A stretch of DNA of 31,968 nucleotides from a virus. Positions 1 through 31,968 of this stretch are shown in pieces. Position 1 is the stretch's first letter. The number at the start of each line of letters is the position of its first letter. The position numbers and the translations under genes were made by a program. Location of the stretch: positions 1 through 31,968 of IMG/VR virus record IMGVR_UViG_3300011115_000608. One strand, given 5' to 3'. The notes beneath the pieces were generated by a model, which saw nothing but the letters and a program-made list of their open reading frames with translations, ran no database searches and had not been told where the DNA came from.

Positions 1-403
1 TGCCGCCCACTGACGTGGTGGTGTACCGCGCTTCCATGCCCTTGTCTTCGCCGCTGATGCACTTGAGGCTCATGCCCACTTGTGTCTCCCAGCCTTTTTT
101 GGCGCCGGGGGGCGCTTCATCAAGCTCAGGCAACGGTTGGGACACCGACGCCATTTTCTCGGCCAGCACTTCGCCATCGCCCCAGGCGATGAAGCCGTGG
201 ACAAAGCTGAAAGGGTTGATGGCCCAGGTGGAGTCGTCTTCCACTTCGGTCTGATCGGCACCAAAGACCCAGTGGCCAGTTTTATCCATTTTGAGGATGA
301 CTGTGCCGGCTGGGCCAACGTCTGCTTGGATCGCGCGCAAAGCGGTTGAGAGGGTGGAGACTGCGGGCAAGCCCGCTTGAGAGAACGCTACTAAATTTGA
401 CAT
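1..403 (-). CDS. Conserved phage protein, C-terminus missing at window edge
   Basis: The frame is open from an ATG at 403 back to base 1, giving 134 visible residues and no stop, so the gene continues outside the window. The start has an AAGGA ribosome site at 409-413, five bases upstream, which overlaps the stop codon of the next gene upstream. Visible features are a WAINPFSFVHGFIAWGD block near residues 62-78 and a KGWETQVG block near residue 105. I recall similar proteins in phages beside DUF2800 nucleases and single-strand-binding proteins, so a role in replication or recombination is inferred from context only. No catalytic motif is visible. The reading frame is secure; the function is not. 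Confidence 0.8.
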   Translation of the reverse strand, partial: MSNLVAFSQAGLPAVSTLSTALRAIQADVGPAGTVILKMDKTGHWVFGADQTEVEDDSTWAINPFSFVHGFIAWGDGEVLAEKMASVSQPLPELDEAPPGAKKGWETQVGMSLKCISGEDKGMEARYTTTSVGG

Positions 404-411
404 GATAGTCC

Positions 412-1539
412 TTATTGAAGTTTAGAAAGGGCAGCAGTGAGTTGCTTCCCGATTTGAATCACCGCCGGCCTGGGATCACTCTCAGACGCGATGGTGTTAC
501 CCGAACTGACGGCGACGACCAGATCATCGGGCAAGGCTTGCTTGCGCTTTTTGAGCGCTTTTTCAGCCTTGGCCGGTGAAATGATAGAAGTCTCCATCAC
601 CTCAGATTCTGTAAGACCGAACGCAAACAGGGCGACTTTGGCCTTGTCTTCGTCAGTCCACTGTCTGATGGCACGCTTGGCCACCAACTTGTAGTCGGGC
701 AGTTTAGCACCGCTGTCCAGCATCTGAAGCGCCAGCGCGCGCAGGTCAGTGATCCACTGCTCCAGCATATCGGCGTTTTTTAGATACGCGCTGATCTGAG
801 GCGCGTCCAAGGCGTCGATGGACGTCTTCAAGGCCCGGTCAACAGCGCCGGTCATCTGTGGGCAGATGGGCTTGGCTGCGCACCAGCGGCAGTGGTCGCC
901 AGTCTTGAGCTCGGCGTCTGGCTTTTGCGCCAGCTTGACCGCTTGCACCAACTGCAATTCAAACTCAGCAATGCGCTTTGGCGTGGTTACCCAGCGCTTG
1001 ACCTGGGGCGGCTGCACGATCACGCATTCGATCTCATCGACACCATCAAACGCCCACTTGGCGGCTTCAGTGCGCATGGACGCAGCGGCGTAGAACATGA
1101 GCTGCGGGTTCTCTTCTACTTCCACAGCAACATTATCACCAAACTTCCAATCAAGAACAATTGCGCGGTTTCCGATACGCCCAATGAGGTCGGTAGACCC
1201 AAACACACCAGGCAGTAGATCGCCAAAGCCAACGCGAGTTTCAGCTTCAATTTCCATCTCCTTGGTTGGGTCGATCTCATCAAGCGCGGCCATAGCCACT
1301 TTGAGTTTATTGTCAATCAACTCTTGGGTCAGCACTTGGTCTTCGTACTTGGTGCCCAGGTAATGCTCGGGCGGGTTGTCGGTCATCACAATGTCGGCGA
1401 TGACGTTGTGCAACAGCGTGCCCTCATCGGCGTATTTGTTGCTGGGCTGGGGCGGCATCTTTTGCACCAAGGCCACTGAGCCTGGGCAGTTGATGACGCG
1501 CTTGGCGGTCGAGCCGCCGACAATGTTACTGTGCTGCAT
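412..1539 (-). CDS. DUF2800 family RecB/Cas4-like PD-(D/E)XK nuclease
   Basis: A 375-residue protein with the RecB-family nuclease signature. It has EGTLLH at 39-44 (motif with His44), GSTDLIG with Asp117, IVLDWK with Asp130 and Lys132, and QLMFY at 146-150 (the QxxxY motif). One early cysteine (Cys18 in NCPGS) plus a late CX2CX5C set (Cys217, Cys220, Cys226) match the four-cysteine iron-sulphur arrangement of Cas4 and AddB nucleases. The family is DUF2800, common in phage replication modules. It probably acts as an exonuclease in recombination or DNA processing. The ATG lies inside the end of the upstream 52-residue gene (14-base overlap), and the stop is eight bases before the downstream gene. 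Family assignment is firm; polarity and substrate are unknown. Confidence 0.9.
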   Translation of the reverse strand: MQHSNIVGGSTAKRVINCPGSVALVQKMPPQPSNKYADEGTLLHNVIADIVMTDNPPEHYLGTKYEDQVLTQELIDNKLKVAMAALDEIDPTKEMEIEAETRVGFGDLLPGVFGSTDLIGRIGNRAIVLDWKFGDNVAVEVEENPQLMFYAAASMRTEAAKWAFDGVDEIECVIVQPPQVKRWVTTPKRIAEFELQLVQAVKLAQKPDAELKTGDHCRWCAAKPICPQMTGAVDRALKTSIDALDAPQISAYLKNADMLEQWITDLRALALQMLDSGAKLPDYKLVAKRAIRQWTDEDKAKVALFAFGLTESEVMETSIISPAKAEKALKKRKQALPDDLVVAVSSGNTIASESDPRPAVIQIGKQLTAALSKLQ

Positions 1540-1684
1540 CTGCTGTTTCCTCTTTGGTGAATTTGATTTCGCCGCTGTAGCTGTAGGTTTTGATTTCTAC
1601 TGCATTGAAGGCATCTGGGAATCTGGCTTGCGCCCATTCCAAGAGAATTTTCTCTGCTTCGGTGGTGGTGATTTTCAGTTCCAT
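1526..1684 (-). CDS. Small hypothetical protein (52 aa)
   Basis: A 52-residue open frame from ATG at 1684 to TAA at 1526. It begins MELKITTTEAEKILLEWAQ and has a mixed charged composition, with an EIKTYSYSGEIKFTKEE strand-like stretch near the C-terminus. It overlaps the DUF2800 nuclease start by 14 bases and starts three bases after the stop of the exported protein, so it fills the space in a tight minus-strand operon. That packing and an uninterrupted frame are the evidence that it is real. I do not recognise a family. A small accessory protein translated together with the nuclease is plausible. Confidence 0.6.
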   Translation of the reverse strand: MELKITTTEAEKILLEWAQARFPDAFNAVEIKTYSYSGEIKFTKEETADAAQ

Positions 1685-1686
1685 GA

Positions 1687-1980
1687 TTAAAACGCCTTGA
1701 ATTTACGATACCCGCCCATGAGCGAGAACATGTTGATGGGATAGCGACGCTTGCCTTGGCGCTCCCAGACGATGACGATTGTTTCAGCGTCGTACTTCCA
1801 GCAACCTTCTTCAGTCAGCCCGTCACGGGTGTAGAAGTAAGCGCGGGACTGTGCTTTGTCAGCCTCGCAGGCATCGGTCATTATGGTGATCTTGCCGCCC
1901 GCTTGGTTGTCGGTTTCGGCGAAGTTGTCGGCGTGCGCTACAGAAGCAGCGGCCAACAAAGTTAGGAGGAGATGTTTCAT
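1687..1980 (-). CDS. Small exported protein with signal peptide
   Basis: A 97-residue protein starting at ATG 1980, with AAGGA ten bases upstream. The frame is open to 2253, but the extension has no ribosome site and would bury the signal peptide, so the shorter start is chosen. The N-terminus MKHLLLTLLAAASVAHA followed by DN is a typical Sec signal peptide with cleavage after Ala17. The mature part has two cysteines (39 and 60) that could form a disulphide in the periplasm. No family was recognised. It is first in the leftward operon and faces the rightward VRR-NUC gene across a short control gap. A secreted protein in a replication operon is odd; modification of the host envelope is only a guess. 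Confidence 0.75.
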   Translation of the reverse strand: MKHLLLTLLAAASVAHADNFAETDNQAGGKITIMTDACEADKAQSRAYFYTRDGLTEEGCWKYDAETIVIVWERQGKRRYPINMFSLMGGYRKFKAF

Positions 1981-2017
1981 CGAAGTGTCCTTTAGTTGAG
2001 TTGATGAGCCTTGACTG

Positions 2018-2042
2018 TAGCACAGAAAATAAAAGTGTGCTA
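2018..2042. promoter_or_regulatory. Inverted repeat, candidate operator in divergent gap
   Basis: TAGCACA at 2018-2024 and its exact reverse complement TGTGCTA at 2036-2042 are separated by 11 A-rich bases. The 25-bp element lies in the 73-base gap between the leftward gene starting at 1980 and the rightward gene starting at 2054, where both promoters must be if each operon has its own. Half-site length and spacing suit a dimeric regulator. No convincing -35/-10 pair could be assigned on either strand. Confidence 0.5.
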
Positions 2043-2053
2043 AACTTTTTGAC

Positions 2054-2320
2054 ATGAAAGAATCAGAAGTCGAAAAATATTTTGTCTGGACTGTGGAGCG
2101 CAGGGGCGGCAAGACGTGGAAGTTCACCTCGCCTGGGCGCAAAGGTGTGGCTGACCGGATCGCTTGTTTGCCTGATGGCACTACATGGTTCGTGGAGTTG
2201 AAAACAAAAGGCGGCAGACTGTCGCCCTTGCAGAAAATTTTCATGTCGGACATGGCACTGTTGAACCAGCGCTATGCGTGTTTATGGACTAAGGAGCAGA
2301 TTGATGGATGGATTAGTTAA
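2054..2320 (+). CDS. VRR-NUC domain nuclease
   Basis: An 88-residue protein that is essentially one VRR-NUC domain. GRKGVADR (residues 28-35) supplies Asp34, WFVELKTKGG (45-54) supplies Glu48 and Lys50, and LSPLQ (56-60) supplies Gln60, together the PD-(D/E)XK-type active site. Single-domain VRR-NUC proteins are common in phage replication modules, where they are thought to be structure-specific nucleases such as junction resolvases. The start at 2054 has no clear Shine-Dalgarno sequence, so translation may be weak or leaderless. It is the first gene of the rightward operon, and its last 17 bases overlap the next gene. Family is firm; the exact DNA substrate is inferred. Confidence 0.88.
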   Translation: MKESEVEKYFVWTVERRGGKTWKFTSPGRKGVADRIACLPDGTTWFVELKTKGGRLSPLQKIFMSDMALLNQRYACLWTKEQIDGWIS

Positions 2321-2735
2321 TATCGTAGGGGCCACCTTTGTAGGCGACAGCGTTGATGACGCCGCGCCGTCTGGTGGCGTGCTGTACCCGCCCTATGAAG
2401 CGCGGCCTGCAAATGACAACAACCCAAATGGGTGGTGGTTTGTGGCCAACAATGCGTTTAACACACTGTCGTTTATGTCAAAACGCGGCGCTGTATTTAC
2501 AGACAAAGAAACCGCGCTGGCAATTGTTGAGAAATGGAACTCATTGCCCACGGGGACAAAGTTTGACATCCCGCCTGACCCGTATGTAGCGCCGCAATAC
2601 GGCCAGTTGACGGATGCGCAAATGGCCAAGTACGTGCGCAGCAAGCGGTTGGTAGGCGACCGTTGGGTGTCGCCAATTGTTTTGCCTGGTGGCCCGCAAA
2701 GCGGAGAAGCTATTGATGCCTACGTTGAAACTTAG
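2304..2735 (+). CDS. Hypothetical protein (143 aa)
   Basis: The start at 2304 is chosen over an open extension to 2274 because AAGGAG at 2291-2296 is seven bases upstream. The 143-residue product begins MDGLVNIVGATFVGDSVDD and contains RPANDNNPNGWWFV and a proline-rich PPDPYVAPQYG segment. The C-terminal part (DAQMAKYVRSKRLVGDRW) looks helical and basic. No known family is recognised. It overlaps both neighbours, the nuclease and the helicase, so it is probably co-translated with them. A role in replication is inferred from position only. Confidence 0.7.
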   Translation: MDGLVNIVGATFVGDSVDDAAPSGGVLYPPYEARPANDNNPNGWWFVANNAFNTLSFMSKRGAVFTDKETALAIVEKWNSLPTGTKFDIPPDPYVAPQYGQLTDAQMAKYVRSKRLVGDRWVSPIVLPGGPQSGEAIDAYVET

Positions 2736-4074
2736 ACCCTATCAAGAGCAGGCCGCTGACTTCTTGTACGAGCACGACCGCGCCATGGTGCTGGCGCCTG
2801 TGGGTGCTGGCAAGACAGCGATCACGCTGACCGCCATGGACGCCATGATCAAAGACGGCCACGTCAAGCGCTGGTTGGTGGTGGCGCCCAAGCGCGTCTG
2901 TACCGACGTGTGGCCCATTGAGGCCGCCAAGTGGAGCAAGCAACTGAAGTTGGCCATTGCGGTCGGCACACCCAAGCAACGCAACGATGCGTTTAACAGC
3001 GACGCCAATGTCATCGTCATCAACTACGACAACTTGCAATGGTTAGCTGATGTGTGTGGTGTAACCGGCGACGGCCTGTTGGTGGACGGCTTGGTGTTTG
3101 ATGAGCTCACAAAATTAAAAAACCCATCAGGCGCGCGCTTCAAGGCGTTCGACAAGATCATCAAAGACGTGCCTATCCGCTGGGGCTTGACCGGCAGCTT
3201 TACCAGCAACGGCTTGGAGGACGTGTTTGGCCAGTGCAAGATCATTGACCTGAGCCTGCTGGGCCGCTCCAAAGGCGCGTTCATGCAGCAGTACTTTGTG
3301 CTGGTCAACAAAGACTTTGGCGAGTGGGCGCCACGGGTCGGGTCGCTTGCCAAGGTCATGGACAAGATCAAACCGGCGACGTTTGTGTTGGAGCCAGGCG
3401 AATACAAAGACAAGCTGCCCCCGCTGCACGTCGTCGAGGTGCGTTGCGATTTGAGCGACCGCAAGCCCTACGAGAAGATGAAGGCCGACTTTGTGGTGGA
3501 GTTCCCTGACGCCAAGGCCATAGCGGCCAATGGGGGCGTGGTGACCGGCAAGCTGCAGCAAATGGCCAGCGGGTTCGTGTACGACACGCAAAAGCAAGCC
3601 TCCGAAACACCCGGCAAGTTTGACTCTACTACAACTGCGGTGTGGTTTAGCCCGCACAAATTTGATCGCTTGGAGGAGTTGCTAGATGAGAACCAGCACG
3701 CAAATACCATCATTGTTTACCAGTACCAAGAAGAACTTGCCGAGCTTAAGCGCCGGTTCACTCCCACGACTCTTGACGACGACCGAGCCATCGAGCGATG
3801 GAATGCTGGACAAGTCAGGCTACTGGCCGTCCATCCAAAGTCAGCCGGCCACGGGCTCAACCTCCAGCACGGGGGGTGTCACATGGTGTTTCTGTCCCTG
3901 CCGTGGAGTCTGGAGCTGTACGAACAGACCATTGGTCGTTTGCACCGCTCAGGCCAAGCGCACGCTGTGTGGTGCTACGTGATGCTGACCAACAAAACGG
4001 TTGACGAAAAAATTTTTGCCGCCTTGCATGACAAGCGGGCGGTGTCGGATATTGCAATGGAGGAACTTAAATGA
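2716..4074 (+). CDS. SNF2-type superfamily 2 helicase
   Basis: A 452-residue protein starting at ATG 2716, nine bases after GGAG in GCGGAGAAG; the longer frame from 2677 lacks support. Motifs in order: RPYQ (7-10), Walker A APVGAGKT (27-34), and Walker B DELT (129-132) followed by KLKNPSGARFKA. GSFTSNGLEDVF follows as motif III. Near the C-terminus AGHGLNLQHGG, LPWSLELYEQTIGRLHRSGQ and related residues form motifs V and VI of SNF2 proteins, with both RecA-like lobes present. Phage proteins of this type are thought to remodel DNA or recombination intermediates. It lies between VRR-NUC and a run of tiny genes. The stop overlaps the next ATG (ATGA). Confidence 0.92.
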   Translation: MPTLKLRPYQEQAADFLYEHDRAMVLAPVGAGKTAITLTAMDAMIKDGHVKRWLVVAPKRVCTDVWPIEAAKWSKQLKLAIAVGTPKQRNDAFNSDANVIVINYDNLQWLADVCGVTGDGLLVDGLVFDELTKLKNPSGARFKAFDKIIKDVPIRWGLTGSFTSNGLEDVFGQCKIIDLSLLGRSKGAFMQQYFVLVNKDFGEWAPRVGSLAKVMDKIKPATFVLEPGEYKDKLPPLHVVEVRCDLSDRKPYEKMKADFVVEFPDAKAIAANGGVVTGKLQQMASGFVYDTQKQASETPGKFDSTTTAVWFSPHKFDRLEELLDENQHANTIIVYQYQEELAELKRRFTPTTLDDDRAIERWNAGQVRLLAVHPKSAGHGLNLQHGGCHMVFLSLPWSLELYEQTIGRLHRSGQAHAVWCYVMLTNKTVDEKIFAALHDKRAVSDIAMEELK

Positions 4075-4238
4075 CCAGACTAGACCTGTGGAAAGCGCAA
4101 CTCAAAGCGGCGCGATCCATATTGAAAATTCACCGCAAGGACGCCAACGCCGCTGCGCGTACGTTACAGCACACCATTGACTTGATAGCTAAACTGGAGA
4201 CAAAAATTGGAAATCACTTGGCGAAAACTGAACGCTGA
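4071..4238 (+). CDS. Small helical basic protein (55 aa)
   Basis: A 55-residue frame whose ATG overlaps the helicase stop in an ATGA, with GGAGG in the helicase 3' end as ribosome site. The sequence is rich in Lys, Arg, Ala and Leu (MTRLDLWKAQLKAARS, then RTLQHTIDLIAKLE), predicting two amphipathic helices, possibly a short coiled coil. It overlaps the following TTG-started gene by 32 bases in another frame. No family was recognised. Coupling and the good ribosome site make it likely real; function unknown. Confidence 0.6.
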   Translation: MTRLDLWKAQLKAARSILKIHRKDANAAARTLQHTIDLIAKLETKIGNHLAKTER

Positions 4239-4398
4239 ACTCAAGACCCTGGACGAAGCCAAGGTGCTTGAGATGCTGACCCATGAACGTGAGTCAGGCA
4301 AAAGAGTGTCTGTGCTGGAGCGACTGCACCAGCGCTACACGGCCTTGCGGGCATCCCGCGAGCGTATTGAAATACTACAAGAGGCAAGACGACCATGA
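4207..4398 (+). CDS. Small helical protein with TTG start (63 aa)
   Basis: A 63-residue frame starting at TTG 4207, with GGAGA at 4196-4200 at normal distance; no ATG start fits. The product is highly charged and helical (LKTLDEAKVLEMLTHERES, then RLHQRYTALRASRERIEIL) and looks like a small all-alpha protein with a possible helix-turn-helix or coiled-coil fold. It overlaps both neighbours (32 bases before; ATGA after). Not assigned to a family. The rare start codon makes the exact N-terminus uncertain. Confidence 0.6.
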   Translation: MEITWRKLNAELKTLDEAKVLEMLTHERESGKRVSVLERLHQRYTALRASRERIEILQEARRP

Positions 4399-4589
4399 GT
4401 AATTGGACACCCCCACCCGGCACCAAGATTGTGATGCCAAGCGTGTTAATCACGAACGCCAAGTTCAAACCCACCCGAGGGTCAGATGTGCAATCGACCT
4501 GGCGCAAGCAGGGTTGGACTGCACCCAGCGCAGGCTTGCCCCCACCCCCACCTGAGAAGGTGGTCGAACCATTGCGCCGAGTGAGGTAA
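4395..4589 (+). CDS. Small proline-rich hypothetical protein (64 aa)
   Basis: A 64-residue frame whose ATG overlaps the preceding stop (ATGA). The N-terminus MSNWTPPPGTKIVMPS and a run of prolines before EKVVEPLRRVR suggest an extended or disordered protein with a basic tail. No motif or family was recognised. Its place in an unbroken chain of coupled small genes supports expression. Confidence 0.55.
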   Translation: MSNWTPPPGTKIVMPSVLITNAKFKPTRGSDVQSTWRKQGWTAPSAGLPPPPPEKVVEPLRRVR

Positions 4590-4592
4590 GCC

Positions 4593-4742
4593 ATGCCAGC
4601 ATTTGACACATGGAGTCAGGAGAACCTGGCCAAGTTTGCTGCCGAAGCCTACGCCAAGATGCAAGAGCAAGACGACCGCATCCAGCAGTTGCAAAACGAT
4701 TTGAAGACCGCCATTAACGCATACCGGGAGTTGATCAAATGA
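4593..4742 (+). CDS. Small coiled-coil protein (49 aa)
   Basis: A 49-residue frame starting at ATG 4593 with GAGG seven bases upstream. From residue 10 on it is one predicted helix (NLAKFAAEAYAKMQEQDDRI, then QQLQNDLKTAINAYREL) with heptad-like spacing of hydrophobic residues, suggesting a short coiled-coil dimer. The stop overlaps the next ATG (ATGA). It is of the size and kind of many phage early small proteins. No specific function can be named. Confidence 0.6.
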   Translation: MPAFDTWSQENLAKFAAEAYAKMQEQDDRIQQLQNDLKTAINAYRELIK

Positions 4743-4897
4743 AAGACCCACAGGACTGCGCCTACCCACAAGAGGCGCTGTGCTTGCACGACTGCAAGCA
4801 AGAGTGCCAGAAGCGCTCTGGCTGGCGCAAAGTGCAAATCGACGACGCTGAGGAAGAGGCTTGGCGCGAACTGGAGAAGAAAAATGAAAGCACGTAA
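4739..4897 (+). CDS. Small four-cysteine protein (52 aa)
   Basis: A 52-residue frame starting in an ATGA overlap at 4739. Cysteines at 7, 15, 19 and 23 (with His17) lie in the first half, in a CX7CX3CX3C pattern that could bind zinc or an Fe-S cluster or form disulphides. The second half is acidic and helical (DDAEEEAWRELEKK). No known family matches by eye. It overlaps the next gene by 14 bases. A small metal-binding regulatory protein is possible but unproven. Confidence 0.6.
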   Translation: MKDPQDCAYPQEALCLHDCKQECQKRSGWRKVQIDDAEEEAWRELEKKNEST

Positions 4898-5036
4898 AGT
4901 ATTCCACGCCTTGATGTCATCAAAGGGCTATACCGACGCCGACTTGGCCATGACAGGTGACAAGTACAACAACCAGGCTATGCAAGGGCGATGGAACTAT
5001 TTCCTAGCCGGCTGGGAAATGCGAGGTGTGATGTGA
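4884..5036 (+). CDS. Small hypothetical protein (50 aa)
   Basis: A 50-residue frame from ATG 4884 with GGAGAAG upstream inside the previous gene. It begins MKARKVFHALMSSKGYTDAD and contains a QGRWNYFLAGWEMRGV stretch rich in aromatics. I recall short phage proteins ending in RWNYFLLGWELR, so this is likely a conserved small family without a known role. It overlaps the next GTG start. Confidence 0.65.
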   Translation: MKARKVFHALMSSKGYTDADLAMTGDKYNNQAMQGRWNYFLAGWEMRGVM

Positions 5037-5137
5037 TCGAAACCATACTTGCCGTATTTGCGGTTGGATTCCTTGGCATTGCCGTGGGCGTCGGCGTGAT
5101 CTGCCTGATGGTCTGGATGGCGCTCAATGAAGACTAA
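5033..5137 (+). CDS. Single-span membrane micropeptide (34 aa)
   Basis: A GTG at 5033 follows GAGG at 5023-5026 with six-base spacing and overlaps the previous stop codon. The 34-residue product is almost entirely one hydrophobic segment (ILAVFAVGFLGIAVGVGVIC, residues 5-24, continuing into LMVWMAL) with the acidic tail NED. It should sit in the inner membrane with its tail in the cytoplasm or periplasm. Good ribosome site and gene coupling support it. Function unknown; a membrane-active early peptide is possible. Confidence 0.55.
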   Translation: MIETILAVFAVGFLGIAVGVGVICLMVWMALNED

Positions 5138-5300
5138 AGGCGGCGCCAGGCCAGGCAGCGGGCGCAAGCCCACACCCATCAGCGAGTCCAGAGCCATAAC
5201 GCTGTGGAACGAAGGCGTCACCAAGAAAGAAATCGCCAAGCGTTTTGGCGTGGACTACGCGGTGATCTTGTACTTTTTTAGAAAAAAGTTTAAGAGATGA
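5127..5300 (+). CDS. Small helix-turn-helix DNA-binding protein (57 aa)
   Basis: A 57-residue frame starting at ATG 5127, overlapping the preceding micropeptide by 11 bases. The N-terminus has a basic RPGSGRKP segment like an AT-hook (residues 8-15). Residues 30-54 (GVTKKEIAKRFGVDYAVILYF) match the homeodomain-like helix-turn-helix of resolvase C-termini, with the typical GV...EIA..FGV spacing. It is the last gene of the rightward operon, and its final 11 bases overlap the 3' end of the convergent lysozyme gene. It could bind the operator-like repeat at 2018-2042, but nothing in the sequence proves this. The fold is fairly certain; the target is inference. Confidence 0.72.
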   Translation: MKTKGGARPGSGRKPTPISESRAITLWNEGVTKKEIAKRFGVDYAVILYFFRKKFKR

Positions 5301-5766
5301 ATAACGCGGCTTCGTCTTTGCGGCGGTTCTCAAGACCTTTGAGCACCTTGCCGCCAGCCTTGCAGTATTGCAACAGCGACGCTATGGCCGCGTCTTTTTC
5401 CCCGCGAAGAACCTTTTGACGGAAGGTGCTGCGCTGTAGCGTTCCCAGACCAACATTGAAAGCAAAGCTGACGCAAGCATCGAATTGGCCTTGGGTAAGT
5501 TTGACAGATATAAGTTGCTCCACACCGCGCTCAAAGCGCTGTAGATCGCTTCTGAGAATTCCATCTACTTCGTCCTTTGAAAACGTTCGGTTATCTTCTG
5601 GGCGTAACGGGTAAGCGCCTCTTTGATCCATTGGTATCTTAGCTTGGTCTGGGTAAAGTACATGTCCGACTCCTATTGTCCAAAGCTGCGCTGGGCACCG
5701 ATACGCTTTGTACCTGATGCCCTCATGGTGCTGGATCATCTTGATCGCATCAGCGCTGACGTTCAT
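5290..5766 (-). CDS. Endolysin, GH24 (T4-type) lysozyme
   Basis: A 158-residue muramidase of glycoside hydrolase family 24 that cuts the N-acetylmuramic acid-N-acetylglucosamine bond of peptidoglycan. Glu15 (HHEG), Cys24 (AYRCP) and Thr30 (WTIGVGH) keep the exact E-8-(D/C)-5-T spacing of the family triad, with Cys in the middle position as in many natural phage enzymes. The C-terminal half has the usual LTQGQFDACVSFAFNVG region and ends with ENRRKDEAALF. There is no signal peptide or SAR segment, so release should depend on the holin next door. The ATG overlaps the holin stop. The 3' end runs into the convergent HTH gene. Confidence 0.94.
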   Translation of the reverse strand: MNVSADAIKMIQHHEGIRYKAYRCPAQLWTIGVGHVLYPDQAKIPMDQRGAYPLRPEDNRTFSKDEVDGILRSDLQRFERGVEQLISVKLTQGQFDACVSFAFNVGLGTLQRSTFRQKVLRGEKDAAIASLLQYCKAGGKVLKGLENRRKDEAALFIS

Positions 5767-6272
5767 TTCGACTTAAATGCTTGGCCGCCAAACCAAAAGC
5801 TCACAATACACGCCCAAATGATCTGGGTCTCATCGTCCCACAGGTGATTGAGCGCCACATCAAAGGCCACGTCTGTGTGCCAAGCGTAATAAAAACCAAA
5901 AATCTCCACGAACATGAACATGGCAAACATGCCGTAGGTGATGACGCTACGAGTCGCTGCGCGCATGTTGGTCACCCATTGAGCCGCTCCCTGACCCAGC
6001 GCAATATCGTGCGCATAGAGCGCCTGGCGCTCTTGCATGGCCGTCTGGTTGTTGGTGACCTCGGCGTTGATCTGAATCTGTTCGGTCTGGATGTGTTCGA
6101 TGCGCTCTTGCGCTTCCAAACCAGCTTTCTTTAAGGTCAGCTCGCGCTCGGTTTGCATGGCGGCCAGCGCCAGCTCATGCTTCTTGTCGGCGCGGTCTTG
6201 GAATAGCTCAAGGATTTTGGGCAAACCGCCCATGAGGAAGCTGATAAGGGATGAGAACAGGGTCAGCATCAT
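5763..6272 (-). CDS. Holin-like protein with three hydrophobic segments
   Basis: A 169-residue membrane protein just before the lysozyme. A hydrophobic/amphipathic N-terminus (residues 2-24) is followed by a charged helical region (about 25-88, rich in Gln and Glu), then two strong membrane segments (109-131, ITYGMFAMFMFVEIFGFYY, and about 149-166, ending in Lys-rich GGQAFKSK). This layout matches the GTA-type holins of three TMs. It would control the timing of lysozyme release. Two ATGs are adjacent (6272 and 6269), and AAGG sits 4 or 7 bases upstream of them, so the start is ambiguous by one codon. It overlaps both neighbours by ATGA-type junctions. Confidence 0.78.
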   Translation of the reverse strand: MMLTLFSSLISFLMGGLPKILELFQDRADKKHELALAAMQTERELTLKKAGLEAQERIEHIQTEQIQINAEVTNNQTAMQERQALYAHDIALGQGAAQWVTNMRAATRSVITYGMFAMFMFVEIFGFYYAWHTDVAFDVALNHLWDDETQIIWACIVSFWFGGQAFKSK

Positions 6273-6610
6273 TTTTCCTTTATGCGGTGGACAACACTGA
6301 GTTTTTCTTCCAAGATGGCAATGTGCATTCGGTTGACTTGGATGTCATCGCGGTTTTTTTGGATTTCTTTTTCTAAGTCTTGGCGTAGTTTTTCACGGGC
6401 TAATTCAGCGCCTGAGTTAACCGCTTGTCGGTTGTCGCTGGTCACCACCAAGCTGATTTTGCTGTTTAGGACGGTGACTTCATGTGACAAATTAGACAGT
6501 GCCGACATCAGGTAAACCACACAGGAAAACAACAAAGGCAACAATGCAAACGTAATCTTCTCAATTAGAGCGCTTTTGCTTTCCATGGCTTGAATTTTTT
6601 CCTCGCTCAT
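6269..6610 (-). CDS. Membrane-anchored coiled-coil protein, possible inner spanin
   Basis: A 113-residue protein with a cytoplasmic N-tail, one membrane span at about residues 19-41 (ITFALLPLLFSCVVYLMSAL), and a long charged helical part (about 65-113) with heptad spacing, likely a coiled coil. N-in topology would put the coiled coil in the periplasm, as in Rz-type inner spanins. It sits directly upstream of the holin in an ATGA-coupled operon, which fits a lysis role. No partner lipoprotein with a lipobox was found nearby or in another frame, so the spanin call is tentative. A second holin-associated protein is the alternative. Confidence 0.6.
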   Translation of the reverse strand: MSEEKIQAMESKSALIEKITFALLPLLFSCVVYLMSALSNLSHEVTVLNSKISLVVTSDNRQAVNSGAELAREKLRQDLEKEIQKNRDDIQVNRMHIAILEEKLSVVHRIKEK

Positions 6611-6831
6611 TTGTCAGCCTTGTTGTCGAGCTTGTCAAAAATCTTGCCCAGCATCTCGCGGATGTCGCGGATGTCGGCTTTGTAGTCGTCTTTGCTTACG
6701 TAGTTGTAAGGCATGTTGCGCACGTCGCCGTCCAGCCGGTCGATGGCGATGTAGATGCGGTTGAGCGTCCACCCGCCGAAGAATCCGGCGATGGCCACGG
6801 CGATGTTGAAGAGTACTTGGTAGTCCATCAT
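6607..6831 (-). CDS. Small one-span membrane protein in lysis operon (74 aa)
   Basis: A 74-residue protein with a hydrophobic stretch near the N-terminus (FNIAVAIAGFFGGWTLN, residues 8-24) and a charged helical C-terminus (DDYKADIRDIREMLGKIFD). Two adjacent ATGs (6831 and 6828) overlap the stop of the large ejection protein, so it is read by coupling; no separate ribosome site is seen. Such proteins are frequent before phage holins and may be a holin regulator or a second small holin. No defining motif was recognised. Confidence 0.62.
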   Translation of the reverse strand: MMDYQVLFNIAVAIAGFFGGWTLNRIYIAIDRLDGDVRNMPYNYVSKDDYKADIRDIREMLGKIFDKLDNKADK

Positions 6832-9293
6832 TGTGCCAAAGCGTTTTGGTTTTCCGACGCTGGAGCCAAGGCGTTGGTTGGTGCTTGAGGCATTACTGTT
6901 GCGCGAGCCGCAGCCGCACCAGCTTTGCCAAACTTAGAGGGGTCAGTCAACATGCGCAGCACGCCAGCACGTTCTGACGCAGGCAGTGTATTGAGCATTT
7001 CTAGCGCGGTTTTGCCAGACACCATGCCCTCGCGCAATTTAGCCGCGATTTTTGGCCCGATCAAACTTTCCAACTGATCTGAAGTAAGGTTGGCAAACGT
7101 GACTTTTGCGTTGAGCGTGTTACGAAGGCGCGGAAAAGTCCTGCCGGCGCGTTCAATAACATCGGCAAATGCTTCTTGGCCCAGACCCGCAGCTTCTTTC
7201 ATTGCCTCTTTAGTTTCAATGCTAGTGGCAAGTTTTTCTAGCGTAGGCATTTTACTGCCCATCTCTTTAAAGATGTCGTAGCTGCCCGGGCCAAAAATAG
7301 CCTCCACGGCATCTGGATTGTTACCCCGTACCAGACGAACATATTCCTGTGGGGAATCTTTAAACAACTTGGCTGCTTGCGCTGCCATAGCCTTTTGGTC
7401 AATCGCTTGCATGTTTTGCGAATACGTCTTGAGGTAGTCGCGCCACCCAGTGCCGCCTGCCCTTTCAATTGCGTCGTCAATCAGCGGGCGAACTTCTTGG
7501 AGCACGCTGCGCGTCACTTTGGCGCTGATCTTTGGGTCAGTCTGGCCAAGAATCTGCATGATGCGCTCGTTGATGCCTTCTTTGCGCAACGTGTACAAGT
7601 CATGCGCATCAATGACGCCGCCGCCTTTGGCCGTCAAATTGGCAATGTCGCCTTTGACCGCTTCTAACACTTTAACCGTGTTTAAACTAGCACGAAGCCC
7701 TGGCGCTGCAAGTTTGGAGTCAATAGCCGAAGTGATACTGTTAGCGTCCAAAGGGCGCAAACCATAGTCTTCTAAGCTGCCAATCTGGCGCTCCAAAAAG
7801 CCCGCTTCAGCGCGGCGCTGTTTGGCAATATTTGCAAAGATGTCAGACGTTTCTTGCCATTGTTCGGATACAAACTGGTTAGCACCTCCAACCCGTCGGT
7901 CATTTACGCCGGGAATGGTTGGTTCTGAAACACCACCGCGAGCAGCTTGAGAGCGCGCAACCATTAGTCGTCCAGCGGCGGCTTCTGCAGCATTTGATCG
8001 TTGCAATGCTTCCGTGCCCGCATGAATGCCGGATACGCCGGGCGCTGGAGTGCCCGCCGCACCAGAAGGCAAGTTTGCAGGCATTCCTTCGCGCAGCGCG
8101 TTTATCATGGACGCTTGGCGCTGTTGCGCTTGCGGTGCCAATTGGTTGATTGTTTGCGCCGCTTGATTGGCCGCGCCCAACTCAACATTACGCATGTCTT
8201 GCGTCAGTTGGTTCAATCGTTTAATTGACGCCTCATACGCTGACCGTGCTTCAGTTTCGTTGCCGCCTTCGGCCATGCGTTGCAACACTGCAATATCATC
8301 TGCGGCTTGTTGTTTGAGCTTTAACGATATATCGTCTGTTTTGCTTGCAAACGCGCCCAAGGCTTGAAACGCATTTTTCTGTACGCCAGCCGCAGCCTGT
8401 GCGGCAGTCAAGTCATCTGGTGCAGCGGCAAGAGCTGCGCGAATAGCCCCGATGCGGTCACCGGCCACTTCGCGGGAAATTTTGCCTGCTTTGACTGCGG
8501 CAAGTTGGCCAGTAAAAGCGTCTTTGAGAAACCCCGCACCTTTTGCAAGCGCGCCAACAACCGGCGGGGCGACAACGGCCAACGCTGCGCCAGTAGCTGC
8601 ACCTGTTTCAGCTTCTTCGGGGTTAACTAGCGCAGCAGTAGTACCACCTGTAATAGCCCCGCCCGCAGCCCGAATACCTAAGTCAGCCGCCCGCGTTGCA
8701 ATCGGCGCGCCTTTTTGTACGGCTTGACCAGTTGAAAAGCCGCCAGTGCGGATGGCTTGCGCCAACGGCGCAGCCGCCGGCGCAACTTTTCCCACTACAG
8801 CGCCAAGCCCCGCACCTACAGGATACGTTGCGGCAACTTCAGCCGCCAACTCGCCCGCCCCGGTAGAAGTCGGATATTCTTCTTTAAACGGTGCAACGCG
8901 CGCTTGTGCTTCCGCTTGACGGCGCAACGCATCCTCAACCAAAGCGCGTCCCGCGTTTGTAGCACCTATCTTTTCCAGCCCCATACCCAACAAGCGTTGG
9001 CCGCCAAACATGACGTTGCCGCCGCCGCTGATAATGCCTTCTGACGCTGCTTGGAGTGGCGCGCCTATCTGTTCCAGTACCCCTAGAACCCCGGTCAATT
9101 TAGGTTGCGCAGGTGTACGGGGGCCGGGCATGCCCGTGCCACTTGGCGCAACAGGCGTTAACCCAACTTTGGCGTCAAAAGTTGCACGGGGGATATCAGA
9201 ATAGAATTTTTTGTACAGCGCATCAGCCAAAACCGCATCGGGCATATCTGCATATTGCGGGTATTGTGTGCGAATTTCAGCTATTGTGGCCAT
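6828..9293 (-). CDS. Large ejection/internal virion protein (P22 gp16-position)
   Basis: An 821-residue protein, third of three consecutive ejection-type genes. The first 50 residues (IRTQYPQYADMPDAVLADAL then YKKFYSDIP) match a short domain I recognise at the N-terminus of many large phage virion proteins. The middle is Ala/Gly-rich with hydrophobic runs (AGAGLGAVVGK type, about 150-260), and the rest is long helical segments. In P22 the gp16 protein crosses the envelope with gp7 and gp20 during DNA delivery; order and size class argue for the same job here. No lytic transglycosylase motif was seen. Start supported by AGGA at 9301-9304; it overlaps the upstream stop by one base. Confidence 0.75.
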   Translation of the reverse strand: MATIAEIRTQYPQYADMPDAVLADALYKKFYSDIPRATFDAKVGLTPVAPSGTGMPGPRTPAQPKLTGVLGVLEQIGAPLQAASEGIISGGGNVMFGGQRLLGMGLEKIGATNAGRALVEDALRRQAEAQARVAPFKEEYPTSTGAGELAAEVAATYPVGAGLGAVVGKVAPAAAPLAQAIRTGGFSTGQAVQKGAPIATRAADLGIRAAGGAITGGTTAALVNPEEAETGAATGAALAVVAPPVVGALAKGAGFLKDAFTGQLAAVKAGKISREVAGDRIGAIRAALAAAPDDLTAAQAAAGVQKNAFQALGAFASKTDDISLKLKQQAADDIAVLQRMAEGGNETEARSAYEASIKRLNQLTQDMRNVELGAANQAAQTINQLAPQAQQRQASMINALREGMPANLPSGAAGTPAPGVSGIHAGTEALQRSNAAEAAAGRLMVARSQAARGGVSEPTIPGVNDRRVGGANQFVSEQWQETSDIFANIAKQRRAEAGFLERQIGSLEDYGLRPLDANSITSAIDSKLAAPGLRASLNTVKVLEAVKGDIANLTAKGGGVIDAHDLYTLRKEGINERIMQILGQTDPKISAKVTRSVLQEVRPLIDDAIERAGGTGWRDYLKTYSQNMQAIDQKAMAAQAAKLFKDSPQEYVRLVRGNNPDAVEAIFGPGSYDIFKEMGSKMPTLEKLATSIETKEAMKEAAGLGQEAFADVIERAGRTFPRLRNTLNAKVTFANLTSDQLESLIGPKIAAKLREGMVSGKTALEMLNTLPASERAGVLRMLTDPSKFGKAGAAAARATVMPQAPTNALAPASENQNALAQ

Positions 9294-10654
9294 TATCTAA
9301 TTCCTAAAGGATCGGCAGCAGCGCCGCCAGCCGCAGGTGCGGTTTCTCCACCAGACCTACCCGCCATTTTTTTGGCGCGCTCTACGCCCGTGCGCACAAT
9401 GTCTTGGAATTCGCGAGCCGCAGTAACAAACTCTTTTTCGCTTTGGGCCAAACCCATGCGGTTAAGCGCTGCGGTACCTTTTTCACCTTCAGGTTGTGTA
9501 ATTGAACCGCCGCCTTTGAGCGTTTCAAACGCTTGCAAAAATGCGCCGCCTTTGATTTGGTCAAAACGGGATTGGAAGTCAGACTCATCCGTGCCGGGGA
9601 TAAACCGCAACGGAAGCCCAGCGCCCACGGCGTTTGCAAATCCGGGATGCGGTTTTGCACCTTTAAGCAAACTTCCCTTGTCATCACGTTTACCAATAAG
9701 CGCATCAACGTCAGCAAGCGTTTGCGCTGCGGTATCCAAAACCTTGGGCAGTTGCGTTTCGCGCAATACTTTGTCTTGCCCCATTTTGGCCCCAAAAGCT
9801 CGGGCGTCGGCCATTTGCTGTTGAAACATGGGGTCAGCCGCACGACGTTGGTCTTCTTGCCGTAACTTAAGATTTTGCAACTCGCGCGCATCAGCAAGGT
9901 CTTGGCCCCGTACGGTAATGTCTTGGCCCCGTCTTGCGGTTGTAGCGCCGATGTCTTGGCCGCGCATGGTAGTCGTAGCGCTAAGAACGTCGCTTGGTGT
10001 GGCTTGCATTTGAATAGGCGCGCGCACGACTTGGCCAAAACTTGGTAGGCGTGGGTTGCTTTCTTCAAGCCATTTGCGTTGGCCGTCAGATCGCTCAACA
10101 GGCTTAGACTCAAACAAGGCCATCAACTCTTTAGATTGAGCGCCTTGTGCAGCCATGTAGGCTTGACGTTCTGGCACAGGCATGCCCAATAATTGTTTGG
10201 CTTTGGCCGCAGCTTCTTCTGGCGACATCAATTTTTGAATGACTGCGTCTTGGCTAAACGCAACGATGTTTTCGTCCGAAGGGTTTAGCGACAAATCCCG
10301 CAGCGCTTGCATACCAAAGTCACGTTTTTGTTTGTAAATTTTTTGTTGCAATTCTTCGCGGGTTAAATTTGCGGTTTGCTGTTCTGACAACAATTTAGAA
10401 TACGATAACCCTGTTTTACCAAACCCCATCAATTTGTTTTGCGATTCTGGCGAAGCTAAATCTGGGTTTTCAGCAAAATAGTTTTTAACTGCAACTTCTT
10501 CTTCAGCCGCGCGTTTTGCCGCGTCTACTTGCAACGTTGCCAATTCATTTTGCTTTTGTGCGTTTTGAATTTGCGAGAATTGCGCGTATTGAGCCAACGG
10601 GTTGTCAAGCTGAATAGGGCGACCGCCCATTGCGATGTTTGGGTTGATCGGCAT
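9293..10654 (-). CDS. Ejection/internal virion protein (P22 gp20-position)
   Basis: A 453-residue protein, mainly helical, rich in Gln, Ala and Lys. It begins MPINPNIAMGGRPIQLDNPL followed by a Gln-rich helix (AQYAQFSQIQNAQKQNEL). Residues around 225-255 contain an imprecise short repeat (GQDIGATTARRGQDITVRGQ). The C-terminal 120 residues carry a globular block (LKGGGSITQPEGEKGTAAL). Position and length match P22 gp20 (471 aa). Start has AAGGA upstream; the stop overlaps the 821-residue gene start. Expected to be packaged in the capsid and ejected with DNA. Assignment is from order and composition, not from a sequence alignment. Confidence 0.75.
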   Translation of the reverse strand: MPINPNIAMGGRPIQLDNPLAQYAQFSQIQNAQKQNELATLQVDAAKRAAEEEVAVKNYFAENPDLASPESQNKLMGFGKTGLSYSKLLSEQQTANLTREELQQKIYKQKRDFGMQALRDLSLNPSDENIVAFSQDAVIQKLMSPEEAAAKAKQLLGMPVPERQAYMAAQGAQSKELMALFESKPVERSDGQRKWLEESNPRLPSFGQVVRAPIQMQATPSDVLSATTTMRGQDIGATTARRGQDITVRGQDLADARELQNLKLRQEDQRRAADPMFQQQMADARAFGAKMGQDKVLRETQLPKVLDTAAQTLADVDALIGKRDDKGSLLKGAKPHPGFANAVGAGLPLRFIPGTDESDFQSRFDQIKGGAFLQAFETLKGGGSITQPEGEKGTAALNRMGLAQSEKEFVTAAREFQDIVRTGVERAKKMAGRSGGETAPAAGGAAADPLGIR

Positions 10655-10663
10655 GATCTGTCC

Positions 10664-11356
10664 TTATGAACGAATAGGTAGGCGGTTAAGATACTGCTGG
10701 CCACCGTAAAAGTTTATCCCCGAACCTATTGCGCTAGTCAACGCATTTGATTCGCCCAGATACCCAGACGCCCGCGCATTTGCGGCGCCGGTAATGTTTT
10801 CGCCTAGTTGAGCGCCTAGATTGCCCGCCGCGCCGGTCAACGTATTAGCAGAACTTTGCGCTTGACCGGTCAAACTTTGGAGCGGGTTAATTAACGCCGC
10901 GCGTTCGATGTTATATCTGTTAAAAGCATTTCCATATTCTTGTGACCCATAGTCTTGCCCAAAGCGTTGCGCAGCTTTTAACGCCCCGCCTGAAACTACG
11001 CCGCTTCGCACCGCCGCGCTTCGCCCCAATGCTTTTTCGCCTTCCGCTAATCGGAACGCATACCCAGGGTCTTTATACATGTCAGCCTCACTAAACGGTT
11101 TGGCCGCGCTGCCGTAGCCTTGCGCGCCCGTGCGTCCGCTCAGCCCTAACAAGTCCATCAGCCGATTTTGACCCGTTAAGCCCGCTTCGCGAAACGGTGC
11201 TTGAAGCTCAACTTGTTTGTTAAAAATGTCTTGTTGAACTTGTGAGGCTCGTTCTGAACCTTGCACTTGCGCGTCCGCAGCTTGGCTGGCCGCTTGTTTA
11301 CCTGTGTATGCGCTATATGCCAAAGCGCCGCCTACGGCAACCATTCCCCATGTCAT
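10664..11356 (-). CDS. DNA transfer/ejection protein (P22 gp7-like)
   Basis: A 230-residue protein that begins with a hydrophobic, signal-like segment (MVAVGGALAYSAYTGKQAAS), then QQDIFNKQVELQAPFREAGL and NRLMDLLGLSG, a pattern I know from podovirus DNA-transfer proteins. The centre has PGYAFRLAEGEKALGRSAA and a Gly/Ala/Ser-rich second half (residues 120-220). P22 gp7 has 229 residues and an N-terminal leader removed during maturation; a similar processing is possible here. AAGGAG precedes the ATG, which overlaps the cupin-like gene's stop. First of the three ejection genes. Confidence 0.82.
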   Translation of the reverse strand: MTWGMVAVGGALAYSAYTGKQAASQAADAQVQGSERASQVQQDIFNKQVELQAPFREAGLTGQNRLMDLLGLSGRTGAQGYGSAAKPFSEADMYKDPGYAFRLAEGEKALGRSAAVRSGVVSGGALKAAQRFGQDYGSQEYGNAFNRYNIERAALINPLQSLTGQAQSSANTLTGAAGNLGAQLGENITGAANARASGYLGESNALTSAIGSGINFYGGQQYLNRLPIRS

Positions 11357-11868
11357 AGTGTTTCTCCTTGCGCCGTTAATTGCGGCAATGCGTCAACAGA
11401 TGCAATTAAGCCCATTTCATCATACGATGGTGCAATAACTTCTTGTTCAATTTTATCCAGTTCAGCTTCAGACTCAAATTCAGTCATGTGAACCGTAGTC
11501 CAAAGCGTATCCTCTTCTGCGTAGACCGCACGTTTAAGACCAACTTCGGAAATAAACGTGCAAGGTGCTTCCAAATGCTTTTCACCAAACTCGGTAAACA
11601 CTACGACTTTACCTTTGGAAATAAAATTTAGGTGTTGATGCCGGTGAATTTTGCCAATGATCAATGTGCCTTTGGGGATCATCATCTCACGCGCGTATGT
11701 GCAGCAACCGTACTTTTCATCTTTGGGTGAAAAATAGTGCTTGAGCGTGCAGTCTTCCAGCGTAGACTCCAGCGCGCCCTGCGCGATGAGCTTTTGCAAG
11801 CCGTCTTGCACGACAAGGATGTCCTGCCGAAACCTGACTTTATCGGAAGAATTAGCGATCTCGTTCAT
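11353..11868 (-). CDS. Cupin-like beta-barrel protein
   Basis: A 171-residue protein whose centre (about residues 66-128) is cupin-like: a PKGTLIIGKIHRHQHLNF strand pair with His75, His77 and His79, then KGKVVVFTEFGEKHLEAP, and a late strand with His127 (WTTVH). The HxHxH plus late His could hold a metal, although the glutamate of cupin motif 1 is Asn81 here. Cysteines 40, 55 and 56 lie before the barrel. Phages often encode such proteins between tail and ejection genes with unknown roles. It overlaps both neighbours (ATGA). Fold moderately sure; enzyme or structural role unresolved. Confidence 0.68.
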   Translation of the reverse strand: MNEIANSSDKVRFRQDILVVQDGLQKLIAQGALESTLEDCTLKHYFSPKDEKYGCCTYAREMMIPKGTLIIGKIHRHQHLNFISKGKVVVFTEFGEKHLEAPCTFISEVGLKRAVYAEEDTLWTTVHMTEFESEAELDKIEQEVIAPSYDEMGLIASVDALPQLTAQGETL

Positions 11869-12200
11869 GTCACCTCACGGCCACTGACGCGCATGTTGAT
11901 AGAAGTGGCAGTGCCTGCAATGGTGCTGATGAAGTCGCCCACACCCAGCACCTGGCCCACCAACTCGGGGAATGTATAGACCTCAGACGCTTGGAGCGTT
12001 TTGGTCTTGGTGATCAAGTTGGCGTTGCCAGCAGACCCAGACACAGTGACCAAGTTGACGCTGATGGTCGCGGCAGTGGCGCTGTAGTTGGTTGCGGTGA
12101 ACTTGTCGATGATAGTTGTGACGCCAGTAGCGGTGTACTGGGTGGTTTGACTGTTCTCAACATTCTTGGCGGGGACAAGGACTTTGACGGTGACTGTCAT
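11865..12200 (-). CDS. Small beta-rich structural protein (111 aa)
   Basis: A 111-residue Thr/Val/Ser-rich protein with alternating strands (TVTVKVLVPAKNVENS, then TIIDKFTATNYSATAATISV) and few charged residues, typical of small phage virion or decoration proteins with an Ig-like or jelly-roll fold. GGAG precedes the ATG. It ends by overlapping the cupin-like gene. No named family was recognised. Probably part of the tail tip or capsid surface, because it sits between a fibre-like protein and the ejection genes. Confidence 0.65.
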   Translation of the reverse strand: MTVTVKVLVPAKNVENSQTTQYTATGVTTIIDKFTATNYSATAATISVNLVTVSGSAGNANLITKTKTLQASEVYTFPELVGQVLGVGDFISTIAGTATSINMRVSGREVT

Positions 12201-12203
12201 GGG

Positions 12204-13658
12204 TTACTCCAATAAAAGGCAATTATTAGCGGCAGCTTGCATGATGACCCAATTGGTGCCGTCAGACACCATTGTCGCCCAATTGCCTGCAACTGCCAAG
12301 AGGATTGCGGTGCCCGCCGCCCCACCGGCTTGGGGGACGACGTTGCTCGACGCTGACACCAACGTCTGGGCTTGATAGTTTTGAAAGGTCAATGTGCGGC
12401 CAGTCCATGACGATGCGGCTGGCAAGGTGACTGTACAGGTAGCGCTCGACTTATTGTTGATAAACCAAGTTTCACCGTTGGCAACCGTAAAATTGGCAGT
12501 TTTGGTGACCGGTGCTCCTGATGCTGCCGCCAACACAGATGCTGGCGTCACATTTGTCCAATAGCCCAGTGAGGTGCTGTACTGAATCAAGTCAGTATTG
12601 GCTAACGTGCCAAACTGCACGTTGGAATCTGTGCCGCCAAGTTTTGAGCCCCGAGCAATTCCAACTTGAAATGACCCAGAGCCGCCTGCCCCCGCTTTAA
12701 TTACAAGGCCAACTTGCACCTTAATGTAGGGGGCAACAGGTTCAACTTTGGTGGGGTTGCCTGTTACGGGGTTGTACCAAATAATATCATCGTCAGCCCA
12801 AACTTCACCGAAAGCCGTGCCGTTGGTGGTGATGCCGCGCACCACGCCAAACGATGTGACACGCCCAAAACCATTAAGCGCCAAATCTTCAGTAGCTATG
12901 CCGACAATTGCATTGGCATCTGTAATCCCCGCAATCGTGGGTGCAAACGTAATAACGCCGCTGGCCCCCACAGTGCCCGTGTGGCAAACAATTTGTAATG
13001 GTGAATCTGTAATGGCCGCAGACGCTTTGCCATAAATAAACAGTTCTTCACCAACTTGCTGAGTAATGTTGCCCCCACCCATGCCCAAATTCCAAGCACC
13101 AGTGGAACCGTCATACCACATTTTCCCTGCGGCAAGAGTGACAGCCGAGCCGTTGCTAAACTGTTGAGACAAAATGCCGCTAGCGTTGCCTGTGTCGCTA
13201 ATTGTGACTACAGAATTTTGAATAATCTTGCCCGTAGTGCCGTCAAATCGGGCAACGGCATTGTCTGTGGCACTAGCAGGGCCAACAACATAGCCATAGC
13301 CTTCTATGAGGGCCGTTGGAATTGGCGTCAAGTTAAGTGCGTCAATCTGTTTTTGCATTTCTGCGGTTTGAGACACCAAGGCAGAACAGCAGTCAGTCAA
13401 TACGTCAGGAACGGGTAAGGTAACGACAGGCGGCAACGTTTGCAATTCCTGATTAACCAAACGAAGCGCTGCATCGTAGGACGCAATCAAGGATACTGAG
13501 TCAGGGCCAAGGTTACCATCATCTACCACATCAGTCGCAATGTTACTAAGCGACAAAAAGAACAAATACCACGCCCGGTCGATCAACCCGGTGCGCGGGT
13601 CGATCAACGGCACCCTGGGGGGTGTAATAGGCGTTGGATTTGCGTTTGGGCTAGGCAT
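12204..13658 (-). CDS. Fibre-like virion protein (484 aa)
   Basis: A 484-residue protein with a proline-rich N-terminus (PITPPRVPLIDPRTGLIDRA) leading into WYLFFLSLSN, a signature I know from podovirus tail or head fibre-type proteins. A helical stretch around residue 110 precedes a long beta-rich region with DNAVARFDGTTGKIIQNS (about 132-149), common in phage fibres. The C-terminus is beta-rich and ends NNCLLLE. It occupies the slot of the P22 tail needle gp26 but lacks gp26's long coiled coil. It overlaps the gp10-like gene by eight bases; no clear ribosome site is seen. A virion role is fairly sure, its exact location is not. Confidence 0.7.
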   Translation of the reverse strand: MPSPNANPTPITPPRVPLIDPRTGLIDRAWYLFFLSLSNIATDVVDDGNLGPDSVSLIASYDAALRLVNQELQTLPPVVTLPVPDVLTDCCSALVSQTAEMQKQIDALNLTPIPTALIEGYGYVVGPASATDNAVARFDGTTGKIIQNSVVTISDTGNASGILSQQFSNGSAVTLAAGKMWYDGSTGAWNLGMGGGNITQQVGEELFIYGKASAAITDSPLQIVCHTGTVGASGVITFAPTIAGITDANAIVGIATEDLALNGFGRVTSFGVVRGITTNGTAFGEVWADDDIIWYNPVTGNPTKVEPVAPYIKVQVGLVIKAGAGGSGSFQVGIARGSKLGGTDSNVQFGTLANTDLIQYSTSLGYWTNVTPASVLAAASGAPVTKTANFTVANGETWFINNKSSATCTVTLPAASSWTGRTLTFQNYQAQTLVSASSNVVPQAGGAAGTAILLAVAGNWATMVSDGTNWVIMQAAANNCLLLE

Positions 13659-15291
13659 TGGTCGGGCTAATGATTAACTCGGCCCCCATGATGGCCACTT
13701 TGACCGGATCAGTCATGGACAACTCATAAACGCGGTCTCGCAGCTTGACTGTCATGCCTAACCGCCGCCAAAACGTTCTGTGGCCATACGCACCGATTCT
13801 GCCAAGTGGCGACCAATGCTCGTTTGACCAAGTGTGGCCGCCATCATCCGACCAACGCAACATGGCTTCAGGCTCGTAGCCTGGTGCAGCAGGGTATGAA
13901 TTGGTGACAATTTCATAGCCCGTAATGTCAGTATCTGATAGCTCGTATTGCCCAATCGGTTCAAAACCATCCCCTGCTTCAGTGGTCAATATGTCGCCTG
14001 ATTGAGTGGCCAAATAGGTTTGCACATATTGAGCCACAAGGTTTAACCCTGACTCAGTGTCTATGTTTTCGCTGGCGTATGCAGGGTATAGATTTAGCCC
14101 TACGCCCGTTTCGCAATCCAATTGCAAGCTGTGATGGGCCGTGCGTTTGAGGTTGTTTTGACCCGTGGGCAGCGCCCGCCAGGTGCGCAGCCACTTCTGA
14201 ATTTCTCCATTGTCGGCATACACGTCAAGGTCAAAGGCGTAGATATTGCCGTTCTCATAATCACCAACAACAATTTTGTTGTTAAATGCCATCTGGCAAT
14301 TGCTACGGTGCCGAGTAAACTCACCTTGAACAAAGCCTGCCCGCTCATGCCAGGCTTGAGTGGCTGCGTCGTACACCCAAGTGGTGTTGGCCGTGGGGAA
14401 AATCAGCACATAAAAGCTGTGACCATCCTGTTGATAAGTGTACGCAATGACGTCCGACATGTCGCTGTACTGTTGAATTTGCCATTCAACCGCATGGGTG
14501 GAGATGCGCTGGCCTTGGTACCCGTTGGCCCTGTAAACAATGCCCTGCCCCCGGCGATCCCGGCCCAGCCAGAAAAGGCCATTGTCCATCTTGGCAATTG
14601 AGTATGGCGCTGCGCAGCCAAGTTCGTTGAACGCGCCTTGGATGCGTTGCAAGGGGAAGTCTGTAGCGCCTGAGTCGTACCAGACCTCGATAGAGTTTGT
14701 GCCAAAGGCCCAAACTTCGCGGAAGTTGGACACCACGGCCAGCAGGCCGTCAGGCGACCCTTCGGTGCTGGCAAACTCAAGCGGATCAATGGACGTGCCG
14801 TCCAAAAGGGTGGTCACCCACATCTTTTGGCTATTGGGCTCGTTGAACACAAAATAGCCGTCCAGATAGCAGACCGTTACCGCGCCGGGAAAGTCAGGGT
14901 CAGTGATCTGGCCAAAGGCGTTGGTGGTGTTGTTGTAGATATAGCTGGGGCCGTTGGCTGCAATGAACAGTTGCGTGCCGTTGTCGGCCATGCTAACCGG
15001 CCCAGAACCGGCCACGGTGCCAATCAGTGTGGGCACGTAGGCGTTGTTGATCTTGTAGAGCCGAGTGCCTGACACTACAAAGCCGACGCCATCGTTAGGC
15101 GAAAACGCCCACAGCCCACGAACCGGGCCATCGCCCATTGTTGACAAAAACGCCAAGCCTGGGCAACGTTGCAAAAATGCCGGCTCTTTACCACCCTCGG
15201 GGATAACTTCTGGAAATAGATTGACCATACGGGCATCCGCAGCGTTGACGCTGCGGGTCACGTAGGTCGAGCCAAGGATGGGCGTTTTCAT
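13651..15291 (-). CDS. P22 gp10-like packaged DNA stabilisation protein
   Basis: A 546-residue protein of the phage stabilisation family. It opens KTPILGSTYVTRSVNAADAR and continues MVNLFPEVIPEGGKEPAFL, the family's hallmark start, then shows repeated propeller-like strands (RGLWAFSPNDGVGFVVSG, VWAFGTNSIEVWYDSG, GLFWLGRDRRGQGIVYRA). In P22, gp10 closes the portal channel after packaging and joins gp4 to the tail needle. The ATG at 15291 overlaps the upstream TGA by one base; an in-frame TTG one codon earlier is less likely. It lies after gp4-like and before the tail-tip genes, as in P22. Confidence 0.92.
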   Translation of the reverse strand: MKTPILGSTYVTRSVNAADARMVNLFPEVIPEGGKEPAFLQRCPGLAFLSTMGDGPVRGLWAFSPNDGVGFVVSGTRLYKINNAYVPTLIGTVAGSGPVSMADNGTQLFIAANGPSYIYNNTTNAFGQITDPDFPGAVTVCYLDGYFVFNEPNSQKMWVTTLLDGTSIDPLEFASTEGSPDGLLAVVSNFREVWAFGTNSIEVWYDSGATDFPLQRIQGAFNELGCAAPYSIAKMDNGLFWLGRDRRGQGIVYRANGYQGQRISTHAVEWQIQQYSDMSDVIAYTYQQDGHSFYVLIFPTANTTWVYDAATQAWHERAGFVQGEFTRHRSNCQMAFNNKIVVGDYENGNIYAFDLDVYADNGEIQKWLRTWRALPTGQNNLKRTAHHSLQLDCETGVGLNLYPAYASENIDTESGLNLVAQYVQTYLATQSGDILTTEAGDGFEPIGQYELSDTDITGYEIVTNSYPAAPGYEPEAMLRWSDDGGHTWSNEHWSPLGRIGAYGHRTFWRRLGMTVKLRDRVYELSMTDPVKVAIMGAELIISPTNA

Positions 15292-15821
15292 CAAGCCGCA
15301 ACTGCTTTGATAACTGCAAAATTAAAAACTGGTTGTTCAGTTGTTGAGCCACCAGTGGTGCGGAATGTAATGTTAAAACTACCGGCTCCCACCGCAGTAA
15401 CCATTAAATCGTACAAGTCAGTGCCTGACTTTTGGTTTAAGATAATGACATCGGTTGCCGCTACGGTGCTGTTGGTTACAGTAAAAGTTGCCGCAGTACC
15501 CGAACCCGCCGCGCTTACTAACGTGATTGCGCCCGTTGTTTTGTTCAACGTAACGCCTGTGGTGCGACTTGATGCTTGCGTGACCGCCCCACCAGCGCCT
15601 GTGGCATAGCCCACGCCTGCCGTGCCAGTGGACACAATAGTGCCTGTGGCAGTCAGGCTTGTACCCGTGGCCGCGCCAATGTTTGGCGTCACCATTGTTG
15701 AATTGGTAAACAACAACGCATTAGTGACTTGTTTGGTTGTGCCTGATTGCACAATCGGCAAGACATCAGCAGCAGCGGCAGCAGTTGCTACGGGGAGGGA
15801 AGTGATTGCAATGGTGGCCAT
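15291..15821 (-). CDS. Small fibre/decoration protein (176 aa)
   Basis: A 176-residue Thr/Ala/Gly-rich protein. The N-terminal 40 residues (TSLPVATAAAAADVLPIVQS then GTTKQVTNALLF) match the N-terminus of the 187-residue protein at 21711-22274. The remainder has GVGYATGAGGAVTQASSRTT and GSGTAATFTVTNSTVAATD, a beta-rich module frequent in environmental phage virion proteins. It is inserted between the gp4-like and gp10-like genes, where P22 has nothing. Probably a surface fibre or decoration protein. It overlaps the gp10-like start by one base. Confidence 0.7.
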   Translation of the reverse strand: MATIAITSLPVATAAAAADVLPIVQSGTTKQVTNALLFTNSTMVTPNIGAATGTSLTATGTIVSTGTAGVGYATGAGGAVTQASSRTTGVTLNKTTGAITLVSAAGSGTAATFTVTNSTVAATDVIILNQKSGTDLYDLMVTAVGAGSFNITFRTTGGSTTEQPVFNFAVIKAVAA

Positions 15822-15822
15822 G

Positions 15823-16554
15823 TTAGTAGTTTCCTGCGTAAATGTTAAAACGTTGACGGGTGGCGATTAGCGAATACGGCATAGACATGATGTCATCAGG
15901 ATTGTTGATGCGCTTCAAGTTGCGCTTGGACGTCATAGCAATGCGCTGCACTTGGGGACTAGGTTCGACGCCAAACTCAGGCGCAAACTCCATGGCCAAG
16001 TTATACGCAAAGGCACGTAGATACCCAGGCGGGAACAGAATGTTAGTCGCCAAGTTAGCTGGCTGACTTAGCTCTTGCACGCTGACAAAGTGGAACTCCA
16101 GCAGACGTGTGGGGCGCGGGTAGATGTTAATCGTGAAGTCTGGGTACGTGTTGTTGACAAACATTACCTGGGGATAGGTCGAGGTCACAGTTTTGACCGC
16201 AATCCCGTTGTATTGCTGCTGGTTAATCAGCTTGATGCCATACGACACCCCGGTGCCGGGGTCTTTGTAGTAGGTGGCGTCGTCAACTTGAATGGGCCGC
16301 ACGGCGGTGCCGTTTAGGCGCACCAAAGAGCCGGTGGGGCCAAGGGTTTCTTCAATTGAGCCAACTGGCCAATTGGTAATCTGGTCAATGGTGCAAAAGA
16401 CAGACAAACGCTCGGTATTCCATGAGTCGATCATCTGGTTGAGCGCCATCAGCGCATCTTGAGACACTGACGCAGAAGGGGTTTCACCTTCGGCCAACAC
16501 ACCCAGCAGCCGCAGCGCCCGGTTGATCTGATCGGCAGCAGAGTAGGTGGCCAT
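15823..16554 (-). CDS. P22 gp4-like tail accessory/adaptor protein
   Basis: A 243-residue protein with the family start ADQINRALRLLGVLAEGE, followed by DALMALNQMIDSWNTERLSV, and a middle KLINQQQYNGIAVK segment. The C-terminal helices (PPGYLRAFAYNLAMEFAPEF, then QVQRIAMTSKRNLKRIN) fit the adaptor that binds under the portal ring. In P22, gp4 (166 aa) is the first tail protein added after DNA packaging and also has a muramidase activity; no catalytic site can be assigned here. AGGAG precedes the ATG. Order coat, then gp4, then gp10 matches P22. Confidence 0.88.
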   Translation of the reverse strand: MATYSAADQINRALRLLGVLAEGETPSASVSQDALMALNQMIDSWNTERLSVFCTIDQITNWPVGSIEETLGPTGSLVRLNGTAVRPIQVDDATYYKDPGTGVSYGIKLINQQQYNGIAVKTVTSTYPQVMFVNNTYPDFTINIYPRPTRLLEFHFVSVQELSQPANLATNILFPPGYLRAFAYNLAMEFAPEFGVEPSPQVQRIAMTSKRNLKRINNPDDIMSMPYSLIATRQRFNIYAGNY

Positions 16555-16556
16555 CT

Positions 16557-16754
16557 TTACGCTCCTAGTTCGACCGCCTCAACAGTTGGACGGCCACGTC
16601 TACGTTTTACTTCCTGTGGAGCCGCCTCTTCAACAGCAATTGGCGTGTCAAGAGTATAGCGTGTCCAGCCATTTTTTTCATCGTTTACAGCTTCAAGTTC
16701 CATCGTTGCAACTTTGGCGCCGTGAACGGGGTGAGACATGTAAATGATGGGCAT
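16557..16754 (-). CDS. Small basic-tailed hypothetical protein (65 aa)
   Basis: A 65-residue protein beginning MPIIYMSHPVHGAKVATMEL, with NGWTRYTLDTP in the middle and a basic KRRRGRP AT-hook-like motif at about residues 50-56. Similar small proteins occur beside gp4-like genes in related phages. The ATG at 16754 directly follows the T-run of a terminator hairpin and has no Shine-Dalgarno sequence; Met6 at 16739 is an alternative start, also without one. Translation may need read-through or a processed transcript. Function unknown. Confidence 0.6.
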   Translation of the reverse strand: MPIIYMSHPVHGAKVATMELEAVNDEKNGWTRYTLDTPIAVEEAAPQEVKRRRGRPTVEAVELGA

Positions 16755-16780
16755 AAAAAGAAGGGGGTGATTAGCCCCCT
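16755..16780 (-). terminator. Rho-independent terminator (minus strand)
   Basis: Read on the minus strand, AGGGGG (16780-16775) and CCCCCT (16767-16762) form a perfect six-pair stem around a seven-base loop, followed by T, C and five Ts. It lies seven bases after the stop of the decoration-like gene (16788) and ends directly at the next ATG. It should partly separate high coat/decoration expression from the tail genes. Confidence 0.75.
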
Positions 16781-16787
16781 GGTTGGT

Positions 16788-17192
16788 TTAGCCCGCGATG
16801 CGGTACAAAGTCCAAGTGCCATCACCAGTTTTACGTGCGCGGAACAAGGCGCCGGTGTTTTCCAACACCACCATGTTACCGAGCAACGTCCAACCAGCAG
16901 CGGTGGCCAAGGTGCACTGATATGCAGTGTCGTCAACGGCGACTGCAAAATCAAATGCGGCGTTGACTTTCTGGGCGCTGCTGATCGCAAGCTCCAGATC
17001 GGCAACGGTAGGCAGCGTCACAATGGTGTCAGCCGAAGTGTTGCTGGTGATCAACCCGACGGCCATTTGAGCGCCGGTTAGGGTTGCGGTGGTTGCGGTA
17101 ATTGCAGTGGGAGCGCCTTGAACCATCAACAGCGCTTCGGCGGTATTGCCTGCGCCAACTTGATAGCCACTAGTACCATTAGGGAGAGCCAT
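16788..17192 (-). CDS. Small capsid decoration/head-fibre-like protein (134 aa)
   Basis: A 134-residue protein beginning MALPNGTSGYQVGAGNTAEA, rich in Ala, Thr and Gly with beta-strand alternation, and ending TWTLYRIAG. It follows the coat gene and lies between two terminators, the usual place for an abundant head decoration or head-fibre protein. AAGGAAA precedes the ATG. I recall similar short proteins next to P22-type coat genes in environmental phages; no experimental role is known to me. A virion role is likely, with exact position unproven. Confidence 0.68.
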   Translation of the reverse strand: MALPNGTSGYQVGAGNTAEALLMVQGAPTAITATTATLTGAQMAVGLITSNTSADTIVTLPTVADLELAISSAQKVNAAFDFAVAVDDTAYQCTLATAAGWTLLGNMVVLENTGALFRARKTGDGTWTLYRIAG

Positions 17193-17221
17193 GATAAATT
17201 TCCTTGAAAAAGATGTTACGA

Positions 17222-17240
17222 CGAAAGGGGCCGAAGCCCC
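17222..17240 (-). terminator. Hairpin terminator after coat gene (minus strand)
   Basis: On the minus strand GGGGC and GCCCC enclose TTCG (an ultra-stable C-UUCG-G tetraloop), followed by TTTCG. It begins nine bases after the coat stop codon. The T-run is short (three), so termination may be partial, allowing read-through to the decoration-like gene. Confidence 0.65.
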
Positions 17241-17248
17241 GTTTCAGA

Positions 17249-18448
17249 TCAACCCCAAATGCGGCAGGCCATTTGTGGACGAATGGTGCTGTAGCCGTAC
17301 AAGACATCGATACGACAGGGCATCCGGTCGTTGTTAATGTCATACTGGCGAACCACACGCAAGCTGATGCCATTGTGAACGGCACGCGCAGCCATATCGA
17401 CCCCCTGCGGCAGCAAGAGATCAGCCGTGGCGAACGAAATTGCATCTTTGTGGTAGACCAAGTTCTGGGGATACTGAGTTGAAGCAGCACCCACAAACAC
17501 CACAGCCTTGGCAGTAGCAGGCAAAGTCAGCATGGTAGCCAGAGCATGGTCGGCCGAGTACATGGCCGCTACGGTCACGGTAGCGGTGGTGCTAGCAGTC
17601 GTTGATGCCAAAGCCACAAACTGGAACAACGAACCAGTGGATTCACGGGTTTGCGGGTTCACAGCGTAGCAGTCAGCAATCGTGAACACGTCACCAACGG
17701 TGATGGTTTCACCAGAGCCAACAGTCAACGACAGCGTCGCAGAACCTTCAGCGGTCACAGCGGCAGCAGTGACGGTGCCGGTAGCGGCGCGGGTGCCAGT
17801 GGAGTGCTGCTTGATCGACTGAGACATGTTGATCTCGTCAAAGCCCAACACACCCATGCCCATCATGCCGTTTTTGAATTGGCGGCTGATGGTATCGGTG
17901 GGGTTGAACAGACCCTTCATGCCTTCGACCAAACCAGCGTTAGCGGCGGGGTTGACGGTGGCATAACGGGGGCTCATCACAGCGGCGTTCTCGTTCAGCT
18001 TTTGCTGGGCTTGCAACAGCACCAAAGAAGTAGAAGGAGTGGTGCCAGGCGTGCCCACGGTGTTACCGATGCTCTTGTAAGCATTGGCGACGTCGGCGTC
18101 GATAGAACTGGCCAACTGGCTGATACGAGGCTTCAACACACGCTCTGCGAAGTCATCCAATTGCATGGTCAATTCGGCAGAAGTGAAGTTCACGCCGATA
18201 TGCTTTTGGGTTGACACGGTCAAGGTGGTGAACTGTTCGTTGTCGTCTTGAACTTGCAAGGCGGCGCCGTCGGTCACCAAAGCGCGATCAGGCAGGCGAA
18301 TACGCAGGGTCGAACCAATCTTGGCACCTTCAACAGCAAAGCTGTCGTCGTACTGACGGTTCACGTTACGGGTCAACACAAGGTTGTTTTCGAGAATCTC
18401 AAGCGCTTTGCGCGTGATCATGTCGATGGTTAAGATACTGTTAGCCAT
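17249..18448 (-). CDS. Major capsid protein, P22 coat family
   Basis: A 399-residue protein of the P22 coat (gp5) family, the main shell protein with the HK97 fold. The N-terminus MANSILTIDMITRKALEILE continues NNLVLTRNVNRQYDDSF, and KIGSTLRIRLPDRALVTDGA follows, all typical of the family. Later blocks include AERVLKPRISQLASSIDADV and the C-terminal DRMPCRIDVLYG. P22 gp5 has 430 residues, so this is a normal or slightly short member. AAGGA precedes the ATG. It follows scaffold and is followed by a hairpin terminator, consistent with high expression. Confidence 0.95.
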   Translation of the reverse strand: MANSILTIDMITRKALEILENNLVLTRNVNRQYDDSFAVEGAKIGSTLRIRLPDRALVTDGAALQVQDDNEQFTTLTVSTQKHIGVNFTSAELTMQLDDFAERVLKPRISQLASSIDADVANAYKSIGNTVGTPGTTPSTSLVLLQAQQKLNENAAVMSPRYATVNPAANAGLVEGMKGLFNPTDTISRQFKNGMMGMGVLGFDEINMSQSIKQHSTGTRAATGTVTAAAVTAEGSATLSLTVGSGETITVGDVFTIADCYAVNPQTRESTGSLFQFVALASTTASTTATVTVAAMYSADHALATMLTLPATAKAVVFVGAASTQYPQNLVYHKDAISFATADLLLPQGVDMAARAVHNGISLRVVRQYDINNDRMPCRIDVLYGYSTIRPQMACRIWG

Positions 18449-18471
18449 GGAAAAAATCCTTAAAAATTAAT

Positions 18472-19257
18472 CTAGCGGTTTGCCTGCAACTTTTTCATCT
18501 GTCGGGCTCTTTCGGCTTCAATCCACTCAGACGCTGTCATGGTCTTGGTAGACCGTGGGTCTGTCGTGTCATAGGCCGGTGCTCCAGAAGAGCGAGCCGT
18601 CACGGGCGAAATCGGTGCTGGCGCGGACGTGGTTTTCTTCATTGGTGGATCGCTGGCCAATTTGGCCTCAATCCGTCCAATTTCCTTGGCCTGCAAGATA
18701 GGTGCAAGACGGGAAATTCGATCTGCTTCCTTGGGGTTTGCACCGAGGTAGTAGGCTACTTCGGGGCCAACGTCCGAGGCTTGGATCGTCTGAGCCATCA
18801 CGGTCGTGATTGGAAGTTTCGGGTTGTACGCGACTTGTTCAAAGTCATCGTATTTGCTCCGAGCTTCTTCTTCCTTCTCATGGTAGGACTCAAGAATTTC
18901 AGATTGCTGCCTGGCTTGTTCACGCTGGGCGAGCAGCTCTTCAGCCTTTTTGTAAGCCAATGCGTCTGCATAGGCTTCGGGGCTTTCAAACTGATCAACC
19001 GGCGGGATGTCTGCTGGCGCTCTCAATGCTTGCGTTTCCGCTTGCCTTTGAGCTTGCTCTCTTTCCCACTTACGCTGTTCTCTCGCAAGCCGCTTACCGA
19101 TGGCTGCGTCAAGTTCTTCTTGGGTAAAAACCCGAGGAGCTTCTTTCTGCTCATCAGCGACTACCGGCGCATTTTCTACAGTCTCAGGAGTGGCCGTCAC
19201 TTCCGTTGCTGGCGCGGAGTCAACTTCCGCTAGGTTTTGTTGGACTTCTTCAGTCAT
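18472..19257 (-). CDS. Capsid scaffolding protein
   Basis: A 261-residue, highly charged, helical protein just before the coat gene. It has an acidic Val/Thr/Pro-rich N-terminus (residues 1-45), a FTQEELDAAIGKRLAREQRK helix near 44-63, a long Glu/Gln/Arg helix around 95-130, and a basic C-terminus (TASEWIEAERARQMKK) that likely contacts coat, as the helix-turn-helix of P22 gp8 does. The EEL...IGKRLAREQRKWERE motif is shared by many phage scaffolds. AGGA precedes the ATG. Its job is to direct procapsid assembly and then leave. Confidence 0.88.
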   Translation of the reverse strand: MTEEVQQNLAEVDSAPATEVTATPETVENAPVVADEQKEAPRVFTQEELDAAIGKRLAREQRKWEREQAQRQAETQALRAPADIPPVDQFESPEAYADALAYKKAEELLAQREQARQQSEILESYHEKEEEARSKYDDFEQVAYNPKLPITTVMAQTIQASDVGPEVAYYLGANPKEADRISRLAPILQAKEIGRIEAKLASDPPMKKTTSAPAPISPVTARSSGAPAYDTTDPRSTKTMTASEWIEAERARQMKKLQANR

Positions 19258-19340
19258 TTCAATGAATCCTAAGATTCCCCGGTGAACCTCGCCGGTAAGG
19301 TTTTGTTTATCTTACACCAGATTAGTTAAACCATGTAACT

Positions 19341-19604
19341 TTAGCAGTCAACAGAGTTTGCAAATTCCGGTAAAGATTTCAAACGGTTATACGTTTGTGC
19401 TATGGGGTTTAGCCCATTGATGTCGTAGTCATAAGCAACATTTTCTGATTTTAAGAATTGACCATCTTTTGATTTAAAAATGTAAATTAAAGCATCTGCA
19501 AATGTCTTACTAATTTTTACGTTTTCAACTTTGATGTACGCATCTGAAAACTCTACATCAGTTTGAAAGTTACTTTTTAAGGTAATTGTTTTGGAAAGCG
19601 CCAT
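19341..19604 (-). CDS. Small hypothetical protein in fibre cassette (87 aa)
   Basis: An 87-residue protein beginning MALSKTITLKSNFQTDVEFS, with alternating strand residues (YIKVENVKISKTFADALIYI) and a TYNRLKSLPEF stretch near the C-terminus. Similar small proteins follow spike or fibre genes in environmental phages, in my recollection. GAGGAG precedes the ATG. Its G+C is very low (14 of 60 bases in 19441-19500), like the spike gene and unlike the scaffold. No function can be named. Confidence 0.65.
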   Translation of the reverse strand: MALSKTITLKSNFQTDVEFSDAYIKVENVKISKTFADALIYIFKSKDGQFLKSENVAYDYDINGLNPIAQTYNRLKSLPEFANSVDC

Positions 19605-19616
19605 TTTTTATACTCC

Positions 19617-21527
19617 TCAAGCATTTGGGGTGGTGATGTATGCCGATATAGTCATTTGATTGTTGTATGCAGCGCCCACATTCAATGCAGCGCCCATGTT
19701 GTCGGTGTACATCTGGAAAGTTATTTCATCTCCTGCGGAAGCCTCTGCAATCATTGCGACAACCTCACCAGCAAGTGCACTAATCACGTTTTTACTCATT
19801 ATTCTAGTAAAACCGCCAGATGAACTGTAATGCTGTACATAGCAGCTAGGTATAGCGCCTAATCCACCTGTCATTGTATAGGTAGCCACAATTAAAATAC
19901 TGCTTAAGCCGCCTGTGGGAACTGTAAATTTTCCTGTAGTGGTGCTGTAACTATCAGCCAAAGTTAAGCGATTTCCGTTAACGCCAGTTTGAATGGTGTC
20001 ATAAATTAACGGTTGCGCCGTGCCACCAGACCCCGCAGTAAACGCCGCGTTTCTAGTTACATTCAAAACAACTTGAAAAGGTGTTTGTGGCGGCAACCCA
20101 GGATACGATGCGGCATTGGTTCCGTAGTAAGCCCCTTGCCGATACATATCCTCAAAGTTAATTTGTGCTTGTGTTTTTGCCCCAAGAGCAAAAGGTCGTT
20201 TATTTAGCGCTTGAGTAAACCGAATTTGATTGTTTATGGTCGCAAATTTTCCAGTGAAATAATTATTAAATCGGAAAAAATCTGGCTGGGGGCTTAACGC
20301 GCTGTATAAATAAAAATCTATACGGCTATTGGAAATAACTACGCCGCCAGAATCGGCAGATTGGTTAGTTGTTGATAAATTGTTAACCCACAAAAATGGC
20401 TTGCCATAGACTTCGCTATCTATGTTATTTAAGTATAAGTACCCCGTGTAGTATGTACCTGCATCAACCGCTTGATTAAGTTCAATGATTGGGTAAGCGT
20501 CTGTTTGTGCGCCGTACAAGTAACAGTTTTCTGCAAATATACGCCCGCCAAAGTTTTTAACTGTGGTTACATCTTGACCATTCCATGCGGCATTTTCGCC
20601 ACCAACTAAAATGCAATCGGTAAAATTTGCAACGCTAAATAAGCCATACATTTCCAATGCATTTCGGCAACCGTTAGTGATGCATTTGCTAAACGCCATT
20701 TCAGACAAACTAGCCTGATTAACGCCGTTTTCGCCAATTTTTATTGCCAATTTGCAATTGCGGAATGAGATGTTTTCATAACGACCATACCCACCTTTAA
20801 TCCAAAGGGTGCTGTCATAGTTGCTGTTTAAACCACCCTCAAATGTCAGTTTGCCCGTAATGGTCAAAAAGCTCGTGGAAAGTTTTAACGCATGAGTGTA
20901 AGTGCCAGTAGGATTCAGCACTAATTCTGCACCTTCGGACAAAATTGTGGTGAATTGCTGTGTAACTTCCAATGAGTTGATAAGGTATTGACCAGCGGGA
21001 AAAATAATGGTTTTCTTGTTGGCTTGACCTAAAGCATTTTGAATTGCTGTAGTGTCATTTGTTGTGCCGTCACCAACAGCACCAAAATCTTTAATGCTGA
21101 CAAATTCTTGTAACTTAGTGTGAACAGTTCTGTTTACCGTGCTTGCCAAATTGCCGCTTGCATTTGACTGCCGAAATCCAACCAAGGCATCGCCTTTAGT
21201 TGGGTCACTTGCGTTAGCCAAATCACCTGCGGAAGATATGCTTGGCACGTTGTCATATGTTGCGATTGTTACGCCAACAGATGTTTGCAATACAAACTTA
21301 TACGTAATTGAAACGTCTAGCCAAATTTCTCCTGCTGCAACACGGCCCGCAGAGTTTAAAACTATAGGGTTTGTTTGTTGTACATTACCAGCGCTTGTGG
21401 TGTACGTAACCGCAGGCGTAGTTGTGCCAGCCTCGTAGGTGTAAATTAAACCACCAGACAACGGTATGCCATCGTTACCAAAAAATTGCCAGCCTACGCC
21501 AGCAAAGCAAGAAAGACTGACAGTCAT
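19617..21527 (-). CDS. Tailspike with pectate-lyase-like beta-helix
   Basis: A 636-residue receptor-binding protein. Residues 1-100 form the head/tail-binding module seen in many podovirus spikes (GWQFFGNDGIPLSGGLIYTY, residues 12-31, then EAGTTTPAVTYT). FVSIKDFGAVGDGTTND (142-158) starts the pectate-lyase-type right-handed beta-helix, which runs to about residue 480. The C-terminal 150 residues (from FQVVLNVTRNAAF) are beta-rich and resemble a C1q-like jelly roll for trimerisation or binding. It probably binds or cuts host surface polysaccharide; active residues cannot be assigned by eye. AGGGG precedes the ATG. The location between portal and scaffold and the low G+C are unusual. Confidence 0.86.
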   Translation of the reverse strand: MTVSLSCFAGVGWQFFGNDGIPLSGGLIYTYEAGTTTPAVTYTTSAGNVQQTNPIVLNSAGRVAAGEIWLDVSITYKFVLQTSVGVTIATYDNVPSISSAGDLANASDPTKGDALVGFRQSNASGNLASTVNRTVHTKLQEFVSIKDFGAVGDGTTNDTTAIQNALGQANKKTIIFPAGQYLINSLEVTQQFTTILSEGAELVLNPTGTYTHALKLSTSFLTITGKLTFEGGLNSNYDSTLWIKGGYGRYENISFRNCKLAIKIGENGVNQASLSEMAFSKCITNGCRNALEMYGLFSVANFTDCILVGGENAAWNGQDVTTVKNFGGRIFAENCYLYGAQTDAYPIIELNQAVDAGTYYTGYLYLNNIDSEVYGKPFLWVNNLSTTNQSADSGGVVISNSRIDFYLYSALSPQPDFFRFNNYFTGKFATINNQIRFTQALNKRPFALGAKTQAQINFEDMYRQGAYYGTNAASYPGLPPQTPFQVVLNVTRNAAFTAGSGGTAQPLIYDTIQTGVNGNRLTLADSYSTTTGKFTVPTGGLSSILIVATYTMTGGLGAIPSCYVQHYSSSGGFTRIMSKNVISALAGEVVAMIAEASAGDEITFQMYTDNMGAALNVGAAYNNQMTISAYITTPNA

Positions 21528-21537
21528 TTAGAACCCC

Positions 21538-21714
21538 TTAATTCACCGCAGCCAATTGAGCATCGGTGGGTTTAGCCAGCGTAGGATGATTCCATTCGGC
21601 GATGTAGTCGCCCTTACCATCGGAATTGTTTTGCAAGGTAATTACACCCGAAGAAAAATCGAAGTTTTTCAACTCAGGATAAATGCTTTTAATTTTTTCT
21701 GGCAATGTCATCAT
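21538..21714 (-). CDS. Small tail-assembly-chaperone-like protein (58 aa)
   Basis: A 58-residue protein missed by length cut-offs: MMTLPEKIKSIYPELKNFDF, then a strand region and AEWNHPTLAKPTDAQLAAV. The YPEL start and the W-N...KPTDAQL ending are typical of short XkdW-like proteins next to phage tail fibres, thought to help fibre assembly. The first ATG (21714) overlaps the stop of the C1q-like protein gene, and the stop lies 11 bases before the spike gene, so it is read with the fibres. Function inferred from type and place. Confidence 0.7.
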   Translation of the reverse strand: MMTLPEKIKSIYPELKNFDFSSGVITLQNNSDGKGDYIAEWNHPTLAKPTDAQLAAVN

Positions 21715-22274
21715 GCGCTCCTAATCATTGAGCCTTGGAAGAAGGTAGTGTTCTTGTCGTTACTGCTAACAGACATTTGCCCAACGCCATCCAAATAAAC
21801 ATAGATTTCACAATAGTCAGTTGAGCCATTGAAATACATTAAATTACTTGCGCTCAAAATTGCAAAAGTTCCAAAAACCAAAGTTAAATCCAAAGCACGC
21901 CCGTTATTTGTGCCGCTGCCATTTTTTCTAAATTCAGCAATTACACGGGTCAAACTTGTTGCGGCGGCAACTGACAATTTTAAATTTAATTGATAGTATC
22001 CAGCAACAGTTGGTGTAAAAGTGCTAGACGCAAAATTACTGTTTGTGTCGTAATCTTCACTGCCTAATGTTACTTTGGTAAATGTGGCAGTTGAAATATT
22101 TTGTGCGGCTGCGCCAAACGCGCTAAATGTTGGGTTGGTGCTTGCGGCGTATCCGTTAACCAAATTTTCAACAGATACTTTTTTGGTTGTGCTACTTTGA
22201 ACAAGGGGGACAACTTCAGTGCCTGCAAGTGGCGTTGTTGCGCCAGTTAATTGGGAAATTTTTAAGTCAGCCAT
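21711..22274 (-). CDS. C1q-like fibre protein (187 aa)
   Basis: A 187-residue protein with two parts. Residues 1-40 (LKISQLTGATTPLAGTEVVP then LVQSSTTKKVSVENL) are a short adaptor also present in the 176-residue protein at 15291-15821. Residues about 50-187 form a C1q/TNF-like jelly roll: FSAFGAAAQNISTATFTKV, then SSTFTPTVAGYYQLNLKL and FRKNGSG in the expected places. C1q-like domains trimerise and bind ligands, and are used by phages at fibre tips. GGAG precedes the ATG. Part of the A+T-rich cassette. A receptor-binding or accessory spike role is likely. Confidence 0.8.
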   Translation of the reverse strand: MADLKISQLTGATTPLAGTEVVPLVQSSTTKKVSVENLVNGYAASTNPTFSAFGAAAQNISTATFTKVTLGSEDYDTNSNFASSTFTPTVAGYYQLNLKLSVAAATSLTRVIAEFRKNGSGTNNGRALDLTLVFGTFAILSASNLMYFNGSTDYCEIYVYLDGVGQMSVSSNDKNTTFFQGSMIRSA

Positions 22275-22277
22275 GTT

Positions 22278-22442
22278 TTACTCCAAAAGAATCAAGCCAC
22301 CGTCCTCTTGGACGAGATTGTCGCTATTTTCGCACAGCAAGTTGCTTTGGGCTTGTTCATCCGCACGGCCAGAAAACAACGAAACAACGCCGCCAAGACC
22401 GATGGCAACTGCATTGCGAAGGTCAGGGCCAAAAAAGCTCAT
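22278..22442 (-). CDS. Small virion-associated hypothetical protein (54 aa)
   Basis: A 54-residue protein from ATG 22442, which overlaps the preceding stop (ATGA); an upstream start at 22463 would only add seven residues. It begins MSFFGPDLRNAVAIGLGGVV, a mildly hydrophobic segment, and ends with QEDGGLILLE. This ending resembles the C-terminus of the 484-residue fibre-like protein (NNCLLLE). No family was recognised. Probably a small structural protein, from its place among fibre genes. Confidence 0.6.
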   Translation of the reverse strand: MSFFGPDLRNAVAIGLGGVVSLFSGRADEQAQSNLLCENSDNLVQEDGGLILLE

Positions 22443-22750
22443 TGTTTGTTGATGGGTTTGCAATACGCGGTGCCGTCGGTGCTACCGATCCGTAGCACAC
22501 TGACGCGCCAGGGAGCACCAGTTGAACTAAGCGGTACGACAAATGGAATCGGAGTGAAAGGAGGAATCGGCGTGCTAGAGCTGGTAGCCGTGGCCCCAAC
22601 ACCCACTTCAACGTAGCAGGCTTGATCGCACCACACCACTACACCTTGAGGGCCAGCATTCCATGCAGTTGTATTGCCTGCACTAGCGCCAGCGGTTGCG
22701 GTATAAGCGGGAAAATCCGCTTTGCTCATCGGGTTGAGTAGTTCCATCAT
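22439..22750 (-). CDS. Small conserved structural protein (103 aa)
   Basis: A 103-residue protein beginning MMELLNPMSKADFPAYTATA, with an apparent beta-rich fold (QGVVVWCDQACYVEVGVGA, then PFVVPLSSTGAPWRVSVLRI) and Cys42, Cys46 and Cys98. Similar proteins of about 100 residues lie after portal genes in related podoviruses as I recall, likely small virion or decoration parts. Its G+C is closer to the portal than to the spike, so it may mark the edge of the fibre cassette. The start is supported by AGGAAATATG. Confidence 0.66.
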   Translation of the reverse strand: MMELLNPMSKADFPAYTATAGASAGNTTAWNAGPQGVVVWCDQACYVEVGVGATATSSSTPIPPFTPIPFVVPLSSTGAPWRVSVLRIGSTDGTAYCKPINKQ

Positions 22751-22756
22751 ATTTCC

Positions 22757-23119
22757 TTATGCCAAAAAGCGGAGTTTGTACAGGGTTGTTAAATACAGCT
22801 CGATGATGTTGTCAATGAGCTGCTGCAAAGATGAATCAGACTTGTCGCACACGTTGTAGCGCTCTTTCTCAATTTCATCCAGCGAGTCTTGCAAGAATTC
22901 AATCACGTTGCTGGTCTTTTTGGCCGAATGCAGCGTGATTGGCCCCATCAGGCCATGCCGGCCTTGGTAGGCTTCAGCAAATGCGTCTGCGTGGTCAATG
23001 ATGCCGTCGTAGAAAGCGTTCAAGGCCACATGCTTGGAATAGCTGCGGGTGTTCAGATGCACCGAATGGGTCACATCTCGGGCCAAGAACAGCAACCCTA
23101 CAAAATCACACGCTTTCAT
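22757..23119 (-). CDS. DUF5856-type protein with Dps-like ferroxidase residues
   Basis: A 120-residue, all-helical protein directly after the portal gene (ATGA overlap). Its first helix pair reads LARDVTHSVHLNTRSYSKHV, then LNAFYDGIIDHADAFAEAYQ. His18, His30, Asp45 and Glu49 have spacings of 12, 15 and 4, exactly those of the Dps ferroxidase centre (His51/His63/Asp78/Glu82 in E. coli Dps). Remaining residues form two further helices. I recall the family as DUF5856, found in phages, without known function. It is shorter than Dps (about 165). Iron or peroxide chemistry, or DNA protection in the cell or capsid, is inference. Confidence 0.75.
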   Translation of the reverse strand: MKACDFVGLLFLARDVTHSVHLNTRSYSKHVALNAFYDGIIDHADAFAEAYQGRHGLMGPITLHSAKKTSNVIEFLQDSLDEIEKERYNVCDKSDSSLQQLIDNIIELYLTTLYKLRFLA

Positions 23120-25329
23120 TGTGGCATCCCTTGTTGTGGCATACCGCCTTGAGGCGGCATCATCTGTTGAGGTGCATATTCAGCAGACTCAGGCATCATT
23201 TCATTTTGCTCTCTGCCAGGCATTTCGCTAACCAAGTCTCCTGATGTGATCATGCCATGCACCGTCCCCAAGACTATATCTTGAATTTGCTCTGGTGACA
23301 TACTTGCCTGCACTTGGGCCAAACGCTTGGTTTCAGCATCATAGCCTTTGATCATTGCCTCAAAGTCCTTGCGCTCTTGCTCTTGCACTTCAATGGACTT
23401 GCCCACGTTTCGGATCATCTGGTGCATCTGCTCCATCTCTTGGCCCATGGTTTGAATCTGCTGCTGAGCCGCCTGCAAGGCTGGGTTGTCTTCGCCGTCT
23501 GACAAAAACTTGGGATCAATCGTTTTGGCGAAACGCTTGGACATTTCTTGGGCGCCTGGCCAATCCATGTTCTTGACAAACAGGTCACCGGCCACAGCCC
23601 ACAGTTGAGGATTGCCTTGCAACAGTTGTGCCATTGCCTCCAATGCCTCTTGACGTTTGGTCGCGTAGCCTGGGCCAGTGATTGCCACCACGTCGTACTT
23701 GCCGACGCCTGGGTTGTAGATTTTCTCAATTACAATCCCGCGCTCGTCCGTGATCTTGTTGACCGGCTGGGGCTGGTCAGGGTTGATCTTGATCATCTTG
23801 GTTTCGCCATCTTCACCAATGATGCGAGCGATGCGCTGGGTGTCGTAAATCTTGGGTATCAAATCCACCAACTGACGGGCCACATGGCGCACGCCACGGG
23901 CTAGGTTGTCGCCGTAATGGTAGGTGCCGACATCGCCTTCGCGCTGGCGCGCAAGAATGGCTTTGCCGCTGCGCTCGTTGCTTCCCATGCCCAAACTGGC
24001 GTTGTATTGGCCAGTGGTGGACTTGATGTCTTCAGACGCACCCGCCTTGGCTTGCAGAAGGCCGCTGGAAGCCATTGGAGGCTGCGCCCGCTGGGGTAGT
24101 GGCAGAATTGCGCCTTGGCCGTCTGTAACGTCTGGATTGACCTCCAAATACGGCCAATTTTGCGTGTTGGCGGTCTTCCACTGTTGTTCGTAACCTTCAA
24201 ACTGGCCACCGTAGCCAATAAACGGCGCTTTGGGCGCTAAAGCCAGCATCTCGGCTTCTTGGCTGACCCAGTAGTTGTACATGCGCTGGGCATCCTTGGC
24301 GTTGCGCACCAAGCCCGACACGTACAAGCGACCGTCAACTTCAAATTCGTTACCCACAATGCGAATGACAGGAATCCACTTGCCCGCCCACTCGCGTTCT
24401 TCAAGGATTTCGTACCCGTTAATCTTGCAATATTTGACCTTGGGACGGTCAGACTCGCGGGATTTTTTGGGCTTGCCGTAGATGGCCCGCAGTTGTTTGT
24501 CCTCGGGCGTGCCTTCAAAAGCAGTTTGATTGCCGGGGTACAGGTTCAGCGTTGTGCGGTCGTAGTCGATGTAGTAGTAGTCCGCAATGCGGATTGTGTC
24601 TTCATTGAGCCAGTTGCTGATCGACTGATCGCCCACACCCAGCGACTGCAAAGTCGTGATGGGCGCAGCGTCTGGGTACATCCGCTCAAACTCGGCCTTG
24701 GTGATGTCTTCCGTAACAAAGCACCACTTGGCATCTGCGCCGGTCGGGTCTTGAATGGTTGGATCCATGTAGACCGAAAATGAGTTGCGCACACGGCCAA
24801 TTTTGATGTCTTGATCAAATGTGTTGTCGTCGCAATACTCGGTCAACAGGCGAAGGTACCCTTCGCCGTAAGAAACTTGGTTTTCGCAGGCAGTGTCGTA
24901 GGCCACATCGGCGTCGCTGATGTACTCGATATGCCGAATCATGCCGTTGAAGATGTCGGCCACTTCCACGTCGGCGTTGTCGTCCACCGGGATGACCTTG
25001 GCACCGGGCCGATTCTGGCGCTGGTCGTTGGTAACCTGGCGCACATGCTGGGGCAACTTGTTGATCGTGAGACACGGGCGGGCGTTGATTGTTTGACCTT
25101 GCACCGCGCCACGGGTGGCCAGCACATCGGCAGGCCATTGCCAATGGTTGTCGGGCGAGCCAGCGTAAAACCGCAAGTCGTCGATCTCATCTTCGCGGCT
25201 CTCGGCAAGCGCGGACACCGCCAGATCAAGCCTGGCACGGGCTGTGGCCAGGATGTCAGACGCGCTCTTCTTAGGTTTACCGCCTTCGGCCACTGCGCCA
25301 GCAGCCGCAATGCCTGTGTAATCTGCCAT
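23116..25329 (-). CDS. Portal protein, P22 type
   Basis: A 737-residue portal, close to P22 gp1 (725). Family features are the early helix ARARLDLAVSALAESREDEI, DDLRFYAGSPDNHWQWP, then NKLPQHVRQVTNDQRQNRPG (about residues 90-109), YDTACENQVSYGEGYLRL and VYMDPTIQDPTGADAKWCF. The Gln-rich C-terminal helices (LQAAQQQIQTMGQEMEQMHQ) would form the barrel inside the capsid. It forms the dodecameric DNA gate and the base for gp4. The start ATG overlaps the upstream TAA by one base (TAATG) and has no own ribosome site. High confidence in function. Confidence 0.95.
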   Translation of the reverse strand: MADYTGIAAAGAVAEGGKPKKSASDILATARARLDLAVSALAESREDEIDDLRFYAGSPDNHWQWPADVLATRGAVQGQTINARPCLTINKLPQHVRQVTNDQRQNRPGAKVIPVDDNADVEVADIFNGMIRHIEYISDADVAYDTACENQVSYGEGYLRLLTEYCDDNTFDQDIKIGRVRNSFSVYMDPTIQDPTGADAKWCFVTEDITKAEFERMYPDAAPITTLQSLGVGDQSISNWLNEDTIRIADYYYIDYDRTTLNLYPGNQTAFEGTPEDKQLRAIYGKPKKSRESDRPKVKYCKINGYEILEEREWAGKWIPVIRIVGNEFEVDGRLYVSGLVRNAKDAQRMYNYWVSQEAEMLALAPKAPFIGYGGQFEGYEQQWKTANTQNWPYLEVNPDVTDGQGAILPLPQRAQPPMASSGLLQAKAGASEDIKSTTGQYNASLGMGSNERSGKAILARQREGDVGTYHYGDNLARGVRHVARQLVDLIPKIYDTQRIARIIGEDGETKMIKINPDQPQPVNKITDERGIVIEKIYNPGVGKYDVVAITGPGYATKRQEALEAMAQLLQGNPQLWAVAGDLFVKNMDWPGAQEMSKRFAKTIDPKFLSDGEDNPALQAAQQQIQTMGQEMEQMHQMIRNVGKSIEVQEQERKDFEAMIKGYDAETKRLAQVQASMSPEQIQDIVLGTVHGMITSGDLVSEMPGREQNEMMPESAEYAPQQMMPPQGGMPQQGMPQ

Positions 25330-25505
25330 TATTTAATCTTGTTAAGGACTTTGTCCACCGTTGCCTTGACATTGTTGCCCGATGGAATCGTGGCATGGCA
25401 GTTGGCAGTGGGTGAATAAGTTTCTTTGTTGCGGTCAGGCATACCGCCGCCCGACATTTTGGGTTCGCGGCTGTTAAGTTTAGCGATGGGGGCAACGGTT
25501 TTCAT
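25329..25505 (-). CDS. Small basic protein before portal (58 aa)
   Basis: A 58-residue frame from ATG 25505 to TAA at 25329, with AAGGA in AAAGGAAAGAA upstream. Sequence MKTVAPIAKLNSREPKMSGG then GMPDRNKETYSPT, ending in the basic KATVDKVLNKIK. One cysteine. No family was recognised. It is coupled to the portal by a TAATG junction and is first or second in a set of four small basic proteins between terminase and portal, so a role in head assembly or DNA binding is conceivable. Confidence 0.6.
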   Translation of the reverse strand: MKTVAPIAKLNSREPKMSGGGMPDRNKETYSPTANCHATIPSGNNVKATVDKVLNKIK

Positions 25506-25639
25506 TTCTTTCCTTTCGGTGCTGCACGTTTGACTGCATACGCGATGGCCACGGCCTGCTTAACGGGTTTGCCCGCCTTGACTTCGGCCTTGATGTTTTT
25601 GCGAAATGCTTCGGGGGATTTTGATTTAACGAGTGGCAT
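25502..25639 (-). CDS. Small lysine-rich protein (45 aa)
   Basis: A 45-residue frame from ATG 25639, ending in an ATGA overlap with the next gene. MPLVKSKSPEAFRKNIKAEV then KAGKPVKQAVAIAYAVKRAA is a strongly basic, helical small protein of a type (K-S-PEAFRKNI....GKP.KQAVAIAY) I recognise from many phages beside portal genes. Function unknown; DNA or RNA binding is suggested only by charge. Confidence 0.7.
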   Translation of the reverse strand: MPLVKSKSPEAFRKNIKAEVKAGKPVKQAVAIAYAVKRAAPKGKK

Positions 25640-25791
25640 TATTTCTTCCTTGCAGTTTTGGCCGATTCTTTGAAAGCCTTGGCAGTAGGCGCGCCGGGTG
25701 TACCGGGCTTGCGCATCTTTTCTTTACTGCCAGCGGCGATACGTGCCTGTTTTGCATGAATGTTGGCATAGAGGCCAGGTTTGGTCGCCAT
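25639..25791 (-). CDS. Small basic protein (50 aa)
   Basis: The ATG at 25791, with GGAAG upstream, is preferred to a longer frame starting at 25848. The product begins MATKPGLYANIHAKQARIAA and continues GSKEKMRKPGTPGAPTAKAF, ending in basic KTARKK. The GLYANIHAKRxRIAxGSGEKMRKPG pattern is one I know as a frequent small phage protein. It overlaps the next gene's start by one base. No experimental role known to me. Confidence 0.74.
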   Translation of the reverse strand: MATKPGLYANIHAKQARIAAGSKEKMRKPGTPGAPTAKAFKESAKTARKK

Positions 25792-25792
25792 A

Positions 25793-26050
25793 TTAACACT
25801 TCCATCGTTTGAGTGAAGCCTTGGCGCGTTCAGCATCGCCTTTGGCATGCTTGACTACACCTTCCATGCGGGCGCAAAAGCTGGCTTTGCGGCCAGCATC
25901 TGCTTTGGTCTTGGGGTTGGGTGCTGGCGCCTTGAGGTTGGAGCCCGTGGCGGCGTTGTATTTCTCGCGCCCTTTGGTTGTCAGGCCGGCGCCTTTGGAC
26001 ACCGGCAACTTTTCGCCGCGCCCTACGCTTAAAGATACACCTTTTTTCAT
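25793..26050 (-). CDS. DUF6321-like small basic protein (85 aa)
   Basis: An 85-residue protein with SVGRGEKLPVSKGAGLTTKG and ATGSNLKAPAPNPKTKADAG, followed by KASFCARMEGV and the ending ALKRWKC-like (ASLKRWKC), the standard blocks of a phage family I know as DUF6321. The ATG at 26050 overlaps the terminase stop (ATGA); an in-frame ATG at 26062 inside the terminase gene is the alternative. Strongly basic, so nucleic-acid binding is possible. Role unknown; it lies between large terminase and portal. Confidence 0.78.
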   Translation of the reverse strand: MKKGVSLSVGRGEKLPVSKGAGLTTKGREKYNAATGSNLKAPAPNPKTKADAGRKASFCARMEGVVKHAKGDAERAKASLKRWKC

Positions 26051-27570
26051 GCGCCCATCCATCCCGTAGATACTGCGCTACCGTAGCTTCTGGCGGTGCG
26101 CTTGGGTTCAACATACTCACGGTGTGCCACTGGAAAAGCAAATGTGACGGCAATGGCGTCAGCAGCGTCGGGTGAGGCAAGACCGCGAGCTTTCATTTCC
26201 TTTTTGCTTTCCAAGAAGATTGTCCCCCGTGAATCAGGCTTCATCATAGGCGAAATCAAGTCCGTCTTCAAGAACCTGTCGTTGGGGATACTAGCAGATT
26301 TCAGCCATTCTCGCATATCCCCCCACATCTGGGCTCGCATATTACCGTACATGATCGGATTTTTGGACTTATTTCCAAAATTTATGCCCTTGACCTTGTA
26401 CCGTTGCTCTTTAAGCCTGTCCACAATACCCGCGCCCAAGCCGCCTTCGTCAATCACGACCAGCGCCGGCTTAAATTCGTCGATTGCTTCGATCACATAG
26501 CCCACCACCGTCGTGGTGTCGTCGCCTCGGTGGCGCATAATCTTGACAATATCCCGCCCTTGCCTGACCGCAATGACCGTTGCGTCCGCGCCAAACCGCG
26601 CCGGGTCTACGCCGATCACAATTGGCGCGCTGGCGTCCTTATATTTGGGCCGGGCCATGGCGTCGTCCACAATGTCGGCGCCGATGAACTGATCGTCGCC
26701 CGCACTTGGGAACATGCCGTAGACCTCGACGTGCGCTTGGGAAGAATCAGGCCCATATTCGTCAATGATTCGGTTGTAGACCGCCTTGTCGGTGCCCTCG
26801 ACCGTCCTGGCGTCCACAATCCGGGTGCGCCAAAACGCCCGTTTGGAGTTAAACGCTTCGTAAAAGTACCCAGTGTTGCGCCGTGGGTTGGAAAAAGCCA
26901 ACCAAAAGCGGTTTGGCGTGTTTTCTGTGAAAAAGCCGCCTGTCACCGCCCAGATCGAGTCGTCAATACCCGACGCTTCGTCAAAAACCACCAGCACACC
27001 ATCAAAATTGTGGACACCAGCGTAAGCGTCGGGGTTCTCCGCTGACCACAGCCGCCCTTCCACGCCCCAGTAGCGCGTGCCTTTCTTCAAATCTCGCTCA
27101 ACCAACTCAGTCAGCCACTTGGCCGGCATCACTCTGGTGGCGCTGACTTCAAACCAGTGCGAGTTGATTGACATCGCCAGCCACTTGGTGATCTCGGCCC
27201 AAGTGATTGACCTGAGCTGAGACTCACTGTTGGCCGATATGATGGTTGTCGACCCGATTCTGGTGGCCAGCATCCAGATCGTGATCCAACTGACCAGCGC
27301 CGACTTGCCAATACCCCGGCCAGACGAGATGGCCTCTTGCAAAACATCAAAGTCAGTCTTGCCCTGGTTCAGTTTGATGTGCTCGGCGATGTCCAGCAGC
27401 ACCTCGCGCTGCCATTTGCGGGGCCCGCTAAAGTGCTCCAGCGGCGTGCCCTTGACGCCCCAGGGGAAAGCAAACATTACAAACGCTAACGGGTTGTCCT
27501 TGATCGCCGGGCTCCACAGCCGGGCCATCAGTTCTTGTTCGTCTTCAGCGCTGTATATGGTGCTCTGCAT
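26047..27570 (-). CDS. terL: Terminase large subunit
   Basis: A 507-residue packaging motor with both domains. ATPase: SGRGIGKS (83-90) as Walker A, VLVVFDEA (192-199) as Walker B with Glu198, and FSNPRRN (226-232) as the coupling segment. Nuclease: GVDPARFGAD (320-329) with Asp322, VVIDEGGLGAG (371-381) with Asp374, and SPDAADA (466-472), the RNase H-like acidic triad. It cuts concatemers and drives DNA through the portal. It overlaps the small terminase gene by 26 bases and has no clear own ribosome site, so it is probably coupled. This type with a P22-like portal often packages by headful, but that is inference. Confidence 0.95.
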   Translation of the reverse strand: MQSTIYSAEDEQELMARLWSPAIKDNPLAFVMFAFPWGVKGTPLEHFSGPRKWQREVLLDIAEHIKLNQGKTDFDVLQEAISSGRGIGKSALVSWITIWMLATRIGSTTIISANSESQLRSITWAEITKWLAMSINSHWFEVSATRVMPAKWLTELVERDLKKGTRYWGVEGRLWSAENPDAYAGVHNFDGVLVVFDEASGIDDSIWAVTGGFFTENTPNRFWLAFSNPRRNTGYFYEAFNSKRAFWRTRIVDARTVEGTDKAVYNRIIDEYGPDSSQAHVEVYGMFPSAGDDQFIGADIVDDAMARPKYKDASAPIVIGVDPARFGADATVIAVRQGRDIVKIMRHRGDDTTTVVGYVIEAIDEFKPALVVIDEGGLGAGIVDRLKEQRYKVKGINFGNKSKNPIMYGNMRAQMWGDMREWLKSASIPNDRFLKTDLISPMMKPDSRGTIFLESKKEMKARGLASPDAADAIAVTFAFPVAHREYVEPKRTARSYGSAVSTGWMGA

Positions 27571-27991
27571 GCGTGGGTAACTCTAGTTTGGGACTTGGCT
27601 CATGGGCAATGACGTCAATGACCCTGGACTCAGCGTCGCGCAGCGCCTGGGTGACCGAGATGCGCTGATCAACATCAATGGTGATGGATTGTTTGGCTAC
27701 CCAACCGTGGACATTTTGCAGGATTGCCAACGCCGCCTTGGCGTCGCCCTCGCGCGCTGCTTTGTGCAAACACTGCGACATTTCCAACTCAGCGTCTGCC
27801 TTGCCTTTGAGCGCCGCCATTTCCGCAATCGGGTCAAGCTGCACCAATTGCCGGTACTCGGAAGGCAACATGCCAGAGGCCAGCGCCAACGCGTCACCTT
27901 TTAGCCCCAGCTTGGCGGCTTCGTAGATGCGGGTTAATCGCGCCTCAGTCGCTTCGACCTTGCGCGGTGCAAAAGGTAGGCTTTCGAACAT
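27545..27991 (-). CDS. Terminase small subunit-like protein
   Basis: A 148-residue protein upstream of and overlapping the large terminase. The start at 27991 (MFESLPFAPRKVEATEARLT) is chosen because the longer frame to 28084 translates a repeat array; no strong ribosome site is visible at either. Residues 11-60 form a helical, possibly helix-turn-helix DNA-binding part (RIYEAAKLGLKGDALALASG, then MLPSEYRQL). The middle (GKADAELEMSQCLHKAAREG) is helical, and the C-terminus is less ordered. It should recognise the packaging site; the adjacent repeats at 28015-28041 are candidates. Assigned from position and composition, so less certain than the large subunit. Confidence 0.75.
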   Translation of the reverse strand: MFESLPFAPRKVEATEARLTRIYEAAKLGLKGDALALASGMLPSEYRQLVQLDPIAEMAALKGKADAELEMSQCLHKAAREGDAKAALAILQNVHGWVAKQSITIDVDQRISVTQALRDAESRVIDVIAHEPSPKLELPTHAEHHIQR

Positions 27992-28146
27992 GGCCTGAAT
28001 ATAACAAAAAAATCTGTGGGTCGTGTGGGCAATGTGGGCAATAAAAAATTTTGTTTGTGGCCCCTCCGCTTCCGTGACCTTCAACCGCCGGCCCTACCCG
28101 GGGGGCCCTCAGCCGAAAGCAAAATGCCACGCGGCCACCAGCCGGT

Positions 28147-28165
28147 AACCTTACAGAACCTTACA
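28147..28165. repeat. Two direct copies of AACCTTACA
   Basis: AACCTTACA occurs at 28147-28155 and again at 28157-28165, a ten-base period, that is about one helical turn. It lies within the control region between two blocks of the 9-mer family. Iteron-like spacing, but only two copies. Confidence 0.55.
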
Positions 28166-28243
28166 TTGTAGTACTTTGGTGGGGGGCAATGTGGGCAGTG
28201 TCCACACAGCCCGCTCGCTCGCTGGCGATGGTTTTTTGGCCAT

Positions 28244-28259
28244 GCGGCCGCGCGGCCGC
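28244..28259. repeat. Tandem GCGGCCGC octamers (16-bp palindrome)
   Basis: Two perfect copies of the palindrome GCGGCCGC stand head to tail at 28244-28251 and 28252-28259; the whole 16-mer is also self-complementary. It is flanked by CATGC and further CG-rich bases. It could extrude a cruciform or be a protein site, next to the 9-mers at 28280. Confidence 0.6.
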
Positions 28260-28328
28260 GCGCGCCATGCATGGGCATTTGTGGACAATGTGGACAATGT
28301 ACCCACGATTTTTTTTTCGCTCCAAAAC

Positions 28329-28347
28329 GTGGGGGCTGGCGCCCCAC
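28329..28347. other. G+C-rich hairpin at edge of A+T-rich segment
   Basis: GTGGGG at 28329-28334 pairs with CCCCAC at 28342-28347 around a seven-base loop. On the minus strand it is followed by GTTTTGG, a weak T-run, so it could be a poor terminator for leftward transcripts; a structural element of the origin is the alternative. Confidence 0.4.
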
Positions 28348-28411
28348 AATACCTATTTAGCTATATAGTATTACAAAAAATATCTATCATCTAGCGTATC
28401 AGAATTGATAG
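28346..28411. other. A+T-rich segment, candidate DNA unwinding element
   Basis: By count, 17 of 66 bases are G or C, against more than half in the flanks. It contains CTATATAGTATTAC and TAGCTATATAG-like runs. It lies between the TGTGGACAA pair at 28280-28297 and the TTGTCCACA pair at 28409-28426, which are in opposite orientation, as expected for a melting region framed by initiator sites. Confidence 0.5.
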
Positions 28412-28582
28412 TCCACATTGTCCACAATCATCGGTTTTCACTCTTAAGCCCGGTCATTCGCACGTTGTCCACAATGAGCCCAAACGCGCCCACAATCGCG
28501 CCCACACCAATAACCCCACACAATTGAAGGTCAAAAAATGTGGGCAAAACACACTTGCAAGGAAATGTCGTACATTAACTCA

Positions 28583-28633
28583 CCGGCGCGATTTTGCACC
28601 GGCATACAGTCAACTAAACGAGAGGTTTCCATC
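28583..28633 (+). promoter_or_regulatory. Stem-loop and leader, copy 1
   Basis: CCGG at 28583-28586 and CCGG at 28599-28602 can pair, with a mismatch and a GC/GC inner stem around a six-base loop. TCAACTAAACGAGAGG follows at 28610-28625, the GAGAGG serving as ribosome site for the ATG at 28634. The leader words recur before 28870 and 29600. Confidence 0.55.
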
Positions 28634-28807
28634 ATGTTGTTTGCCCACATTTTCAAGGCGCGCAAAGAGTCCGGTTTCAAATTTGTGTGCTATTTGACGC
28701 GCACGCCATCGCTGCAAGGCGCGCCGGTCGAGAGCGACTACTTCAATGGCAAGGTGGCCGCGAAGTCATGGGCCGCGTCAAAAGGCGCGAAGGCTTGGAA
28801 TTATTAA
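28634..28807 (+). CDS. Small basic early-type protein (57 aa)
   Basis: The start at 28634 follows the shared leader with GAGAGG; a longer frame from 28538 has no ribosome site and begins in repeats. The 57-residue product, MLFAHIFKARKESGFKFVCY then KSWAASKGAKAWNY, is basic and aromatic. The DNA for residues 3-6 contains TTGCCCACA, a copy of the 9-mer repeat. No family was recognised. It is first in the rightward cluster away from the control region, the position of early regulatory or host-takeover proteins. Confidence 0.65.
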   Translation: MLFAHIFKARKESGFKFVCYLTRTPSLQGAPVESDYFNGKVAAKSWAASKGAKAWNY

Positions 28808-28815
28808 GCAAACCC

Positions 28816-28869
28816 GGCCAGGCCGCGCGCCTGGCCGCTCAATTCAATCAACTAATCGAAGGGTTCACC
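28816..28869 (+). promoter_or_regulatory. Stem-loop and leader, copy 2
   Basis: GGCCAGGC at 28816-28823 and GCCTGGCC at 28829-28836 form a perfect eight-pair stem with a five-base loop, nine bases after the preceding stop. TCAACTAATCGAAGGG follows at 28848-28863 with the ribosome site GAAGGG before the ATG at 28870. No T-run follows the stem, so simple termination is unlikely. Confidence 0.65.
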
Positions 28870-29532
28870 ATGCAAGTACATCTCACACTCAAAAGCGCCA
28901 ACGCTAAAACCGGGCCAATCCCGGTATCCACCACTGAGCGCGCCAGCTGCCCGCCAGACTGCGCCATGCGCGCTGAATGCTATGCGGCCAGCGGGCCGCT
29001 GGCGCTGCATTGGGCAGCTGTGAGCGCGGGCACGCGTGGCACGTCATGGGGTGAATTCTGCGAAACCATCAGCGCGCTGCCCGATGGCCAGCTGTGGCGC
29101 CACAATCAAGCTGGTGATTTACCATCGATCGGTGGCACGGTTGACGCTGTCAAGCTCGGCCAGCTGGTGGCCGCCAACGCGGGCAAACGCGGTTTTACGT
29201 ATTCGCACCATCGCGATGCACAATCCATCGCATGGATACGCCACGCCAACGCGTGGGGTTTCACTGTCAATCTGAGCGCCAACGATCTTGCTGACGCTGA
29301 CGCGCTGGCCGATCATCAGGCCGGGCCGGTAGTCGTTGTCTTACCGTCAACGCAAACCACCAACACCACCACGCCAGCGGGCCGGCCGGTGGTTATCTGC
29401 CCGGCCACACAGCGCGATGACGTGAGCTGCGCCACGTGCCAGCTGTGCCAACGCCAGCGCGCAGCGATTGTGGGTTTCCCGGCCCATGGTGCGCGCCACC
29501 GGGTGATCAATCTGCGCCTGGCCAGCGCTTGA
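28870..29532 (+). CDS. DUF7227-like cysteine-rich phage protein (220 aa)
   Basis: The start at 28870 is set by GAAGGG and by the family start MQVHLTLKSANAKTGPIPVS; the frame is open upstream to 28687 but overlaps the previous gene. Blocks include SCPPDCAMRAECYAASGPLA, then LPDGQLWRHNQAGDLP, KRGFTYSHH, GFTVNLSAND, GPVVVVLPS and VGFPAHGARHRVI. Eight cysteines: 27, 31, 37, 64, 177, 187, 190 and 193, including CX3CX5C and CX2CX2C clusters that could bind iron-sulphur or zinc. Alternating strands and helices suggest a barrel-like fold. I know the family as widespread in phages and now DUF7227; its function is unknown to me. Confidence 0.8.
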   Translation: MQVHLTLKSANAKTGPIPVSTTERASCPPDCAMRAECYAASGPLALHWAAVSAGTRGTSWGEFCETISALPDGQLWRHNQAGDLPSIGGTVDAVKLGQLVAANAGKRGFTYSHHRDAQSIAWIRHANAWGFTVNLSANDLADADALADHQAGPVVVVLPSTQTTNTTTPAGRPVVICPATQRDDVSCATCQLCQRQRAAIVGFPAHGARHRVINLRLASA

Positions 29533-29599
29533 CCTAATGCGGCCATGGTGGCCGCATTGGGGCGCGCGTTGCGCCGATCAACTAAACGAAGGGTTTACT
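29533..29599 (+). promoter_or_regulatory. Stem-loops and leader, copy 3
   Basis: CCTAATGCGGCCA at 29533-29545 pairs with TGGCCGCATTGGG at 29549-29561, thirteen pairs including one G-T, with a three-base loop. A second stem GGCGC/GCGCC is at 29561-29575. TCAACTAAACGAAGGG follows at 29578-29593 before the ATG at 29600. This is the strongest of the three copies. Confidence 0.7.
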
Positions 29600-29824
29600 A
29601 TGATTAAGACCATGAAGGCCAAATACAAGGGCAAGGACGCGCGCACCGGCGCGCCAATATACCCTGGCGATGAGATCCAATATTGCACGGCCACGCGCCG
29701 CGCATGGATAACTGGTGAACCGGGCGAAATTACGTTTTTTGGCGAAACCGGTCCGACCACGTTCTATCGAAACCCACGCGGGCGATGCATCGATGCCCCA
29801 TGCTGCGGGTGCTGCACCATATGA
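29600..29824 (+). CDS. Small cysteine-ended protein (74 aa)
   Basis: A 74-residue protein starting at ATG 29600 after the third leader copy (GAAGGG); an upstream open extension to 29537 would run through the stem-loop. Sequence MIKTMKAKYKGKDARTGAPI then YPGDEIQYCTATRRAW, ending with APCCGCCTI, where four cysteines are clustered. The KAKYKGKD.RTG.PI..GDEI pattern suggests a small SH3-like or KOW-like beta barrel. Function unknown. It overlaps the next gene by ATGA. Confidence 0.7.
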   Translation: MIKTMKAKYKGKDARTGAPIYPGDEIQYCTATRRAWITGEPGEITFFGETGPTTFYRNPRGRCIDAPCCGCCTI

Positions 29825-29976
29825 CGTACTTCAACACCAAAACGGCCGCCCAAGCGCTGGCCGATACGCTGGCCGCTCAAGATGCTGACGCATGGCGCTA
29901 TGAAGTGCACGCGAGCCCGAAAGGGTTCTATGTGGCCGTTTTTGATTTTGACCACTTTTTTTTGGGGAACTTATGA
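29821..29976 (+). CDS. Small hypothetical protein (51 aa)
   Basis: A 51-residue frame from ATG 29821, overlapping the previous stop (ATGA); an extension to 29785 has no support. MTYFNTKTAAQALADTLAAQ then DADAWRYEVHASPKGFYVAV and FDFDHFFLGNL. A helix followed by strands looks like a small alpha/beta protein; the A..LA...D.D.W.Y.V......Y.VA.FD pattern occurs in other phage small proteins as I recall. Function unknown. It overlaps the next ATG. Confidence 0.65.
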   Translation: MTYFNTKTAAQALADTLAAQDADAWRYEVHASPKGFYVAVFDFDHFFLGNL

Positions 29977-30056
29977 GAGACATCTTCGCAGCCTTGACCA
30001 TCGCGGCCGCGCTCACTGTGTGCGCGCTGGCTTATTTTGACGTTTTAACCAAGTAA
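29973..30056 (+). CDS. Single-span membrane micropeptide (27 aa)
   Basis: ATG 29973 follows GGGGAAC and overlaps the previous stop in an ATGA. The 27-residue product MRDIFAALTIAAALTVCALA ends YFDVLTK, with one hydrophobic span of about 18 residues between charged ends. Coupling and ribosome site support it; length makes it uncertain. Role unknown. Confidence 0.5.
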   Translation: MRDIFAALTIAAALTVCALAYFDVLTK

Positions 30057-30065
30057 GGGGAAACC

Positions 30066-30335
30066 ATGATCACAATCGGAAAAACTACATATCGCACGCA
30101 TCGCGCGGACATTTTTGGCCACCACGCCAAATGCACCGGTAAGCATAAGCCGGTCAAGTCCAAGGGCGCGGAGAAGCGTTTATATCCCCCCATGGGCGCC
30201 AGCATGAGCACTGCTGAATACGTGGCCGCCTATGAAATGATGAACGCGCCCCGGTGCATTGGCCCATGGGGCTGGCAGCCCTTAAGCACCAAACGCACCG
30301 TGGCCGAAGGGGTCGATGCGGCCTGGGTTGAATAG
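30066..30335 (+). CDS. Hypothetical early-type protein (89 aa)
   Basis: An 89-residue protein with AAGGGGAAACC directly before its ATG. MITIGKTTYRTHRADIFGHH then AKCTGKHKPVKSKGAEKRLY is basic, followed by a helical TAEYVAAYEMMN segment and PRCIGPWGWQPL. The early His-His-X2-Cys and basic stretch suggest nucleic-acid contact, but no known motif is complete. It is the largest of the last genes in the rightward cluster. No family was recognised. Confidence 0.68.
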   Translation: MITIGKTTYRTHRADIFGHHAKCTGKHKPVKSKGAEKRLYPPMGASMSTAEYVAAYEMMNAPRCIGPWGWQPLSTKRTVAEGVDAAWVE

Positions 30336-30336
30336 C

Positions 30337-30396
30337 ATGGCTTTAATGTGCGCGGTGATTCTCGCCGCTATACTTGCCCTACTGCTCGACCTTTAA
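30337..30396 (+). CDS. Putative 19-residue membrane peptide
   Basis: ATG 30337 lies one base after the stop of the previous gene and reads MALMCAVILAAILALLLDL to a TAA at 30394. It is wholly hydrophobic, enough for one span. It has no clear ribosome site and would rely on re-initiation. The terminator follows 17 bases later. Could be chance; reported because two other coupled single-span peptides occur in this genome. Confidence 0.35.
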   Translation: MALMCAVILAAILALLLDL

Positions 30397-30413
30397 GCAG
30401 TTGCCAAGAGTTT

Positions 30414-30442
30414 AAAGGGCCCCTAATCGGGGCCCTTTTTTT
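30414..30442. terminator. Strong bidirectional rho-independent terminator
   Basis: AAAGGGCCCC (30414-30423) and GGGGCCCTTT (30429-30438) form a perfect ten-pair stem with a five-base loop, and the plus strand has seven Ts in a row at 30436-30442. It ends the rightward cluster. On the minus strand the stem is followed by TTTAAAC, a weaker signal for the convergent primase-helicase, whose stop codon overlaps the T-run. Confidence 0.9.
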
Positions 30443-31968
30443 ATGCCGAAGGCTCGACCATGCGCCGAAGGTCGCTGCGCGAATAATCGCTTAATTCAGG
30501 GGCGCAAAAAACGTGTTTTTTGGTGTCATGGTCGCGCGATTTAATGCGGCCCATGTCGATCCAGCCGGCCTCTTTGAACGCGTGCAATAGCGCGGCCTGC
30601 ACCACCTTAACACCACCGGGGGCGATGCCCTGCAAGCGGTCGCAAAGGCCGTAGAAGGGGCCACCGCACACCCCACGCGAAAACTCACCCACGCGGCGAC
30701 GCATGAGGTCGACCAGAAACGATTCAGCGCCGCTCATGCCATGCTCGACCATGATGGACTTGGCCTCAGTCATGGGGGGCGCTGCGTTCGGGTTCCACGC
30801 GGACACGTCACGGGTGTGAAGGTAGTGGGCCACGGCCTCAAAGCCGCCCCGGTGTTGATACCAGTTCCACAAGCTCACCGCCTGAGCTTCTGGGAGCTTG
30901 GGGGCATCGGCCCATAGGACAAACCAGCGCCGATCCTCTGAGGGGATCGAGATGGCCACGCGCTCATTGGAGAACGCAACGACAAAAACCCGGTTCAAGG
31001 CCATGTAAGGGTGCAAGCCTTTGCGGTTGACCATGAGCAGCTCAGGGGGCGCGGCGATGATGGGCTTGAGAGTGTTCTCAAGCGCCCGGCGGTCCTTGGC
31101 CTCAGCCTGGCGCAGTTCGGCGATTTCCATCACCTCGCACTCGAGCGCGTAACCCCACTGGGAGGTCAGCTCTTCATTCTTGACCAATGAACAATTGTGT
31201 TTGGAGGGGCCACCAATGGCCCAAAAGAAGGGGGCGAAAAGGGTATCTTTGCCGCTGCCATGGTTGCCGCCCATGAGGATGGCGTGGTTGATCTTGTGGC
31301 CTGGAAACTGCACCTTATGGGCCAAGGCGTTCAAAAGGTGCTCGCGCTCAAAGCGCTCAGGGATCATGCGCTCGACATGGGCCAGCCATTGACTCACGTC
31401 ACCGGCCACCGGCGTGGGGCGAGCATCGCGCCAGCGGTTGCCATAGACCTGGCCCTCACGGGCCACCAGCACGGACGCCCCGGCGGCGTAGGTGATGCCG
31501 ACCAGCGACTTGGCGCCCTTGCCCTGGCGGTTCTCGTCAAAAGACGTGGCGGCCTCGATGCGGCGCTTGGCGTTGTGGATGGATTTGCAGTCGATGTGCC
31601 GATACAGGGCGTTGAAAGTGTTGCGCGACACTTCCCGGCGCTCGATCATGTCGAAAAAGGCATCATCAGTCTGGACGTAGGCGAAGCGCTCAAACCATTC
31701 GTTTTTCTCAATGCGGCCCAGCTCTTTGCGTTCGACCTCGGCGATGACGCGCGCGGCCTCATCGGGGTATTCAGCGGTGGGAGTGAGCTTGGCGCGCACC
31801 GACTCCATGGCCTGGGTGAGCAATTCCTCACGCAAGCCGGGGTTATGAGCGGGCCCGCCTTGGTCGGCGACCCACGTCAGGAAGGCGCGGGAGTCAAAGT
31901 CCACGCAATGCGAGTGCAGGCAGCAATAAGCCCGGTTTGCGGGCATGTAGCGGCCCGCTGGGTTGCCG
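30441..31968 (-). CDS. Primase-helicase, DUF5906 (SF3-like), N-terminus outside window
   Basis: The frame is open to the window edge (508 visible residues); an internal ATG at 31946 is unlikely to be the start because GNPAGRYMPANRAYCCLHSH reads through it and CCLHSHC looks like the end of a primase zinc-binding segment. The C-terminal part is the DUF5906 helicase: GGNHGSGKDT (226-235 from the internal Met) as Walker A, EVMEIAEL (271-278) as Walker B, and FSNERVAISIPSEDRRW as the SF3 motif C and arginine-finger region. Such proteins prime and unwind phage DNA. It is convergent with the small plus-strand genes. The missing N-terminus probably holds a primase domain. Confidence 0.88.
   Translation of the reverse strand, partial: GNPAGRYMPANRAYCCLHSHCVDFDSRAFLTWVADQGGPAHNPGLREELLTQAMESVRAKLTPTAEYPDEAARVIAEVERKELGRIEKNEWFERFAYVQTDDAFFDMIERREVSRNTFNALYRHIDCKSIHNAKRRIEAATSFDENRQGKGAKSLVGITYAAGASVLVAREGQVYGNRWRDARPTPVAGDVSQWLAHVERMIPERFEREHLLNALAHKVQFPGHKINHAILMGGNHGSGKDTLFAPFFWAIGGPSKHNCSLVKNEELTSQWGYALECEVMEIAELRQAEAKDRRALENTLKPIIAAPPELLMVNRKGLHPYMALNRVFVVAFSNERVAISIPSEDRRWFVLWADAPKLPEAQAVSLWNWYQHRGGFEAVAHYLHTRDVSAWNPNAAPPMTEAKSIMVEHGMSGAESFLVDLMRRRVGEFSRGVCGGPFYGLCDRLQGIAPGGVKVVQAALLHAFKEAGWIDMGRIKSRDHDTKKHVFCAPELSDYSRSDLRRMVEPSA

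Follow-up and report, generated by a model that had tools for sequence, protein, structure and literature searches.

Genomic context of the DUF5856 gene

The stretch of DNA analysed here (the window) is the whole IMG/VR virus record IMGVR_UViG_3300011115_000608, which comprises 31,968 nucleotides. The original prediction concerned a 120-residue open reading frame located after the portal gene, for which no strand had been given. The reading frame is confirmed and lies on the minus strand, the plus strand of 22757-23119 having in-frame stops. The genes that define its context are the following:

26047..27570, minus strand: terminase large subunit, same gene block, upstream of the DUF5856 gene (PHROG 2, E 1.8e-38)
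23116..25329, minus strand: P22-like portal protein, 737 aa (PHROG 156, E 3.6e-130)
22757..23119, minus strand: 120-aa DUF5856/PHROG 858 protein, predicted to be a Dps-like ferroxidase with four helices (Pfam, PHROG, AlphaFold2, Dps fold match)
18472..19257, minus strand: head scaffolding protein, same gene block, downstream (PHROG 8865, E 8e-30)
17249..18448, minus strand: major head protein, same gene block, downstream (PHROG 283, E 3.2e-73)
13651-15294: head-closure open reading frame, downstream (PHROG 578)

Downstream of the DUF5856 gene, the order is tailspike-like protein, scaffold, major head protein, head closure, DNA-ejection protein and endolysin. Given that its neighbours encode the terminase, portal, scaffold and head proteins, the DUF5856 gene lies among the head genes of a P22-type podovirus. 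In the window, the stop codon of the portal gene and the start codon of the DUF5856 gene overlap by 4 bases, which supports the previously suggested coupling of the two genes, in the form of translational coupling; the DUF5856 gene is presumably expressed late. The portal protein itself ends in a Met/Gln/Pro/Gly-rich tail (...APQQMMPPQGGMPQQGMPQ), encoded at window positions 23116-23200, just ahead of the DUF5856 start.

A relative of the window portal is found directly upstream in 152 of the 216 related loci with enough upstream DNA, and the remainder belong to T4-like phages, Ackermannviridae, very large phages and a few others. In phage DSL-LC05 (L083:561-809), a gene for the co-chaperonin GroES directly precedes the portal/DUF5856 pair.

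Family membership and distribution

Assignment of the protein to DUF5856, as given in the original prediction, is borne out by Pfam (PF19174, E 1.7e-20, 74.3 bits versus a curated cut-off of 34.6). The protein also matches PHROG 858 (E 2.9e-24), the name of which, 'starvation-inducible transcriptional regulator', is carried in RefSeq by many phage proteins and evidently derives from Dps. By tblastn, 1,313 phage records contain a relative, and in 1,277 the match covers at least 80% of the query. The records comprise T4-like phages, Ackermannviridae, jumbo phages and a few podoviruses, to which IMG/VR contributes hundreds of podovirus contigs similar in kind to the window, as well as very large phages. 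Members from large phages (L088, L098-L120) carry N-terminal extensions of ~40-70 residues, which are of low complexity and partly acidic.

The family is essentially phage-only. Among 14 control genomes, the DUF5856 model matches just one, that of B. subtilis, below the cut-off, and a plasmid search returned no credible relative of the window protein. Among bacterial chromosomes, DUF5856 was found in 1 of 100 genomes of one order, that genome being the search centre, chosen for its phage-like DUF5856 contigs.

Predicted fold and homology to Dps

Structure prediction of the monomer had been proposed as a check on the original prediction, and the AlphaFold2 model (56 sequences; pLDDT 94.9, pTM 0.88) is a confidently predicted four-helix bundle with helices at residues 3-23, 27-55, 72-90 and 96-118. 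Its closest solved structure is Dps2 of M. smegmatis (Z 14.0, 2.2 A, 118 of the 120 residues aligned), and the match to E. coli Dps is also close (Z 12.9). A second family member (L224; pLDDT 89.7) matches Dps2 with a Z of 15.1. Residues 56-71 are non-helical in the model, so that the short B-C helix of Dps is predicted to be absent. Foldseek E-values of the model are weak (0.024), and bundles of other ferritin-like proteins follow closely behind Dps (Z about 12). Thus, the fold alone identifies the protein as ferritin-like, and it is the sequence that places it nearest to Dps. Among viral structure models, matches in BFVD include proteins of the giant eukaryotic viruses Pithovirus LCPAC404 and Fadolivirus (A0A481ZC29 and A0A7D3V608; TM 0.73-0.80, 20-23% identity), raising the possibility that the mini-ferritin extends beyond phages.

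When sequences in the PDB were searched with a profile of 13 diverse family members, the top matches were Dps proteins (MrgA, 2chp, E 3.6e-6; S. aureus Dps, 2d5k, E 9.8e-6). A profile of 56 members retrieved NapA (1ji4, E 1.4e-5); when the profile was instead built from a member whose A-B loop is full-length, NapA was matched with the best E-value of all these searches (2.4e-6). By contrast, a single-sequence phmmer search of the PDB with the window protein yielded nothing relevant, which indicates that Dps is reached by family profiles only. With hhalign, the family could be aligned to 40 bacterial Dps sequences across 114 columns, at a probability of 90.5 and an E-value of 1.3e-6. Among 50 column-shuffled controls, the best value was 0.016, and one bacterioferritin gave 0.46, a weak control given that it is a single sequence; against a set of just three Dps sequences the probability was 23%. 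The Ferritin model PF00210 does not match the window protein at E 10 and matches 4 of the 56 relatives (best E 0.01). Similarly, NCBIfam returned only chance matches for the window protein, and its Dps models appear among the 56 relatives at 0.009-0.04. Collectively, the profile matches, the hhalign comparison and the predicted four-helix fold lend support to the earlier view of a shortened Dps-like protein, and the family is very probably homologous to Dps.

Invariant residues and proposed ligand assignment

An alignment of 181 distinct family proteins, drawn from podoviruses, T4-like phages, Ackermannviridae and very large phages, contains exactly four invariant columns, which correspond to His21, His30, Asp45 and Glu49 of the window protein. 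Family-wide invariance of exactly these four residues is far above chance. Their codons, together with that of the neighbouring His18, are located as follows:

23066..23068, minus strand: His18, probably no ligand, lying a turn ahead of His21 (178/181)
23057..23059, minus strand: His21, proposed first ferroxidase ligand (181/181; coincides with the H-W histidine of Dps in alignments)
23030..23032, minus strand: His30, proposed ligand (181/181)
22985..22987, minus strand: Asp45, proposed ligand (181/181)
22973..22975, minus strand: Glu49, proposed ligand (181/181)

The ferroxidase ligands of Dps are His51, His63, Asp78 and Glu82 in E. coli and His31, His43, Asp58 and Glu62 in L. innocua. In both the HMMER and the hhalign alignments, His21 coincides with the H-W histidine of Dps and is followed by a 3-residue gap, and the profile with the complete loop aligns to NapA ungapped, with the ligand set falling on NapA His25, His37, Asp52 and Glu56. 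Throughout the 181 proteins, residues 30 and 45 are always 15 apart and residues 45 and 49 always 4 apart. The distance from His21 to His30 is 9, 12 or 13, showing that the A-B loop varies in length, and that from His18 to His30 is 12, 15 or 16. The correct ligand spacing in the window protein is therefore 9/15/4, the canonical 12/15/4 occurring in only 10 of the 181 members. T4 rI.-1 (MobD.6, NP_049716.1), which bears the PHROG 858 name in RefSeq, belongs to the family and retains the ligands as His33, His42, Asp57 and Glu61.

His18 was considered as a ligand and rejected, since it is not invariant and the alignment places His21 on the Dps ligand. It is replaced by Gln in two members (L106 and L112) and by Tyr in one, and its 12-residue separation from His30 is due solely to an A-B loop that has lost 3 residues in the window protein. 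In Dps, too, a histidine commonly stands three positions ahead of the H-W histidine (as in THNYHW and in the H-x-x-H-W of PDB chains matched by the 13-member profile), and it is this histidine to which His18 is equivalent. The two members with Gln, which come from very large phages, read A-Q-V-Y-H-W and thus combine Gln at the His18 position with a Dps-type H-W, an arrangement that E. coli Dps presumably shares; they are possibly the least derived branch of the family.

The original prediction had identified His18, His30, Asp45 and Glu49 as a set with the exact spacing of Dps (12, 15 and 4). The numbering and spacings are accurate, but the first ligand of that set was placed one helical turn too early, His21 taking this role instead, and the claim of an exact Dps spacing is not supported. 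The pattern H-x11-H-x14-D-x3-E arises in 0.09% of composition shuffles and is also present in one other long frame of the window, the stop-to-stop frame of the head-closure open reading frame at 13651-15294. Since it occurs by chance in both, spacing alone proves little, which calls for caution in reasoning from motifs only; the match being coincidental, the right family had been reached by coincidence. As for the expectation that the four residues would be conserved across the family, it holds for His30, Asp45 and Glu49, whereas His18 varies and His21 is invariant instead; the expectation is thus borne out in spirit, a complete candidate ligand set being invariant in the family. We consider it likely that the family has a metal-binding site of the ferroxidase type. 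Where the last helix starts, Asp95 (170/181) and Asp103 (176/181) are also highly conserved; by analogy, they may line the iron entry as in Dps.

Relatives detected in virions and linked to lysis

The record of LIMEstone1 ORF078, a 34%-identical relative, reads 'confirmed structural protein', and the protein was identified in virions by mass spectrometry (13.15 kDa, 28.21% coverage, 3 peptides; PMC3296691, Table 2). ORF078 is tied to the family by the record note, by the computed mass of 13.149 kDa for the 117-residue member and by 33/117 residues. Its detection makes packaging, which had been among the original suggestions, plausible. Sajous1 gp217, detected by mass spectrometry with 10 peptides, was called ferritin on the basis of Phyre2 (PMC10892097); judging from the gene order relative to RegB and from the fold reported by the authors, it very probably belongs to this DUF5856 family. 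A member from fENko-Kae01 was detected by LC-MS/MS, to which we give little weight because the sample was a filtered lysate with 220 phage proteins. Overall, the family protein is probably virion-associated in some phages.

A different line of evidence comes from T4, in which over-expression of rI.-1 slightly delays the collapse of lysis inhibition (Golec et al. 2010, as described in PMC6832632). However, RaK2 encodes a homologue of Aeh1 RI.-1 but has no RI, RIII or T holin (PMC3622015), and lysis inhibition thus cannot be the shared role of the family.

Proposed function and alternatives

With moderate confidence, and on the basis of sequence comparison and structural modelling, we propose that the window protein is a shortened, phage-restricted relative of Dps, a working ferroxidase that would limit iron and peroxide damage during infection or in the virion. 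The four helices are predicted to form a ferritin-like bundle. As in Dps, two subunits would contribute to each site at a two-fold interface, one supplying His21 and His30 and its partner Asp45 and Glu49. Fe(II) bound at this inter-subunit site would be oxidised by peroxide or oxygen; both free iron and peroxide would thereby be cleared, limiting Fenton damage to the phage DNA and the infected cell, and a small amount of ferric iron would be stored or carried by the protein. Being placed immediately behind the portal gene, the DUF5856 gene would be read along with the head genes, and in some other phages the protein has been detected with virions. Assembly into a dimer or cage, the identity of the metal, catalysis, the time of expression and the biological benefit are elements that we infer. 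To our knowledge, biochemical activity is known for no family member. Given that the four invariant residues correspond to the iron-binding ones of Dps, many phages probably carry their own iron-detoxifying enzyme.

An observation that speaks against the ferroxidase reading is the effect of over-expressed T4 rI.-1 on lysis timing, which is not obviously explained by such an activity (PMC6832632). In a more far-reaching reading, which we regard as unlikely, the widespread family that contains T4 RI.-1 would be a minimal virion-borne or infection-stage ferroxidase, assembled differently from Dps, with which phages control iron and peroxide in the infected cell, and in T4 its activity would feed into lysis timing. 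The family might instead act as an accessory of lysis timing, modulating holin/antiholin timing as proposed for T4 RI.-1, with the metal site being structural or a redox sensor. T4 rI.-1 does retain the ligands and adjoins rI, but the reported effects are slight and stem from over-expression, most members reside in phages or loci without rI (the portal operon or the structural cluster of Ackermannviridae), and RaK2 has the gene without the lysis-inhibition partners; this role is very unlikely. Association with virions invites yet another interpretation, namely, that the protein is an iron carrier (a 'ferrojan horse'), packaged or tail-bound, whose iron or ferroxidase activity would be used during entry or in the initial minutes of infection, and not for late protection. 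The authors of the Sajous1 study proposed such an iron-based entry route, and the virion protein ORF078 as well as the position of the window gene within the head block are compatible with it. Nevertheless, tonB and feoB mutations left infection by Vi01-like phages unchanged (PMC10892097), T4 rI.-1 and the podoviral gene are not consistently near tail-fibre genes, and low peptide counts can reflect contamination, so we view the carrier function as doubtful.

Two further possibilities dispense with iron oxidation. Homology to Dps, the location beside the portal and terminase genes and one record in which a family protein is named 'DNA binding protein' would fit a Dps-like nucleoprotein that binds or compacts DNA during packaging, without relevant ferroxidase activity. 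This is highly improbable, because the pI of the protein is 5.8, equal to the family median, podoviral members have no lysine-rich tail, and the conserved residues are metal ligands rather than basic surface residues; for the first two of these reasons, the original suggestion of DNA protection is not indicated as far as protection by binding is concerned. Alternatively, a protein of the ferritin fold could hold another metal (Zn or Mn) or have a purely structural metal site and act as a virion or assembly factor. The identity of the metal is unreadable from sequence, the ligands are invariant, a relative is virion-associated, and the equivalent of Asp67 is lost. However, the His/His/Asp/Glu set is that of the Dps ferroxidase centres, and we consider this reading very unlikely.

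Significance

The link to Dps is not new, being implicit in the names of PHROG 858 and of RefSeq proteins, and a probable family member has already been called 'ferritin' (PMC10892097). Accordingly, the new parts lie elsewhere: in the invariance of exactly four ligands, in the corrected ligand assignment, and in the unification of T4 RI.-1, the virion proteins of Ackermannviridae and the portal-linked podoviral gene in one family. DUF5856, found at good coverage in at least 1,277 deposited phage records, thereby gains a testable biochemical function, and this applies also to T4, whose rI.-1 was previously without a molecular function. If the ferroxidase works, handling of iron and peroxide would emerge as a common phage trait and not a rarity of gut phages.

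Comparison with known systems

Phage-borne ferritin-like proteins have been described before, for example in 'Gratiaviridae', and canonical Dps and Mn-catalases in gut phages were read as oxidative-stress proteins (PMC8008677). They resemble the present family in this respect, but were described as known cellular families, with no statement on DUF5856. Within the family, T4 RI.-1 has the four ligands and differs from the window protein in adjoining rI, in its proposed accessory role in lysis inhibition and in its N-terminal extension. The Ackermannviridae proteins, LIMEstone1 ORF078 and very probably Sajous1 gp217, likewise conserve the ligands, but their genes are located in the structural-gene cluster of large myoviruses and not after the portal gene.

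The closest cellular counterparts are the Dps proteins (E. coli Dps, B. subtilis MrgA, L. innocua Dps and H. pylori NapA), with which the family shares the predicted ferritin-like four-helix bundle, the His/His/Asp/Glu ligands in the same order, significant profile similarity over 114 columns and the H-x-x-H-(W/F/L) stretch common to many Dps. At the same time, the window protein is shorter (120 aa versus about 145-167 in Dps), and most family members have an A-B loop 3 residues shorter than that of Dps. Many, though not all, Dps carry a basic or lysine-rich DNA-binding tail, which the window protein lacks. The acidic residue that Dps has four positions after the second histidine (E. coli Asp67, L. 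innocua Asp47) varies in the family, in which N, G, R, E, Q, D or K occupies position 34, and the model has no counterpart of the short B-C helix found at the Dps dimer interface. Owing to these last two differences, assembly or the second metal site may differ from those of Dps. Thus, the window protein appears to be Dps-like in its working, yet should not be filed as a canonical Dps.
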